From Sphingomonas xanthus (GTDB lineage Bacteria; Pseudomonadota; Alphaproteobacteria; Sphingomonadales; Sphingomonadaceae), in assembly GCF_007998985.1 (NCBI RefSeq), contig NZ_CP041659.1:868001-932000 (forward strand): a stretch of 64,000 nt of DNA. The letters are read 5' to 3'. Each line of letters opens with the position of its first letter. Positions within the stretch are counted from its first letter, which is position 1. Under the pieces are notes generated by a model. It searched no databases and was not told the DNA's origin. It saw only the letters and a program-made list of their open reading frames with translations. This document shows positions 1 through 64,000 of the stretch, in pieces. Position numbers and translations under genes: made by a program.

Positions 1-299
1 GGGATAACATGTCGGCATGGCTGGCCAATCCGAAGCGGTTCGCGCCGGGCACCAAGATGGCGTTCGCCGGCCTTTCCAACCCGCAGGATCGCGCCGACCT
101 GCTGCTATTCCTAAATTCCAAGGGCGGCACGCTGACCGTTCCGCCGCCGCCCGCCGAGGATGCCCCCGCCGCCGGCGAGGATGCCGCGAAGGCCGATGCC
201 GAAGCCAGCTCGACCGCCGAGAAAGCCGAAGACGTCCCGGTCGTTCCGGGCGCCGAGGAAGGCCGCGGCAAGGGCGACGCCGACGCGCAGGGCCGCTAA
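1..299 (+). CDS. Cytochrome c family protein, C-terminal fragment (5' end outside window)
   Basis: The reading frame is already open at the left edge (first full codon at base 3) and stops with TAA at 297-299. The visible start holds the typical tail of a class I cytochrome c: a W-L-x-N-P-K segment, then F-A-P-G-T-K-M-x-F, where the Met is the usual sixth heme ligand, then a short helix (DRADLLLFL). The heme-attaching CXXCH would lie off the left edge. After the fold the protein continues for about 50 residues of low-complexity Ala/Glu/Pro/Asp sequence, an uncommon tail for small cytochromes c. The in-frame ATG at 9 is internal to the domain and is not the real start. It probably acts in periplasmic or membrane-anchored electron transfer. 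Confidence 0.85.
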   Translation, partial: DNMSAWLANPKRFAPGTKMAFAGLSNPQDRADLLLFLNSKGGTLTVPPPPAEDAPAAGEDAAKADAEASSTAEKAEDVPVVPGAEEGRGKGDADAQGR

Positions 300-320
300 G
301 GCACTAGCCAGATAAAGTTC

Positions 321-358
321 AGGCGGCAGCCAGGAGTTTTCCCGGCCGCCGCCTTTGT
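321..358 (+). terminator. Possible rho-independent terminator after the cytochrome c gene
   Basis: AGGCGGC (321-327) pairs with GCCGCCT (348-354). An inner GCC/GGC pair (329-331 with 344-346) extends the stem after one mismatch. A short T-rich stretch (TTTGTT) follows. It lies 22 bases past the stop codon and before the end of the convergent LOG gene, so it may serve both strands. The T-tract is weak. Confidence 0.5.
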
Positions 359-394
359 TCTGATTGCCGAGGCCGGACACGTCGTTCCGCCCGT

Positions 395-1252
395 TTAGCA
401 CTCATAATGTTCGCAGACCGCTTCCCATGCCTGTTCGGCGGTCTCGCACCAGGTGATGAGATCCAGGTCATGTGGGCTGATAACGCCTTCTTCAGCTAGT
501 CCCTTGAAGTCGACCACCCGCTCCCAGAATTGCTTGCCGAACAACAGGATGGGCAGCGGCCGCACCTTGCCGGTCTGGATCAGGGTCAGTAGCTCGAACA
601 TCTCGTCGAAGGTGCCGAAGCCACCCGGGAACACCGCCACGGCGCGCGCGCGGAGCAGGAAGTGCATCTTGCGCAGCGCGAAATAGTGGAACTGGAATGA
701 CAAGTCCGGCGTCACGAAAGTGTTTGGCAGCTGCTCATGCGGCAGGACGATATTTAGGCCGATCGATTCCTTGCCTTCGTCGCAGGCGCCGCGGTTTGCG
801 GCCTCCATGAACGAAGGCCCCCCGCCCGACGTCACCACGAAATGCCGCTTGCCGTCCTCGTCTACCGGAAAGCGGCTAGCGATCCGCGCAAGCTTGCGCG
901 CTTCGTCATAATAATGCGCCTTGGCTACCAGCCGCTCGGCGACCGTCCGGTCCCAGTCGGTCCGCGCTTTTTCGAGAAGCGCCTGTGCCTTGGCCGGTTC
1001 TGGAACCCGCGCCGATCCGTAGAAGACGAAGGTCGAGGCGATATTCGCCTCGTTCATCAGCAATTCGGGCTTCAGCAGTTCAAGCTGGAAGCGAACCGGA
1101 CGAAGGTCGTCACGAAGCAGGAAGTCGGTGTCCTGGAACGCCAGCTTATAGGCTTCGCTCTCGGTCTGCGGAGAGCTTGGCACATGTTTTGCGGCCCGGG
1201 CGTCGGTGCTTGCTTCGGGGAAAATACGTTTGGGTGGTTTGGGATCGGTCAT
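395..1252 (-). CDS. LOG family protein (Rossmann-fold nucleotide 5'-monophosphate phosphoribohydrolase-like)
   Basis: 285 residues. The two family signatures are present: a GGGP-x-x-M-E-A-A-N-R-G stretch at about 143-155 and PGGFGT-x-x-E at 209-217, the motif that binds the nucleotide and supplies the catalytic Glu. LOG proteins, often mislabelled lysine decarboxylase, release the base from nucleoside monophosphates such as cytokinin ribotides. The roughly 70-residue N-terminal extension matches the longer bacterial subgroup rather than the short plant-like LOGs. ATG start. It is transcribed on the minus strand, 92 bases after the DUF6090-like gene, so it may be the last gene of the sdh transcript. 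The substrate cannot be read from the sequence. Confidence 0.85.
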   Translation of the reverse strand: MTDPKPPKRIFPEASTDARAAKHVPSSPQTESEAYKLAFQDTDFLLRDDLRPVRFQLELLKPELLMNEANIASTFVFYGSARVPEPAKAQALLEKARTDWDRTVAERLVAKAHYYDEARKLARIASRFPVDEDGKRHFVVTSGGGPSFMEAANRGACDEGKESIGLNIVLPHEQLPNTFVTPDLSFQFHYFALRKMHFLLRARAVAVFPGGFGTFDEMFELLTLIQTGKVRPLPILLFGKQFWERVVDFKGLAEEGVISPHDLDLITWCETAEQAWEAVCEHYEC

Positions 1253-1344
1253 TGCGGAAGCGGCCTTAGCGGCGAGTGCTCCCCGCGACTAGTCCTGAGG
1301 CGGTCGCCTCGTCGGGACCGCCCCGGACGCCGCAGCGAATTGCG

Positions 1345-2115
1345 TCAGTTACGATATTTGCGCTCTATGCGATCGGCCAAGTCCGCTGCATCCGCGCTAG
1401 CACGGCGGGTCAAGTAGACCTGCCGATTGGCATAAAGCCAATAATTCTCGACAGCTGCGCGAAGCGGCGGATTGGCTCGCACGATCGATGCGACCTCCTG
1501 GAATGATTTGCCGTCCACGGCGGAAATTCCCTCCTTTTGCATGGCATCGAGGATCCGAAGCCGGTTTTCGGCGAGCGATCGCTCAAATGTGAGGAGCAGG
1601 TCCACCGACGCGTAATATTGCTGGATTTCGCCCAGCATCATCTGATCGTCGATCAGGTTGGGGCCGTCGGCGTTGATCAGCGTATTATAGGCGAAGCGAT
1701 TTCCGTCGTAAAAGCTGAGAATGAAGGCCTCGATACCGATGGCATAGCCCGACTGCCGATTGAACGGCGGCACCTGTTCGACCTGGATTGCAAATCGCGA
1801 CGACGGGAATTCCCTTGGAGGATCCCAGTCGCCCGCAAGCCGAAGCAGATAATCGAGCGACGCCATGCGCGACGAGGCGGTCCGGATGTTTTCGTCCATT
1901 TCCGCGACGTCTTCGCGCAGGTTGCGCGCGACGTTCATCATCAGGGAAATCTCGCGCGCCCGGTCTTGGCGTTCTTCATTCCACTGTGTGACCTGAAGGC
2001 CGAGGAAAATGCCCAGCACGACGATCGCAACTTCGATCGCCGCCGCGAACCAGTCATGCGCCCGAATGCGTTGCGCTATCCTCGCCAGCGGCGACGAGGA
2101 CGGCGCCTTGCTCAA
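1345..2115 (-). CDS. DUF6090-like single-pass membrane protein, coupled to sdhA
   Basis: 256 residues. A hydrophobic segment near residues 22-45 ([16 protein letters not shown]) is followed directly by W-N-E-E-R and a long, mostly helical, acidic region. This resembles the DUF6090 layout I recall: an N-terminal membrane anchor with a WxE-R motif after it. The start is TTG and overlaps the sdhA stop as TTGA (2115-2112), so it should be translated by termination-reinitiation. The function is unknown. The position right behind sdhA, where alphaproteobacteria usually carry sdhB, is the notable point. Confidence 0.65.
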
Positions 2116-3911
2116 TAGACCCGGGCCTTGGGCTTGATGTAGCCGACCTCATCGGTGAGCGTGTATTCGTGAACCGGGCGGTAATCGATCTTCACGCCGC
2201 CGCCCTGGCCGCCGAAGCCGTCAAACCAGGCGATGCTATGCTTCATCCAATTCTTGTCGTCTCGGTCGGGGAAGTCCTCGTGCATATGCGCGCCGCGGCT
2301 TTCCTTGCGGTTGGCGGCGCAATGCATGGTGACCACCGCCTGGCCGAGCATATTGTCGAGCTCGAGAGTCTCGATAAGGTCGCTGTTCCAGATGAGGCTG
2401 CGGTCCGAAACATGGACGTCGGCCATCTTCCTGTAGACGGCGTCTATCTTCGCCTGTCCCTCCGCCAAGGTCCGTTCGGTGCGGAACACCGCGCAGTCCG
2501 CCTGCATCGTCCGCTGCATCTCCTCACGGATCTTGGCGGTCGGCAGGGTGCCCTCGGCATGGCGAAACTTGTCGAGACGGGTCAGCGCCAGTTCCGAGGC
2601 CTCGCCGCGAAGCTGCGGCTGGGCGGCGCCGGGCTTGATCACCTCGGCAAGGCGAAGTCCCGCGGCGCGTCCGAACACCACTAGGTCGATGAGGCTGTTG
2701 GAACCGAGGCGGTTGGCGCCATGAACCGACACGCAGGCGGCCTCCCCGACCGCGAACAGGCCCGGCACGACGCTGTCCGGATTGCCGTCCTTCAGCGTCA
2801 CCACCTCGCCATGATAATTGGTCGGGATGCCGCCCATATTATAATGGACGGTGGGGATGACCGGGATCGGCTGGCGGGTCACATCAACGCCGGCAAAGAT
2901 CTTCGACGTCTCGCTAATACCCGGAAGCCGTTCGGCGAGAATCTTCGGGTCGATATGGTCGAGGTGAAGGAAGATATGATCCTTGTGATCGCCAACCCCG
3001 CGACCGTCGCGGATCTCCATCGCCATCGAGCGCGACACCACGTCGCGGCTGGCCAGGTCCTTGGCGGACGGGGCGTAGCGTTCCATGAAGCGCTCGCCCT
3101 CGGAATTGGTGAGATAGCCGCCCTCGCCGCGCGCGCCTTCGGTGATCAGAACGCCGACGCCATAGATTCCCGTCGGGTGGAACTGCACGAACTCCATGTC
3201 CTGCAGGGGCAAGCCGGCGCGCAGCACCATCGCGTTGCCGTCACCGGTGCAGGTATGGGCCGAAGTCGCAGAGAAATAGCAGCGGCCATAGCCGCCGGTC
3301 GCAAGCACCACGGCCTGGGCGCGGAAGCGGTGGATCGACCCGTCGTCCATGTTGAGCGCGACGAGGCCACGGCACTCGCCATCTTCCATGATCAGGTCGA
3401 GCGCGAAATACTCGATGAAGAAATCGGCGTCATACTTCAGACTCTGCTGGTAGAGCGTGTGAAGCATGGCATGGCCGGTCCGGTCGGCAGCCGCGCAGGT
3501 GCGCTGCGCGGCCGGTCCTTCGCCCATATTCTGGGTCATTCCGCCGAAGGCCCGCTGGTAGATTTTGCCTTCCTTGGTGCGGCTGAACGGCATGCCGGCA
3601 TGTTCAAGCTCGTAAACCGCTGCCGGAGCTTCCCGGCAGAGATACTCGATCGCGTCCTGGTCGCCGAGCCAGTCGGATCCCTTGACGGTGTCGTACATGT
3701 GCCAGGTCCAATGATCCGGACCCATGTTGCCGAGCGAAGCGGCGATCCCGCCCTGCGCCGCGACGGTATGGCTGCGCGTCGGGAAGACCTTGGTGACGCA
3801 GGCGGTCTTCAGTCCCTTTTCCGCGGCGCCCATGGTCGCGCGAAGGCCCGATCCGCCGGCGCCTACCACGACGACGTCATAGACATGGTCGATGATCTTG
3901 TAGGCGCTCAT
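2112..3911 (-). CDS. sdhA: Succinate dehydrogenase flavoprotein subunit
   Basis: 599 residues, normal for SdhA. It oxidises succinate to fumarate with covalently bound FAD in complex II of the TCA cycle and respiratory chain. The N-terminal dinucleotide-binding motif [12 protein letters not shown] is at about 14-25, and the His of SHTVAAQGG (about 47-55) is the usual covalent FAD site. The substrate region HPTGIYG, the following TEGARGEGG loop and the HYNMGG motif are all present. The C-terminus R-x-Y-R-P-V-H matches the family. The start overlaps the sdhD stop as TAATG at 3913-3909, indicating tight coupling. Transcription order is sdhC-sdhD-sdhA on the minus strand. sdhB does not follow. 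Confidence 0.98.
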
Positions 3912-4312
3912 TATGCGGCTGCTCCGAAAGCGATCTTGGCGAGCGCGAACAGCGCGGCGGATGCGCCGGCGATCGCCGCCATAGTCAGGATGAAGTGAAG
4001 GCCGACGCGGCTGCCCTCGTCATGGACATAATCGTCGACCACCACCTTGAGCCCGTCGAGTCCATGTTTGAACCCGGCGATGACGAGCAACGCCATTGGC
4101 ACGGCCGCCCAGGCGGATCCAAGCCATTCGGCCAGGGTCGCCCGGTCAAGCACCGGCAACATCAGCAGCGAGAAGATCAGCCAGAGCGACAGGAGCACCA
4201 GCGCGATGCTGCTGAATCGTTCTTCCAGCCAATGCTGGCCGCCGTGGCCCGAGGCTCCAAGCCCGCGCACTTTGGCGAGCGGTGTTGCGCTTTCCCCGCG
4301 GTTCATGCCCAC
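3911..4312 (-). CDS. sdhD: Succinate dehydrogenase hydrophobic membrane anchor subunit
   Basis: 133 residues with three hydrophobic segments, as in SdhD. With SdhC it anchors complex II and binds heme b and ubiquinone. The family motif H-G-L-D-G-L-x-V-V-V-D-D-Y sits before the third helix and carries the likely heme His and the Asp-Tyr of the quinone site. The annotated ATG overlaps the 3' end of sdhC by 10 bases. A second Met two residues in is an equally possible start. Assignment relies on topology, the HG-DY motif and position between sdhC and sdhA. Confidence 0.92.
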
Positions 4313-4698
4313 AACCCCATTCCAAACGCCCAGGTCGCGGCGGTCGCAAACAGGGCCGCCGGGATCGTCAGCGTCGCCCAGAAGCGATTGACCTTCAGCT
4401 CATAGCCCGCGCCGGTGTCGAGCACGAGGTGCCGAAGTCCCGAGAAAAGATGCTGCCAAAATGCCCAGGTCAGGCCGACCAAGACAATCTTGCCCGCCCA
4501 ATGGTCGGACGCCGCCATGAAGCTGGCATAGGCCGTATCGCCACCGGCAATTGCCGCCAGCCACCAGGTCAGGATTGCCAGGCCCGCGACGGTCAGCGCG
4601 CTGCCGGTGATGCGGTGAAGGATTGAGACCAGCATATGCGGTCCCCATTTCCAGATGGTGAGATGCGGCGACAATGGTCGCTCAGGCATGCGGTTCAT
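4303..4698 (-). CDS. sdhC: Succinate dehydrogenase cytochrome b556 subunit
   Basis: 131 residues, three membrane helices. The signature RPLSPHLTIWKW near residues 7-18, then S-I-L-H-R-I-T-G at about 25-32, is the SdhC hallmark. G-L-R-H-L-V-L-D near residue 85 provides the heme-ligand His. It is the first gene of the sdhCDA transcript, reading leftward. The 149 bases to the divergent chemoreceptor gene at 4848 must hold both promoters, but no confident -35/-10 pair could be picked there. Confidence 0.95.
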   Translation of the reverse strand: MNRMPERPLSPHLTIWKWGPHMLVSILHRITGSALTVAGLAILTWWLAAIAGGDTAYASFMAASDHWAGKIVLVGLTWAFWQHLFSGLRHLVLDTGAGYELKVNRFWATLTIPAALFATAATWAFGMGLWA

Positions 4699-4847
4699 GG
4701 GCCCTCGAAGCGCCGGTTAAGGTTGGGCAAGTCCCCTAGGCAGCATTGGCAGGGCTGGCAAGCCGAGCACGGCGGCTAACCCCGCCTTAACCATTGTTCG
4801 CCATAGCAGCCGGCAGGATTTAAGGCATTTGACGGGATAGGCAGACG

Positions 4848-6194
4848 ATGGGCAGCGTGGTTCAGGGAACGTCCGACGGTGAATATGATCTGGCCCGCGG
4901 CCTTGGACTTTACGATAGCAGCGGCGACCTGCCTCAACGCGCCCGCGAGCTGTGGAGCCAGCTTGCCGACGCTGCTCCGGACATGGCCCGCGAATTCTGG
5001 CGCCGCTACGCCGCCTCGCCCGAAGTCACCGAACCGTTCGACGATGCGCGCATCGAGCAGCTGGCCGGCAAGATCCTGCCCTATGTCCAGTCGAAGTTTG
5101 AACGGATCGACCGCGACGACTGGGTCGTGCAGGCCCGCTCCTACGTTGAAAAAGCATTGGACAACGGCCTGACCCTGTCGACCTTGCTGGCCGGCGTGAA
5201 TGCTCAGACCGAAGCGGCGTTCACCGCCATTCGCCGGCAGAATCACGACGGGGAGCAACAAGACCGCCTTGCCCGGACACTGTCCGAAATCCAGGCCGTC
5301 GAGATCGACTGTTTCATCCATCATGCGATCACGGTCACGCGCCGCGACAGCGAGCAGCAACAGTCGCGCCAAGCCGGCCAGTTCAACAGCAAGGTGCTCG
5401 GCGTGGTGCAGGACTGCACCCGCGAAAGCGACCAGCTGCGCAGCCAGGCCGGCCAGACCGCCACTTCGGCGCGCGGGATGCTTGGCAAGACCAGCGAGGT
5501 CGCGGCGGCCGCGGAACAGTCGGCGGTTGCGATGCGCGAAGCGGCGCAGACCGCGGCGGGCCTGATCCGCGCAATCGAGGATGCAAGGACCGAAGTGGAA
5601 GTCGCGGCGGGGGTCGCCACCCGCGCCGGAAGCCAGGCCGAACAGGCGGTTCAGGTCAGCCAGGCGCTGTCATCCCATGTCGAGGCGATCGAATCGATCC
5701 TCGGCCTGATCCGCGACATCGCGGGGCAGACCAACCTCCTCGCCCTCAACGCGACCATCGAGGCCGCCCGCGCGGGCGATGCCGGCCGCGGCTTCGCGGT
5801 CGTCGCCCAGGAAGTAAAAAGCCTCGCGACGCAGACTGCCAAGGCCACCGACGACATTACCGCCAAGATCAGCGCGATCACCGCCGCAACCCGCCAGACG
5901 GTCGAGGCCAATGGATCGATCCAGTCCACCGTGGTCGAGGTGCAGAGCAGCGCCGACCGGATTCGCCAGGCGATGGAGCTCCAGGCGCAAACCGTGACAA
6001 TGATCACCGCCGCGGTCGACGAAACCGCGCTTGCTGCCGACTCCATGTCCTCGACCATCGCCGCGATCCGAGCTGATACAGAGCAGGTGGCCAAAGACAT
6101 CGACCAGGTCGAACAGGGATTCGGCCGTTTCTCGACCCGAATCGCCGATTTCAGGACCGCGACGACCGACTTCGTGTCGAGCTTCGCCGCTTGA
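4848..6194 (+). CDS. Soluble methyl-accepting chemotaxis protein, tandem copy 1
   Basis: 448 residues, no signal peptide, membrane segment or HAMP, so a cytoplasmic receptor. Residues 1 to about 185 form an all-helical sensor region whose length and layout resemble the globin-like domain of HemAT-type sensors. No clear proximal heme His is visible, so this reading is tentative. The rest is an MCP signalling domain; the hairpin tip carries [18 protein letters not shown] followed by [15 protein letters not shown]. No C-terminal CheR-docking pentapeptide is seen; the protein ends F-V-S-S-F-A-A. Residues 206-415 are encoded by DNA identical to that in the next gene. No cheA, cheW or cheR gene lies in the window. 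Confidence 0.9.
5462..6093 (+). repeat. Perfect 632-bp direct repeat, copy A (inside MCP copy 1)
   Basis: Bases 5462-6093 match 6763-7394 base for base at an offset of 1301, third codon positions included. Divergence begins abruptly at 5461/6762 (C versus G) and 6094/7395 (A versus G). It encodes 210 residues of the MCP signalling domain. Flanking gene sequence is not alignable at the DNA level. Confidence 0.97.
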
Positions 6195-6217
6195 GATCAT
6201 CCGGAGTGCCGTAGCCC

Positions 6218-7495
6218 ATGACCGCCTTGCAGCCTTTGACGGAAACCCAAGTGCAGAACCGACTGACCGCCTATAATCCCGGAGGGTCGCTTGACCGCGA
6301 CCTGACCACCCTTTGGGGCGCGGCCGCCGACATCATCCGCGACTGCGCGCGGGCCCATTTCGGCGAGTCGACCCTCGCCGTGGTCGAACGGCATTACACC
6401 TCGAACGTCGACGAGCGCTGGGTGCAGAATGTCGCCGATTTCGGCAAGCGGCTGTACGAAGAGAAGCAGTCGGTTCCGGACTATGTCGCCAGCCGCGACA
6501 AGTTGATCAGCGCGATCATCGCCGGTCTTTTCGATCGCTTCGGCGGGGAGCAGGCAAAACTGTGCGAGCTGGTGACGGCGCTGCAACGGCTAACCAGCTA
6601 TGAAACCGACATCATCCTGGCCCAGGTCGCGCTGCTCGAAGCCGATGCGGCGGCGGGCGCCCGCGTTACCCAGAGCAAGCTTTTCCAACGCAAGGTGAAA
6701 CAGATTGCCGGGGTAGCCGCCGATACCGCGCGCGGCCTGCTCACCAGGGCCCATGACGCAAGCACTTCGGCGCGCGGGATGCTTGGCAAGACCAGCGAGG
6801 TCGCGGCGGCCGCGGAACAGTCGGCGGTTGCGATGCGCGAAGCGGCGCAGACCGCGGCGGGCCTGATCCGCGCAATCGAGGATGCAAGGACCGAAGTGGA
6901 AGTCGCGGCGGGGGTCGCCACCCGCGCCGGAAGCCAGGCCGAACAGGCGGTTCAGGTCAGCCAGGCGCTGTCATCCCATGTCGAGGCGATCGAATCGATC
7001 CTCGGCCTGATCCGCGACATCGCGGGGCAGACCAACCTCCTCGCCCTCAACGCGACCATCGAGGCCGCCCGCGCGGGCGATGCCGGCCGCGGCTTCGCGG
7101 TCGTCGCCCAGGAAGTAAAAAGCCTCGCGACGCAGACTGCCAAGGCCACCGACGACATTACCGCCAAGATCAGCGCGATCACCGCCGCAACCCGCCAGAC
7201 GGTCGAGGCCAATGGATCGATCCAGTCCACCGTGGTCGAGGTGCAGAGCAGCGCCGACCGGATTCGCCAGGCGATGGAGCTCCAGGCGCAAACCGTGACA
7301 ATGATCACCGCCGCGGTCGACGAAACCGCGCTTGCTGCCGACTCCATGTCCTCGACCATCGCCGCGATCCGAGCTGATACAGAGCAGGTGGCCAGCGGGA
7401 TCGACGGCGTCGAAAAGGATTTCGGGCAGTTCACCGGCCAGATCGACGGATTCAGCGCAGCAAGCGAGGAATTCGCCGCGCAGTTCGCCGCCTGA
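6218..7495 (+). CDS. Soluble methyl-accepting chemotaxis protein, tandem copy 2
   Basis: 425 residues, same architecture as the preceding gene: helical sensor region (1 to about 180), no membrane segment or HAMP, then the MCP signalling domain. Residues 183-392 are identical to 206-415 of copy 1, while the N-terminal regions share only a loose helical pattern. In the segment [11 protein letters not shown] there is a His where copy 1 has S-K-F, so a heme or other ligand role is possible but unproven. It starts 23 bases after copy 1 stops and is probably cotranscribed. The last 32 residues again differ, ending F-A-A-Q-F-A-A. The pair looks like two sensors feeding one shared output module. Confidence 0.9.
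6763..7394 (+). repeat. Perfect 632-bp direct repeat, copy B (inside MCP copy 2)
   Basis: Identical to 5462-6093. Recombination between the copies would remove 1301 bp and leave one chimeric receptor with the sensor of copy 1 and the tail of copy 2. Confidence 0.97.
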
Positions 7496-7533
7496 CCCTT
7501 CCGCCCAGCCGTCACCGCGGCTAGGCGCAGGGA

Positions 7534-8235
7534 ATGAACATCCTCCTGACCGGCGCGAGCCGCGGCATCGGTGCGGCGGCGCTCGATGCCCTTGAGAACG
7601 GCGGCCATCGCGTCGCTGGCCATTCGACCCGGGGCGGCGACGGCCGCCTCGCCGCCGATCTCGCCGACCCCGCCGCAGCGCGCACGCTATGGGAGGCTGC
7701 ACTCGAACCACTCGGCGGGCGGATCGACGTGCTCATCAACAATGCCGGCATTTACGAAGCCGTCGCCGACACCGACGATGACCAAGCATGGCAGGCCGGC
7801 TGGCAGCGGACGATGCAGGTCAATCTGCAGGCCGCGGCCGACCTGTGCAGGCTCGCCGTGGGCCATTTCCGGACAATTGGCGGCGGGCGGATCGTCAATG
7901 TCGCGAGCCGAGCGGCCTATCGCGGCGACAGCCCCGCGCACTGGCATTATGCCGCGTCCAAGGGCGCGATGATCGCCATGACCAAGACCATCGCCCGAGG
8001 CTATGCCGCCGATAACATTCTCGCCTTTGCGGTCGCCCCCGGCTTTACCGTGTCGGAAATGACCGAGGACTATCTGAGCGGGCGTGGCGGCGCGGCGATC
8101 CTTGCCGACATTCCGCTCGGCCGGGTGACCAATACCGCGGAAGTCGCCGAGGCGATCCGCTGGCTTGCGATCGAAGCCCCGGCCGCTTCGACCGGGTCGG
8201 TGATCGACCTCAACGGAGCCAGCTATGTTCGCTAG
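7534..8235 (+). CDS. Short-chain dehydrogenase/reductase (SDR) family oxidoreductase
   Basis: 233 residues. The Rossmann motif TGASRGIG occupies 6-13, NNAG 69-72, and the catalytic Tyr-x-x-x-Lys is Y139/K143 with a Ser upstream in N-V-A-S. This is the classical SDR set for NAD(P)-dependent oxidation or reduction of a hydroxy/keto group; the substrate cannot be told. ATG with CAGGGA just upstream. The 3' end overlaps the beta-lactamase gene by 11 bases, so the two are probably cotranscribed with prmA. Confidence 0.9.
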   Translation: MNILLTGASRGIGAAALDALENGGHRVAGHSTRGGDGRLAADLADPAAARTLWEAALEPLGGRIDVLINNAGIYEAVADTDDDQAWQAGWQRTMQVNLQAAADLCRLAVGHFRTIGGGRIVNVASRAAYRGDSPAHWHYAASKGAMIAMTKTIARGYAADNILAFAVAPGFTVSEMTEDYLSGRGGAAILADIPLGRVTNTAEVAEAIRWLAIEAPAASTGSVIDLNGASYVR

Positions 8236-9133
8236 TGCCCTTCTTCTTGTTGCCGCGCAGCAGATTAGCATTCCCCTGGGCAAGCCACCGCGCCAAGTCG
8301 AGCGGCCTAGGGCGCCGATCGAACAGGCCGGCCCGCTTTGGGCGCAGCGGTGCAAGGATTTCGACGAATGGGACAAGCCGGGCCCGCCGGTTCGCCTCCA
8401 CGGCAACAGCTATCTGGTCGGCACGTGCGGCATTGCCGCCATTCTCATCACTGGCGAGGAAGGCCATATCCTGATCGATTCCGGCACCGAGGCCGGAGCC
8501 GAGCTCGTTGCTAACAACATCCGGTCCCTCGGCTTCCAGCTGTCCGACATCAAATTCCTTCTCCACAGCCATGAACATATCGATCATGTCGGCGGCATCG
8601 CCCGCCTCCAGCAGCTGACGGGCGCCCAGCTGGTTGCCTCGAGCGAAGCCGCCAAGGTGTTCGCGACCGGCGCGCCGCAGCCCAATGACCCGCAGGCCGG
8701 GCTGCACAAGCCCTTCCCCGCCGCCCGCGTAGACCGCACGGTCGAGGGTGGAGAGATCGTTCGACTGGGTCCGCTGCAACTGACCGCGATTGCTACTCCC
8801 GGCCACACTGCCGGGGCGCTGAGCTGGCAATGGACGAGCTGCGACGGCGGTGTCTGCCGACGGATAGTTTATGCCGACAGCCTGTCGCCGATCAGCCGTG
8901 ACGATTACCGCTTCAGCAACCACCCCCACTATCTCGCTGGCTATCGCGCCGGCCTTGACCGCCTGGCGAAGGCGGAATGCGACATCCTCCTCACGCCGCA
9001 CCCTTCTGCCAGCCAGATGCGCGAACGAATGAGCGGCAAGGCGTCCCTGTTCGACAGCAATGGCTGCAAGGCTTATGCCGCGGCTATCGGCAAGCGGCTT
9101 GACGAGCGGCTTGCCAAGGAGGCGGGGAAATGA
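8225..9133 (+). CDS. Subclass B3 metallo-beta-lactamase
   Basis: 302 residues with an N-terminal hydrophobic stretch (about 2-11) consistent with export. The zinc ligands of subclass B3 are all in place: H-S-H-E-H-I-D-H gives H116, H118, D120 and H121, G-H-T-A-G gives the H196 equivalent (H194 here), and T-P-H-P gives the H263 equivalent (H259). A Ser in A-D-S-L-S fits the B3 S221 position, and H116 is the canonical residue rather than the Gln or Glu variants. B3 enzymes hydrolyse penicillins, cephalosporins and carbapenems in the periplasm. Its embedding between SDR and prmA genes, overlapping both, argues for an intrinsic chromosomal gene. Activity is inferred, not shown; an unrelated MBL-fold hydrolase is the alternative. 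Confidence 0.87.
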   Translation: MFASALLLVAAQQISIPLGKPPRQVERPRAPIEQAGPLWAQRCKDFDEWDKPGPPVRLHGNSYLVGTCGIAAILITGEEGHILIDSGTEAGAELVANNIRSLGFQLSDIKFLLHSHEHIDHVGGIARLQQLTGAQLVASSEAAKVFATGAPQPNDPQAGLHKPFPAARVDRTVEGGEIVRLGPLQLTAIATPGHTAGALSWQWTSCDGGVCRRIVYADSLSPISRDDYRFSNHPHYLAGYRAGLDRLAKAECDILLTPHPSASQMRERMSGKASLFDSNGCKAYAAAIGKRLDERLAKEAGK

Positions 9134-10023
9134 GCTGGCGCGTGACGCTGCATTGCAACCGCGTCGAGGCCGAGGCGCTCTCCAAAGGCGAGGACCTTTT
9201 CGTCCACGCCGACCAACCGCCGGTCATCGTCGCCGACGAGCCGGATCCCCACGCCCCCGACGACTGGCGAATCCACGCCTATTTCGCCGAGCAACCATCG
9301 ACCCAGGAACTGATCCTGCTGCGCCGCCTCGCGCCCGGCCGCGAACCCGAAATCGAGCATCTTGAGGACACGACCGACTGGGTGGTGCAAAGCCAGTCGG
9401 GGCTGGAGCCGATCCGCGCCGGCCGTTTTTTCGTGCATACGCCAATGCATTTTTCCGATCGCCCCAACGACACGATCAATTTCGAGATTGACGCGGGACT
9501 GGCGTTCGGCACCGGCCAGCATGATACGACCGCCGGCTGCCTGGCCGCGCTCGACCGGCTGCAGGTCGCAGGCAAGCAGTTCCGCAACCTTGCCGACGTC
9601 GGCACCGGGACGGGCCTGCTGGCCTTCGCTGCGATGGCCCTCTGGCCCGATGCCAAGGCGATCGCCACTGACATCGATCCCGTCTCGATCGACGTCACCC
9701 GCGACAATGCCGCGATCAATGCCATCCGGGTCGGTCATGGCGCAGGGGAAGTGCTGCTGGCGGTCGCCGACGGCATGGATCATCCGCTGCTTGCAGCGCG
9801 CGCGCCATTCGACCTGTTGATCGCCAATATCCTCGCCGGTCCGCTGGTCGAGCTTGCCCCCTCTTTCGCAAGGGCCTGTACGCCCGGTGCGACCATTGTG
9901 CTGGCGGGCCTGCTCGACACCCAGGCCGACGCAGTGATCGCCGCCTATGAGGCCCAGGGCTGCACCCTCACCGAACGCGGGGCGGGAGAATGGTGCGTGC
10001 TCGTGCTTGAGTCCGGGCGATGA
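9130..10023 (+). CDS. prmA: Ribosomal protein L11 methyltransferase
   Basis: 297 residues, the usual PrmA length. It transfers methyl groups from S-adenosylmethionine to lysines and the N-terminus of ribosomal protein L11. An N-terminal substrate-recruiting domain is followed by a class I methyltransferase fold with AFGTGQHDTTAGC at about 124-136 and the SAM-binding LADVGTGTGLL at about 156-166. N-I-L-A-G-P-L is the catalytic post-motif. The ATG overlaps the beta-lactamase stop (ATGA, 9130-9133). It closes the SDR-bla-prmA overlapping set. Confidence 0.95.
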   Translation: MSWRVTLHCNRVEAEALSKGEDLFVHADQPPVIVADEPDPHAPDDWRIHAYFAEQPSTQELILLRRLAPGREPEIEHLEDTTDWVVQSQSGLEPIRAGRFFVHTPMHFSDRPNDTINFEIDAGLAFGTGQHDTTAGCLAALDRLQVAGKQFRNLADVGTGTGLLAFAAMALWPDAKAIATDIDPVSIDVTRDNAAINAIRVGHGAGEVLLAVADGMDHPLLAARAPFDLLIANILAGPLVELAPSFARACTPGATIVLAGLLDTQADAVIAAYEAQGCTLTERGAGEWCVLVLESGR

Positions 10024-10071
10024 GCGGCAGAGCGATTTGCAACCCTCCCGTCATCGGTTAGTCCTCCCGTC

Positions 10072-13251
<3,180 letters not shown>

Positions 13252-13255
<4 letters not shown>

Positions 13256-14904
13256 GCTGCCTCCAATAATCGTGCCGCCTGCGCGCGGGCTTCGTCGGTG
13301 ATGTCGGCGCCCGAAAGCATCCGGGCAATTTCTTCGCGCCGCTCCTCGACGCTCAACTTGCGAACGGTGGTGCGGGTGCCGTGCTGGCCATGCGCTTTTT
13401 CGATCCGATAATGGTGCGCGGCGCGCGCCGCCACCTGCGGGCTGTGGGTGACGACCAGCAATTGCGACCCTGCCGCCAGCCTCGCCAGCCGCTCGCCGAT
13501 GGCGCTTGCCACGGCACCGCCGACACCGCGATCGATCTCGTCGAAAATCATCGTCTGGGCGGTTCCCGCCTCGGCCAGCGCGACCTTCAATGCAAGGATG
13601 AAGCGCGAAAGTTCGCCGCCGCTGGCAATCTTGGTCAACGGGCCGAACGGCGCGCCCGGGTTGGTCGACACTTCGAACTCGACCCGGTCGATCCCTGACG
13701 GACCCGGTTCGGCAGCGCTGATCGCCGTGCGGAAGCTGGCGACATCGAGCTTGAGGGGCGGCAATTCCCCGGCAACCGCCTTATCAAGCTGTTCGGCAGC
13801 GGCGATCCGCCTTGCGCTCAGCCGGCGCGCCTCATGATCATAATGTTGCCGCGCCTCCGCCAGTTCGGACTCCAGCGCCGCGATCCTGCTTCCGCCGGCT
13901 TCGATCAGCTCCAGTTTGCCGCGCAGCTCCTCACCCAGCGCGGCGAGCGCGTCGGGTTCAACTCGGTGCTTGCGGGCCAGTCCCCGGATGTCGAACAGCC
14001 TGGCCTCGACCGATTCCAGCTGGTCGGCATCGAAGGCCAGTGCCTCGGCGGCCCGGGCGATCCGGTCCTCGGCTTCGCTCGCCTCGATAACTGCCCGGTC
14101 GAGTGCGGCCAGCGCCTCGCCCAACAGCGGATGGTCCGCAGCGCCGCGCTCGATCCGCCGCGCCACGAGGCGAAGCTGCGCCAGCGCGCCATCCGACCCT
14201 CCGAGTATCTCGTCCAGGCCCGTCAGCGCCTCGCCGGCCCGTTCCCCGGCCTGCATCGCCGCGCGCTGCTCCGCGAGCCGGCTTTCCTCGCCCGCCTCCG
14301 GGGCCAGCGCCAAAATCTCGGCGGAAGCATATTCGAGCCATTCGCGGTCGCGCTCCGCCGCATCGGCAGCCAACCGGGCATCGGATAGCGCAGTTTCCAG
14401 CCTCTCTACCTCGGCCCAGGCTTGAGCGACGGGTCCGGAATCGATCCGGCCGAACAGGTCCAGCAGGCCGCGGTGACCGCGCGGATTGAGCAGACCGCGA
14501 TCGTCATGCTGGCCGTGGATTTCGACCAGCCCGGCAGCGACATCGCGCAATAGCGAGGCCGATACGCCCGCCCCGCCGGCAAAGGCGCGGCTGCCACCGT
14601 CGGCCTTGAGCGTGCGGCGGACCAGAAGAGGCTCGCCGGGTTCGGGCTCGATGCCTTGATCGGCCAGCAAGGCGAAAGCGGGATGGCCGGCGGGAAGCTC
14701 GAACTCGGCGGCGACGATCGCTTGAGACTCCCCGCTGCGGACAAGGCCGGTATCCGCACGCATTCCAAGCGCCAGGCCCAGGCTGTCCAGCAGGATCGAT
14801 TTTCCGGCGCCCGTTTCACCGGTCAACACGCCCAGCCCCGGCTCGAACTCCAGTTCAAGCCGGTCGATCAGGACCACATCGCGGATCGACAGCTGCCTCA
14901 GCAT
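13252..14904 (-). CDS. recN: DNA repair protein RecN
   Basis: 550 residues, an SMC-like ATPase that acts at double-strand breaks. Walker A GETGAGKS is at 29-36. A long coiled-coil centre rich in Ala, Glu and Arg follows, then the ABC signature L-S-x-F near S-G-G-E-L-S-R-F and Walker B M-I-F-D-E-I-D at about 460-466. It follows bamD on the minus strand with 20 bases between and is coupled to the dienelactone hydrolase gene downstream. Confidence 0.97.
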
Positions 14905-14924
14905 CGGCCGCCGCCGTCCGTCAT

Positions 14925-15716
14925 TTAGCTTTGCGGGACGGTCGCCGGAGCATGGCGCTGGATCAGGTTAAAGCTGCGCTGATACCATTTGCTGCCGGGG
15001 TAATTGGCTCCGAGCACGGCCGCGGCCTTGTGCGCTTCGCCGGGCATGCCGAGGTTGAGATAGGTCTCGACCAGCCGCTCAAGCGCTTCAGGCGTATGCG
15101 AGGTGGTCTGATATTTGTCGACCACCGTGCGAAAACGGGTGACCGCGGCAAGCCACAGTCCCGACCGCTGGTAGAAACGGCCCACTTCCATTTCCTTGCC
15201 GGCCAGATGATCGTTGATGAGATCGAGCTTGAGCCGCGCGTCGGACGCGTAGCGGCTCTGCGGGTAGCGGCGGATCAACTCGTTGAAACTGTCGGACGCC
15301 TGCTGGGTGATCTTCTGGTCGCGGGTGACGTCCTCGATCTGGTTATAATAGCTCATCGCGATGAGGTAATTGGCGTAAGGCGCGTCCTTGTTGCCCGGGT
15401 GGATCGTCAGGAACCGCTGCGCCGAACTGATCGCGTCGGTATATTTTTCCGCCATGTAATAGGAAAAGGCGCTCATCATCTGCGCACGGCGGGCCCAGAC
15501 CGAGTAAGGATGCTGGCGCTCTACCTCGTCGAACAGCTTGGCCGAAGCCTCATAGTCGCCGCGGTCCATCCGCTCCTTGGCGAGCGTGTAGAGCGTGTTG
15601 ACGTCGCGGGCCACATAGGCCGTGTCGCTGTTTGCCTTGTTACGGGCGCAACCGGCGGCGGGAAGCAGGATTACGGGCAGCAGCAGTAGCGCCGCGATAC
15701 GGGTCTTGGTCACCAT
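14925..15716 (-). CDS. bamD: Outer membrane assembly lipoprotein BamD
   Basis: 263 residues from the chosen ATG at 15716. A longer frame opens at 15764, but the ATG at 15716 is preceded by AGGAAAGG and directly begins a lipoprotein signal: V-T-K-T-R, a hydrophobic run, then A-A-G-C with lipidated Cys23. Tetratricopeptide-like repeats follow, including D-Y-E-A-S-A-K-L-F-D and A-I-S-S-A-Q-R-F. BamD is an essential part of the BAM complex that inserts beta-barrel proteins into the outer membrane. It lies between secF and recN on the minus strand, after a 75-base gap from secF. Confidence 0.93.
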   Translation of the reverse strand: MVTKTRIAALLLLPVILLPAAGCARNKANSDTAYVARDVNTLYTLAKERMDRGDYEASAKLFDEVERQHPYSVWARRAQMMSAFSYYMAEKYTDAISSAQRFLTIHPGNKDAPYANYLIAMSYYNQIEDVTRDQKITQQASDSFNELIRRYPQSRYASDARLKLDLINDHLAGKEMEVGRFYQRSGLWLAAVTRFRTVVDKYQTTSHTPEALERLVETYLNLGMPGEAHKAAAVLGANYPGSKWYQRSFNLIQRHAPATVPQS

Positions 15717-15791
15717 GGGGCCTTTCCTAGCGCGGCGCGAGGGTAAGGCCAAGCGACCTTTCACCCCGCTGAACCAACATCCTGTCGACCC

Positions 15792-16745
15792 TCAGGCGCG
15801 AGCGCCCGAAGGTTCCTCCTCATCGCTTTCGTGGCGAAGGAAACTGTCGGGCTTCAAGCCCAGCCAAACGAGCGAGGGCGCAGAGATGTAAATCGATGAA
15901 TAGGTGCCGATAACCGTTCCCAACAGGATGGCGACGGTAAGGCCGAACAGGACGTCGGGCCCAAGCGCGAGCAGGACCGTAAGCGCGATGATGATCGCCA
16001 GCGAGGTCACGATTGTCCGGCTCAATGTCTCGTTAAGCGAGAAATTGAGCAGCGAGACGATCTCCATCTTGCGGTATTTGCGCAGATTTTCGCGGATCCG
16101 GTCGAAGATGACGACGGTATCGTTGAGTGAATAGCCGATGATCGCCAGGAAGGCTGCGACGATATTGAGATCGACCGGCAGCTGCGTCACGGCAAAGAAG
16201 CCCAAAATTACCGACACGTCGTGCGCCAGGGTCAAAAGGGCCCCCACGCCGAACTGCCATTCGAAGCGGAACCATATGTAAATCGCGATTCCGATCATCG
16301 CGAAGGTGATCGCCAGCGCGCCATCGAGCGCAAGCTCCCCGCTGACCTTGCCCGACACCGATTCGCCGGCGCTGACGGTTGCGCCTGGATAGGCTTGCGG
16401 CAGGAAGGCACGAACTTTCGACACGACTTCATTGGCCGCCGATTCGGGTCCTTCCGGCTTGGGCAGGCGAATCTGATAGGTGCGGTCGTCGCCAAATTCC
16501 TGGATCGTCGCGTCGCCGACGTTGAGCCCGCCGACCTTGCTGCGCAGATCGTCGATCGACACCGGCTGGGCAAAGGTCACCCTGACCAGTTGGCCGCCGA
16601 CGAAATCAATCCCGAGGTTAAGTCCCCGGCTGGCAACCAGCGCCATGCTTGCCAGCGAAAGCGCGATCGAGAGGATGAACGCGACCTTCCGCCACCGCAT
16701 GAAATTGATGTTGGTGTTGTCCGGAACGAGCTTGAGCAACTTCAT
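15792..16745 (-). CDS. secF: Protein translocase subunit SecF
   Basis: 317 residues. With SecD and YajC it uses the proton gradient to pull proteins through SecYEG. The first membrane helix is followed by G-L-N-L-G-I-D-F-V-G-G, the SecF signature, then a periplasmic domain and five further helices with the D-T-V-V-I-F-D-R-I-R-E motif. It starts 13 bases after the secD stop. The C-terminus is a short acidic tail rich in Glu. Confidence 0.97.
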   Translation of the reverse strand: MKLLKLVPDNTNINFMRWRKVAFILSIALSLASMALVASRGLNLGIDFVGGQLVRVTFAQPVSIDDLRSKVGGLNVGDATIQEFGDDRTYQIRLPKPEGPESAANEVVSKVRAFLPQAYPGATVSAGESVSGKVSGELALDGALAITFAMIGIAIYIWFRFEWQFGVGALLTLAHDVSVILGFFAVTQLPVDLNIVAAFLAIIGYSLNDTVVIFDRIRENLRKYRKMEIVSLLNFSLNETLSRTIVTSLAIIIALTVLLALGPDVLFGLTVAILLGTVIGTYSSIYISAPSLVWLGLKPDSFLRHESDEEEPSGARA

Positions 16746-16758
16746 GATTTACCGCCCG

Positions 16759-18351
16759 TCAGATGTTGAGCGTGCGCGGGCGCTTGGACTTGATCCAAAG
16801 CGCCACCAGCATGCGAGTGAAGTTGACCGCGGTGAACACCGAGGTGATGATGCCGATCAGGAGAACGACCGCAAAGCCACGGATCGGGCCGGAACCGAAA
16901 TACATCATTAGGACTGCCGCGATGGTGTTGGTGATGTTCGCGTCGAAGATGGCAGTGGACGCCTCCTTGTAGCCCGTTTCCAACGCATCGAGCATCTTGC
17001 GCCCTCGTCGCAGTTCCTCGCGGATGCGTTCGTTGATCAGGACGTTTGCGTCGACCGCGGCACCGATGGTCAGCACGAAACCGGCGATTCCGGGCAGGGT
17101 CAGCGAGGCACCGAACACTGCCATGACGCCAAGGATCATGAACGCGTTCACCAGCAGCGCGAACGACGCATAGACGCCAAATCGTCCATAGGTCATGACC
17201 ATCAGCGCGATCACCGCGATCGTCGCGAAGATCGAGGCGATCGTGCCCGATTCGATCGAATCGGCGCCCAATTCGGCGCTGACCGTGCGTTCCTCGACGA
17301 CATTGAGTTTTACCGGCAGCTTGCCCGAGGCCAGGCTGATCGCCAGCTGGGCGGCGCTTTCGACCGAGAACTGGCCGCTGATCTGCGCCTGTCCGCCGAG
17401 GATCGGCTCATTGATGTTCGGCGCCGACAGGACCTTGTCGTCAAGGATGATCGCGAACGGCTTGCCGACATTTTCCTGGGTCACCCGGCCGAAGCGGCGT
17501 GCGCCCGCGGGATTGAAGGTGATGCTGACCACGGCGCGGCCGTCCTGGTCGAAGCTCTGCTTCGCATCGACCAATTGCTCGCCGGAGACCATGACGCGCC
17601 GCTGCACGGCAATCGCCCCCGTGCCGTCAGCCATCTGCAGCACCTGGCTGCCCGGAGGGGCACGCCCCTCCGCGACCTGGTTGGGATCGGCGTTAAGGTC
17701 GACCAGCTTGAATTCGAGCCGCGCCGTCTGGCCGATCAAATCCTTGAGCGCCTCGGGGTCCTCAACGCCTGGGACCTGGACGAAGATTCGCCGCTGGCCC
17801 TGGCTAATGACGGTGATTTCCTTGGTCCCGCCGGGATCTATACGGCGGCGGACCACGTCGCGGGCGACGGTCAGGGAATTGTTGAGCGCGTTGGTCGCGC
17901 CCGCCTCGGTCGGTGTGAGGACGATCCGGGTCGAATCGACCACAGTGACCTCCCAGTCGCGGGAGCCGGTCAGGCCGACCGGCTGGGTCAGCGTGCGAAG
18001 CCGTTCGACTGCTGAATCAAGCTGCGTGGGATCGCGGACGATGAAGCTCAGCTTGCCGCCGCTGGTCGATACGTCGCCAATCTGAATTCGCGGCTCACCC
18101 CGGCGAAGTTCGGTCGTGACCTGGTCTTCCATTGCCTGAAGCCGTTGCTTGGCGGCGTCTGCGACATCGGCTTCAAGCAACAACTGGCTGCCACCGGCGA
18201 TATCAAGGCCAAGGCTGACTCGGGGATTGGGAATCCAGCCAGGCCAGCGTTCGGTCTGCGCCTTGGGGACCAGGCTGGGAATCGACAGCAGGATGCCGAC
18301 GAGAATCGTCAGGCTGACCGCCCAAACCTTCCAACGGGGGAAATCGAGCAT
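16759..18351 (-). CDS. secD: Protein translocase subunit SecD
   Basis: 530 residues. An N-terminal helix (W-K-V-W-A-V-S-L) leads to L-G-L-D-I-A-G-G, the SecD signature, at about 46-53, then the large periplasmic P1 domain, then six helices with G-A-A-V-D-A-N-V-L-I-N-E-R-I-R-E-E near the C-terminus. It is separate from SecF, unlike the fused SecDF found in some bacteria. The gene sits 9 bases after yajC on the minus strand, giving yajC-secD-secF. Confidence 0.98.
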   Translation of the reverse strand: MLDFPRWKVWAVSLTILVGILLSIPSLVPKAQTERWPGWIPNPRVSLGLDIAGGSQLLLEADVADAAKQRLQAMEDQVTTELRRGEPRIQIGDVSTSGGKLSFIVRDPTQLDSAVERLRTLTQPVGLTGSRDWEVTVVDSTRIVLTPTEAGATNALNNSLTVARDVVRRRIDPGGTKEITVISQGQRRIFVQVPGVEDPEALKDLIGQTARLEFKLVDLNADPNQVAEGRAPPGSQVLQMADGTGAIAVQRRVMVSGEQLVDAKQSFDQDGRAVVSITFNPAGARRFGRVTQENVGKPFAIILDDKVLSAPNINEPILGGQAQISGQFSVESAAQLAISLASGKLPVKLNVVEERTVSAELGADSIESGTIASIFATIAVIALMVMTYGRFGVYASFALLVNAFMILGVMAVFGASLTLPGIAGFVLTIGAAVDANVLINERIREELRRGRKMLDALETGYKEASTAIFDANITNTIAAVLMMYFGSGPIRGFAVVLLIGIITSVFTAVNFTRMLVALWIKSKRPRTLNI

Positions 18352-18360
18352 TGTGCGTCC

Positions 18361-18690
18361 TTAGTCGTTGGCCGGCTTGGCCGCCTTGGGGTCGACCACC
18401 TGGGTAAGGGTCGACTTGACCGCCTGGACGCGAAGATTGGGGCCAAGCTCGACTTCCACTTCAGTTTCGCCGACCTTGGTTACCTTGCCGATGAGACCGC
18501 CGCCGGTGACGACGCGGTCGCCCTTCTTGACCGCCGCGATCTGGGCCTGATGCTCCTTCATCCGCTTCTGCTGCGGCCGGATCAGGAGGAACCAGAAAAT
18601 GACGAAGATGAGGACCAGCGGGATCGTCTGGACGAAAAAGCTGGCTCCGGCCGAAGAGGCCGCGGCGGCGAGAAACGAAGTGGTGGTCAT
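18361..18690 (-). CDS. yajC: Preprotein translocase subunit YajC
   Basis: 109 residues from the ATG at 18690. A TTG two codons upstream (18696) is possible but less likely. One membrane helix (P-L-V-L-I-F-V-I-F-W-F) is followed by L-I-R-P-Q-Q-K-R-M-K-E-H, the hallmark of YajC, and a small cytoplasmic beta domain with G-D-R-V-V-T-G-G-G-L-I-G-K-V. It is the first gene of the yajC-secD-secF transcript. No good Shine-Dalgarno is visible just upstream. Confidence 0.95.
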   Translation of the reverse strand: MTTTSFLAAAASSAGASFFVQTIPLVLIFVIFWFLLIRPQQKRMKEHQAQIAAVKKGDRVVTGGGLIGKVTKVGETEVEVELGPNLRVQAVKSTLTQVVDPKAAKPAND

Positions 18691-18841
18691 GGGCAAGGAG
18701 ATCTCTTCGTCGAGGGGCGCCGGGCGATGACCCGTGCACAGGAGGTGGCGGGCCGCCTATCACGGCGCGGGCCAGCTTGCCAAGCGATGCGCATCGCCCT
18801 AGATGCGCCGCTCTCGCGTCCCGCAGGGGTACGCGGCCGGT

Positions 18842-18918
18842 CGGGGCGTAGCGCAGCCTGGTAGCGCATCACACTGGGGGTGTGGGGGTCGCAGGTTCGA
18901 ATCCTGTCGCCCCGACCA
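18842..18918 (+). tRNA. tRNA-Pro (anticodon GGG)
   Basis: 77 bases with encoded CCA at 18916-18918. The acceptor arms CGGGGCG and CGCCCCG pair fully. The D arm has GCGC/GCGC, and the anticodon stem TCACA/TGTGG encloses the loop CTGGGGG, giving anticodon GGG, which reads CCC and CCU proline codons. The T arm is GCAGG-TTCGAAT-CCTGT. It stands alone between the yajC start and the TIGR02117 gene. Confidence 0.95.
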
Positions 18919-18973
18919 TTTTCGCTTTCAATTCGCAGCGACAAGCGGGGGGGCGTCCGGCTAAGCTCACCGC

Positions 18974-19672
18974 ATGCCAACCCGTCGCCGACTGCGAAAG
19001 CCTAGCTGGCCTAAGAGGTTTCTGCTGGCGCTGCTGGCGGTGCCGCTGGCCTATCTGCTGGCGGCGCTGGTCGGCAGCCTGATCCCGCTCAACGGCGACT
19101 GGCGTGAAGCCAACGATGGCGTGACCATCTATCTTGCCAATAATGGAATCCATGTGGACCTGGTCCTTCCCGCCGAAGCGGAAGGGCTCGACTGGCGGGC
19201 GCTGCTGCCCAAGTCGCACTTTGCCTCGGTCGGCGATGAGGCCCGATGGGTGGCGTTCGGTGCGGGCGAGAGACGAGTGTATCTCGACACGCCGACCTGG
19301 GCCGACCTGTCGCTCAAGACCGCGGCAATCGCGCTGGCGGGGGGTGAGCAGGTGATTCATGTCGAATGGGCTCGCGACCCGACCTTTTCGGCGCGCGAGA
19401 TCCGATTGACGAGTGAACAATATCGCCGCCTGTGGTCGTCAGTGCGGGCCGGGTTCCGACTCGATGCCGCGGGCCGGCCGGTCCGGATCGATCATCCCGG
19501 CTACGGCGAGCGCGACGCTTTCTACGAAGGCGTCGGCAAGACCAACGCCATCCAGACCTGCAACCAATGGGCCGCCGGCCGGCTCCGGCTGGCCGGAGTC
19601 CGCGCCCCGCTCTGGTCGCCTTTTGCCCAGGGCCTCGTCCCCTATTACCGACGGGCGGGTCAGAGAACGTAA
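18974..19672 (+). CDS. TIGR02117/DUF2459 family membrane-anchored protein
   Basis: 232 residues. A basic N-terminus and one hydrophobic segment (about 16-37) are followed by a periplasmic domain with the family motifs [11 protein letters not shown] near 57-67, a W-V-A-F-G segment, and T-C-N-Q-W near residue 193. The Cys-Asn together with the upstream His recalls NlpC/P60-like cysteine hydrolases. That catalytic idea is my inference; the family is uncharacterised as far as I know. It starts 55 bases after the tRNA and its 3' end overlaps hslU by 13 bases (convergent). Confidence 0.8.
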
Positions 19673-20955
19673 CGACTCAGGTCGGCGTTCTTGGCAATGC
19701 TGGTCAGCTGCTGTTCGACAAAGGCCGCATCGACCCTCACCGTTTCGCCCTCGCGGTCCTCGGCGGTAAAGCTGATGTCCTCCAGCAGCTTTTCCATCAC
19801 TGTCTGGAGCCGCCGGGCACCGATATTCTCGACAGCCTCGTTCACCTCGGCGGCGATTCTCGCCAGCGCGGCAATGCCCGCTTCGGTGAAGTCGACGGTG
19901 ACCCCCTCGGTCGCCAGCAGCGCGCGATACTGGTCGGTTAAACTGGCGCGGGTGGCGGCGAGGATCCGGACGAAATCCGCTTCGGTCAGCGGCGATAGCT
20001 CGACCCGGATCGGCAATCGCCCCTGAAGCTCGGGAAGCAGGTCGGCAGGCTTGGCAACATGGAAGGCGCCTGAGGCGATGAACAGGATATGGTCGGTCTT
20101 GATCGGCCCGTATTTCGTCGCGACCGTCGTCCCTTCGATCAGCGGCAGAAGGTCACGCTGCACCCCTTCTCGGCTGACCGATCCTCCCCGCACATCGCTG
20201 ACCGCGATCTTGTCGATCTCGTCGAGAAACACGATCCCATTGGCCTCCGCATCGGCCAGCGCGACACGGGTGACGTCGTCCTGGTCGACGCGCTTGTCGG
20301 CCTCCTCGTCGATCAGTTTGCTGTAGGCGTCGCGAACCTTCAGCTTGCGCCGCTTTTTCGGCGGCCCGCCCATCGCCTTTTGCATCATCTCGCTCAGATT
20401 GATCATGCCGACGCCGTTACCGGGCAGATCGAACGGCATCGCGGCGGCCTCGGCAACTTCGATTTCGACCTCGGCGGAATCGAGGCTCCCGTCGGCGAAA
20501 CGCTGGAGGAAGCTGGCGCGGGTTGCTTCGGACGACCCTTTGCCGGTGAGCGCGTCGAGTAGCCGCTCCATCGCCGCGCTCTTGGCCGCTTCCTTGACAC
20601 GTTCGCGGCGACGCTCCCGCTCGAGACGGACCGCTTCCTCGACCAGGTCGCGGGCAATCTGCTCGACGTCGCGGCCGACGTAGCCGACCTCGGTGAACTT
20701 GGTCGCCTCGACCTTGACGAACGGCGCGTCGGCCAATTTCGCCAACCGCCGGCTGATTTCGGTCTTCCCGACCCCGGTCGGGCCGATCATCAGGATGTTT
20801 TTCGGAGTCACTTCCTCGCGCAATTCGTCATTGAGCCGCTGTCGGCGCCAGCGGTTGCGCAGCGCGACGGCAACCGCCTTTTTCGCGTCCTGCTGGCCAA
20901 CGATATGTTCATCAAGCGCGGCGACGATCGCCTTGGGGGTTAGATGATTGTTCAT
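19660..20955 (-). CDS. hslU: ATP-dependent protease ATPase subunit HslU
   Basis: 431 residues. HslU is the AAA+ unfoldase that feeds proteins to the HslV peptidase. Walker A G-P-T-G-V-G-K-T is at about 57-64, the pore motif G-Y-V-G-R-D at about 88-93, Walker [12 protein letters not shown] in the middle, and the C-terminus ends in the family-typical S-R-Y-V-L (here L-S-R-Y-V-L), which docks into HslV. Minus strand, ATG at 20955. It is separated from hslV by an oxidoreductase gene, unlike the usual hslV-hslU pair. Confidence 0.97.
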
Positions 20956-20993
20956 GGGCGGCTAGATTGGGCGCGCCGCTCCCAAATCAAGCG

Positions 20994-22076
20994 CTAGCAT
21001 CGAAAGCCTGCAAACAAGTCCCGGTGGGAGGCCATGATACGGGCGATCGCGCCCGGCGTCGGAGTCGGGTCCGGTTCGCCCCGCTCGAATGTGCCGCCAA
21101 GCAAGATTCCGTCGCCGCGCGGGAACATGTAGCCGGCATCGCCGGCAAAGGCGTAACGGACCTCGGGCTGCGGCCGCAGCACCGCCAATTGCCCGCGGAT
21201 CGGTATCAGCATCGCGTCGCCGACCAGCGCTCGTGCGCCGATGCCGGTGCAGTTGAACAAAAGCCGCTCCTCGAGACCGGCAAGGTCGGCGACATTTTCG
21301 AATTTGCGAAGGCGGAGCGTTCCGCCGGCCTCCAGCACGTCGCTCATCAATTGCGCCATGAACCTCGGGGTTTCGACATACATGGTATCGAACGCCATGA
21401 CCGGGCTGACCGGAAAGGGATGCTCTTCGGCGCGCAGCAGTCGGGCATTGGGGTAATAGGCATCGATCCAAGAGCCGGGGGCCGCCGCTCGCCGCACCTC
21501 CTCATAGGTCCGAAGCCAGCGGATCCCGTAACGGTCGCCGGCAAGCATCTGGAATCGCTCCCAGCTATAGGCCATCGCCGCCTGGAACTGGGCCATCCAC
21601 ACATCTGTGACCCGGCCTTCGCGGTAATGGCCGAAGGGAGAGACCTGCCCGCCAGCCACAGCGGAAGTGGTCTCGGGGGGCAGCGCGGCGGTGTAGATAC
21701 GCACGGGAAACCCCGCCTCCTGCACCAGCCGCGCAGTGGTGAGGCCCAGCACTCCGCTGCCGATTATAGCGACCGGACCCGAATGTCCGGCCAGGCCAAG
21801 ATCGGTTGCCAGCCGGGAGCTCCCCCAACTCAAGGTGATGCCCGCGCCGCCATGGCCGTAATTATGGACCAGAGCCTTGTCGCCAAGCGCATCACGGCGG
21901 ACGACGAACCCGGATTCGCGATACGGGCGCAGCCCGGCGACTGTGCGAATGAGCCGGCCTTCGTCAATATGTACTGGCGGCAATGTGCTGCATCCGGGCC
22001 GGCGCGAGATCGTGGCGCAGCCAGTCAGTGCTAGCGCGGCCGACCCGCCGACGAGGGTTCTTCGATCAAGCAGCAT
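20994..22076 (-). CDS. FAD-dependent oxidoreductase (D-amino-acid-oxidase-like) with Tat/lipoprotein-type signal
   Basis: 360 residues. The N-terminus carries D-R-R-T-L-V-G-G followed by a hydrophobic run and L-T-G-C. That combines a twin-arginine-like motif with a lipobox, suggesting export in folded form and lipid anchoring at Cys19. A dinucleotide-binding motif A-I-I-G-S-G-V-L-G-L-T-T-A near residue 105 and a C-terminal G-D-A-G-Y-M-F-P-R-G-D-G segment fit the DAO superfamily, with resemblance to D-aspartate/D-amino acid oxidases. It lies between hslV and hslU, 28 and 38 bases from them, so it is probably cotranscribed. The substrate is unproven. Confidence 0.8.
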   Translation of the reverse strand: MLLDRRTLVGGSAALALTGCATISRRPGCSTLPPVHIDEGRLIRTVAGLRPYRESGFVVRRDALGDKALVHNYGHGGAGITLSWGSSRLATDLGLAGHSGPVAIIGSGVLGLTTARLVQEAGFPVRIYTAALPPETTSAVAGGQVSPFGHYREGRVTDVWMAQFQAAMAYSWERFQMLAGDRYGIRWLRTYEEVRRAAAPGSWIDAYYPNARLLRAEEHPFPVSPVMAFDTMYVETPRFMAQLMSDVLEAGGTLRLRKFENVADLAGLEERLLFNCTGIGARALVGDAMLIPIRGQLAVLRPQPEVRYAFAGDAGYMFPRGDGILLGGTFERGEPDPTPTPGAIARIMASHRDLFAGFRC

Positions 22077-22104
22077 GGAAGCGGCAACCTAGCCGCGACA
22101 GCGG

Positions 22105-22641
22105 TCAGCCTTCAATGGTCTCAACAGTCAGCTGGCCATTGGTGAAGACGCAAACTTCAGCGGCGATCGCCATCGCCCGGCGCGCCAGCTTTTCGGGGTC
22201 GCCTTCATATTCGGTAAGGGCCCGCGCCGCGGCGAGCGCGTAATTGCCGCCACTGCCGATCGCCGCGATGCCGCCGTCCGGTTCCAGCACGTCCCCGTTG
22301 CCGGTGAGGATCAGAAGCGTATCCTTGTCGGCGACGATCATCATCGCCTCGAGGTTGCGTAGATATTTATCGGTACGCCAGTCCTTGGCCAACTCGACCG
22401 CGGCGCGAAGCAACTGCCCGCGGTGCGCCTCGAGCTTCTTCTCCAGCCGTTCGAACAGGGTGAAGGCATCGGCGGTGGCACCGGCGAAACCGCCTATCAC
22501 GCTGCCATCGCCAAGCCGGCGTACCTTCTTCGCGTTGGGCTTGATCACCGTATTTCCAAGGCTGACTTGGCCGTCGCCGGCGATCACGGTCCGGTCGCCC
22601 TTCTTTACCCCGAGGATGGTGGTACCATGATAATGTTCCAA
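22105..22641 (-). CDS. hslV: ATP-dependent protease subunit HslV
   Basis: 178 residues, a proteasome-beta-like threonine peptidase. The N-terminus reads [12 protein letters not shown]. Processing after Gly6 would expose Thr7 as the nucleophile. [11 protein letters not shown] and the G-S-G-G-N-Y-A motif are conserved. The start codon is TTG at 22641; no ATG or GTG is in frame upstream, and a GGGAG sits about 7 bases before it, so TTG is well supported. It is first in the order hslV-DAO-hslU on the minus strand. Confidence 0.95.
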
Positions 22642-22712
22642 GACGATCTCCCGCTTGCCCTTGGCGAGAAATGGGAAGGCGTCGGCTGCTGCGCAAGCGG
22701 TCAGCAGCTGGC

Positions 22713-22916
22713 CTAGTTGTCGACGCCCTCGACCTTCCCCCTAGTGCGCGCAGCGGTGTAGCCAAGGTAGCTCGTGCCGAACAGCGCATACATGGCCATG
22801 AGGCAGGGCAATCGCGTCGCTGATCCCAAACCTGGCCGGGGCCCGCCGCGGTCGGTCGGATGGTTCACATAGCCTTCGCGCTCGATCAATGCGTCAATCA
22901 ATTTATCGATGGCCAT
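22713..22916 (-). pseudogene. Frameshifted remnant of a GH108-type lysozyme (phage-like endolysin), N-terminal part
   Basis: The open frame encodes 67 residues. The first 25, starting M-A-I-D-K-L-I-D and containing E-R-E-G-Y-V-N-H-P-T-D-R-G-G-P, match the start of GH108 N-acetylmuramidases, which normally read R-E-G-G-Y-x-x-x-P-x-D-x-G-G-P-T. One Gly after the catalytic Glu is missing. The family sequence then stops, but shifting one frame over gives R-F-G-I-S-D-A-I, the expected next motif, up to an early stop. A good GGGGAGG ribosome site and ATG remain. It is therefore a decayed gene with at least one frameshift and no C-terminal domain. Confidence 0.7.
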
Positions 22917-23112
22917 TGCATCCTCCCCGCGATTCGGATTCGTGAACCATATTGGATTTTTGTAGGACGGAAAAATAACCGAACCCTGCCGGACAAGATT
23001 GGCGGCGGCGTTGCGGTGGCGGTGGGCGAGTTTGCCGAAATGCCGGTTGCCGTAACGGAAGCTGTGGCCCGTAGGTCACTTGTCTGACCCCTGCCGGCAA
23101 GGCAATATTTGC

Positions 23113-23138
23113 CGCCAAAAGGCCGCCCTGTTTTGGCG
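23113..23138 (+). promoter_or_regulatory. Inverted repeat in the leader of the autotransporter gene
   Basis: CGCCAAAA (23113-23120) and TTTTGGCG (23131-23138) form a perfect 8-bp inverted repeat with a 10-base loop, ending 20 bases before the ATG and 8 bases before the GGGGAGG ribosome site. Directly upstream is an odd palindrome, GGCAATATTTGCC (23101-23113). Either could be an operator or an mRNA hairpin affecting expression; nothing identifies the regulator. Confidence 0.45.
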
Positions 23139-23158
23139 ACCGTGCAAGGGGAGGATTT

Positions 23159-24982
23159 ATGACCAGCTATCGCCTGCTGACTGCTTCGTTGCTCGCCGCC
23201 AGCGCACTCGCCGCCGCGCCCGCCCAGGCCCAGCGCGTCGACAATATCGTGGCCTTCGGGGACAGCTACGCCGACGACGGCAATGCTTTCCAGCTTAGCG
23301 GGATTAACCCGGTCACCACCCAAGTCTACACGACTGGCCGCTTTTCGGGCGGCACCAATTATATCGATACGCTGGCGGACCTGCTCCAGGCATCCGTCGA
23401 GAATTTCGCGATCGGCGGCGCCAAAACCGACAATAGCAACACCAATGTCGGCCTTCCCGGATTCCAGTTCGAGGTTCAGGCCTTTCTCGCCGGCGGGCTC
23501 GTCCCGGCATTTCCCTCAGGCGACGGCTTGTTCGACGAAAATGACCTGCTCGCCATTTCCATCGGCGGCAATGACGCGCGCCAGGATCAGCAACTCGGCG
23601 GAGCGCCGGCCGGTGCACCGGCGGCCGCGGGGATCGCGGCTGCCAATGCCACCGCGGGCATGAACATGCTCGTCGACGCCGGCGCGCAGACGATCAGCTT
23701 TCTTGCCGGCGATACCGGCCGACTTCCGGAGATCGCCCTCGACCCGAGCGGCGCCGCGATTCGCTCGGCTTTTTCCAGCAGCTTCAACGCCGCCATGCAG
23801 ACAACGCTCGCCGGCTATGCCGCCGACGGTGTCATTGTCCATTATCTCGATCTCAACGCGGTGCTCGACAATATCGCGTCCGATCCGGGCGCCTACGGCA
23901 TCACCAATGGCCTCGTCTGCCCGACCTTTCCTAACCCGACCTGCATCATCAATGCCGGAGGCTATCTCTTCTATGGCGATGCGCTGCATCTGACCTCGGA
24001 CGGGTTCAAGGTCGTTGCCCAATATGTCGCCGCCCAGCTTAATGCGCCGCTGACGCTTCAGGCGCCGAGCGACCTTGGGCTCGACATCGCGCGCCAATTT
24101 GGCCGCACATTGACCACGCGCATGGACCTTGGTGCGCCTCGCGACGGCGATATGCCGGAAGGCGTCAAATTTTTCGTCGTCGGTGATACTTTCGCCCGCA
24201 AGCTGGGCATGGGCGAACGAAACGACCCGTACCGCGCCAGCGGCGTGGGCGGTACCGTCGGCGTCCAGGCCGGCTTCGGATCGGGAGTGGCGGGACTTGC
24301 CGCCAACTACACCAGGGGCCGCGCCAATTTTTACGGCGATGCGGCCGATGACAAGGCGCGCTCGGTCCAGATCGGCGCCTATGCCGGTTTCGGAATGGCC
24401 GGGGCCTTCGCCCAGGCCTACGCCGGCTATGGCTGGGACAAGCATGACATCGAACGCACCGGGGTCGTCGAACATATGGAAGCTAACCCGAAGGGCCGTC
24501 ATTTCACGGTCGGCGCCAAGGGCGGCTATTTGATGCCGATGGGTTCGGTCCGGATCGGCCCGGTCGTCGCGCTCGATTATGCCCGCGCCAAAGTCGACGG
24601 CTACACCGAAACCGGTGACCCGGCGCTTACGCTACACGTCGATTCGCTGACCTACAGGTCGCTTCGCGGCAGCCTGGGCGTCGAACTGCGCGGCGACTAT
24701 GCCGGCGGCGGTATCCAGCTTCGTCCCTACGCCTCCGCCGTGGTGGAAAAGGACTTCACCGGCGATGAGCGGACGGTCCGCTTTGCGCAAACCTCCGCGC
24801 CGGGCATCGTCAACAGCTTCCAGCTCGCCGATGCTTCGAAAAAGGCATATGGTCGTTTCTCGGGCGGCTTCAGCGCGGCAATCCTGACCGGCGTATCCCT
24901 CGACGTCGGAGGGTCGGCGACGGTCGGCAAGAACCAGGGTGAGGAAGTCTCGGCGCAACTCGGCCTGCGAATGGGCTTCTAG
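23159..24982 (+). CDS. GDSL/SGNH-family esterase autotransporter
   Basis: 607 residues. A signal peptide ends in A-Q-A-Q near residue 25. The passenger is an SGNH hydrolase: block I F-G-D-S-Y with Ser36, block III G-G-N-D near 140, and block V D-A-L-H-L with catalytic Asp/His near 272. From about residue 330 to the end is a type V autotransporter beta domain with alternating strands, finishing L-G-L-R-M-G-F with the terminal Phe needed for BAM-dependent insertion. EstA/EstP-like proteins are surface-displayed esterases acting on lipids or short esters. ATG with GGGGAGG just upstream. A monocistronic unit is likely. Confidence 0.93.
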   Translation: MTSYRLLTASLLAASALAAAPAQAQRVDNIVAFGDSYADDGNAFQLSGINPVTTQVYTTGRFSGGTNYIDTLADLLQASVENFAIGGAKTDNSNTNVGLPGFQFEVQAFLAGGLVPAFPSGDGLFDENDLLAISIGGNDARQDQQLGGAPAGAPAAAGIAAANATAGMNMLVDAGAQTISFLAGDTGRLPEIALDPSGAAIRSAFSSSFNAAMQTTLAGYAADGVIVHYLDLNAVLDNIASDPGAYGITNGLVCPTFPNPTCIINAGGYLFYGDALHLTSDGFKVVAQYVAAQLNAPLTLQAPSDLGLDIARQFGRTLTTRMDLGAPRDGDMPEGVKFFVVGDTFARKLGMGERNDPYRASGVGGTVGVQAGFGSGVAGLAANYTRGRANFYGDAADDKARSVQIGAYAGFGMAGAFAQAYAGYGWDKHDIERTGVVEHMEANPKGRHFTVGAKGGYLMPMGSVRIGPVVALDYARAKVDGYTETGDPALTLHVDSLTYRSLRGSLGVELRGDYAGGGIQLRPYASAVVEKDFTGDERTVRFAQTSAPGIVNSFQLADASKKAYGRFSGGFSAAILTGVSLDVGGSATVGKNQGEEVSAQLGLRMGF

Positions 24983-25056
24983 GGATTCGATCTCGGCGGA
25001 CGAAGCGGACCGAAAAAACCGCTTTCGTCCGCCGCCAATCCGAGTCATCGAAGGCG

Positions 25057-26595
25057 ATGAGCAGCCTACCGGAAGACGTCCACACTACCCCGACGACCTT
25101 TTCGCAATATAGTCGGCTGCGGATGATGGCCGGCGCCCGCCGGCTGTGGCGGCGGGAAGTGGTCGCAAGCGTCGACCAGTGGGACGTCCTTACCAAGGTC
25201 GCTGGCGATACCGACACCAGCGCGCGCTATCTCTATCTTTGCTTGCTGTCGGCAGGAATCGCGGTCCTCGGTCTGCTCCAATCGTCCCCCGCCGTCGTAA
25301 TCGGGGCGATGCTGCTGTCGCCGCTGATGTCGCCGATCGTCGGCGCGGGGCTGGCGATTTCCGTCGGGGACATCGCCTGGCTCCGCCAATGCAGCCGAAC
25401 GCTTCTGCTGGGGATGCTGGTCGCCGTCTTCTTCAGCGCGCTGATCGTGTTGCTGTCGCCGATCCAGACGGTGACCGAAGAAATCGCGGCGCGGACCCGC
25501 CCCAACCTGTTCGACCTGTTGGTTGCCCTGTTCTCAGGTCTCGCGGGTGCCTATGCGACCATTCGCGGCCGGGAAGGCGCGATCGTCGGCGTGGCTATCG
25601 CTACCGCCTTAATGCCGCCGCTCGCGGTCATCGGCTTCGGCATGGCGACAAGTAACCTTACGGTGTTCGGCGGCGCGCTGCTGTTGCTGATCACCAACTT
25701 GATGACAATCGCGCTGTCCGCCGCAGTCGTCGCCAGATTTTATGGTTTCAGTACGAGTCTGACGAAGAAACAAAGCCGGTTTCAGGTCATTGGCATCATC
25801 GCGGCCTTCCTGATCCTCGCCATCCCGCTCGGCTATTCTCTCCGCCAGATCGCCTGGGAGCTGCGAACTTCGGTTGACGCGCGGCGCCAGCTCGCCGACG
25901 CCTTTCCCAAGAACAGCCGGCTGTCCCAAGTCGATATCGATTATGATGCGGAGCCGCTGTCGATCACCGCGTCGATCCTGACCCCGATGCTCAACGCCAA
26001 GGCCGAACAGCAGGTTGCCAACAAGCTAACCCGTTCGCTTGGCCTGCCGGTTGCTGTCCACATCGACCAGTTCAAGGTCGGCACCGACGCTGCGGCCGCC
26101 GAGCAAGCCGCCCTTGCTAGCGCCCGATCCGCCGAACAGGCTGAGGCCCAACGCCGCGATGTCGCGAGGCTTACCGATCGGATCGCGCTGGTAGCCGGTG
26201 CGAACCCGGACGAAATCGTCATCGACCGGGAACGGCGCGTCGCGCTGGCGCGGGTCCGCCCCATCCCGGGGGCCAGCTACGCCACATATCGTGAGCTTGA
26301 ACGGAGAATCGTCGAGGAATCGCCGCGCTGGTCGGTTCGCCTGAGACCCCCCATCATGCCGCTGCCGCGGCTACGGTTGCTGGACGACGGACAGCCGGAC
26401 CCGGCTTCGGTCGCGCTGATTGGCTGGGCAGCCCGCCGCGTCGGGACGCCGATCGAGATCAGCGGCGATGAAGAGGCCGCCGAGCGGCTTCGCGAAACGC
26501 TGGCCACAATGGGCGTAATCGATGTGACGGTGGAAAGCCGCACTGGACGCGCTCTTGGCGTGCGCTGGCTAACCGACGAAGATGCTGCCGGCTGA
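25057..26595 (+). CDS. DUF389 family membrane protein
   Basis: 512 residues. A short N-terminal cytoplasmic part leads to about six membrane segments with the family signature S-S-P-A-V-V-I-G-A-M-L-L-S-P-L-M-S-P-I near 76-94, repeated in related form in A-T-A-L-M-P-P-L-A-V-I-G-F-G near 185-200. The C-terminal 250 residues are soluble, with an Ala/Glu-rich helical stretch and a strand-helix end domain. DUF389 proteins are uncharacterised. It is monocistronic; the 3' end abuts a convergent gene with one base between. Confidence 0.85.
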   Translation: MSSLPEDVHTTPTTFSQYSRLRMMAGARRLWRREVVASVDQWDVLTKVAGDTDTSARYLYLCLLSAGIAVLGLLQSSPAVVIGAMLLSPLMSPIVGAGLAISVGDIAWLRQCSRTLLLGMLVAVFFSALIVLLSPIQTVTEEIAARTRPNLFDLLVALFSGLAGAYATIRGREGAIVGVAIATALMPPLAVIGFGMATSNLTVFGGALLLLITNLMTIALSAAVVARFYGFSTSLTKKQSRFQVIGIIAAFLILAIPLGYSLRQIAWELRTSVDARRQLADAFPKNSRLSQVDIDYDAEPLSITASILTPMLNAKAEQQVANKLTRSLGLPVAVHIDQFKVGTDAAAAEQAALASARSAEQAEAQRRDVARLTDRIALVAGANPDEIVIDRERRVALARVRPIPGASYATYRELERRIVEESPRWSVRLRPPIMPLPRLRLLDDGQPDPASVALIGWAARRVGTPIEISGDEEAAERLRETLATMGVIDVTVESRTGRALGVRWLTDEDAAG

Positions 26596-26596
26596 C

Positions 26597-27166
26597 TTAT
26601 TGGCAGTCCGCAAGCACCTGCCTAGCATCCCGCCCCGTTGGAACGACCAGCGGCGGGATTCCCCCGACCGATACTTCGACCGTTGCCGGGCCAGCGAAAA
26701 CGCGCTGGACGGCGCGGGTCATGTCCCCTTGGGGAACGATCGCGCGCCAATGACCGCCGACGCCTGACGGATCTGCGACACCGTCGACGGGAACCGAAGC
26801 GGTCGCGCCGCCGGCGGTGAAGCTCAGAGTGCCTTTCTGGCCTGCGCTGGCGGCGGCGTGTCGCGTGATAACCAGCTGCCTGGGACCTTCCACCTGAACC
26901 TGGCACTGGAGCGTGAAGGCTGGGGCTGCGGGCGAGCCGAAGCGCGCCAGTCGCTGGCTGCGATCGTAGGACCAGCCGAGAGCCGACGCCGTCGGCACGG
27001 CGGAATCGCGCATGGTCCGCCGCTCGGCGCTGTTGGTCGCGGCACCGGCCTCGAACAGTATGTCATCCGACGGCGCCAGAGCATTTTCGGCCACGGGATC
27101 TGTTTTTGCGCAAGCCAGCAACATGATGGCACCCACAAACGGAGTCATTGGGATCAGCTTCAACAT
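26597..27166 (-). CDS. Putative lipoprotein of unknown function
   Basis: 189 residues. The N-terminus M-L-K-L-I-P-M-T-P-F leads to a hydrophobic run and the lipobox L-L-A-C with Cys19. The rest is polar with beta-strand-like stretches (A-F-T-L-Q-C-Q-V, Q-L-V-I-T-R) and a C-terminal Cys near the end that could pair with the Cys in the middle strand. No family recognised. Minus strand, probably single gene. Confidence 0.65.
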   Translation of the reverse strand: MLKLIPMTPFVGAIMLLACAKTDPVAENALAPSDDILFEAGAATNSAERRTMRDSAVPTASALGWSYDRSQRLARFGSPAAPAFTLQCQVQVEGPRQLVITRHAAASAGQKGTLSFTAGGATASVPVDGVADPSGVGGHWRAIVPQGDMTRAVQRVFAGPATVEVSVGGIPPLVVPTGRDARQVLADCQ

Positions 27167-27291
27167 AGGACTGCAACGCGCTCCGCGAGCCGAGGTTCAC
27201 CGGCTGGTTCTGATCGTTGACATCACGTAACAAATAGCGGCTCTTACCTCGGCCGGCATGGCCCGCGCCGAGCCAGCGACCGGAGGGGGTA

Positions 27292-27753
27292 ATGATGGAC
27301 GACATGCAGCATTCGAAAACACCCGTGCATCTGTGGATCGTCGGCGGGCTGGCCCTGCTTTGGAACGCGTTCGGATGCCTGGACTATGTCATGACCAAGA
27401 CGCGCAACCTCGACTATCTGCAGAGCATGGCGCCCGACGCCGACCCGGCCGCGATGCTCGCATGGGTCGACGGTTTTCCCGTCTATGCGCAGTTTGGCTG
27501 GGGACTCGGGGTCTGGCTGGGCCTTGCCGGCGCGGTCCTGTTGCTTGCCCGGCACCGCTGGGCGGTTCCGGCGCTGGCGCTGTCCGCGGTCGGCGCGATC
27601 ATCGGGCTTGGCTATCAGATCTTCTTCGCGCCCGCGCCGCCCGCGCCGATGGACGAGGGAGCCATGACGCTTATGCCATGGGTCATCATCCTGATCTCAA
27701 TCGCGCTTTACGCCTATGCCCATCGCCAGCGAAGGGCGGGCGTGCTGCAATAG
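27292..27753 (+). CDS. Small integral membrane protein, function unknown
   Basis: 153 residues with four predicted membrane segments (about 13-32, 66-86, 91-111 and 123-143). A W-N-A-F-G-C-L-D-Y motif lies at the end of the first. G-G-A-G-G-G-G-G just upstream of the ATG pair at 27292 is a strong ribosome site. No enzyme motif is seen. The gene stands between a convergent L,D-transpeptidase and the divergent lipoprotein gene. Confidence 0.7.
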   Translation: MMDDMQHSKTPVHLWIVGGLALLWNAFGCLDYVMTKTRNLDYLQSMAPDADPAAMLAWVDGFPVYAQFGWGLGVWLGLAGAVLLLARHRWAVPALALSAVGAIIGLGYQIFFAPAPPAPMDEGAMTLMPWVIILISIALYAYAHRQRRAGVLQ

Positions 27754-27783
27754 GCGTTTGGGGGCAGTGCCTGGCGCACCGCC

Positions 27784-29085
27784 TCAGCCCGCAGCCCGAT
27801 CGGTAGCCACGGCCGCGATGTTCATTCGGGAATCGAACATCTGCGGCATGGCCAGGGCGTCGAAGCCGTAGGGATCGGGCCGGAACATAACGCCGCTGCC
27901 GCTCGGCTCGACCGTCAGATAGGTCATGTAGACCGGGACCGGACGGGGCAGGTCGATGCGCTGTTCCGGGGCGCTCGCCTGCGGCATCTGGCCGAACACC
28001 CAGGTCGCGAAGCGGCGGTAATCCTCCAGTCGGACGCAGCCATTGCTGATCCAGCGGTCCTCCTTGGCGAATAATTCCTTCAGTGGGCTGTCATGCAGGT
28101 AGATGCCGAAATCATTGGGCATTTCGAATTTCATCTGGCCCATTGAATTCCACGGACCAGGCTTTTGCCGGACAAGGAAGGTGGGATTGGCCTTGCTCGC
28201 CGCGACCTGGCGCCAGTTTATCGACTTGGGGTCGAGTACCCGGCCGTTGCCGCTCCAGTCCGACAGCACCTCATAATGGAAATTGTCGAAATAGCTGACG
28301 CCCTGTTCCTTTACCTTCTTGGCGGTAAGCGTGCGGACGAGATCGGGCGGGACATGCCAATAGGGATTGGCTTTGGCGTTGCGCATCAGCACCGCCATCA
28401 TCGGCGTCTTGGTTTCATTTGAGCCGACGATCACGCGCATCTGGTCGACCTTGCGGTCGCGGTCGAACAGATAGGTTTCGGCGGCGCCGCTATCGACCAC
28501 GACATAGCGGTCGAACGCGCGGGTTTGCGGCAGACGATAGGCGCGCTCCATGTTGATCGCGATCCGCTTGGCGTAGTGAGTCGCGCCCAGGTTCAACGAA
28601 GTGATTGTCGCCCGGCCAGCAATGCCGTCAGGGCGGCCGAGCCCGTGGACGCGCTGATAATCGCTGACCCGCTGCGCGAGCATCTCGTCATAGCCGCCGA
28701 CGGCCGGCAGGCCGAGGCGGGTGCGGAGCAGGGCGACGCGCTTACCGGTAGAGCCGCGCTTCATCACTGCACCGGCCGGGATCTTGGTCTGCGGCAGGCG
28801 GCCCCATGTCGACTGATAATGTTCGAGGCCGCGCGCAAGGTCGAGGAACATGGGGTTGGGAGCGCTGCGCCTGCTGGCGCCGAAGTCGAACAGCCGTGCC
28901 AGCCAGTTCTGCGGCCGCTGTTTGCGCTTGGCGACATTCGCCATTTGCGGATCGACGTAGACGAAATCGATGCCCTGTTTGATCGACCGGGGAACCGCGA
29001 CCGGTTCGTCACCGCGCGGCTGTGCCGCCAAGGGTGTGGTCGCCGCCATGGCTAATGCGCCAAAAATCAAACTGATCTTGTTCAT
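27784..29085 (-). CDS. L,D-transpeptidase family protein (YcbB-like) with peptidoglycan-binding domain
   Basis: 433 residues from the ATG at 29085; a longer frame opens at 29118 but this ATG starts the signal peptide M-N-K-I-S-L-I-F-G ... T-P-L-A-A-Q. After an N-terminal scaffold region there is a peptidoglycan-binding module (L-R-T-R-L-G-L-P ... L-A-Q-R-V-S-D-Y-Q-R) and the YkuD catalytic domain with His in I-Y-L-H-D-S-P and the S-N-G-C-V-R-L motif near residue 351 carrying the nucleophilic Cys. Such enzymes make 3-3 cross-links in peptidoglycan and resist most beta-lactams except carbapenems. Confidence 0.93.
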   Translation of the reverse strand: MNKISLIFGALAMAATTPLAAQPRGDEPVAVPRSIKQGIDFVYVDPQMANVAKRKQRPQNWLARLFDFGASRRSAPNPMFLDLARGLEHYQSTWGRLPQTKIPAGAVMKRGSTGKRVALLRTRLGLPAVGGYDEMLAQRVSDYQRVHGLGRPDGIAGRATITSLNLGATHYAKRIAINMERAYRLPQTRAFDRYVVVDSGAAETYLFDRDRKVDQMRVIVGSNETKTPMMAVLMRNAKANPYWHVPPDLVRTLTAKKVKEQGVSYFDNFHYEVLSDWSGNGRVLDPKSINWRQVAASKANPTFLVRQKPGPWNSMGQMKFEMPNDFGIYLHDSPLKELFAKEDRWISNGCVRLEDYRRFATWVFGQMPQASAPEQRIDLPRPVPVYMTYLTVEPSGSGVMFRPDPYGFDALAMPQMFDSRMNIAAVATDRAAG

Positions 29086-29206
29086 GCTGTTTCGCGGCAC
29101 CGGAAGGCGCACCCTCAATGTTTATCCCGAATCCTAACTCCCTGCACGCCTGAGGGTTGCGCCCGCCTGAACGCCGGGATCCGCAAAAAGGGGCCGCCGC
29201 AATGGC

Positions 29207-29800
29207 TTAGCGGGGATCCTGCCGCGCAGCGCTCACCAGTGCGGCGAGCGCCCAGTGCCGAACGGAGCGCGCCTCGCCGGCGTCGAGGCCGAGCACGTCA
29301 GTCGCTGCGATATGCGCTTCCGTGCCGATAAGCATGGCCGCCGCCTTGACCAGCCGGTCCAGCGCGGCAGGCGGCAATTCCCCTCCAATCGGCCTTAGCG
29401 CCTCCTCGATCGCCGGAGTTCGGCGATTCTGGCGCAGCGGAACGTCGGCCGCGGCCGGTTCGCCCCCGCGCCTGACCGACTGCGCGAGCATCAGCCGGAT
29501 CAGCGGCTCATGGTCGCTGATAACCTTGCTGAAGGCATCGTCGACCCGGCCTAGGCGTCTTGCCGGATCAGCCTCGTCCTGGCCGGCAAACAGTCCCGCC
29601 GGATCGGGGGCCGCCAAGTCAAGTTCCGCCTCGGCAAGAAGGGCCTCGATGCCTGGGAAATAGCGATAGGCCGTCGCCCGCGACACCATCGCCTCCTCGG
29701 CGACCTGATCAATCGTCGGAACGGCGCCCCGGGCGACGAGATTGCTCGCAGCCCGGAGCAGGTCCTGCCGGGTGCGCTGTCGCTGGTTTGGCCGGCTCAC
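29207..29800 (-). CDS. TetR/AcrR family transcriptional regulator
   Basis: 197 residues from a GTG at 29800. A longer frame opens at 29839, but the GTG overlaps the upstream gene's stop (GTGA) and begins V-S-R-P-N-Q-R-Q-R-T-R, normal for TetR N-termini. The helix-turn-helix is D-Q-V-A-E-E-A-M-V-S-R-A-T-A-Y-R-Y-F at about 37-54. The C-terminal ligand domain has no recognisable specificity. It is translationally coupled to an NTF2-like gene and likely binds the palindromes upstream of that gene. Confidence 0.9.
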   Translation of the reverse strand: MSRPNQRQRTRQDLLRAASNLVARGAVPTIDQVAEEAMVSRATAYRYFPGIEALLAEAELDLAAPDPAGLFAGQDEADPARRLGRVDDAFSKVISDHEPLIRLMLAQSVRRGGEPAAADVPLRQNRRTPAIEEALRPIGGELPPAALDRLVKAAAMLIGTEAHIAATDVLGLDAGEARSVRHWALAALVSAARQDPR

Positions 29801-30216
29801 TGCGCCAATTGGGCCTGGATCGCCGCCAGGTCGACCCACACATTCTCCCGCCGGAAGCGGCCGTCGGACTCGAATTCCACGACGTGCAGCAGCCGAAACG
29901 ACAGCGGGCGGTTCCGGCCTTCGACGCCGAACGGACGTCCCGGGGCACGGCCCGTCCAGCGCGACTCGTCGACCATGAAATCCGTGCCATAGAGCCGGCG
30001 GATTGTCTCGACCTGGCCATCCGCGAGATCCGCGAACATCGCCTGGTAGAATGAGCGCGCTTGGTCATGCCCCTCGGAGGGGCCGGCCGGGAAGCCGACG
30101 ATGTCGTGGATGACCCTATCCGACATGGTCGCCAAGACGCCTTCCACGTCATCCGCCGCCTCATAACCGAAGTGGCGGTCCATTGCCTCGTCCATTTGAT
30201 CAGGAGTCATCGTCAT
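29797..30216 (-). CDS. NTF2-like/SnoaL-type protein
   Basis: 139 residues. An N-terminal helix with M-D-R-H-F-G-Y-E-A-A-D-D is followed by D-R-V-I-H-D-I-V-G, an F-Y-Q-A-M-F-A-D-L helix and strands with R-L-L-H-V-V-E-F and E-N-V-W-V-D-L, the pattern of SnoaL-like small-molecule-binding or isomerase folds. Its stop overlaps the TetR start, so the two form an operon; it is probably the regulated enzyme or binding protein. Substrate unknown. Confidence 0.75.
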   Translation of the reverse strand: MTMTPDQMDEAMDRHFGYEAADDVEGVLATMSDRVIHDIVGFPAGPSEGHDQARSFYQAMFADLADGQVETIRRLYGTDFMVDESRWTGRAPGRPFGVEGRNRPLSFRLLHVVEFESDGRFRRENVWVDLAAIQAQLAQ

Positions 30217-30240
30217 GTCCGTATCTAGTTGGGAGCGGCC

Positions 30241-30283
30241 TCATTAATGAGATTCATGTCTCATGTAAAGACTATTGTCTCAT
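30241..30283 (-). promoter_or_regulatory. Palindromic operator/promoter of the NTF2-like-tetR operon
   Basis: On the minus strand a -35 TTTACA (30269-30264) and a -10 TAATGA (30246-30241) are 17 bases apart. The spacer contains ATGAGA-6-TCTCAT (30247-30252 with 30259-30264, overlapping the -35 by one base). Next to it are AGAC-4-GTCT (30269-30280), an extra TCTCAT (30278-30283) and a perfect 10-bp palindrome TCATTAATGA (30241-30250) covering the -10. TetR proteins commonly bind such sites to block their own promoter. The -10 is a weak match. The site touches the 3' end of uvrB. Confidence 0.6.
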
Positions 30284-32478
30284 TGACGGTGGAAGCCGGA
30301 TCTTTTGTAGCGGGTCTTGCCGAACCGATCGCGACGAGTGCCGGGTTTGCCTTGGGTCGAATTGCCGGCGCGCGGCGCCGCACGGTCCTGGTCCGGGATA
30401 CCGAGCTCATCTTCTTCGAGCTTGCGGATCTCGTCGCGCAGCCGGGCGGCCTCCTCAAACTCGAGATCGGCGGCGGCCTTGCGCATTCGCTCCTCAAGAT
30501 CGCCGATATACGCGCGCAAATTATGACCGACGAGATGCGGCCGTTCCTCGTCGCCGGTGTCGACGACTACCCCGTCGCGAGTCGACACATGGGCGATGAT
30601 GTCGCTGATGTTGCGCTTGATGGTTGCCGGCGTGATGCCATGCTCGGCGTTATAGGCCTCCTGCTTTTCGCGACGGCGACTGGTTTCGTTGAGCGCGCGC
30701 TCCATGCTCCCCGTGACGCGGTCCGCATAAAGGATAACCCGCCCGTCGACGTTGCGCGCCGCGCGGCCGATGGTCTGGATCAGCGAGGTTTCGCTGCGCA
30801 GGAAGCCTTCCTTGTCGGCATCGAGGATCGCCACCAGCCCGCATTCAGGAATATCGAGCCCTTCGCGGAGCAAATTGATCCCGACCAGCACGTCGTAGAC
30901 GCCCAGCCTGAGGTCGCGGATCAGCTCAATCCGCTCCAGCGTCTCGACGTCGCTGTGCATGTAGCGGACCTTGAGGCCGGCCTCGTGAAGATATTCGGTC
31001 AGGTCCTCGGCCATCCGCTTGGTCAAGGTGGTGACCAGCGTGCGATAGCCCTGAGCCGCCGTCTTTCTGGCCTCTTGGACAAGATCGTCGACCTGGTCCT
31101 CGACCGGCTTGATTTCGACCGGCGGGTCGATCAGCCCGGTCGGGCGGATCACCTGCTCGCTGAACGCGCCGCCGGTTTCGTTCATCTCCCATGGTCCGGG
31201 GGTGGCGGAGACGAACACCGACTGCGGACGCATCGCGTCCCATTCGTTGAACCGCAGCGGCCGGTTGTCGATGCAGCTCGGTAGGCGGAAGCCATATTCG
31301 GCGAGCGTGATCTTGCGCCGATGGTCGCCGCGCGCCATCGCCCCGATCTGCGGCACCGTCTGGTGGCTTTCGTCGACGAACAATAGTGCATTGTCGGGGA
31401 GATATTCAAAGAGCGTCGGCGGCGGCTCGCCTGGAAGTCGGCCGGTGAGGAACCGGCTGTAATTCTCGATTCCCGCGCAGCTTCCCGTCGCGGCGATCAT
31501 CTCGAGATCGAAATTGGTCCGCTGCTCGAGCCGCTGCGCTTCCAGTAGCCGTCCTTCGGCGACCAGCTCCTTCAGCCGCTCCTCCAGTTCATGCCGGATC
31601 GCCTGCATCGCCTGCTTAAGCGTCGGGCCAGGCGTTACATAGTGGCTGTTGGCGTAAACCTTCACATAATCGAGGCTGGCGGTTTTCTTGCCGGTCAGCG
31701 GATCGAACTCGGTAATCTCCTCGATCTCGTCGCCGAAGAAGCTCACCCGCCAGGCGCTATCCTCATAGTGCGACGGGAAAATCTCCAGGCTGTCTCCGCG
31801 AACGCGGAAATTGCCGCGCGCGAATGCGGCATCGTTACGTTTATATTGCAGCGCGACCAGCTTGCGGATCACCTCGCGCTGGTCGACCGACTGGCCCTTC
31901 TTCAGATCGAAGATCATCGCCGAGTAGGTTTCGACCGATCCTATACCGTAGAGACAGGACACCGAAGCGACGATGATCACGTCGTCGCGTTCAAGCAGCG
32001 ACCGCGTCGCCGAGTGGCGCATTCGGTCGATCGCCTCGTTCACCGAACTTTCCTTCTCGATGTAGGTGTCGGTACGCGGGACATAGGCCTCGGGCTGGTA
32101 ATAGTCGTAGTAGCTGACGAAATATTCGACCGCATTGTCGGGAAAGAAGCTTTTGAACTCGCCATAGAGCTGGGCGGCAAGAATCTTGTTGGGAGCAAGC
32201 ACCAGCGCCGGGCGCTGCGTTTCCTGGATGACCTGCGCCATGGTGAAGGTCTTGCCTGACCCCGTGACCCCGAGCAGGACCTGGCTGATTTCGCCATTGT
32301 CGCGAATCCCTTCGACCAGTTCGCGGATCGCGGTCGGCTGGTCGCCCGCCGGCTGGTAATCGCTGACGAGGTTGAAGCGCCTCCCCCCTTCCGCCTTGTC
32401 GGGTCGCGCGGGCCGGTGAGGGACGAAGCTGTCACCGGTCTCCGGCTCGGCAAGGCTGGTGCGAATCTGAATGGCCAT
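30280..32478 (-). CDS. uvrB: Excinuclease ABC subunit UvrB
   Basis: 732 residues, about 60 longer than E. coli UvrB. UvrB is the damage-verifying helicase-like subunit of nucleotide excision repair. Walker A G-V-T-G-S-G-K-T sits near 69-76, then the beta-hairpin region [10 protein letters not shown], helicase motifs including D-E-S-H, and a C-terminal UVR motif ([18 protein letters not shown]). Extra length is a Pro/Lys-rich N-terminal lead of about 30 residues and a basic C-terminal tail ending in F-H-R-Q. Minus strand, apparently monocistronic. Confidence 0.98.
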
Positions 32479-32589
32479 CAGCTGCTATATGGTCCGGCCT
32501 TGCCTCCGGTTCCACCGCCCTTGGCCGACAGTTAACGCTGGACCCGACTGGTGCTATGCAACAGGCCCACATTGAGAGAGGTGGGCACC

Positions 32590-33414
32590 ATGGCAAGCAT
32601 TGCTAAGCCGAGCAATCTCGGCGGAATGCGCCCCGACAGGCTTTCGGGCACACCGCGGGCGCATCCGATCGACCGCTGGATTTATGTTTTCACCGCCGCG
32701 AGTTTCATCACCATCGTGCTCGCGGGTTTTATTCCCAGTTCGTTGGCGAAGTTGGCGGCGGTCGAAGCAGGGCAGCGCCCGTCCTTCCCGATGATCATGC
32801 ACCTTCACGCCCTGTTGATGGGCTCATTTCTCTTGCTGTTGCTGGCGCAGACCGTGCTTGTCGCGACCGGCCGCTGCGCACTGCACATGAAGCTAGGTAT
32901 CGCCTCGCTGGTGATCGCGCCGGCACTGGTCGTTGTCGGTTTCCTGCTGGCGGCGGGCAACCATCAAGCGGTGTGGGGCGCGGCGCTCAACGGTCCAACG
33001 CAAGTCCGCGCGCAGATGCAGGAACTGGGGATGTTTCTCGACAATGTCCTACTTTTACAAATCCGGATCGGCATCCTCTTCCCGGTCCTGCTTGTAATCG
33101 GACTTTTGGCCAGGAGCCAAGATCCGGGGATGCACAAGCGGATGATGATCCTCGCGGTAGCGGCCACCCTGCCCGCGGGCATCGACCGTATCCCCTGGCT
33201 TCCGACGACTCTCCCGGACAGCCCACTGGCGAGCGATCTCTATACGTTGGCGGCGATCGCGCCGATGCTCCTTTGGGACCTGCGGCGCAATCGCCGGCTG
33301 CACCGGGCCTATTGGATACTGCTCGGTCTTGCGGTGCCGGTCAGCATCGCGGTCCATATGCTGTGGGATACGCCCCAATGGCACGTCATGGCGCGTAACC
33401 TGACCGGCGCCTAG
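32590..33414 (+). CDS. Multi-pass membrane protein of unknown function
   Basis: 274 residues from the ATG at 32590, which has AGAGAGGTG just upstream; an in-frame start at 32551 lacks a ribosome site. About seven membrane segments are predicted. Conserved-looking features are D-R-W-I-Y-V near the first helix and M-H-L-H-A-L-L-M-G-S in the second, with His pairs that could bind metal or heme (inference only). It is divergent from uvrB. No family recognised with confidence. Confidence 0.7.
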   Translation: MASIAKPSNLGGMRPDRLSGTPRAHPIDRWIYVFTAASFITIVLAGFIPSSLAKLAAVEAGQRPSFPMIMHLHALLMGSFLLLLLAQTVLVATGRCALHMKLGIASLVIAPALVVVGFLLAAGNHQAVWGAALNGPTQVRAQMQELGMFLDNVLLLQIRIGILFPVLLVIGLLARSQDPGMHKRMMILAVAATLPAGIDRIPWLPTTLPDSPLASDLYTLAAIAPMLLWDLRRNRRLHRAYWILLGLAVPVSIAVHMLWDTPQWHVMARNLTGA

Positions 33415-33431
33415 CGCCGCACATGCCGATT

Positions 33432-33456
33432 GCATATCCGCGGGCGCGGCATATGC
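33432..33456 (+). other. Hairpin between the membrane protein gene and the DUF3617 gene
   Basis: GCATAT (33432-33437) pairs with ATATGC (33451-33456), and an inner CGCG/CGCG extends the stem around a two-base loop, with one C opposite GC between the two stems. No T-tract follows, so a simple terminator is unlikely. It may be an operator or leader hairpin for the downstream lipoprotein gene. Confidence 0.35.
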
Positions 33457-33505
33457 TGCCCCTTGAAAGCTTCGCGCGCAGGGCGTGAACCGGAAGGGGG
33501 CCGGC

Positions 33506-34069
33506 ATGAACCGCTTGCTACTGACACTGGGGGCGCTGGCCATAGCCGGCTGCAATTCGGAGCCTGAGGTCGAAGCGACCAATGCCAGCATCGAGGAAGT
33601 CGCCGCGGAAGTGCGCGAGGCGGGCGGAAGCGCGATGATCGTTCGCCCCGGCTTGTGGCAATCGACCGCCGAGTTGGAATCGATCGATGTGCCCGGAATG
33701 CCGCCGGCCGCCGCGGAGCAAATCAAGAAGACCATGGCCAGCGCAGTGAGCGGGCACAAGAGCTGCCTGACGGCCGAGCAAGTGCAAAAGCCGAGCGAGG
33801 ATTTCTTCGCCGGGCAGAACAGCAATTGCCGCTACGACAGGTTCAGCATGAAGAATGGCCGGATGAGCGGTGTCATGCGCTGCGCCCAGCAGGGCGGAAG
33901 TCAGCTCATCGAATTCGACGGCAGCTATTCGCCGGATGAATATCAGATGCGCATGGCCTCGACCGTCGAAGGCGCCGCCGGACCGGGCGGGCCGATGAAA
34001 ATGGTCATGCGGATGAGCTCGAAACGGATCGGCGACTGCACGCCGGGAAGCGACGCCGCGGCGAACTGA
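33506..34069 (+). CDS. DUF3617 family lipoprotein
   Basis: 187 residues from the ATG at 33506, preceded by GGAAGGGGG. The N-terminus M-N-R-L-L-L-T-L-G-A-L ends in the lipobox I-A-G-C (Cys16). The DUF3617 pattern is clear: R-P-G-L-W-Q-S near residue 48, C-L-T-A-E-Q near 85, C-x-Y-D-R-F, C-A-Q-Q-G-G and a closing R-I-G-D-C. The four Cys probably form disulfides. The family is periplasmic and uncharacterised. A second, more divergent member follows 29 bases on. Confidence 0.85.
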   Translation: MNRLLLTLGALAIAGCNSEPEVEATNASIEEVAAEVREAGGSAMIVRPGLWQSTAELESIDVPGMPPAAAEQIKKTMASAVSGHKSCLTAEQVQKPSEDFFAGQNSNCRYDRFSMKNGRMSGVMRCAQQGGSQLIEFDGSYSPDEYQMRMASTVEGAAGPGGPMKMVMRMSSKRIGDCTPGSDAAAN

Positions 34070-34098
34070 TCGCGGAGTACAGGCTGGGGGAGAGTGTA

Positions 34099-34614
34099 AT
34101 GAAGCGAGTAGAGATGATGGCGGTCGCGGCGGCGGCGCTGGTCCTGTCGGGATGCGGGGGAGAAGCAGAGGCGCCCAAGGCCGAAGCGGCGGCGACCGCG
34201 CTCAATGACGGGCTGTTCGAACTAACCTCCGAGGTTACCGCGTTGTCGTCGACCGACAATACGACACCCGCCACCGCGCTCAAGGTCGGCGACACGCAAA
34301 CGATCCAGGCCTGCGTCGCCGACAACAAGCCGAGCCCCGACCTGTTCGCCGAGGGCGAGGACAAATGCGAGATGAAGAACAGCTATATCCGCAACGGCCG
34401 CTTCAGCGCGCAGCTCACCTGCCAGCGCGACGGCAAGCGCGGCGAGGTGATGCCAGCGATGATGGGCAAGTTCACCGCCGACAGCTTCGAAGGCGACATC
34501 ACCGCGATGACCTATTTCATCGAGGACGGCGACTATCGCATTACACGCAAGGTCAGCGCCAAGCGGGTCGGCGATTGCCCGGCCCCGTCAGCAGAGACAG
34601 CGGCCGTGGGCTGA
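34099..34614 (+). CDS. DUF3617-like lipoprotein, second copy
   Basis: 171 residues. The signal ends in L-S-G-C (Cys19). The body has the same spacing of cysteines as the preceding gene (Q-A-C-V, D-K-C-E-M-K, L-T-C-Q-R and a closing R-V-G-D-C), with N-G-R-F-S-A-Q-L-T-C in place of N-G-R-M-S-G-V-M-R-C. The shared end motif K-R-(I/V)-G-D-C supports an old tandem duplication. The usual P-G-L-W near the start is replaced by N-D-G-L-F-E-L. Function unknown. Confidence 0.75.
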   Translation: MKRVEMMAVAAAALVLSGCGGEAEAPKAEAAATALNDGLFELTSEVTALSSTDNTTPATALKVGDTQTIQACVADNKPSPDLFAEGEDKCEMKNSYIRNGRFSAQLTCQRDGKRGEVMPAMMGKFTADSFEGDITAMTYFIEDGDYRITRKVSAKRVGDCPAPSAETAAVG

Positions 34615-35018
34615 TCCCCGCCGGAGTCCCGTCTCAGTTCGGCTTTGCCTTCGCCAGCCCGCCGACTTGTCCGGTGGAGCCGGCCTTCCCATCGTGATTG
34701 GTCGATCTCCGCACTGTTAGCAGGGTCTTCACTGGGCCGGGTTTCAAATGCTTATGGGCGCCATGGCCGTTCCTGTGGCGCTGGCGCCACGCCCCCCTCT
34801 GCGACGCCAAAAATTTAACGCTACGTCAATTTTTTTCCTTGTGCCTCGCAGGCTTTGGCCACAATATCTGGTTTAGCGCAGGGGGAATTGCTCAACGTAT
34901 TGTGGTTGGGGCGGAAGATGCCTATCTTCCGTAACGGCCCCGCTTGTGCCCTGTGGATATCGGGGACACGAGCATGAAAAAGCCCCGCGGCGCTTGATTT
35001 TGAGCTAGGCTCGGTACC
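34615..35018 (+). other. 404-base intergenic region upstream of nrdA
   Basis: No supported gene; the 78-codon frame at 34698-34934 crosses the NrdR boxes and lacks family features. A perfect hairpin GTGGCG-CTGG-CGCCAC lies at 34775-34790. An AT-rich stretch follows with AAAAATT (34809-34815) facing AATTTTT (34828-34834), which may be an upstream promoter element or a weak terminator. Two NrdR-like boxes follow at 34859-34905. Confidence 0.7.
34859..34905 (+). promoter_or_regulatory. Tandem NrdR-like boxes upstream of nrdA
   Basis: Box 1 (34859-34874) reads CCACAATATCTGGTTT and box 2, on the other strand (34905-34890), reads CCACAATACGTTGAGC. Both start with the same CCACAATA and resemble the NrdR consensus acaCwATATwTwGtgt. 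Their centres (34866.5 and 34897.5) are exactly 31 bases apart, the three-helical-turn spacing described for paired NrdR sites. NrdR is an ATP/dATP-sensing repressor of ribonucleotide reductase genes. nrdR itself is not in the window. Confidence 0.75.
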
Positions 35019-36962
35019 ATGGCACTGAGTCGAACACATGGTGAACAAGCGGTCGTTGAACGGCCCGAGGCACGGGGAATGACGATGGATTTTGCGACTT
35101 CCAGCGACGTCGGCGCGGACGAGGGTTCGGTCACCGAAACCAAGCGCACGAGCAAGACGATCGACGTCCGCGCCTATGATGTGAAAACCGCCCCGGAGCG
35201 CGACTCGCGGCTGACCGAATTCGGCAAGGAAACGCTGAAGGACCGCTATCTGTTGCCGGGAGAATCCTACCAGGACCTGTTTGCCCGTGTCGCCTCGGCC
35301 TATGCCGACGACCAGGACCATGCCCAGCGCGTCTACGACTATATTTCCAAGCTGTGGTTCATGCCCGCGACGCCCGTCCTGTCGAACGGCGGCACCGGCC
35401 GTGGCCTGCCGATCAGCTGCTATCTGAACAGTGTCGACGACAGCCTCGACGGGATCGTCAACACCTGGAACGAGAACGTCTGGCTGGCCTCTAAAGGCGG
35501 CGGCATCGGCACCTATTGGGGCGCGGTGCGCGGCATCGGCGAGCCGGTCGGCCTTAACGGCAAGACCAGCGGCATCATCCCGTTCGTGCGGGTGATGGAT
35601 TCGCTCACCCTGGCGATCAGCCAGGGCTCGCTGCGCCGCGGTTCGGCGGCTTGCTACCTCGACATTGCCCATCCGGAGATCGAGGAGTTCCTAGAGATCC
35701 GCAAACCCTCGGGCGACTTCAACCGCAAGGCGCTGAACCTGCACCACGGCGTGCTGGTCACCGACGAATTCATGGAGGCGGTGCGCGACGGCGCCGAATT
35801 CATGCTGCGCTCGCCGCGCGACGGGTCTGAACGGGGTAAGGTCGATGCCCGCTCGCTGTTCCAGAAGCTGGTCGAGACCCGGCTAGCGACCGGCGAGCCC
35901 TACATCATCTTCATCGACCAGGTGAACCGGTCGATGCCCAAGCACCACCGCGACCTTGGACTCAAGGTTTCAACCTCGAACCTTTGTTCGGAAATCACCC
36001 TTCCGACGGGACGCGACCATCTGGGCGCCGATCGCACCGCGGTCTGCTGCCTGTCGTCGCTCAACCTCGAAACCTGGGACGAATGGAACGGCGACAAGCA
36101 GTTCATCGAGGATGTGATGCGCTTCCTCGACAACGTCCTGTCCGACTATATCGCCCGGGCACCCGACGAGATGGCCCGCGCCAAATATAGCGCGGAGCGC
36201 GAACGGTCGGTTGGCCTCGGCGTGATGGGCTTCCACAGCTTCCTCCAGGCGCGCAGCCTGCCGTTCGAAGGCGCCATGGCCAAGTCATGGAACCTGAGGA
36301 TCTTCAAGCATATCCGCGCCCAGGTCGACGAAGCCTCGATGATGCTGGCGCAAGAGCGCGGACCCTGCCCGGACGCGGCCGACATGGGCGTGATGGAACG
36401 CTTCAGTTGCAAGATGGCGATCGCGCCGACCGCTTCGATTTCGATCATCGCCGGCGGAACCTCGGCGTGCATCGAACCGATCCCAGCGAATATCTACACT
36501 CACAAGACGCTCTCGGGCAGCTTCTCGATCAAGAACCCCTATCTTGAAAAATTGCTGACCGAAAAGTCCAAGAACAGCGACGGCGTGTGGAACACGATCC
36601 TCGAGCGCGGTGGAAGCGTGCAGCATCTCGACTTCCTGACGCAGGAAGAAAAGGACGTGTTCAAGACCAGCTTCGAGATCGACCAGCGCTGGCTGCTCGA
36701 ACTTTCGGCGGACCGCACGCCGTTCATCGACCAGGCGCAATCGCTGAACCTGTTCATCCCCGCCGATGTCGACAAGTGGGACCTGATGATGCTCCACTTC
36801 CGCGCGTGGGAACTGGGTATCAAGTCGCTCTATTACCTGCGCTCCAAGTCCGTCCAGCGCGCGGGCTTCGCGGGCGGGGTCGAAGCAGACAATACCCCCG
36901 ACCTCAAGCAGATCGCGCTTGCCGCGACGACCGATTACGACGAGTGCCTGGCCTGCCAGTAG
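35019..36962 (+). CDS. nrdA: Ribonucleoside-diphosphate reductase, alpha subunit (class I)
   Basis: 647 residues. It reduces ribonucleotides to deoxyribonucleotides with NrdB. Visible catalytic residues: Cys134 in I-S-C-Y-L-N-S, the N-x-C-x-E radical site in S-N-L-C-S-E-I-T-L-P near 325-334, the partner Cys in A-V-C-C-L-S-S-L-N, the Tyr-Tyr radical relay in K-S-L-Y-Y-L-R, and the C-terminal C-L-A-C redox pair. No N-terminal ATP-cone is present, so dATP inhibition through that domain is not expected. The ATG at 35019 has a poor ribosome site; ATGs at 35079 or 35085, after GGCACGGGGA, are alternatives. First gene of the nrd operon. Confidence 0.97.
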   Translation: MALSRTHGEQAVVERPEARGMTMDFATSSDVGADEGSVTETKRTSKTIDVRAYDVKTAPERDSRLTEFGKETLKDRYLLPGESYQDLFARVASAYADDQDHAQRVYDYISKLWFMPATPVLSNGGTGRGLPISCYLNSVDDSLDGIVNTWNENVWLASKGGGIGTYWGAVRGIGEPVGLNGKTSGIIPFVRVMDSLTLAISQGSLRRGSAACYLDIAHPEIEEFLEIRKPSGDFNRKALNLHHGVLVTDEFMEAVRDGAEFMLRSPRDGSERGKVDARSLFQKLVETRLATGEPYIIFIDQVNRSMPKHHRDLGLKVSTSNLCSEITLPTGRDHLGADRTAVCCLSSLNLETWDEWNGDKQFIEDVMRFLDNVLSDYIARAPDEMARAKYSAERERSVGLGVMGFHSFLQARSLPFEGAMAKSWNLRIFKHIRAQVDEASMMLAQERGPCPDAADMGVMERFSCKMAIAPTASISIIAGGTSACIEPIPANIYTHKTLSGSFSIKNPYLEKLLTEKSKNSDGVWNTILERGGSVQHLDFLTQEEKDVFKTSFEIDQRWLLELSADRTPFIDQAQSLNLFIPADVDKWDLMMLHFRAWELGIKSLYYLRSKSVQRAGFAGGVEADNTPDLKQIALAATTDYDECLACQ

Positions 36963-36963
36963 G

Positions 36964-37152
36964 ATGACCCTGGCCAATATCATCATGTTGGCCCTGGGCC
37001 TCCTCGCCGCCGCGGTCGGAGCGATGCTGCTCGCCCGCCGCGCCGCGACCGAAGGACAAGCCTATGCCCGGCGGATCGCTGGCATGATGAGCCTGGCGCT
37101 GGGAATTTTCCTGGCGATCTTCGCTGTCGGATTGAAGGGAGTCGGAGGATGA
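36964..37152 (+). CDS. Small two-helix membrane protein in the nrd operon
   Basis: 62 residues from the ATG at 36964, one base after the nrdA stop. Two hydrophobic segments (about 5-22 and 37-56) are joined by a basic linker with A-R-R-A-A-T-E-G-Q-A-Y-A-R-R. No family recognised. Its stop overlaps the next ORF's ATG (ATGA at 37149). It forms part of four consecutive overlapping small genes between nrdA and nrdB. Confidence 0.7.
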   Translation: MTLANIIMLALGLLAAAVGAMLLARRAATEGQAYARRIAGMMSLALGIFLAIFAVGLKGVGG

Positions 37153-37283
37153 CGACCACGCAGACCGTCCTGGTTGTCGCGATCGTCGCGGTGCTTGCGG
37201 TGTTGTTGCTGGCCCGCGGTTCAGGCCCGCGAGTCACGACCATCGAAACCCGGCGCGAGGAAGAAGAAAGGGAAGAGCAATGA
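37149..37283 (+). CDS. 44-residue single-helix protein in the nrd operon
   Basis: A frame of 45 codons starting with ATG in GGAGGATG (ribosome site GGAGG directly before). It encodes one membrane helix (V-L-V-V-A-I-V-A-V-L-A-V-L-L-L at about 7-21) and a charged cytoplasmic tail ending R-R-E-E-E-E-R-E-E-Q. Start and stop both overlap the neighbouring genes by 4 bases (ATGA at 37149 and 37280), which supports it as a real, coupled gene despite its size. Role unknown. Confidence 0.65.
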   Translation: MTTTQTVLVVAIVAVLAVLLLARGSGPRVTTIETRREEEEREEQ

Positions 37284-37570
37284 CCGGCTTTCGCGCCCTT
37301 CCCCGCCGTGCCGTCGCGGCGGCGATGCTGGCGCTTGCGCTGACCGCCTGCGTCGCCGAACAGGCGGCAAGCGCGGTCAACCCGGCCGGCCCGGGCTTCC
37401 TGCTCGGCGTATGGCATGGCTTCATCTTCCCGATCGCCTGGATCGTATCGCTGTTCGTCGACAATATCGCGGTCTACGCCGTGCCCAATAATGGCGGCTG
37501 GTACGACTTCGGCTTTTTCATCGGCATCGTCTTCCTGGGCGTCGGCGCCCGCAGCTCGCGGAGGCGGTGA
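37280..37570 (+). CDS. Small lipoprotein-like membrane protein in the nrd operon
   Basis: 96 residues. A basic start (F-R-A-L-P-R-R) and hydrophobic run end in A-L-T-A-C, a possible lipobox at Cys24. Two further hydrophobic stretches follow: F-I-F-P-I-A-W-I-V-S-L-F-V (about 49-61) and F-G-F-F-I-G-I-V-F-L-G-V (about 77-88), ending in R-S-S-R-R-R. Between them is V-P-N-N-G-G-W-Y-D-F-G, a Trp/Gly-rich loop. No family known to me. ATGA overlap with the preceding ORF; TGATG with the next. Confidence 0.7.
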   Translation: MTGFRALPRRAVAAAMLALALTACVAEQAASAVNPAGPGFLLGVWHGFIFPIAWIVSLFVDNIAVYAVPNNGGWYDFGFFIGIVFLGVGARSSRRR

Positions 37571-37926
37571 TGGGCGGCTATCGCCAGTCCAGCTACGATC
37601 CCGACAGCTATGACCAGCCGGGTCCTCCGCTCACGCCCTTCAATGGACTGCAATGGGCCGGGGTCGCGCTTGGCGCCGTGGGCATCGGCCTGTTCCTGCT
37701 CTATGTCGCCGGCAGGCTGGGTTGGACCGCGCCGATCGTCGCCACTGCTTCATCTGGCATCGTCCCGACCTTCGCTGGCTACATGCTGGTCAATTCGCGC
37801 CGCGGACCGTCGATTATGGTCGACGATGTCCAGCGCGACCGGAACCGCAAGATCCTTTTTGTCACTCTCGCCATCTGCGCCGCCATCCTCGGCGCCGCGC
37901 TCGTCATCGAATTCCAAGGAGCCTGA
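37570..37926 (+). CDS. Small two-helix membrane protein in the nrd operon
   Basis: 118 residues from the ATG at 37570, which overlaps the preceding stop by one base (TGATG). A GTG one codon earlier is also possible. A Tyr/Ser/Asp/Pro-rich N-terminus (Y-D-P-D-S-Y-D-Q-P-G-P-P) leads to G-L-Q-W-A-G-V-A-L-G-A-V-G-I-G, and a second hydrophobic stretch near residue 98 precedes the end. Role unknown. The nrdB ATG follows 3 bases after its stop and has AAGGAG inside this gene's last codons, so it is coupled to nrdB. Confidence 0.7.
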   Translation: MGGYRQSSYDPDSYDQPGPPLTPFNGLQWAGVALGAVGIGLFLLYVAGRLGWTAPIVATASSGIVPTFAGYMLVNSRRGPSIMVDDVQRDRNRKILFVTLAICAAILGAALVIEFQGA

Positions 37927-37929
37927 CCC

Positions 37930-38985
37930 ATGCCCCTCCTCGAAGCCCGCAAGCAGTATAAGCCGTTCGAATATCCTTGGGCGTTCGAATTCTGGAAGCG
38001 CCAGCAGCAGATCCACTGGATGCCCGAAGAGGTGCCGCTGGGCGAGGATTGCCGCGACTGGGCGCAGAAGCTTTCGGCGCATGAACGCAACTTGCTGACC
38101 CAGATCTTCCGCTTCTTCACCCAGGCCGACGTCGAGGTGCAGGACTGCTACCATGACAAATATGGCCGGGTGTTCAAGCCCACCGAAATCAAGATGATGC
38201 TGACCGCCTTCTCCAACATGGAGACGGTGCACATCGCCGCCTACAGCCACCTGCTCGACACGATCGGCATGCCCGAAAGCGAATATTCGGCCTTCCTCCA
38301 GTATAAGGAAATGAAGGACAAGCATGACTATCTGTCGACCTTCGGCGTCGATACCGACGAGGATATCGCCAAGACTCTGGCGATGTTCGGCGGCTTCACC
38401 GAGGGGCTTCAGCTGTTCGCCAGCTTCGCGATGCTGATGAACTTTCCGCGCTTTAACAAGATGAAAGGCATGGGTCAGATCGTCAGCTGGTCAGTGCGTG
38501 ACGAAAGCCTTCACTGCGAAGGCATCACCCGCCTGTTCCATGCCTTCGTCAAGGAGCGCGATTGCCTGACCAAGTCGGTCAGGGACGACATCCTTGACGT
38601 CTGCCAGAAGACCGTTCGGCTTGAGGATGCGTTCATCGACCTCGCCTTCGAACAGGGCCCGGTCGAAGGCATGACCCCCAAGGCGATCAAGAAATATATC
38701 CGCTACATCGCCGACTGGCGGCTGGGCCAGCTCGGCTTCAAGCCGATCTACATGGTCGACGAACATCCGCTGCCTTGGCTCGCGCCACTGCTCAACGGGG
38801 TGGAGCACGCCAACTTCTTCGAAACCCGCGCAACCGAATATTCCAAGGCCGCGACGAAGGGCAATTGGAACGAAGTCTGGGACAATTTCGACCGCCGGCA
38901 GCAAGCCAAGGTCGCCAACGACGCGCCCGAGGGCGAAGGCGATGGCGAGGATATGTTTGCGCGGGCTGGGGTCGCTGCTGAATAG
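37930..38985 (+). CDS. nrdB: Ribonucleoside-diphosphate reductase, beta subunit (class I)
   Basis: 351 residues. The di-iron ligands are visible: Glu98 and His101 in E-T-V-H-I-A-A-Y, with Tyr105 in the position of the E. coli radical Tyr122, and a second E-x-x-H in D-E-S-L-H-C-E-G. This makes it a tyrosyl-radical class Ia-type subunit. The C-terminal tail E-G-D-G-E-D-M-F is the acidic peptide that docks to NrdA. No ATP-cone is fused to its N-terminus. AAGGAG sits 8 bases before the ATG. It ends the nrdA-smORFs-nrdB operon; a TAG is immediately followed by a second TAG. Confidence 0.97.
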   Translation: MPLLEARKQYKPFEYPWAFEFWKRQQQIHWMPEEVPLGEDCRDWAQKLSAHERNLLTQIFRFFTQADVEVQDCYHDKYGRVFKPTEIKMMLTAFSNMETVHIAAYSHLLDTIGMPESEYSAFLQYKEMKDKHDYLSTFGVDTDEDIAKTLAMFGGFTEGLQLFASFAMLMNFPRFNKMKGMGQIVSWSVRDESLHCEGITRLFHAFVKERDCLTKSVRDDILDVCQKTVRLEDAFIDLAFEQGPVEGMTPKAIKKYIRYIADWRLGQLGFKPIYMVDEHPLPWLAPLLNGVEHANFFETRATEYSKAATKGNWNEVWDNFDRRQQAKVANDAPEGEGDGEDMFARAGVAAE

Positions 38986-39216
38986 TAGTTCCGCTTCGGC
39001 TACAGACGGGCAAAGGAGGGTGCGGCAGGCAACAGTCCGGTTCCGGTTGCCGGACAACAACGCACCATGGCTTCGCCGACGGCGAGCCTCGCGGGTCGGA
39101 GAAAAGCACTGATCATGCTATAGTCAGGTCCGGTCGCGGCGCGCGGCGCTGCTATGCCCGTCTTCAATATCTCTGCGGCCCTGTTGCTTCTCGTCGAACT
39201 CGCAGGAGAGACGACC

Positions 39217-39777
39217 ATGCAATTCTTAAAGCCCGTGATCGCTGCCATAGGGGCACTGGCCCTGTCTGCAGCCGCGACAAGTTCATCAATAGCGGGCGGC
39301 CAACCGTCGTCGGCTTGTACCACCGCGGTCACCGACACCGCCGACATCAATGCCCATCGCGCGGCAGCGAGCGTTTTCCTGGCTAGTTACGCCCAGACAG
39401 CTCCAACTCGCGCGCCATTGAATGCCATCTCCAATCCGGGAGCAGAGATTGCGCAAGTGCGAAAGGAAGCCCGCCGGCTGACTTCGTCCCAACATATCCG
39501 CGTTCATGACGAAGCGTTGAGGGCGGTGACGGCCGTAGCCAACTATCAAGGTAGCGACCCAGCGACCATGAATCGCATGTTGCGCCGCGTCGACAATGCA
39601 GCCGACGCACTTCAACACAGCTTGTCGAGTGGCGGCGGACCTTCGGCGATGCAGACCGGAGCCTTCAAGTGCAATGCAGACCGGATCGAGTGCAAACAGG
39701 CTTGCTCCGAAGCTAAAGGGAAGGCTTGTTGCTGTGGTTGCGGCGTTAGCTACGTCGCCTGCCTGGTGCTCGGCTAA
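39217..39777 (+). CDS. Secreted protein with a cysteine-rich C-terminal tail
   Basis: 186 residues from the ATG at 39217, which has AGGAGAG just upstream; the frame opens earlier at 39154 without a ribosome site. A signal peptide (M-Q-F-L-K-P-V-I ... L-A-L-S-A-A-A-T) is followed by a helical, Ala/Arg/Gln-rich middle. The last 36 residues hold eight cysteines, including A-C-C-C-G-C-G-V-S-Y-V-A-C. A -10-like TATAGT lies at 39119-39124. Base composition looks slightly less GC-rich than the neighbours. No family recognised. The tail may bind metal or form a disulfide knot. Confidence 0.65.
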   Translation: MQFLKPVIAAIGALALSAAATSSSIAGGQPSSACTTAVTDTADINAHRAAASVFLASYAQTAPTRAPLNAISNPGAEIAQVRKEARRLTSSQHIRVHDEALRAVTAVANYQGSDPATMNRMLRRVDNAADALQHSLSSGGGPSAMQTGAFKCNADRIECKQACSEAKGKACCCGCGVSYVACLVLG

Positions 39778-39799
39778 CCGTCCAAACGCCAGAGCGCCC

Positions 39800-40069
39800 C
39801 TACCCGCCGCCGCGCGGCGCGTCCTTGACGTCGATGACGATCTCTCGAGGGTTGAACCCGCTGTAGCTGCCGAACGCCACGATGATCACCACGATCGCCA
39901 GAGCGAAGCTGAGCACGCCGACGACCACCGCGACGCGGTCGCGCTCGGCGGGGTCGCGCAGGACCAGTTCCTTTTGCGGCGGCGGCGGATCGCGGCGGAT
40001 CTTCGACACGCGCGCGCCCTGCGTCGCCAGGTTGACGGACTGCTTTCCGGTCGGGAGCGGACTGGCCAT
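39800..40069 (-). CDS. Small single-pass membrane protein
   Basis: 89 residues from the ATG at 40069; the frame extends to 40099 but this ATG begins a plausible M-A-S-P-L-P-T. The N-terminus is basic and Pro-rich (R-R-D-P-P-P-P-Q-K-E), one membrane helix is at about 44-66 (V-A-V-V-V-G-V-L-S-F-A-L-A-I-V-V-I-I), and the tail ends G-G-G. No family recognised. Confidence 0.55.
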   Translation of the reverse strand: MASPLPTGKQSVNLATQGARVSKIRRDPPPPQKELVLRDPAERDRVAVVVGVLSFALAIVVIIVAFGSYSGFNPREIVIDVKDAPRGGG

Positions 40070-40127
40070 GCCCCACCCTATCCACTCACCGGTTACCACC
40101 GGGTTATCGCCCGGCCCAGCTGGCTCC

Positions 40128-40586
40128 CTAGGGCTCGACGCTAACCAGCGTCTTCACGCTATTAGCGATGAAGCAGGCGTCATGCGCCTTGTGATGAAGC
40201 CGGGCGATCGCTGCCGCGTCGGGTGCCTCGCCGGACCACGCGATGCGCGGGCGAAGCGTGACCCGGGTCATCGCCATCCGCCCCTCGCCATCCTTTTCCA
40301 TCATCCCTTCGGCGTCGTCGGCATAGGTGTCGATCACATGGCCGGCCCGCCGCGCAAAATCGAGGAAGAACAGCATGTGACAGGATGAAACGGAGGCGAC
40401 GAACGCTTCCTCCGGATCGATCGCGGACGGGTCCGACATTGGCGGCGGCACGATATGCGGGCTCGGGCTTGCCGCCACCACCGCACCGCCGTCGAACGCC
40501 CATTCATGGACCCGGCTGTACCGCCCGTCGGTAAAGGCGGCATCGGGCTGGCGGGACCAGCGGACGGTTGCGCAATGACTGCTCAC
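40128..40586 (-). CDS. OsmC family protein
   Basis: 152 residues from a GTG at 40586 that overlaps the carboxylase stop (GTGA). OsmC/Ohr proteins are thiol peroxidases using two Cys. [11 protein letters not shown] near residue 71 and H-D-A-C-F-I-A-N-S near 137 hold the conserved Cys pair and their context. The conserved region G-D-P-P-x-x-x-D-P-E-E is represented by [12 protein letters not shown]. It is translationally coupled to the preceding acyl-CoA carboxylase gene; the upstream ORF start at 40613 is less likely. Confidence 0.85.
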
Positions 40587-42115
40587 AACGGGATGTTGTC
40601 GTGCTTCTTCCACGGGTTATCGAGCTGCTTGTCGCGCAGCTTGCGCAGGCCCAGCGCAATGCGCCTGCGGGTCGAATGGGGGTAGATCACCTCGTCGATG
40701 AAACCCTTGCTCGCCGCCACGAAGGGATTGGCGAACCGTTCTTCATATTCGCGGGTCTTTTCCGCGATCTTGTCAGGATTGTCGCGGTCCTGGCGGAAGA
40801 TAATCTCGACCGCGCCCTTGGCGCCCATCACTGCGATTTCCGCGGTCGGCCAAGCGTAGTTCAAATCGCCGCGCAAATGCTTGGACGCCATCACGTCATA
40901 GGCCCCGCCATAGGCCTTGCGGGTAATTACCGTGATCTTCGGCACCGTCGCTTCGGCATAGGCGAACAGCAGTTTCGCGCCATGCTTGATGATCCCATGA
41001 TGTTCCTGCCCGACGCCCGGAAGGAAGCCCGGAACGTCGACGAAGGTCAGGATCGGGATATCGAAGGCGTCGCAGAATCGCACGAAGCGCGCCGCCTTCT
41101 TCGATGAATTGATGTCGAGCACGCCGGCCAGAACCATTGGCTGGTTGGCGACGACCCCGACGGTGCGCCCCTCGATCCGGCAGAAGCCGATAATGATGTT
41201 GGCCGCATGCGCCGGCTGAAGCTCGAAAAAGTCGCCCTCGTCGGCGACCTTTCGGATCAGTTCGTGCATGTCATAGGGCTGGTTGGCGCTCGGCGGGATC
41301 AGGCTGTCGAGGCTTTCCTCGATCCGGTCCCACGGGTCGGCCGAAGGGCGCTCGGGAAGGTCGTGCCGGTTGCTGAGCGGGAGGAAGTCGAAGAATTCGC
41401 GGGTCGCGAGCAGCGCGTCGATGTCATTTTCAAACGCCACGTCGGCAACGCCCGACCGGGTCGTATGGGTCACCGCGCCGCCAAGCTCTTCCTGCGTCAC
41501 GACTTCGTTGGTGACGGTCTTCACCACCTCGGGCCCGGTGACAAACATATAGCTTGAGTCTTTCACCATGAAGATGAAGTCGGTCATCGCCGGCGAATAG
41601 ACCGCGCCGCCCGCGCATGGTCCCATGATCAGTGAGATTTGCGGCACCACGCCCGAAGCCAGCACGTTGCGCTGGAACACTTCGGCATAACCGCCAAGCG
41701 AAGCGACGCCTTCTTGGATTCGCGCACCGCCGCTGTCGTTAAGGCCAATCACCGGCGCACCGACCTTCATCGCCGCGTCCATCACCTTGCAGATCTTCTG
41801 CGCATGCCGTTCCGACAGCGATCCGCCGAAAACGGTGAAGTCCTGCGCGAAGACATAGACCAGCCGGCCATTGATCGTGCCCGATCCGGTCACCACGCCG
41901 TCGCCGGGGATCTTGGTCGCCTCCATGCCGAAATCGACGCAATTATGTTCGACATACATGTCGACTTCTTCGAACGAGTCGGGATCGAGCAGCACCGAAA
42001 GCCGCTCACGCGCGGTGAGGCGCCCCTTGGCGTGCTGCGCCTCGATCCGCTTCTGCCCGCCGCCCATCCGCGCCGCCGTGCGCCGCGCTTCCAGTTGTTC
42101 GATCGTCGTCGCCAT
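40583..42115 (-). CDS. pccB: Acyl-CoA carboxylase beta subunit (propionyl-CoA carboxylase-like)
   Basis: 510 residues from the ATG at 42115, preceded by AAGGAGAG. The open frame runs on to 42739 but that part is antisense to the phosphatase gene and carries no homology. This is the carboxyltransferase that moves CO2 from biotin to an acyl-CoA. Motifs: [14 protein letters not shown] and [11 protein letters not shown] in the first half, [10 protein letters not shown] and [11 protein letters not shown] in the second. Propionyl-CoA specificity is the best guess from overall pattern. The biotin-carrying alpha subunit is not in the window. Confidence 0.93.
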
Positions 42116-42202
42116 GCTCTCTCCTTGGCGCCCGGCGCTGCCACGGAATGGCGGCTGAAACAAGTTCGGGGTGGCGTCGTTCAACCTGCCAAGGAGGCGC
42201 GC

Positions 42203-42970
42203 ATGCGGCATGGACAAAATTGGCCGGAACGGCTGTGGCTGGTGCGGCATGGACAAAGCCAGGGCAATGTCGCGCGCGACGCGGCGCACGAGAATGGCCA
42301 GCACGTCATCGACATCGAAGGGCGCGACGTCGACGTGCCGTTGTCCGAGCTCGGCCATCGCCAAGCCCAGGCCGCGGGACGCTGGTTCGCTGGCCTGCCC
42401 GAGGACGAACGTCCGGAAGTCATCCTGACCTCGCCCTATCTGCGCGCCCGCCAGACCGCCGACGCAATCTGCGAGGCCGGTGCTCTGGCAACGGGCAAAG
42501 GTAAGCCGGTCGTCGATGAACGGCTTCGCGAACGCGAATTCGGCGTGTTCGACGGGCTCACCAGCCTCGGCATCCGTGCCAAATATCCCGAAGAAGCCGG
42601 GCATCGCACGAAGCTTGGCAAATTCTACCACCGGCCCCCGGGCGGCGAGAGCTGGGCCGACGTGATCCTCCGGCTGCGCAGCGTGCTCAACACCATCAAT
42701 CTTCACTACGCCGACCGCCGGGTCCTCGTGGTCTGCCACCAGGTCGTCGTGCTATGCATGCGCTACATCCTCGAGGAGCTGGACGAGGAGCAAATTCTGG
42801 CCATCGACCGGGAGGCGGAGATCCTCAACTGCGGGATTTGCGCCTATGACTTCACCCGTTCCGACAGCGGGCTGTGCGTGCCACGGCTCGACCTGTGGAA
42901 CCTCGGCGCGCCGCTTGCCGAGGGCGAACCCCAGACGGCGGACCGCGATGCCAGGGCAGGAACCCGATGA
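42203..42970 (+). CDS. Histidine phosphatase family protein
   Basis: 255 residues from the ATG at 42203 with AAGGAGG 5 bases upstream; the frame opens far earlier but that part is antisense to pcc[11 protein letters not shown] with phospho-accepting His16 starts the domain, and V-V-C-H-Q near residue 180 gives the second His. Phosphoglycerate-mutase-like and broad phosphatase members share these, so the substrate is open. The body is longer than typical 200-residue members, with an inserted E-G-R-D-V-D-V region. It is coupled by ATGA to the NAD(P)H-hydrate dehydratase gene. Confidence 0.88.
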
Positions 42971-43833
42971 GCGATGCCGTCCGCCTGCTGACCCGGGCCG
43001 AACTTCATTCCCGTCCGCTGCCCCGGCTCAAGGCGGAGGACAAGAACGACCATGGCCAGCTGCTGGTGATCGGCGGGGATCGCTCGCTGGCCGGCGCCAC
43101 CATTCTCACCGCGACCGCGGCGTTCCGTGCCGGCTGCGGCAAGGTCACCATCGCCACGGTCGAGGGGGTCGCTCCGCTGGTCGCAGTCGCGATGCCTGAA
43201 TGCAGGGTGATCGGCATGCCGATGTCTGGCGCGGGCGGTTTTGCTCCCTCGGCAATCGATCCGCTCATCGAATTGGCGCAGGAGCAGGATGCCGTCGTCG
43301 CCGGTTCGGGCATGCTTGAGAACAAGGGCTGCGAAGCGCTTGCCGGCAAGTTGATCGGCGCGGGGATCGCGCGGCTGGCGCTGGACGCCGCGCTGCTCCA
43401 CGCGCTTCCCGCCAATGGCGGCAAGGCCCGAGGCATGCCTGTCCTGCTCCCTCATGCCGGCGAGATGGCGAGCCTGATCGGCTGCGATCCGCAGGAGGTG
43501 GAAGACGACCCGCTGGGCTGCGGAAGGCTATGCGCGGCGCGCTACCATGCCCTCACCCTGGTGAAGGGGGGCGTCAGCCATGTCGTCACTCCGGACGGCG
43601 AGGCATGGCGCTTTACCGGCGGCGTTCCGGGCCTTGGCGTATCGGGGTCGGGCGATGTGCTTGCCGGGCTGGTCGGCGGTCTCGCCGCGCGCGGCTGCGA
43701 TCCGCTCACCGCGCTAATGTGGGGAGTGCTGCTGCATGGCGAAGCCGGCCAGGCGCTTGCCGGCAAGGTCGGGCAAGCCGGATTCCTCGCCCGCGAACTT
43801 CCCGCCGAAATCCCTTCGCTGCTCAGCCGCTAG
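42967..43833 (+). CDS. nnrD: ADP-dependent NAD(P)H-hydrate dehydratase
   Basis: 288 residues, a ribokinase-like fold that repairs damaged NAD(P)H hydrates. G-H-x-G-x-x-x-V-I-G-G appears as D-H-G-Q-L-L-V-I-G-G-D near 30-39, and the ATP/ADP site as G-V-S-G-S-G-D-V-L-A-G-L near residue 220. A-F-R-A-G-C-G-K-V-T is also typical. Only the dehydratase domain is present; the epimerase (NnrE) domain often fused to it is absent. The ATG at 42967 overlaps the phosphatase stop. The end overlaps the convergent pyk by 11 bases. Confidence 0.93.
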   Translation: MSDAVRLLTRAELHSRPLPRLKAEDKNDHGQLLVIGGDRSLAGATILTATAAFRAGCGKVTIATVEGVAPLVAVAMPECRVIGMPMSGAGGFAPSAIDPLIELAQEQDAVVAGSGMLENKGCEALAGKLIGAGIARLALDAALLHALPANGGKARGMPVLLPHAGEMASLIGCDPQEVEDDPLGCGRLCAARYHALTLVKGGVSHVVTPDGEAWRFTGGVPGLGVSGSGDVLAGLVGGLAARGCDPLTALMWGVLLHGEAGQALAGKVGQAGFLARELPAEIPSLLSR

Positions 43834-45274
43834 GCTGGTCCAGTTCGTCGCCGGCGATTTTCACAAGGTGAATGACGTTGGTCGTCCCGCTCGTCTTGAA
43901 CGGAACTCCGGCCATGATCAGCACCCGGTCGCCCGCCTCGGCGAGATGATGGCGCAGCACCATCCGCTTGGCCTTGCCCACCATTTCCTCGAAATTGCCG
44001 ACATCGCGGGTATGTACGGCGTGGACGCCCCATTGCAGGCCGAGCCGCCGCGCAACCTTCATGCTGGCGGTCATCACCAGCGTCGGCACGGGCGCCCGTT
44101 CGCGCGCGATGCGCCGCGCGGTCGAGCCGGAGGTTGTGTAACAGGCAAGAGCCTTGACCGACAAGTTCCGGGCGATCTGCGCCGCGCTATGGGCCAGCGC
44201 ATCGGCGGTGGTCGCCTCGGCCGGGGTCTCGGTAAAGTGGACGCGCGCGGAATAGACCGGATCGGCTTCAACCGACCGGCCGATCTTGTCCATCATCCGG
44301 ACCGCTTCGACCGGATATTGGCCGGCGGCACTTTCCGCTGACAGCATCACTGCATCGGCGCCTTCGTAGATGGCGTTGGCAACGTCACTGACCTCGGCAC
44401 GGGTCGGGGTCGGGGATACGATCATTGATTCGAGCATCTGCGTCGCCACCACCACCGGCTTGCCGGCAAGGCGCGCGGCGGCGACGATCCGGTTCTGCGC
44501 GGGGGGAACGCCCTCGGGAGGAAGCTCTACGCCAAGGTCGCCACGCGCGACCATCACCGCGTCGGCAACTTCGATGATCTGGTCGAGCCGGTCGAGAGCG
44601 CGCGGCTTTTCAATCTTTGCGAGCAATCCAGCGCGGTCGCCGATCAGTTTCTTGCCTTCGATGACGTCCTCGGGTCGCTGGACGAAGCTCATCGCGATAT
44701 AATCCGCGCCCTGCTCCAGCGCGAAGGCCAGGTCGCTCTTGTCCTTGGCGGTCAGCGCCGGGATGGGAATCACCACATCGGGGACGTTGACGCCTTTGGC
44801 ATTGCTGATCTTTCCGCCGACCTCGACCACCGTTTCGATCCCGTCGTCGCTGGCCTTGCGGACCTTCAGCCGGATCTTGCCGTCATCGACGAGCAGGCGC
44901 GCGCCTTCCTCGACCGCCGCGAACAGTTCGGAATGTGGAAGCTCGACCCGGCTTGTGTCGCCAAGCTCCTTCGACCGATCGAGGATGAAGGCCTGGCCCT
45001 TTTCCAGCATCGCCGACCCGCCCTTGAACTTGCCGACTCGCAGCTTGGGGCCCTGAAGGTCGAACAGGATCGTGGTCGGCCGGTGAAGCGTTTTTTCGAG
45101 CGCGCGGATCGCCTCGACCAACGCCGCCTTTTCCGCCTGGCTGCCATGGCTCATGTTGATCCGGAAGGCATCGGCCCCGGCCTCCATCAGCGCTTTGATC
45201 GTCTCCGGATCGGAAGAGGCAGGGCCCAGCGTCGCCAGTATCTTCACTTTGCGGGCGCGGGGCTTCAACATCAT
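43823..45274 (-). CDS. pyk: Pyruvate kinase
   Basis: 483 residues from the ATG at 45274; the next ATG (45271) is equally placed after GGAG, and frames starting at 45304 and 45385 are less likely. It converts phosphoenolpyruvate and ADP to pyruvate and ATP. T-L-G-P-A-S near residue 14, R-I-N-M-S-H-G near 34, and the catalytic loop I-E-K-P-R-A ... M-V-A-R-G-D-L-G-V-E-L are the family motifs. The C-terminal allosteric domain is present. Convergent with nnrD. Confidence 0.97.
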   Translation of the reverse strand: MMLKPRARKVKILATLGPASSDPETIKALMEAGADAFRINMSHGSQAEKAALVEAIRALEKTLHRPTTILFDLQGPKLRVGKFKGGSAMLEKGQAFILDRSKELGDTSRVELPHSELFAAVEEGARLLVDDGKIRLKVRKASDDGIETVVEVGGKISNAKGVNVPDVVIPIPALTAKDKSDLAFALEQGADYIAMSFVQRPEDVIEGKKLIGDRAGLLAKIEKPRALDRLDQIIEVADAVMVARGDLGVELPPEGVPPAQNRIVAAARLAGKPVVVATQMLESMIVSPTPTRAEVSDVANAIYEGADAVMLSAESAAGQYPVEAVRMMDKIGRSVEADPVYSARVHFTETPAEATTADALAHSAAQIARNLSVKALACYTTSGSTARRIARERAPVPTLVMTASMKVARRLGLQWGVHAVHTRDVGNFEEMVGKAKRMVLRHHLAEAGDRVLIMAGVPFKTSGTTNVIHLVKIAGDELDQPSG

Positions 45275-45408
45275 TTCTCCATCCAAAGGTCGTGCGTCCG
45301 CCATAGCGGCTCGGCGGGCCGGTTCAACCGGGTTGAGGCGCGCCGTGCCCTCGCCTAGGGAACGCCCACCAATTTGCATTTTCAAGAGATTCGAAGAAAG
45401 CGGACACC

Positions 45409-45651
45409 ATGAGTGAAGACAATGTCGCGGCCGAGCAGCTGCGGCTGTTCATCGAACGTATCGAGCGGCTTGAAGAAGAGAAGAAGGGCATCGCCGACGA
45501 CGTGAAGGACGTCTACGCCGAGGCCAAGGCAAACGGCTACGACACCAAGACGATGCGCAAGATCGTCGCGCTCCGGCGGATGGAGAAACATGCCCGCGAC
45601 GAGGCGGACGCGCTGCTCGAAACCTATCGTAACGCGCTCGGCCTGGTCTAA
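45409..45651 (+). CDS. gapR: DUF2312 / GapR-family DNA-binding protein
   Basis: 80 residues, the usual size. [16 protein letters not shown] near 12-27 and [17 protein letters not shown] near 33-49 match the GapR coiled-coil DNA clamp. In Caulobacter GapR binds overtwisted DNA ahead of replication and transcription and aids topoisomerases. It is 55 bases upstream of yebC and transcribed the same way, so it probably heads the yebC-ruv operon. Confidence 0.93.
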
Positions 45652-45705
45652 GGCTGGGCTTTGGGGGACGAGAGTTCCCAATCGAACAGAATCTCCGGGG
45701 AACCC

Positions 45706-46449
45706 ATGGCAGGCCATTCCAAGTTCAAGAACATCATGCACCGCAAGGGCGCGCAGGATAAGAAGCGCTCGGGCATGTTTTCGAAGCTGAGCCGCGAAAT
45801 CACCGTCGCGGCGAAAATGGGCTTGCCCGACCCGGACATGAACCCGCGCCTGCGCGCTGCGGTCAACGCCGCCAAGGCGCAGTCGATGCCGAAGGACAAT
45901 ATCCAGCGGTCGATCGACAAGGCATCCAAGGGCGACGCGGAGAATTACGAAGAAGTGCGCTACGAAGGCTACGGTCCGAGCGGCGTCGCGATCATCGTCG
46001 AGGCGCTAACCGACAATCGCAACCGCACCGCGACCAACATCCGCACCGCCTTTTCGAAGAACGGTGGCAATCTCGGCGCCTCGGGCTCTGTAGCCCATGG
46101 GTTCGAGCGGCTCGGTTTGATTGAATATCCAGCGTCCGCCGGCGATGAGGACAAGGTCATGGAAGCGGCCATCGAGGCCGGCGCCGAGGACGTTCAGAGC
46201 GACGATGACGGCCATCAGGTCTGGACCTCGATCGACAGCCTGCACGAAGTCGCCAAGGCGCTCGAAACCTCGCTTGGTGAGGCCGAGGCGGTCAAGCTGG
46301 CGTGGAAGCCGAACCTTGAGGTCGCGGTCGCGGGCGACGATGTTGGAACGCTGATGAAGCTGGTCGATGCGCTGGAAGACGACGACGACGTCCAGACCGT
46401 TTGGGGCAATTATTCGATCAGCGACGAAGAGCTGGAGAAGTTGGGCTAG
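45706..46449 (+). CDS. yebC: YebC/PmpR family protein (ribosome-associated translation/transcription factor)
   Basis: 247 residues from the ATG at 45706 giving the family start [10 protein letters not shown]; an upstream in-frame start at 45661 is unsupported. The three-domain YebC fold is covered: R-K-G-A-Q-D-K-K-R near the N-terminus, [14 protein letters not shown] near 83-97, and G-N-L-G-A-S-G-S-V near 120. YebC proteins have been described as transcription regulators and as helpers for ribosomes on proline stretches. It often lies next to ruvC, as here (5 bases). Confidence 0.96.
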
Positions 46450-46453
46450 CCCT

Positions 46454-46939
46454 ATGCTGATCCTTGGCCTCGACCCGTCGCTGTCGTCGACCGGATGGGG
46501 CCTGATCCGCGTTGAAGGCAACCGCCTTGCTCATGTCGGCAACGGCCAGCTCAGGACCCGCCCGGCCGATCCCTTGTCGGAACGGCTCTCCGATCTAGCG
46601 AGCCAGCTCGAAGCCCTGCTCGCCGACCACGCCATTGGCGGCGCCGCGGTCGAGGAGGTGTTCGTCAACAAAAATCCCCAGTCGACCCTGAAGCTTGCGC
46701 AGGCGCGCGGCGTTGCGCTGATGATTGCCGCGCGGGCCGGGATCGACATCGGCGAATATGCGCCCAGCCTGGTCAAGAAGGCGGTGGTCGGTACCGGCGG
46801 CGCCGACAAGGCGCAGGTGCATGCAATGGTCCAGCGCCTGCTCGCCGGATGCCGGCCGGCAGGCCCCGACGCCGCCGACGCGCTGGCGGTTGCGATAACC
46901 CACGCCCATCATCTGGCAAGCGGCAGGCGCATCCCCTAG
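46454..46939 (+). CDS. ruvC: Crossover junction endodeoxyribonuclease RuvC
   Basis: 161 residues from the ATG at 46454. RuvC cuts Holliday junctions. The metal-binding acidic residues are seen: L-G-L-D-P-S (Asp7), V-E-E-V-F (Glu66-67 region) and the C-terminal D-A-A-D-A-L-A-V-A cluster near 137-145. [15 protein letters not shown] is the family's DNA-binding loop. It starts four bases after the yebC stop. Confidence 0.97.
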
Positions 46940-47000
46940 TTCGCGACGCCAAGCGCAAGTTCAAGGTGACGAAGGTGCAAAGAATTGCTCTAACCCGCCG

Positions 47001-47597
47001 ATGATCGCTCGCCTTTGTGGAACCCTTGTCGAAACCGGCGCCGACGGCGCGATCGTCGACGTTCATGGCGTCGGCTATCTGGTCCATGCCAGCAACCGCA
47101 CCCTCGATGCGCTCGGCCCCTTGGGCGGCGAAGTCACGCTCCTTACCGAACTTCAGGTGCGCGAGGACGGCTGGACCTTGTTCGGCTTCGGCTCGGCGGG
47201 CGAGCGGGAGACGTTCCGCGCGCTGACTGGTGTGCAGGGCGTCGGGGGCCGGGTCGCGCTGGCAATCCTTTCGGTGCTTGGCCCCGAAGAACTGGCCGGC
47301 GCAGTGTCGCGCGGCGACAAGGCGATGGTCGCCCGTGCCAATGGCGTCGGCCCCAAGCTCGCGATGCGGATCGTCAACGAACTTGCCGGAAAGCTCGGCA
47401 ACCCCGCGCTTGCCGGTAGCGCCGGCGCCCCCGCCCCGCGCGGCGGTGCGGCCGCGGACGCCCTGTCCGCCCTCGCCAACCTCGGCTTCAAGCCCGCCGA
47501 AGCCAGCGCCGCGGTTGCCGCCGCCCATGAGGAACTGGGCACCGACGCGACCCTCGACGCGCTGGTCCGGCTGGCGCTCAGGAAGGCCGCTAAATGA
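47001..47597 (+). CDS. ruvA: Holliday junction branch migration protein RuvA
   Basis: 198 residues. RuvA holds the four-way junction for the RuvB motor. M-I-A-R-L-C-G-T-L and G-V-G-Y-L-V-H at the N-terminal OB fold, then two helix-hairpin-helix motifs ([10 protein letters not shown] and A-N-G-V-G-P-K-L-A) and a C-terminal RuvB-binding domain with [11 protein letters not shown]. It starts 61 bases after ruvC; its stop overlaps the next gene (ATGA). Confidence 0.97.
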
Positions 47598-47989
47598 CCG
47601 ACCGCCGCGCCTCCTGCCGCTGCGGCCAGCTTCGGGCTACCGCCTCTGGCGACCCGGTCCGCGTCTCGGTCTGTCATTGCCGCAATTGCCAGAAGCGGAG
47701 CGGATCGGCCTTTGCTGCCCAGGTCCGCTTTGCCGACACGCAGGTGACAATCGAAGGACAGTCGAAAGCATTCCAACTCGCCTCCGACAGCGGCAACAGC
47801 GCGACCTTCCATTTCTGCCCCGACTGCGGAACCGAGGTCTTTTACGTCAACAATGGCAAGTTCGACGAACAGGTCGCGATCCCGCTCTGGACCTTCGCCG
47901 ACCCTCATGCTTTCGCCCCCGCATTTTCGGTCTGGGAGGTGCGCAAACATGGGTGGGTGACGGTGAGTGCCGCCGAGCATCGCGACTGA
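47594..47989 (+). CDS. GFA/CENP-V family zinc protein
   Basis: 131 residues. Zinc Cys ligands lie in C-R-C-G near the start, C-H-C-R-N-C near 26-31, and C-P-D-C-G near 76-80. The family is named for glutathione-dependent formaldehyde-activating enzyme, but most members have no proven reaction. It sits between ruvA and ruvB, its ATG overlapping the ruvA stop, so it is translated with the resolvasome genes. A 118-base gap separates it from ruvB. Confidence 0.9.
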
Positions 47990-48107
47990 GCGCAAAAGCC
48001 CTGTCCTATCGCCGAACAAATGTGCAACATGGAGCGATGACCGGAGGGGCCGCATTCATCGCTCGCATGAACGAACACATTTCGCTCGCGTCGCGCAGGA
48101 TGCCCTC

Positions 48108-49148
48108 ATGAGCGCGACCGACCCTGCCCGCCTGACCACGCCGGAGCGCCAGCTGGAAGACGCGGACGCGGCGCTTCGGCCAAAAAGCCTCGACGAATTT
48201 GTCGGTCAGCAAGGCGCGCGCGAGAATCTGCGGATCTTCGTCAATGCCGCCCGCTCGCGCGGCGAAGCGCTCGACCATGTGCTGTTCTTCGGCCCCCCGG
48301 GCCTCGGCAAGACCACGCTCGCCGGAATCCTCGCCCGCGAGATGGGCGTCGGTTTTCGCTCCACCAGCGGGCCGGTGATCGCCAAGTCGGGCGATCTCGC
48401 CGCGCTGCTGACCAATCTCGAGGACGGAGACGTCCTGTTCATCGACGAGATTCATCGGCTCAATCCGGCGGTGGAGGAGGTGCTTTACCCGGCGATGGAA
48501 GACCGAGCACTCGACCTGATGATCGGCGAAGGCCCATCGGCACGTTCGGTTCGCATCGACCTGCCGCGGTTCACTCTTGTCGGGGCTACGACACGGCAGG
48601 GCCTGCTGACCACGCCGCTGCGCGACCGGTTCGGGATTCCGATCCGCCTCAACTTCTACACGGTCGAGGAACTGGAACAGGTCGTGCGTCGCGGCGCCCG
48701 GCTGCTCGGCGCTCCGACGACCGCGCAAGGCGAGCATGAGATTGCGCGCCGAAGCCGGGGGACGCCCCGCATCGCCGGGCGGCTGCTGCGCCGAGTGCGC
48801 GACTTCGCCCATGCCGCGGGCGCCAGCGCGATCGACGACGGGGTCGCCGACCGGGCACTGACCCGGCTGGAGATCGACCGGCTCGGCCTCGACGCGATGG
48901 ATCGCCGTTACCTGATGATGATCGCCGATCTTTACGGTGGCGGTCCGGTAGGGATCGAAACGCTCGCCGCTGGGCTGAGCGAGCCGCGCGACACACTCGA
49001 GGACGTGGTCGAACCCTATCTCATTCAGCTTGGCCTCATCGCCCGCACGGCAAGGGGGCGCTGCCTCAACGGCCGCGGCTGGACCCATCTGGGCCTGAAC
49101 CCGCCCAGCGGGGCGCAATCGGGGCTGTTCGATCCGGAAGGAAAATGA
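48108..49148 (+). CDS. ruvB: Holliday junction branch migration ATPase RuvB
   Basis: 346 residues from the ATG at 48108, preceded by GCAGGA. The frame opens at 47967 but the first 47 codons have no family match. [11 protein letters not shown] is the family start, Walker A is F-G-P-P-G-L-G-K-T near 62-70, Walker [10 protein letters not shown], and sensor 1 G-A-T-T-R-Q-G. The C-terminal winged helix contains R-G-R. The stop overlaps the DUF3089 gene start (ATGA). Confidence 0.97.
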
Positions 49149-50296
49149 TGTCGCTGTTGCTTGCCGCCTCGCTGTTCACGCTGCAGGCGTCATCCGCCGC
49201 ACCGGCGCCGGATTATGGCAAGCCCGCCAACTGGCTTTGCCTTCCGGGCCGCAGTGATAGTTGCACGACCCCGCTGCGCACGACTGCGCTCAATGCTAAT
49301 GGCTTTGGCTCGACCGGCCTGTCGCCGGTCACCAAGGATGCCAGCGTCGACTGTTTCATCGTCTATCCGACGGTAAGCCGCGATTCGGGCATGAACAGCG
49401 ACCTCGTCCCTGGCGAAGGCGAGGAAAAAGCCGCGATCGTCAGCCAGTTCGCGCGCTTTGCTGCCAGCTGCCGGACCTTTGCGCCCGTCTACCGGTCGAT
49501 GACGCTGAGCGCCGTGACCGCCGCCGCAGCGGGCGCCAATGTGATCAAGCCGGCAATGCTTGCCTATGGCGATGTTCGCGCGGCGTGGAAGGAATATCTG
49601 GCGAAGCACAACAAGGGCCGCCCCTATGTGCTGATCGGCCATAGCCAGGGCGCGCTGATGCTGCAGCAGTTGATCGCCAACGAGATTGAAGGCAAGCCCG
49701 AAGCCCGGCGGATGAAGCTGGCGGTCATCCCCGGATTTAATCTGTTGGTTCCGCAAGGAAAGCTTGTCGGCGGCACCTTCAAGTCGACTCCGCTCTGCTC
49801 GCGCCCGGGTCAGACCGGCTGCGCGCTTAGCTGGGTGAGCTTCCGCGAAGGCAATCCGCCGCCGTCGGGCGCGATTTTCGGGATCGCCGACAGGCCTGGC
49901 ATGACGGTCGCTTGTACCAACCCGGCGCGGCCCGGATCGACAGGCTGGGTCGCACTCGACAGCTATTGGAACGCCCGCTCGACGCTTCCGGTCCCGGGTG
50001 GCCCGATCCAGTGGTCGGCCGAAGGCGCGCCGCCTTCGCCATTCCTGCGCACCGACGGCTTGGTTTCGGCGCGATGCGTCAATAATGGCCCGCGCGGCTA
50101 TCTTGAAATTCGCACCAATGCCGATCCCGCCGACAAGCGGACGGACCGGATCGGCGGCGAAGTCGGCGTGCTCGGCATGTTCCTGCCCGGCTGGGGCATG
50201 CACCTTGCCGACATCCAAGCACCGATGGGAGACCTGGTCCGCCAGGTCGATGCCCTCAATGGCCGGTCGGGCGCGGTCATCGGCCAGACACGTTAA
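49145..50296 (+). CDS. DUF3089 family secreted alpha/beta hydrolase-like protein
   Basis: 383 residues with a signal peptide (M-M-S-L-L-L-A-A-S ... S-S-A-A). [10 protein letters not shown] motif near 68-76 and the nucleophile elbow L-I-G-H-S-Q-G-A near 162-169 identify the DUF3089 group of alpha/beta hydrolases. Six or more Cys in the second half suggest disulfides in the periplasm. The substrate is unknown. The start (ATGATG) overlaps the ruvB stop, so it closes the ruv operon. Confidence 0.87.
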
Positions 50297-50356
50297 AAAC
50301 TCCGATTAACGGCAAGGGCTTGCCCCGCGAGTCGCGCGATGGTTAAGGCGGGACCA

Positions 50357-50809
50357 ATGCAGCCATCCGAATATGACCGGCCGTACCAGGGCGGATTCGT
50401 TGGCGGGGAGCATCGCTTCGCGCTCACCGTCTATTTCGAGGACACCGACACCGCCGGAATCGTCTATTACGCCAACTATCTGAAGTTCATGGAGCGGGCG
50501 CGTTCGGACATGCTCCGCGCCGCCGGGATCGACCAGCGCGCGGCCAAGGAGGATGGCACCGGCGTCTATGCGGTCGCCGAGGTTGCCATCCGTTACCTTC
50601 GGCCGGCACGCCTGGGCGACGAGCTGCTGGTTGTTTCGACCGTCGATCAGGTTCGGGCCGCGAGCGTTCTTATTCATCAGCGAGTCATGCGCGGGGCCGA
50701 ACAATTGACCGATGCCCGCGTCATCGCCGCCTTTATCGATGCCAACGACCGTCCCCGTCGCCAACCGCGCGCCTGGGTCGATAAATTCAAGGAAATAAGC
50801 CAAGGATGA
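50357..50809 (+). CDS. ybgC: Tol-Pal-associated acyl-CoA thioesterase YbgC
   Basis: 150 residues from the ATG at 50357 (AAGGCGGG upstream); 50339 is an in-frame alternative. A hotdog-fold thioesterase with the family motif F-E-D-T-D-T-A-G-I-V-Y-Y-A-N-Y near 27-41, whose Asp and Tyr are catalytic, and F-M-E-R-A-R. YbgC acts on acyl-CoA in the cytoplasm and always travels with the tol genes. ATGA overlap leads to tolQ. Confidence 0.95.
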   Translation: MQPSEYDRPYQGGFVGGEHRFALTVYFEDTDTAGIVYYANYLKFMERARSDMLRAAGIDQRAAKEDGTGVYAVAEVAIRYLRPARLGDELLVVSTVDQVRAASVLIHQRVMRGAEQLTDARVIAAFIDANDRPRRQPRAWVDKFKEISQG

Positions 50810-51509
50810 CGCCCCAACTGACAACCAGCGCCGACCTGATGTCGCCGCTCCACCTGTTCCTGCAGGCGGACGTGGTGGTGAAGGCGGTGATGATCGGCCT
50901 GCTGCTCGCCAGCATCTGGACCTGGGCAATCATCTTCACCCATTCCATTCGCCTCAAGAAGATCAATCGCCAGACGGAGGGATTCGAAAAGGACTTCTGG
51001 GCGGCAAGCGACATCGACGCCTTCCATTCCAGGCGCGGTGGCGAATCGCTGCCGATCGCCGTGGTGATGTCGGCAGCGCTCGATGAGTGGCGCCGCTCGA
51101 CCAAGGGCGTGGTCGTCGATCGGGCCGGAACGCGAGAGCGGCTCGCCAGCCGAATGAATGCCGCGGTGGCGACCGAGCTCGACCGGTTGAGCGACCGGCT
51201 CAATATCCTCGCGACCGTCGGTTCGGTGGCGCCATTCGTCGGCCTGTTCGGCACGGTTTGGGGGATCATGCGCAGCTTCACCGCCATTGCCGGTGCCAAT
51301 AATACGTCGCTCGCGGTGGTCGCGCCGGGCATCGCGGAAGCGCTATTCGCCACGGCAATCGGTCTGTTCGCGGCCATTCCCGCGGTGATTGCCTATAACC
51401 GGCTGACCCACGGGCTCGACCGGCTGGAAGCGCGCCTCGGCCGCTTTGCAGACCGATTCCATGCGACGCTTAGCCGTGAACTTGAGGTCGAGGTGGCGAG
51501 CGGTCACTG

Positions 51510-51510
<1 letters not shown>
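50806..51510 (+). CDS. tolQ: Tol-Pal system proton-channel subunit TolQ
   Basis: 234 residues with three membrane helices. With TolR it forms the ion-driven motor that energises TolA during envelope constriction. The second and third helices are A-T-V-G-S-V-A-P-F-V-G-L-F-G-T-V-W-G and A-G-I-A-E-A-L-F-A-T-A-I-G-L-F-A-A-I-P-type sequences, matching the MotA/TolQ/ExbB signature. It overlaps ybgC by ATGA and tolR by TGATG. Confidence 0.96.
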
Positions 51511-51946
<436 letters not shown>

Positions 51947-51950
<4 letters not shown>

Positions 51951-52753
51951 AGATCGACCGCGCCGAATGGACCGGGACGGGAGCAGCCGTGCTGTTTCAC
52001 GTCACGCTCATCGGCGCGCTGTCGATGAGCCTGGCCCAGGTCGACGCAGTTCCAGAACCGCCCTCGATGGAGGTTGAGCTGGTCGAGGAAGTCGGTCTTG
52101 AGTCCGCCGCTCCAACCAGCATCGCGGTTCCGCCGCCAGCCGCGCAGGCCCCGGTGACCGGTCCAGCCGAGCCCGATGAGGTCCCGCCCCCGCCGACGCC
52201 TGCCCCGATCGCGCAACCGCGCATCGCCCCCGCTCCGCCACCGAAACCCGCGCCCACACCGACCCCGGCGAAGCGGGCACCGGCCCAGACCAAGGCGGCT
52301 CCCGCTCCCGCCAAATCTCGTCCCGCCCCACGGGTTTCGCGGATCGGCGACGATTTTCTTAAGGGCATCGACAGTAGCGATCCGGCGCCGCGCAGCGAAC
52401 CGCCCCGCCCGGCCGCTCCCGCCTATAATGCGACCGCCCGCGCCGGCATCGGCCAGGCGATCATCCGCCAGGCGCAACGTTGCGCCGACCGCCAGCCATT
52501 TCTTGGCGAAGGCGCCAATCAGGTGCGCCTGACGGTCAATCTCAAATTCAGCCGGTCCGGGCGGCTTGCCAGTCCGCCGTCGATCCTCGGGACCCGGGGC
52601 AACTCCGCCGACGTCGCCAAATATGGCGAGCTGCTAGAAGACCAGGTCCGGCGGATTTTCGCTGAATGTTCGCCATTCCGCCTTCCAGCCGACCTATACG
52701 ACACCCCGGACGGCGGCTGGAAAGACTTCACCTTCACCTACAGGGTAGATTGA
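51947..52753 (+). CDS. tolA: Cell-envelope integrity protein TolA
   Basis: 268 residues. One N-terminal membrane helix, then a Pro/Ala/Lys-rich linker (about 60-130) that spans the periplasm, and a C-terminal globular domain with A-R-A-G-I-G-Q-A-I-I-R-Q near residue 162 and a Cys pair in Q-R-C-A-D-R and A-E-C-S-P. TolA passes the TolQR motion to Pal and TolB. The linker is much shorter than the E. coli helical domain, as in other alphaproteobacteria. Confidence 0.9.
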
Positions 52754-52756
52754 ACC

Positions 52757-54052
52757 ATGCGCATGATCCTCGCGACCTTGATGATCGGTATTGCCAGCAC
52801 GGCGCTGGCGCAGGATGAGCCTGCCGAGGTCCCCGAACTGGTCGGCGGAAGCGTCCGCTCGGCACAGGCGATCGCCGTTCCGGTGATGCCGTCAGGCGAT
52901 TCGACTGGCCGCCAGATCAGCGAAGTCATCGCCGCCGACCTTCGCGCAACCGGCCTGTTCACCCCGCTCGGGCCGGGTGGGATGCCCGGTTATTCGGAAT
53001 CCGAAGCCGGCAATCCCAACTTTCCCTCATGGCGCAACGTCGGCGCTTCGGCGCTCGTCGCGGGCTATGTCGAACCGCGTGCCGACGGGCGCATCACCGT
53101 CGCTTGCTACCTGCATGACGTGACCGCCGGGCGCCAGCTTGCGCAGCAAGGGTTCGCGGTCGACCCGTCGGACTGGCGGCGAGCCGCGCACAAATGCGCC
53201 GACCTCGTCTATTCACGCCTGTCGGGACAGCAGCCCTTCCTCGACACCAAGGTGGTTTATGTCGCCGAGACGGGCCCCAAGAACGACCGGGTCAAGCGCG
53301 TCGCGATCATGGACAGCGACGGCAGCAACCATCGGTATCTGACGGTCGGGCGGAACACAGTGGTGACCCCCCGCTTCAGCCCGCGCGGCGACAAGCTGGT
53401 CTATACCGCCTATATCGGCCGTCGCCCGCGCGTCCTTCTCTATGACGTTGCCAGCGGCCAGGAGCGGCTGCTGATCCCCGGTAACCATATCACCTTCGCG
53501 CCGCGCTTTTCCCCCGACGGCCGCGACGTGATTTTCTCGATGGCCGATGGCGGGAACACCGACATCTTCATCGTGTCGGCAAATGGTGGCCCGCCGCGCC
53601 GTCTGACAGCGACTCCGGGCGCCGATACTTCGCCGAGCTTTTCCCCGGACGGACGCCAGATCGTGTTCGAAAGCGACCGGTCGGGCAGCCAGCAGCTCTA
53701 TGTCATGAACCGCGACGGATCCGGCCAGCGCCGAATCAGCTTCGGCGGCGGGCGCTATGCCTCGCCGGTGTGGAGCCCGACCGGAAACATGATCGCCTTC
53801 ACGAAGATCGCCGGGGCATTCCGGATCGGCGTGATGCAGGCCGGCGGAGGAGGGGAAAAGATCCTTACCGACGGCTGGCAGGACGAAGGCCCGAGCTGGG
53901 CGCCCAACGGCCAGTTCGTCATGTTCCATCGCACCCAGCAAGGATCGGGCGCCGCCCGCCTTTATGCGGTGCCAGTCAACGGCGGCCGTACCCGGATGAT
54001 GCCGACTCCCGTGGGGGGATCGGATCCAAGCTGGTCGCCACTTAACGATTAA
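52757..54052 (+). CDS. tolB: Tol-Pal system beta-propeller protein TolB
   Basis: 431 residues with a signal peptide (M-R-M-I-L-A-T-L-M-I-G ... A-L-A-Q). A two-part fold: an N-terminal domain that contacts TolA and a six-bladed propeller seen as repeated F-S-P-D-G or F-S-P-R-G blocks (P-R-F-S-P-R-G-D, F-S-P-D-G-R-D, F-S-P-D-G-R-Q, S-P-T-G-N). It binds Pal under control of the TolA cycle. It starts three bases after tolA. Confidence 0.97.
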   Translation: MRMILATLMIGIASTALAQDEPAEVPELVGGSVRSAQAIAVPVMPSGDSTGRQISEVIAADLRATGLFTPLGPGGMPGYSESEAGNPNFPSWRNVGASALVAGYVEPRADGRITVACYLHDVTAGRQLAQQGFAVDPSDWRRAAHKCADLVYSRLSGQQPFLDTKVVYVAETGPKNDRVKRVAIMDSDGSNHRYLTVGRNTVVTPRFSPRGDKLVYTAYIGRRPRVLLYDVASGQERLLIPGNHITFAPRFSPDGRDVIFSMADGGNTDIFIVSANGGPPRRLTATPGADTSPSFSPDGRQIVFESDRSGSQQLYVMNRDGSGQRRISFGGGRYASPVWSPTGNMIAFTKIAGAFRIGVMQAGGGGEKILTDGWQDEGPSWAPNGQFVMFHRTQQGSGAARLYAVPVNGGRTRMMPTPVGGSDPSWSPLND

Positions 54053-54078
54053 AAACACCTATTCTCTCGGAGGAACGA

Positions 54079-54597
54079 ATGAACAAGACCATCATCATCG
54101 GCATGACTGCCATCGCGCTCACCCTAGGCGCCTGTGGCCGCAAGGTACCGCCGGCAGAAGTGCCTCCGGTCGAGCAGCCGCCGGTCGCCGACCCCAATTC
54201 GACCGACCCCAATTCGCTGGAAGTCGTCGAACTGCCCGCGCTTCAGGCCGACCTGGTCGCCAAGGCCGGATCTGACACCATCTATTTCGGCACCGACGAA
54301 TATTCGCTCGACCAGTCGTCGCGCGCAACGTTGACCGCGCAGGCAGCCTGGATGATGGCCAATCCCAATGTTCGCGCCTCGATCGAAGGCCATGCCGACG
54401 AACGCGGCACGCGCGAATATAATCAGGCGCTGGGCGAGCGTCGCGCCAATGCGGCGCGCGACTTCCTGATTTCCCAAGGCGTGCCGATGAGCCGGCTGGT
54501 GGTCACCAGCTGGGGCAAGGAACGGCCGGTCGCGCTTGGCTCCAACGAACAGGCCTGGGCCCAGAACCGCCGCGTGGTGACGGTCGTCATCCGCTAA
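54079..54597 (+). CDS. pal: Peptidoglycan-associated lipoprotein Pal
   Basis: 172 residues. The lipobox L-G-A-C places Cys20 as the lipidated residue. The OmpA-like domain has Y-F-x-x-D near 72-78, then E-G-H-A-D-E-R-G-T-R-E-Y-N-Q-A-L-G-E-R-R-A near 102-122, which binds meso-diaminopimelate in peptidoglycan. A ribosome site GGAGGAA precedes the ATG. It ends the operon; a hairpin terminator begins 19 bases after the stop. Confidence 0.97.
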   Translation: MNKTIIIGMTAIALTLGACGRKVPPAEVPPVEQPPVADPNSTDPNSLEVVELPALQADLVAKAGSDTIYFGTDEYSLDQSSRATLTAQAAWMMANPNVRASIEGHADERGTREYNQALGERRANAARDFLISQGVPMSRLVVTSWGKERPVALGSNEQAWAQNRRVVTVVIR

Positions 54598-54615
54598 GTC
54601 GCGGCCAATCGGCAG

Positions 54616-54646
54616 AAGCCCGGCACGCACCCGCGTGTCGGGCTTT
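54616..54646 (+). terminator. Terminator between pal and the convergent Sel1-like gene
   Basis: AAGCCCGGCACGC (54616-54628) pairs with GCGTGTCGGGCTT (54633-54645) around the four-base loop ACCC, a 13-bp stem with one G-T pair. A short T run (TTT) follows. It lies between two gene ends and, being symmetric, probably stops transcription in both directions. Confidence 0.85.
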
Positions 54647-54653
54647 CGCCTAC

Positions 54654-54956
54654 TTAGGCGGCGTAGCGCTGGAACCCGCAGTGACCGAGCCATGCGCGGG
54701 CCTGGCGCTGCGCCTCGGCGATTTCGCGCGCGGTCATCTCGATCGAGATTTCGGCGCGGCAGGCCTGGCTGCGGCTGTCGCCCGACAGCGCGGCAAGGTT
54801 GAACCATTTATGCGCTTCGATCAGGTCGACCTCGACCCCCTTGCAGCCGGTCGAGAAGGTCACGCCGAGGTCGTACAGCGCCTCGACGCTCCCGCCCTCG
54901 GCATCCGCCAACCGGCTGCGAAGGAAGAAATCGGCGCTTTTCTGACTGATGGCCAT
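54654..54956 (-). CDS. Sel1-repeat protein
   Basis: 100 residues, no signal. A Sel1-like helical repeat is visible in A-L-Y-D-L-G-V-T-F-S-T-G ... E-A-H-K-W-F-N-L-A-A-L-S-G-D-S-R-S-Q near 26-62. Such repeats mediate protein contacts. AGGGGAA upstream supports the ATG at 54956. Minus strand, convergent with pal; panC lies further upstream on the same strand, 84 bases away. Confidence 0.75.
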   Translation of the reverse strand: MAISQKSADFFLRSRLADAEGGSVEALYDLGVTFSTGCKGVEVDLIEAHKWFNLAALSGDSRSQACRAEISIEMTAREIAEAQRQARAWLGHCGFQRYAA

Positions 54957-55040
54957 CGTGAATTCCCCTGTTCCTTTGTTCGAAACGGAAATTCGCGCTC
55001 AATTGCCGAAGAAATGGTTAACGCGCTGGTGACCCTGCGT

Positions 55041-55892
55041 TCAGCCTGTTGCCCAAACGACACGCATATTGTCGATCAGCCGCGTGGCCCCGATCGTCGC
55101 GGCGGCGATCAGCCGCATTTCGCCCGTCGCACTGTCGAGCGGTTCGAGCGTCGCGGCGTCGACCAGCGCGACATAGTCGATGCGGTGGAAGCCGGAGTCG
55201 GCGAGGCTCCGCCTGGCATCGTCGAGCGCCGCCGCAACCGGCCGGCCCCCTTCGATCGCCTTCCGCGCTTTCTCCAGCGCGCGGGGCAGCGCCAGCGCAC
55301 GAACGCGCTCCTCGGCGCTAAGGTAACGATTGCGCGATGACAGCGCCAGCCCGTCGCTGTCGCGGACCGTCGCGACGCCCTCGATCCCAACCCCCAGCCC
55401 AAGGTCGGCAGTCATTCGGCGGATTACGGCCAATTGCTGGAAATCCTTTTCGCCGAACAGCGCGATGTCGGGCCGAATCGCGGTCAACAGCTTGGCGACA
55501 ACCGTCGCGACCCCCGCGAAATGGCCGGGCCGGGCTTCGCCGTCCCAGCGCTCGCTGACCCCGCCGACACTGACGGTTGTAGAAAATCCGGGGGGATAGA
55601 GCTGGACCGCGGTGGGCAGCCACAACAGGTCGCACCCGCCGGCTTCGAGCAACACCGCGTCCTCATCCTCCTGCCGGGGATAGCGTCCGAGATCCTCGTT
55701 GGCGCCGAACTGCAGCGGATTGACGAAGATCGATGCGACCACCCGGTCGGCCCGGTCGCGCGCCGCATCAACCAGCGCCATGTGCCCGGCATGGAGCGCG
55801 CCCATCGTCGGCACTAGGGCGATCGACTGGCCGGCACTGCGCCATCGATCCAGCGCCGGACCCAAATCGCTCATTTCCTTTATGATTTGCAT
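55041..55892 (-). CDS. panC: Pantoate-beta-alanine ligase
   Basis: 283 residues. It joins pantoate and beta-alanine to make pantothenate, the precursor of coenzyme A. P-T-M-G-A-L-H-A-G-H near 29-38 is the nucleotide-binding motif, F-G-E-K-D-F-Q-Q-L near 146-154 and the S-S-R-N-R-Y-L loop are also conserved. The other pan genes are not in the window. Divergent from mipZ with 84 bases between. Confidence 0.96.
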   Translation of the reverse strand: MQIIKEMSDLGPALDRWRSAGQSIALVPTMGALHAGHMALVDAARDRADRVVASIFVNPLQFGANEDLGRYPRQEDEDAVLLEAGGCDLLWLPTAVQLYPPGFSTTVSVGGVSERWDGEARPGHFAGVATVVAKLLTAIRPDIALFGEKDFQQLAVIRRMTADLGLGVGIEGVATVRDSDGLALSSRNRYLSAEERVRALALPRALEKARKAIEGGRPVAAALDDARRSLADSGFHRIDYVALVDAATLEPLDSATGEMRLIAAATIGATRLIDNMRVVWATG

Positions 55893-55976
55893 GCGATTCC
55901 GGCCTTCGGTATCTCGGGTTACGGGGCCGCGTTCTTATCGGCGCGGTTGTGAATATCACAAGGGGAAGAGCAGGCC

Positions 55977-56777
55977 ATGGGCCAGCCGCATTTCATCGTG
56001 TTCGCCAATGAAAAGGGCGGAACCGGCAAGTCGACTACCGCGGTCCACACCGCCATCGCGCTAGCTGCCTCAGGCTACCGGGTCGCCGCGCTCGATCTCG
56101 ATCATCGGCAGCGGACCATGACCCGCTATCTTGAGAATCGCGACGCGACCATCCTCAGGCTCGAGAAGCAGCTCCCCCAGGCGCGAGCCGAGGTGCTGGA
56201 CGATCAGAGCGAGTCCGGACTGGAAGGGGCCATCGCCCGCCTGTCGTCGGACGCCGACGTAATGGTGATCGATACCCCGGGACGCGACGATGCGGTGGCC
56301 CGGGCCGCGATCCTCAAGGCCGACACGCTGGTCACGCCAATGAACGACAGTTTCGTCGACCTAGACCTGATCGGTCAGGTCCACCCCGAAAATTTCAAGG
56401 TCACCAAGCCCAGCTTCTACGCCGAACTGATCTGGAACAGCCGCACGCAGCGCGCCAAGGTCACCGGCAAGAGCGTCGACTGGGTGGTCCTGCGCAATCG
56501 CCTCCAGCATATTCAGTCCCACAATCTGCAGCGGGTCGGCGCCGCGCTCGATGAGCTTGCGCGACGGGTCGGCTACCGCGTGATCCCGGGGCTTGGCGAG
56601 CGGGTCATCTATCGCGAACTTTTCCCCAAGGGCCTGACCCTGCTCGACCTCGCCGATCTTGGCGAAGTCGGCTTGGGACATATTGCGGCGCGTCAGGAGT
56701 TGAGGGAAATGGTCGCTGGCCTCGCCATTCCCGGCCAGGACGAAATCGACCAGCCCAAGGCCGCCGCCGCGGGCTGA
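55977..56777 (+). CDS. mipZ: Division-plane positioning ATPase MipZ
   Basis: 266 residues, a ParA-type ATPase. The deviant Walker A motif is E-K-G-G-T-G-K-S-T at 12-20, with [10 protein letters not shown] near 37-46, where MipZ rather than ParA proteins carries the D-x-R-Q-R. MipZ forms gradients from the poles and blocks FtsZ away from midcell in Caulobacter and relatives. AAGGGGAAGAG precedes the ATG. ParB, its partner, is not in the window. Confidence 0.92.
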
Positions 56778-56800
56778 ACTGCCCGCTAACAGGAAGTTGC

Positions 56801-58180
56801 ATGTCGCATAATTTCAATCGGACCATCCTGCGCGAATATGACGTTCGGGGGATCGTCGGGTCGACACTCACCGACAAGGACGCCTACGCGCTAGGCCGCA
56901 GCTATGCTGCGCTTGCTGTGTCGGAAGGGGCATCGCGTATCGCGGTCGGCCGCGACGGGCGGAGTCATTCGCCGGAACTGGAAGCCGCGCTGGTACGCGG
57001 ACTGACCGAAGGCGGGCTGGATATCGTGAAAATCGGCATGGGGCCCTCCCCCATGCTCTATTTCGCGGTGGCGACGCTCGACGTACAAGGCGGCATCCAG
57101 GTCACCGGCAGCCATAATCCCGCCGACTATAATGGCTTCAAGATGCTGCTGAATGGCCGGTCGGTATTCGGCGCGGAAATCCAGGATCTCGGCCGCCGTG
57201 CCGCGAGCGCCGACTGGAGCGAGGGCCCGGGCAGCGTTAGCGAAGCCGATGTGCTCGACGCCTATATTGACGCGCTGATGAAAGGCTTCGACGGCCAGGC
57301 TTATCGGATTGGCTGGGACGCCGGGAACGGCGCCGGCGGTCCGGCGCTGGAGAAGCTGATTGCGCGCCTGCCGGGCGAGCATCATACGCTCTACACCGAC
57401 ATCGACGGCCGCTTTCCCAACCATCATCCCGACCCGACGGTCGAGGCCAACCTCGCCGACCTCAAGAAGCTGGTCGCCGACAAGGGGCTCGACTTCGGCA
57501 TCGCCTTCGACGGCGACGCCGACCGGATTGGCGCGGTCGATAGCGAGGGCCGGGTGATCTGGGGCGACCAGCTGCTGATGATCCTCGCCCAGCCCGTGCT
57601 GAAGGAACAGCCAGGCGCGACGATCATCGCCGACGTGAAGGCAAGCCAGACATTATTCGATCGGATTGCCGAGATGGGCGGGCAGCCGCTGATGTGGAAG
57701 ACTGGCCATAGTTTGATCAAGTCGAAGATGAAGGAAACCGGAGCTCCGCTCGCCGGAGAGATGAGCGGCCACATCTTCTTCAAGCATCAATGGTACGGCT
57801 TCGATGACGCGCTTTACGCTGCGGTCCGGCTGATCCGCGCGGTATCCACCAGCGGTCAGACGCTGACTGAGCTGCGCGACCAAATGCCGGTTAGCGTCGC
57901 GACCCCGGAAATGCGTTTCCAGATCGACGAAAGCCGCAAGTTCGCCGTCGTTGAAGAGGTTGCGCAGCGGCTTGCCGCCGACGGTGCGGAAGTCAATGCG
58001 ACCGACGGGGTGCGGGTGAAGACAGCCGACGGCTGGTGGCTGCTACGCGCGTCGAACACGCAGGACGTGCTCGTCGCCCGGGCCGAAGCCCGCGACCAGG
58101 CCGGGCTGGACCGGCTGATGGTGAGCGTCAACGAGCAGCTGACCAAGAGCGGCGTCGGACCGGTCGAGGCCGCTCACTGA
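56801..58180 (+). CDS. Phosphomannomutase/phosphoglucomutase
   Basis: 459 residues, alpha-D-phosphohexomutase family. The phosphoserine loop is [11 protein letters not shown] near 101-111, the metal loop F-D-G-D-A-D-R-I near 229-236, the sugar loop G-E-M-S-G-H near 315-320, and a C-terminal phosphate-binding R-A-S-N-T. Interconverts 1- and 6-phosphates of mannose or glucose for polysaccharide precursors. It follows mipZ by 23 bases and may share its transcript. The two-substrate type is the best match by length. Confidence 0.92.
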
Positions 58181-58184
58181 TCGC

Positions 58185-59183
58185 TCAATCGTCCTCATCC
58201 TCATAACCAACGAGGTTGAGTTCGCGGGCCTTGATCTGATGGAGTTGGCACCAGTGCATCAGGGCGTCCTCGCGTCCGTGAGTAATCCATACCTCCTTTG
58301 GCGCGACCTCCCGGATGGTCCGGGTCAGTTCGTCCCAGTCGGCATGGTCGGAAATGATCAGTGGCAACTCGACATTGCGCTGGCGCGCGCGCTGGCGGAT
58401 TCGCATCCAGCCCGATGCCATGGCGGTGATCGGATCGGGCAGCCGCCGCGACCAGCGGTCGTTGAGCGCGCCGGGAGGACAAAGGATGATCCGATCCTTC
58501 AATTCCTCCTTTGGGACCCCGGTTGCCAGCCGCAATTCGCCCAGCGGGACGCCGAGCTCGGCGTAGAGATTGCACAGCCGTTCGAGTGCGCCATGGATGT
58601 AGATTGGGTCGTCGAAACCGCGCCCGCGTAGCTCCATGATCACCCGCTGCGCCTTGCCCAGCGCATAGGCGCCGACCAGCACGCAGCGCCCCCGCTCGGC
58701 CCTCAGGCGATGGAGCAGCCGGTCGATCTCGCTTCCCGTATCGGGGTGGCGGAACACGGGCAGGCCAAAGGTCGCTTCGCTGATGAAGATGTCGCATGGG
58801 GTGACGACGAACGGTGGGCAGGTGGGGTCGGCGCGGCGCTTGAAATCACCCGATACCACCACCCGCTCGCCGCGATATTCCATCAGGATCTGGGCGCTTC
58901 CAAGGACATGGCCTGCGGGAACGAAGCTGACTTCCACCTCGCCCAGCCGGACGGATTTGCCATAGGTCACCGGCCGTTCCACCTGCGGCCCGTAACGGAC
59001 GCCCATGATCGCCAGCGTTTCGGGCGTCGCCCACACCTCCCCATGGCCTCCCCGGGCATGGTCGGCGTGGCCGTGGGTCACCAGCGCCCGCGGCTTGGGG
59101 CTCGACGGATCGACCCATGCGTCGGCGGGGCGCACATAAATGCCTTCGGGAAAAGGCTCGATCCATGAACCAAGGCGGGGCAT
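58185..59183 (-). CDS. Ligase-associated DNA exonuclease (MBL fold)
   Basis: 332 residues. A metallo-beta-lactamase fold of the nuclease type: V-T-H-G-H-A-D-H-A-R-G-G at 35-46 binds the metals, and P-A-G-H-V-L-G-S-A-Q near 94-103 and the S-G-D-F-K-R-R segment are the family markers, with a C-terminal S-D-H-A-D-W-D-E near 280. It belongs to the TIGR04122-type exonuclease that usually sits next to an ATP-dependent ligase and Lhr-type helicase in a DNA damage cluster. The helicase is here; the ligase is not. Divergent from the downstream genes. Confidence 0.9.
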   Translation of the reverse strand: MPRLGSWIEPFPEGIYVRPADAWVDPSSPKPRALVTHGHADHARGGHGEVWATPETLAIMGVRYGPQVERPVTYGKSVRLGEVEVSFVPAGHVLGSAQILMEYRGERVVVSGDFKRRADPTCPPFVVTPCDIFISEATFGLPVFRHPDTGSEIDRLLHRLRAERGRCVLVGAYALGKAQRVIMELRGRGFDDPIYIHGALERLCNLYAELGVPLGELRLATGVPKEELKDRIILCPPGALNDRWSRRLPDPITAMASGWMRIRQRARQRNVELPLIISDHADWDELTRTIREVAPKEVWITHGREDALMHWCQLHQIKARELNLVGYEDEDD

Positions 59184-59241
59184 TGGACATTATATCTCCA
59201 ACAGGCGGACCGGTTCCGCCGGAAGAGGGAAGGATAAGCCG

Positions 59242-59430
59242 ATGGATATGGGAACGATCAACCTATTCACGATGGAAGTTCTCGGCGTGGTCGTGCTGGG
59301 GCTGGCATTGCTGTGGGTGGTGATGAAGACGCGCAGCAAGGGAAAATCGTCGAGCAACCCCACCACCGAGCGCGCGACCCACGAGCTGTATGAGGCCGAG
59401 GACGCAGCGGCCAAGCGCAAGGAGCCGTAA
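59242..59430 (+). CDS. Small single-pass membrane protein in the repair cluster
   Basis: 62 residues from the ATG at 59242 with AAGGAT just upstream. One hydrophobic segment (V-L-G-V-V-V-L-G-L-A-L-L-W-V-V at about 11-25) is followed by a polar, charged tail ending A-K-R-K-E-P. No family recognised. It lies between the exonuclease and the helicase, 8 bases before the latter, where the ligase gene would be expected. Confidence 0.6.
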   Translation: MDMGTINLFTMEVLGVVVLGLALLWVVMKTRSKGKSSSNPTTERATHELYEAEDAAAKRKEP

Positions 59431-59438
59431 TTCCGGGT

Positions 59439-61838
59439 TTGCCGCCCATCGTTGAGCGGTGGTTCGGGGATCGCGGCTGGCGGCCCCGCGCCCATCAGCT
59501 TGCCATGCTGGAGGCCGCGCGAGGGGGCGAGCATGCACTATTGGTCGCAGCGACGGGTGCCGGCAAGACGCTGGCCGGGTTCCTGGCCACCATCGTTGCC
59601 CTGATCGAACGCCCGGCCGACGGTCTTCACACGCTTTACATCTCACCGCTCAAGGCACTGGCAGTCGACGTGCAGCGCAATTTGCTGACCCCGATCGAGG
59701 AAATGCAGCTCGACATTCGGGTCGAGACGCGCAGCGGGGACACACCCTCGAACCGCAAGGCGCGGCAGCGGGCGCGCCCGCCGCAAATCCTGCTGACCAC
59801 ACCGGAATCGCTCAGCCTGTTGCTCAGCTATCCGGACAGCGCCAGCCTGTTCGCGGGCCTGAAGCGGGTGGTCGTCGATGAAATCCACGCCTTCGCCAAG
59901 GAAAAGCGGGGTGACCTGCTCGCGCTCGCACTGTCGCGGCTGCAGGCGCTTGCGCCCGAGCTGCGGCGCGTCGGGCTGAGCGCGACCATCTCCGACCCTG
60001 ACGCTTATCGCGCATGGCTGGCGCCGCACGGGGAAATTGACGAGGTTCGGTTGGTCGAAGGCGAACAGGGGGCGGAGCCCGACCTGTCGATCCTGATCCC
60101 CGACCGGACCATTCCCTGGGGTGGGCATAGCGGCCGCCACGCAGCACGCAGCGTGATCGAACAGATCGAGCGGCATAAAACCACGTTGATCTTTTCCAAC
60201 ACCCGCGGGCTGGCAGAATTGATTTTCCAGGAATTATGGGCGGTCAACGACAATGCACTGCCGATCGGCATCCATCATGGATCGCTGAGCTTGGAAGCGC
60301 GGCGCAAGGTCGAGGCGGCGATGGCCGCTGGCCGGCTGCGAGGTCTGGTTGCAACCGCCAGCCTGGATCTCGGCATCGACTGGGGTGATGTCGACCTGGT
60401 CGTGCAGATGGGCGCGCCGAAGGGGTCCTCGCGGCTGCTCCAGCGGATCGGCCGAGCCAACCACCGCCTTGACGAGCCGTCCAAGGGGATGATCGTCCCC
60501 GGCAATCGCTTCGAATATCTCGAGGCGCGCGCCGCGCTCGACGCGGTCGAAGCGGGGGAACTCGACCCCGAACTGTTTCGGCGCGGAACGCTCGATACGC
60601 TGGCCCAGCATATCCTCGGGATCGCCTGCGCCGGCCCGTTCCGCGAGGCCGAGCTGCTCGCGGAAGTGCGGAGCGCCGCGCCCTATGCCGGCCTCACCGA
60701 CGATTTGTGGCGCCAGGTGCTCGAGTTCATCGCCACCGGCGGCTATGCGTTGCGCGCCTATGACAAGTTCCGCAGGCTGGTCGAGGTCGCGCCGGGAGAA
60801 TGGCGGATCACCCGCCCGGCCGTAGCTGCGCAGCATCGGCTCAACGCCGGGGTCATCGTCGATAATCCGATGATGGATGTCCGGTTCAAGAATGGCCGGA
60901 CCCTTGGGCGGGTGGAGGAAGGGTTCGGATCGACGCTGAGCGTCGGCGACCACATCTTCTTCGCCGGGCTGAGTCTCGAAGTGATCCAGTTCAAGGATAC
61001 TGACATCCTCGTGCGCGCTTCGGCCAAGCAGGCGCGGCTGGTGACATATGGCGGTCAGCGGATGAGCATGTCGACCCACCTTGCCGACCGGGTCCGCCGC
61101 TTCCTCGCGAGTCCGGATGAATGGCATCGTTTTCCCGACGATGTGCGGGAGTGGCTGGAGGTGCAGCAGCGCCGCTCCATCCTACCCCAGCCCGACGAAC
61201 TGCTGGTCGAGACCTTTCCCCGTGAAGGCGTACATTACATGTGCATCTACAGCTTCGAAGGCTGGAACGCGCACCAGTCGCTGGGCATGCTGGTCACTAA
61301 GCGGATGGAAAGCGCCGGACTGAAGCCGCTAGGCTTTGTCGCCAACGATTATGCACTGGCGGTCTACAGCCTGGAGCCGTCGGACGACCCGCGACCGCTA
61401 TTCTCGCCCGACATTCTCGAACATGAATTCATCGAATGGGTTGAGCAGTCGCACCTGCTTCGCCGGGCATTTCGGGAGGTGGCGGTTATCGGCGGCTTGG
61501 TTGAGCGGCAGCATCCGGGAAAGCGCAAGACCGGCAAGCAAGTCAGTTTCTCGACCGACCTCATTTACGATGTCCTGCGCAAATATGAGCCTGCACACCT
61601 GCTTTTGCAGGCGGCATGGAACGATGCACGGGCGCGGATGACCGAGCTCGGCCGCCTTGCCAGGCTGGTCGACCGGGCCGCCGCGACCCTGGTCCATGTC
61701 AGGGCGAGTCGCGTAACTCCGATGGCGGTGCCGCTGATGGTCGTGATCGGCCGGGAGGCGGCGCCGGCGGGCGCCGCCGATGAGGCGCTGCTGATCGAGG
61801 CCGAGGCGTTGGCCGAAGAGGCGATGCGGCTCGACTAG
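59439..61838 (+). CDS. Ligase-associated Lhr-type DEXH helicase
   Basis: 799 residues. Superfamily 2 helicase: Walker A A-A-T-G-A-G-K-T at 37-44, D-E-I-H near 148, S-A-T-I motif III, G-I-D-W and R-I-G-R-A-N-H-R in the second RecA domain, then the Lhr-specific winged-helix and core region. It belongs to the TIGR04121-type proteins linked to DNA damage response. The start is TTG at 59439; the nearest AAGGAG is 14 bases before it, so the start is uncertain, but no better one is visible. It ends the exonuclease-smORF-helicase block. Confidence 0.92.
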   Translation: MPPIVERWFGDRGWRPRAHQLAMLEAARGGEHALLVAATGAGKTLAGFLATIVALIERPADGLHTLYISPLKALAVDVQRNLLTPIEEMQLDIRVETRSGDTPSNRKARQRARPPQILLTTPESLSLLLSYPDSASLFAGLKRVVVDEIHAFAKEKRGDLLALALSRLQALAPELRRVGLSATISDPDAYRAWLAPHGEIDEVRLVEGEQGAEPDLSILIPDRTIPWGGHSGRHAARSVIEQIERHKTTLIFSNTRGLAELIFQELWAVNDNALPIGIHHGSLSLEARRKVEAAMAAGRLRGLVATASLDLGIDWGDVDLVVQMGAPKGSSRLLQRIGRANHRLDEPSKGMIVPGNRFEYLEARAALDAVEAGELDPELFRRGTLDTLAQHILGIACAGPFREAELLAEVRSAAPYAGLTDDLWRQVLEFIATGGYALRAYDKFRRLVEVAPGEWRITRPAVAAQHRLNAGVIVDNPMMDVRFKNGRTLGRVEEGFGSTLSVGDHIFFAGLSLEVIQFKDTDILVRASAKQARLVTYGGQRMSMSTHLADRVRRFLASPDEWHRFPDDVREWLEVQQRRSILPQPDELLVETFPREGVHYMCIYSFEGWNAHQSLGMLVTKRMESAGLKPLGFVANDYALAVYSLEPSDDPRPLFSPDILEHEFIEWVEQSHLLRRAFREVAVIGGLVERQHPGKRKTGKQVSFSTDLIYDVLRKYEPAHLLLQAAWNDARARMTELGRLARLVDRAAATLVHVRASRVTPMAVPLMVVIGREAAPAGAADEALLIEAEALAEEAMRLD

Positions 61839-61930
61839 GGGAGGCTGCAATGCTGAACAGGGCCGAAACGGCGGGGTCATAAGTCATTCACCCTCCGTAA
61901 CGGATCGTGCGGCGAAACAGGGAGGTTGGC

Positions 61931-62890
61931 ATGGCCAGAGGTTTCGCGATCGGGACGTTGATCCTCGCCACGATTGGCGCGGGGGTGGCTGCGCCGGCAC
62001 CGGCCCAGCGCGGGCCGGTTGAGCGGTTGGCGGGGCCCGCCGTCGCACCGATCAACGCGCCCGGGACCTATCGCTTCGACTTTCAGCATGGCGGGCTTAC
62101 CCGCCGCTACATGATCCACGTTCCTCCCGGCCTTCCCAGGGGCAAGGCGGTGCCTGTGCTGCTGGCCCTGCACGGTGGCGGGGGCAATATGGAGTTCCAG
62201 GCGAAGAATTATGGATTGACGCAGATGGCCGACAAGACTGGTTTTATCGTCGTCTTTCCCAATGGCCATAGCCGGTTCCGTAATGGAATGCTGGCGACTT
62301 GGAACGCGGGCGCCTGCTGCGGTCGGGCGGCCGAACACAAGGTCGACGATGTCGGCTTTCTTACCGAGGTGATCGACCGGGTGCGGCGGCAGCTTCCGGT
62401 CGACCGTCGCCGGATTTATGCGACTGGCATGTCGAACGGGGCGCTGATGAGCTACCGCCTGGCCTGCGAACGGGCTGACCTGATCAGGGCAATCGCTCCG
62501 GTAGCTGGCACCGACAACACGCTGGCCTGCAACCCTTCCCGGCCGGTGCCGGTGATCCATTTCCACGCCCGGGACGACAGCCATGTGCCCTATGGAGGCG
62601 GCGTAGGCCCGGACTCGCTCGTCAAGGCCAACTTCGCATCGGTCCCGGCGACCATCGCCAAATGGGTACGGTTCAACCGCGCCGCACCGCGCCCGCGGAC
62701 CGTCCTTCAGGTTGAGGGCGCGCGGTGCGATCTGCACGGAGCCGGTCTCGGCGGCGCGCCGGTGCAGCTGTGCCTGACCGACGGAGGCGGGCATAGCTGG
62801 CCGGGTGCCGATCCGCGCGGCATTCGCAAGCAGCCGAGCAGGGCGATTAGCGCCAATGAGCAAATGTGGCGCTTCTTCCAGGCCCTGTGA
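61931..62890 (+). CDS. Secreted PHB-depolymerase/feruloyl-esterase-like hydrolase
   Basis: 319 residues from the ATG at 61931 (GGGAGG upstream). A signal peptide ends near A-P-A-Q-R. L-L-A-L-H-G-G-G-G-N near 74-83 is the oxyanion region, G-M-S-N-G-A near 164-169 the nucleophile Ser motif, and G-G-H-S-W-P-G near the C-terminus gives the catalytic His. This is the LpqC/PhaZ-type fold, which acts on polyesters or feruloyl esters; the exact substrate is open. It interrupts the run from helicase to pdeM. Confidence 0.85.
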   Translation: MARGFAIGTLILATIGAGVAAPAPAQRGPVERLAGPAVAPINAPGTYRFDFQHGGLTRRYMIHVPPGLPRGKAVPVLLALHGGGGNMEFQAKNYGLTQMADKTGFIVVFPNGHSRFRNGMLATWNAGACCGRAAEHKVDDVGFLTEVIDRVRRQLPVDRRRIYATGMSNGALMSYRLACERADLIRAIAPVAGTDNTLACNPSRPVPVIHFHARDDSHVPYGGGVGPDSLVKANFASVPATIAKWVRFNRAAPRPRTVLQVEGARCDLHGAGLGGAPVQLCLTDGGGHSWPGADPRGIRKQPSRAISANEQMWRFFQAL

Positions 62891-62931
62891 CGTTCACATT
62901 TTGCTAAGCTGCGGCGCTGCAGGTGCAGACG

Positions 62932-63216
62932 ATGCGCGCCTGGTCATTCCTGCTGCTGCCCATCTTGTCCGGCTGCGTGATTGTGCAGGCCGCGGATACG
63001 GCGGTCGATGTCGTCTCCCTGCCGGTCAAGGCTGTCGCCGGCGGCGTTGACGCGGTGACGACCAGTCAGTCCGAAGCGGACGAAAAGCGCGGGCGCCAGT
63101 TGCGCAAGGCCGAAGAGAAAGCCGGTCGCGAGGCCCGCCTGCGCGACGACCGGTGCCACAAGGGGCGTCCGCTGCCGACCGACCGATGTTCCCATCTGCC
63201 GCCTGGCCGAGACTAG
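62932..63216 (+). CDS. Small putative lipoprotein
   Basis: 94 residues from the ATG at 62932; a GTG at 62923 is possible. The N-terminus M-R-A-W-S-F-L-L-L ends in L-S-G-C (Cys15). The remainder is charged and helical, with K-R-G-R-Q-L-R-K-A-E-E-K and a C-terminal Cys-His region (D-D-R-C-H-K-G-R). No family recognised. Confidence 0.6.
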   Translation: MRAWSFLLLPILSGCVIVQAADTAVDVVSLPVKAVAGGVDAVTTSQSEADEKRGRQLRKAEEKAGREARLRDDRCHKGRPLPTDRCSHLPPGRD

Positions 63217-63227
63217 CCAGACTAGCC

Positions 63228-63704
63228 ATGATCCGTCATCACCGGGCGGTGCGGTATTTCCTCGACACCGAGTATAACGGCTTTGGCGGCGCCCTGCTGA
63301 GCCTCGCGCTGGTCCCCGATGACGGCGGCGATGAATTTTACGTGACCCTGAAGTGCAGCGACCCGCCCGACCCATGGGTCGAACGCCATGTTCTCCCCTA
63401 TCTGGACATGGTGCCCGAGCCGATGCGGGGGCCGCGCATGTCACGTCGGGAGGCAGCCGAGACGCTGGCCGGCTGGCTTGCCACCGACCGGGCCCCGGAA
63501 ATCGTCGCCGATTGGCCCGAAGACCTTGCCCAGTTGGCCATGCTGCTGGTTATTGGACCGGGAAGGATGATGCCGATGCCGCCACTTACGCTGCAATTCC
63601 AGCCCCTTGCCGGATTTTCGACCGCCGCCAACAGCGCGGTTCCGCACAACGCGCTGCATGATGCGCGGGCGCTGCGCGACCATGTCATCAACCATTTGGA
63701 ATAG
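63228..63704 (+). CDS. Putative DEDD-type 3'-5' exoribonuclease
   Basis: 158 residues from the ATG at 63228; a GTG at 63249 (V-R-Y-F-L-D-T-E) is an alternative. The RNase H-like start Y-F-L-D-T-E-Y-N-G-F-G-G gives the first D-x-E metal pair, W-P-E-D-L near residue 90 a possible second acidic site and A-L-H-D-A-R near the end the C-terminal His-Asp of a DEDDh exonuclease. The match to short polyadenylate-specific exonuclease-like families is by motif only. It lies just before pdeM. Confidence 0.65.
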   Translation: MIRHHRAVRYFLDTEYNGFGGALLSLALVPDDGGDEFYVTLKCSDPPDPWVERHVLPYLDMVPEPMRGPRMSRREAAETLAGWLATDRAPEIVADWPEDLAQLAMLLVIGPGRMMPMPPLTLQFQPLAGFSTAANSAVPHNALHDARALRDHVINHLE

Positions 63705-63733
63705 GGCCGGGGTTCAGGCTATGGCCGCAATCG

Positions 63734-64000
63734 ATGGTTCCCTTTTCGTTCGCCGGTCACGATTTCCTCGCCAGCCCTGACGGCGCGCTGTTCTGGCCCG
63801 CCGAAGGCGCCCTGCTGGTTGCCGACCTTCACCTTGAAAAGGCCAGCTGGTTCGCGCGGCTCGGCCAATTCCTGCCCCCTTATGATTCTCTTGCGACCCT
63901 GCAGGCACTCAGCCGCGAGGTCGAGCGGACTCAGGCGGTCCGGCTCTTTTGCCTTGGCGACAGTTTCCATGACCGCTTCGGCTGCGACCGGCTTCCCGAT
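63734..64000 (+). CDS. pdeM: Ligase-associated DNA damage response endonuclease PdeM (N-terminal part, cut by right edge)
   Basis: 89 codons visible, running past base 64000. A metallophosphatase fold: V-A-D-L-H-L-E-K near 29-36 supplies Asp31 and His33, and C-L-G-D-S-F-H-D at 73-80 supplies Asp76, matching PdeM. The ATG at 63734 is chosen over an ATG at 63721, which opens a frame that soon diverges. The gene is the third of the ligase-associated set in this region, with the expected ligase missing. Confidence 0.85.
   Translation, partial: MVPFSFAGHDFLASPDGALFWPAEGALLVADLHLEKASWFARLGQFLPPYDSLATLQALSREVERTQAVRLFCLGDSFHDRFGCDRLPD

Follow-up and report, generated by a model that had tools for sequence, protein, structure and literature searches.

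Accessory genes of class I ribonucleotide reductase (RNR) operons include those for NrdI, NrdH and YfaE. A foreign gene between nrdA and nrdB has been described in phages, where a mobE-like gene overlaps the nrdA stop codon (UAAUGA) and is expressed from promoters upstream of nrdA, according to passages of two reports (PMC2988022; PMC3322345). Membrane proteins with the PepSY_TM domain, such as VciB and CrpH, are described as ferrisiderophore or iron reductases in parts of two further reports (PMC13038864; PMC8238504).

Here we analyse the nrdA-nrdB gap in a 64,000-nt stretch of the Sphingomonas xanthus genome (the window), which resembles each of these systems in part. Like NrdI, NrdH and YfaE, the products of ORFs A to D are encoded by small genes together with nrdA and nrdB; however, none of them matched these RNR accessory families (NrdI, NrdH, ferredoxin) above cut-off in Pfam or NCBIfam, they look like membrane proteins, they vary by species and they are missing in some relatives. 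This agrees with the preliminary description of the locus, which had held that membrane proteins are not standard RNR partners. A foreign gene within the gap and an overlapping junction are shared with the mobE-like insertion (PMC2988022; PMC3322345, in part), whereas the phage cargo consists of endonucleases and here the core operon of a bacterium carries several small membrane proteins; Pfam and NCBIfam gave no nuclease match for A-D. PF03929 (PepSY_TM) was matched by all 17 aligned members of one recurrent gap family. In contrast to VciB and CrpH this family is short, at about 130 aa, 16 of the 17 members having two predicted helices, and the window has no member: PF03929 has no match in A-D and the PepSY profile none in the window genome. 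ORF C is related to PHROG 30702 and to lipoproteins of Cellulophaga phages and of Vibrio, Pseudomonas and Pseudoalteromonas plasmids; unlike these phage and plasmid proteins, the C gene of the sphingomonads examined was found only in nrd context.

Organization of the nrd locus

The features of the locus are given in Table 1. NrdA scored 1038.7 bits against NCBIfam PRK09102 (cut-off 620) and NrdB 584.6 bits against PRK09614 (cut-off 237); with both subunits above the curated cut-offs, close together and on one strand, the locus is a class I RNR operon. Pfam Ribonuc_red_lgN/lgC were matched by NrdA and an ATP-cone match was absent. The ATG at 35079 may be the true nrdA start, because in many relatives the alignment does not begin before about residue 19-23.

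Table 1. Features of the nrd locus, numbered by position in the window.
Feature	Position	Strand	Description
NrdR-box-like site pair	34859..34905	+	tentative; upstream of nrdA, CCACAATATCTGG and GTATTGTGG
nrdA	35019..36962	+	class I ribonucleotide reductase large subunit, 647 aa from first ATG
ORF A	36964..37152	+	62 aa; two hydrophobic helices; 2-TM family (cluster 0)
ORF B	37149..37283	+	44 aa; one TM helix and charged tail; motif PRVTxIE; cluster 9, 4 loci
ORF C	37280..37570	+	96 aa; predicted lipoprotein, LxxC at residues 21-24; likely helical hairpin
ORF D	37570..37926	+	118 aa; 2 or 3 TM helices; N-terminal motifs DP and QWxGV conserved; often next to nrdB
nrdB	37930..38985	+	small subunit of class I ribonucleotide reductase (351 aa)

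The preliminary description had placed four ORFs of 62, 44, 96 and 118 aa in this gap, and direct reading reproduced its junctions exactly: one base separates the nrdA stop (36962) from A, the A/B and B/C junctions are both ATGA, the C/D junction is TGATG, and three bases lead from D to nrdB. These stop/start overlaps in a single direction suggest a translationally coupled operon, as had also been proposed. The same-strand junctions of the genus point the same way, 111 of 170 (nrdA and nrdB junctions included) overlapping or being at most 5 nt apart.

The NrdR-box-like pattern occurred 5 times over the window against 4.5 expected, which is chance level; of 91 loci, 5 have both core motifs ahead of nrdA, the window locus among them, and 16 have at least one. 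A promoter scan found none anywhere, even upstream of nrdA, and is hence uninformative, and no Rfam element reached the gathering score in positions 34600-39200. Two terminator-like patterns fall in the gap of the window, below the shuffle mean of 3.6 for the region.

Coding capacity of the four ORFs

A chain of ORFs chosen by codon usage, our own heuristic trained on nrdA and nrdB and also used as the gene caller, picked A, B, C and D with scores of 17, 7, 43 and 43, the score of 7 making B the weakest of the four. Comparison of the window with its relatives gave dN/dS values of 0.38-0.43 for A (3 pairs), 0.19-0.97 for B (3 pairs; 0.19 against locus L062 and 0.97 against L070), 0.24-0.47 for C (5 pairs) and 0.49-0.72 for D (4 pairs). 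The constraint is far looser than on nrdB, for which three relatives gave 0.03-0.10. The gap of L062 (genome G145) holds a similar set, namely A-like twice, B, C and D. An A-like copy at this locus was missed by the gene caller and found by the profile search, and ORF A compared with an A-like copy there (31% identical) gave a dN/dS of 0.53. Within clusters, dN/dS was computed for pairs that passed a k-mer filter and had dS below 2.5, the eight lowest-dS pairs per cluster being listed. The preliminary description had named dN/dS as a check, and the values for the gap ORFs were below 1 among all pairs listed.

Kept in relatives, with dN/dS below 1, a coding-like codon score and tight junctions, A-D look like genuine genes. 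The antisense frames of the same DNA are likewise long, as would be expected if the four ORFs were chance open frames in GC-rich DNA. We reject this as extremely improbable, since it is contradicted by the codon score, the junction pattern, dN/dS below 1 and the relatives at the same place.

Variation of the gap across sphingomonads

One hundred loci were fetched by intact nrdB matches, 40 of the genus of the window from 61 genomes and 60 of other genera mostly from 119; seven with nrdA or nrdB out of view were excluded from the gap counts, leaving 93 (39 of the genus and 54 of other genera). The gap measures 48-6392 bp in the 39 genus loci and 60-5608 bp in the 54 others. Both genes were present in 63 genomes outside the family; in 10 of these they were far apart or on separate contigs, and in one their order was reversed. 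In the 52 co-oriented pairs counted, the median gap was about 70 bp, and it exceeded 200 bp in at most 18, an upper bound because nrdA match ends sometimes stop near residue 616.

Of the 151 gap genes called in the 39 genus loci, 141 share the strand of nrd. A membrane segment was predicted (Kyte-Doolittle window 19, threshold 1.6) for 130 of these 141 against 21 of 286 uncalled ORFs of the same DNA, a control that is not independent of the caller. The 141 genes make up 13 families and 28 singletons, and 19 of the 28 singletons have a TM segment. In 25 of the 37 genus loci having a called gene, the gene directly preceding nrdB has a TM segment, is on the strand of nrdB and lies at most 10 nt from it. 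Turnover is high, the nrd tree requiring 10 changes for ORF D (shuffled mean 11.5). Singletons account for 85 of the 300 called gap proteins of the genus and the other genera. The expectation that relatives would carry the same ORFs held in that they keep them at the same place; the exact four-gene set is not general, the same-strand families coming in 34 distinct orders among the 39 genus loci, and a fixed set of partners is not supported. In other genera 65 of the 149 called gap genes are same-strand with a TM segment and 56 are antisense, so that the slot is not always a single operon.

Distribution of the gap families

Profiles of C, D and PepSY were searched in 80 of the 94 first-listed genomes and the A-like profile in 40 genus genomes only; built from gap members, they could miss remote relatives elsewhere. 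All 25 C matches were nrd-linked, as were 80 of the 80 best named C loci, 44 of 47 A-like matches (the other three weak, the strong ones all in nrd context), 17 of 20 PepSY matches (the other three weak) and 13 of 16 D matches, of which 8 lie no more than 9 nt from the nrdB match. The 17 strong matches of the short PepSY_TM family in the 80 genomes are all situated within 1.4 kb upstream of nrdB and share its strand. C stays beside nrd over many genera, and the six window neighbours outside the pair recur in 0, 0, 0, 0, 0 and 1 of the 60 other-genera loci, a control in which the genus counts include the window itself and loci extend only about 2 kb past nrdB. The presence of C in 17 of the 54 other-genera loci is not a frequency, since genomes with a C match were favoured in the choice; a better estimate is 34 of 149. 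In five genomes outside the family, relatives of C had no nrd gene in view. In genome G152, PepSY, C, A-like and D remain ahead of nrdB even though nrdA is at a distance of 650 kb.

Two relatives, G204 and G150, have gaps of 48 and 51 bp and no match to the A-like, C, D or PepSY profiles. NrdJ above cut-off was found in 6 of 40 genomes, with split pieces in G158 and G187 in addition. G204, G150, G077 and G154 have none, and compensation by NrdJ in short-gap genomes is therefore rejected. Since G204 and G150 have neither the four families nor NrdJ above cut-off, ribonucleotide reduction there does not require these families, and a reading in which the reductase needs the gap ORFs is not supported.

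Possible function of the gap genes

As possible roles the preliminary description had put forward anchoring of the reductase near the membrane, help in cofactor assembly, or sensing, all of which are conjectural. We favour, by a small measure, the reading that the nrdA-nrdB gap in Sphingomonadales serves as a lineage-specific slot for expressing small membrane proteins that are translated along with the reductase and are dispensable to RNR. Small inner-membrane and lipoprotein genes would be gained, duplicated and lost within the gap, and the junctions suggest that they would be transcribed and translated within the nrd message. A-D would be the present cargo of the window genome. The gap proteins would work at the membrane and benefit from a supply of nrd mRNA coupled to growth; none would be an RNR subunit, and RNR would be independent of them. 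Computation supports this reading through the reality of the genes, their strand and TM bias, their near-exclusive place, their turnover and the lack of four families in two relatives, whereas co-transcription, coupling and the role of each protein are inferred. Near-exclusive location over many genera would also be expected of a dedicated RNR partner and counts against the slot, as does G152, in which the set is still ahead of nrdB with nrdA remote.

Such a partner might be a membrane module for the RNR cofactor, in which the short PepSY_TM reductase and its partners would give the NrdB centre ferrous iron or electrons, the same part as is played in E. coli by YfaE, a ferredoxin serving that centre. 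The place of the 17 strong PepSY_TM matches ahead of nrdB, PF03929 in 17 of 17 family members, the set that stays with nrdB in G152 and the ferrisiderophore or iron reductases described in parts of PMC13038864 and PMC8238504 all agree with this module. We nevertheless consider it unlikely, because the window genome has no PepSY match, G204 and G150 have none of the four families and no NrdJ above cut-off as a substitute, species differ in gap contents, and C has relatives in five outside genomes with no nrd gene in view; moreover, the one studied example CrpH, a protein with PepSY_TM, acts in support of heme-copper oxidases and not of RNR, according to the abstract of PMC13038864. Distinctly unlikely is that the slot is a nursery for small ORFs that are young or have only weak function, in which junk exposed by translation coupling is tolerated and TM-forming ORFs are just the ones that escape removal. 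The 85 singletons among 300 proteins, the relaxed dN/dS of same-strand membrane families (0.16-0.97 among the pairs listed) and the turnover of D would suit a nursery; against it stand the strong conservation of C, the occurrence of C relatives in other alphas, Vibrio plasmids and phages, and dN/dS values under 1 among all pairs listed.

Membrane insertion might itself be selected: interchangeable small membrane proteins, coupled to translation of nrdA and nrdB and inserted while being translated, would address nrd mRNA, polysomes and new RNR to the inner membrane, so that RNR would be made there. What the genus genes have in common is indeed the TM segment (130 of 141) and not the sequence, a TM gene directly precedes nrdB in 25 of 37 loci, and in E. 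coli, mRNAs for non-membrane proteins are enriched at the membrane when they share a polycistronic message with inner-membrane proteins, according to a passage of PMC4874777. If true, it would explain why unrelated families turn over in the genus without loss of TM character, strand or coupling. This addressing is very doubtful given that some relatives have almost no gap, that nrdA is translated first, so that the message would have to move afterwards, and that just 65 of 149 called genes of other genera are same-strand with a TM segment. A core DNA-precursor operon with fast-turning, near-locus-exclusive membrane microproteins is a natural experiment that could test whether operon partners have in common a function, an address in the cell or no more than a promoter. 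It also provides small protein families, so far undescribed, whose expression context is defined.

Sequence relatives of the gap proteins

A-D matched no curated Pfam or NCBIfam family above its cut-off, and matches of A and D under the Pfam cut-off (Tetraspanin, DUF3098, DUF3704) were discarded. ORF B weakly matched PHROG 11572, of unknown function (E 4.9e-4), and ORF C matched PHROG 30702 at 2.3e-19. Among relatives, C reached a Pfam E-value of 0.02 at best, A-like one of 3.1e-5 (DUF308, 7 of 37 members; alignment A2 comprises 37 of 48) and D one of 2.3e-4 (DUF4153, 1 of 12). In PDB sequences, the C profile and the PepSY profile each found a single match, at chance level. None of seven gap proteins, A, C and D among them, matched PADLOC defence models at E up to 0.1, and a role as known defence genes is rejected.

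The C family alignment (A1; 29 of 31 members, two partial ones omitted) has 23 invariant columns, with PGF, HGF and YAVPNxG stretches. L21 and C24 of the lipobox, which was read by eye and follows a hydrophobic stretch at the N-terminus, are invariant in 29 of 29 members, which predicts a lipoprotein; Pfam LPAM_1 was matched by 2 of the 29, weakly. The AlphaFold model of C has helices at 9-22, 40-56 and 73-89 (mean pLDDT 76.8, pTM 0.52). Relatives of C outside sphingomonads occur in other alphas, Vibrio plasmids and phages. Import from a plasmid or phage, searched with C only, is rejected, as these relatives are remote and cover about half of C. Cluster 12, of which the one tested member is DUF559, lies in the gap of 4 of the 93 loci.

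Small genes between nrdA and nrdB

NrdA and NrdB of the window are class I subunits scoring far above the NCBIfam cut-offs, and no ATP-cone was matched in NrdA. Direct re-reading of the sequence reproduced exactly the coordinates, lengths and junctions that the preliminary description gave for the four ORFs lying between them, A, B, C and D (62, 44, 96 and 118 amino acid residues). None of the four matched Pfam or NCBIfam over the cut-off, and aligned relatives gave weak Pfam matches (best E 0.02 for C, 3.1e-5 for the two-TM A-like family, 2.3e-4 for D). All four were chosen by a codon-usage chain, a heuristic of our own trained on nrdA/nrdB, in which B scored lowest. Against relatives, dN/dS was 0.38-0.43 for A, 0.19-0.97 for B, 0.24-0.47 for C and 0.49-0.72 for D, the values being rough where dS was about 1 or above, as it was for several; A against a 31%-identical copy in locus L062 gave 0.53, and nrdB against three relatives gave 0.03-0.10 for comparison. 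All ratios listed for A-D lie below 1. Judged by codon score and dN/dS, A-D look like real, fast-evolving genes, with the weakest case for B.

The alignment of C has 23 invariant columns, and C is predicted to be a lipoprotein. Its structure model has three helices (mean pLDDT 76.8, pTM 0.52); the fold is likely a helical hairpin, nothing beyond that being readable from so weak a model. Both NrdR-box-like cores stand upstream of nrdA in 5 of 91 loci, and 16 of the 91 have one or both; the motif count across the window is at chance level. Positions of individual features are listed in the table.

Positions of features in the window and in related sequences
Feature	Sequence	Position	Observation
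Small putative lipoprotein gene upstream of nrdA	Window	33485-34069	Near nrd in 9/40 genus loci (window's included), 0/60 others
Small putative lipoprotein gene upstream of nrdA	Window	34099-34614	Near nrd in 12/40 genus loci (window's included), 0/60 others
NrdR-box-like motif pair CCACAATATCTGG, GTATTGTGG	Window	34859-34905	Upstream of nrdA
nrdA start	Window	Possibly 35079, not 35019	Alignments of many relatives begin only at about residue 19-23
First A-like copy	L062 (genome G145)	From 5522	Begins straight after nrdA stop, without ordinary start codon
Antisense gene, ~80-aa cluster	L079	5795-6049	Inside gap
D paralogue	G169:C1	918594	Away from nrd
D paralogue	G169	2216749	Away from nrd
D paralogue	G165:C1	73820	Away from nrd
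C relative, Cellulophaga phage phi4:1	L274	7911-8201	
C relative, Cellulophaga phage phi17:2	L278	7827-8174	
Second nrdB-like match	G198:C1	1381053-1384172	68% identity

Size and contents of the gap

We fetched 100 loci, 40 from the genus of the window and 60 from elsewhere in the family, selected partly by C hits; nrdA and nrdB were both in view in 93. The gap measured 48-6392 bp in the genus (median 967, 39 loci) and 60-5608 bp in the other genera (median 1046.5, 54 loci). Outside the family the median was about 70 bp (52 co-oriented pairs), with at most 18 gaps over 200 bp; read by eye, a few of these 18 held a single membrane or lipoprotein ORF, and none held a chain of small TM genes comparable to that of sphingomonads. 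The 6.4-kb gap of locus L100 (genome G171) contains a 655-aa protein and further genes lacking a predicted TM segment alongside the usual small membrane set.

Clustering the 300 gap proteins called gave 26 clusters and left 85 proteins as singletons. Of 151 gap genes in the genus, 141 share the strand of nrd, and 130 of the 141 encode a TM segment; 147 of the 151 proteins have at most 160 residues. Among 170 same-strand junctions, those with nrdA and nrdB counted, 76 are overlaps and a further 35 leave no more than 5 nt. TM segments were found in 21 of 286 (genus) and 43 of 579 (others) of the uncalled ORFs of at least 40 aa in the same DNA. The TM and strand bias is weaker in the other genera, where 93 of 149 gap genes are on the same strand (65 of the 93 with TM) and 56 are antisense. 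One antisense cluster, an ~80-aa gene whose tested member is DUF2171, occurs inside the gap in 28 of 93 loci.

Location of the gap families

In 80 genomes, all 25 C matches stood upstream of nrdB on its strand, as did 13 of 16 D matches; the three D paralogues in the table are the sole strong exceptions to nrd linkage. The short PepSY_TM family gave 20 matches in these genomes, 17 strong and all placed likewise, and three weak ones away from nrd (G067 and G014). A-like gave 47 matches in 40 genus genomes, 44 strong, all upstream of nrdB on the same strand, and 3 weak elsewhere. By comparison, none of six window neighbours outside nrdA-nrdB turned up in more than 1 of 60 other-genera loci; their counts among the 40 genus loci, window counted, were 12, 9, 2, 1, 1 and 1.

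A single-sequence search found C in 34 of 149 family genomes. Context was read in the best 80 of 578 confirmed named matches, which are the closest, so that remoter relatives may sit elsewhere; all 80 were Sphingomonadales or unplaced metagenome records. C lay between nrdA and nrdB in 64, before nrdB with nrdA outside view in 11, and after nrdA with nrdB outside view in 5. Among the 11, L175 has nrdA overlapping the start of C, which is thus truly between the two, and L176, L178, L230 and L231 start close to a contig end. Outside the family, C occurred in 5 of 289 genomes searched in the class, with no nrd gene in view in their 3-kb loci or among the ORFs read within 3.5 kb.

Further relatives of C occur in Cellulophaga phages, on plasmids of Vibrio, Pseudomonas and Pseudoalteromonas, and in PHROG 30702. 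In phi4:1 and phi17:2 the phage nrdB-nrdA is followed, about 3.3 kb on, by the relative; the two phages are related, and such a distance is no strong argument in a genome of 145 kb. Similarity revealed no nrd gene in two other viral stretches.

Turnover of gap genes

Gene order in the genus is fluid, with 34 different same-strand family orders among 39 loci. On the NrdA+NrdB tree, C (in 31 of 93 loci) required 19 changes (shuffled mean 26.1), A-like 11 (28.5), PepSY 11 (15.9) and D 10 (11.5, barely better than random). The families were thus partly inherited, and also lost or gained often.

The gap as a probable expression slot

The likeliest reading of the gap is an expression slot. Its genes would be expressed from the nrd-driven message, translation would reinitiate at the overlapping stop/start codons along the chain, and the membrane cargo would be swapped over time. 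The nearest parallel described is mobE of T-even phages (PMC2988022). In E. coli, messages polycistronic with inner-membrane genes and coding other proteins are enriched at the membrane (PMC4874777), which makes it physically plausible that gap genes might have a membrane-addressing role. Ferrisiderophore or iron reduction is the activity described for PepSY_TM proteins (PMC13038864, PMC8238504). No description of the nrdA-nrdB gap arrangement was found in the literature covered, mostly outside subscription journals; for Zymomonas, PMC10746277 assigns nrdA and nrdF to different transcription units.

Requirement for the reductase

In two genus relatives, G204 and G150, the gap is 48 and 51 bp, and profile search matched none of C, D, PepSY or A-like. 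Of 40 genus genomes, 6 carry an NrdJ scoring over the cut-off and another two carry it in split pieces; G204, G150 and the genome of the window have no NrdJ above it. With neither a match to the four families nor an NrdJ over the cut-off in G204 and G150, none of the four appears indispensable for the reductase there.

Where nrdA and nrdB part, gap genes may stay with either. In G152, PepSY, C, A-like and D still precede nrdB, with nrdA some 650 kb distant; in two Novosphingobium contigs C is still directly behind nrdA. Genome G198 has a second nrdB-like match adjoining a NrdA-like match, away from its main nrd locus.
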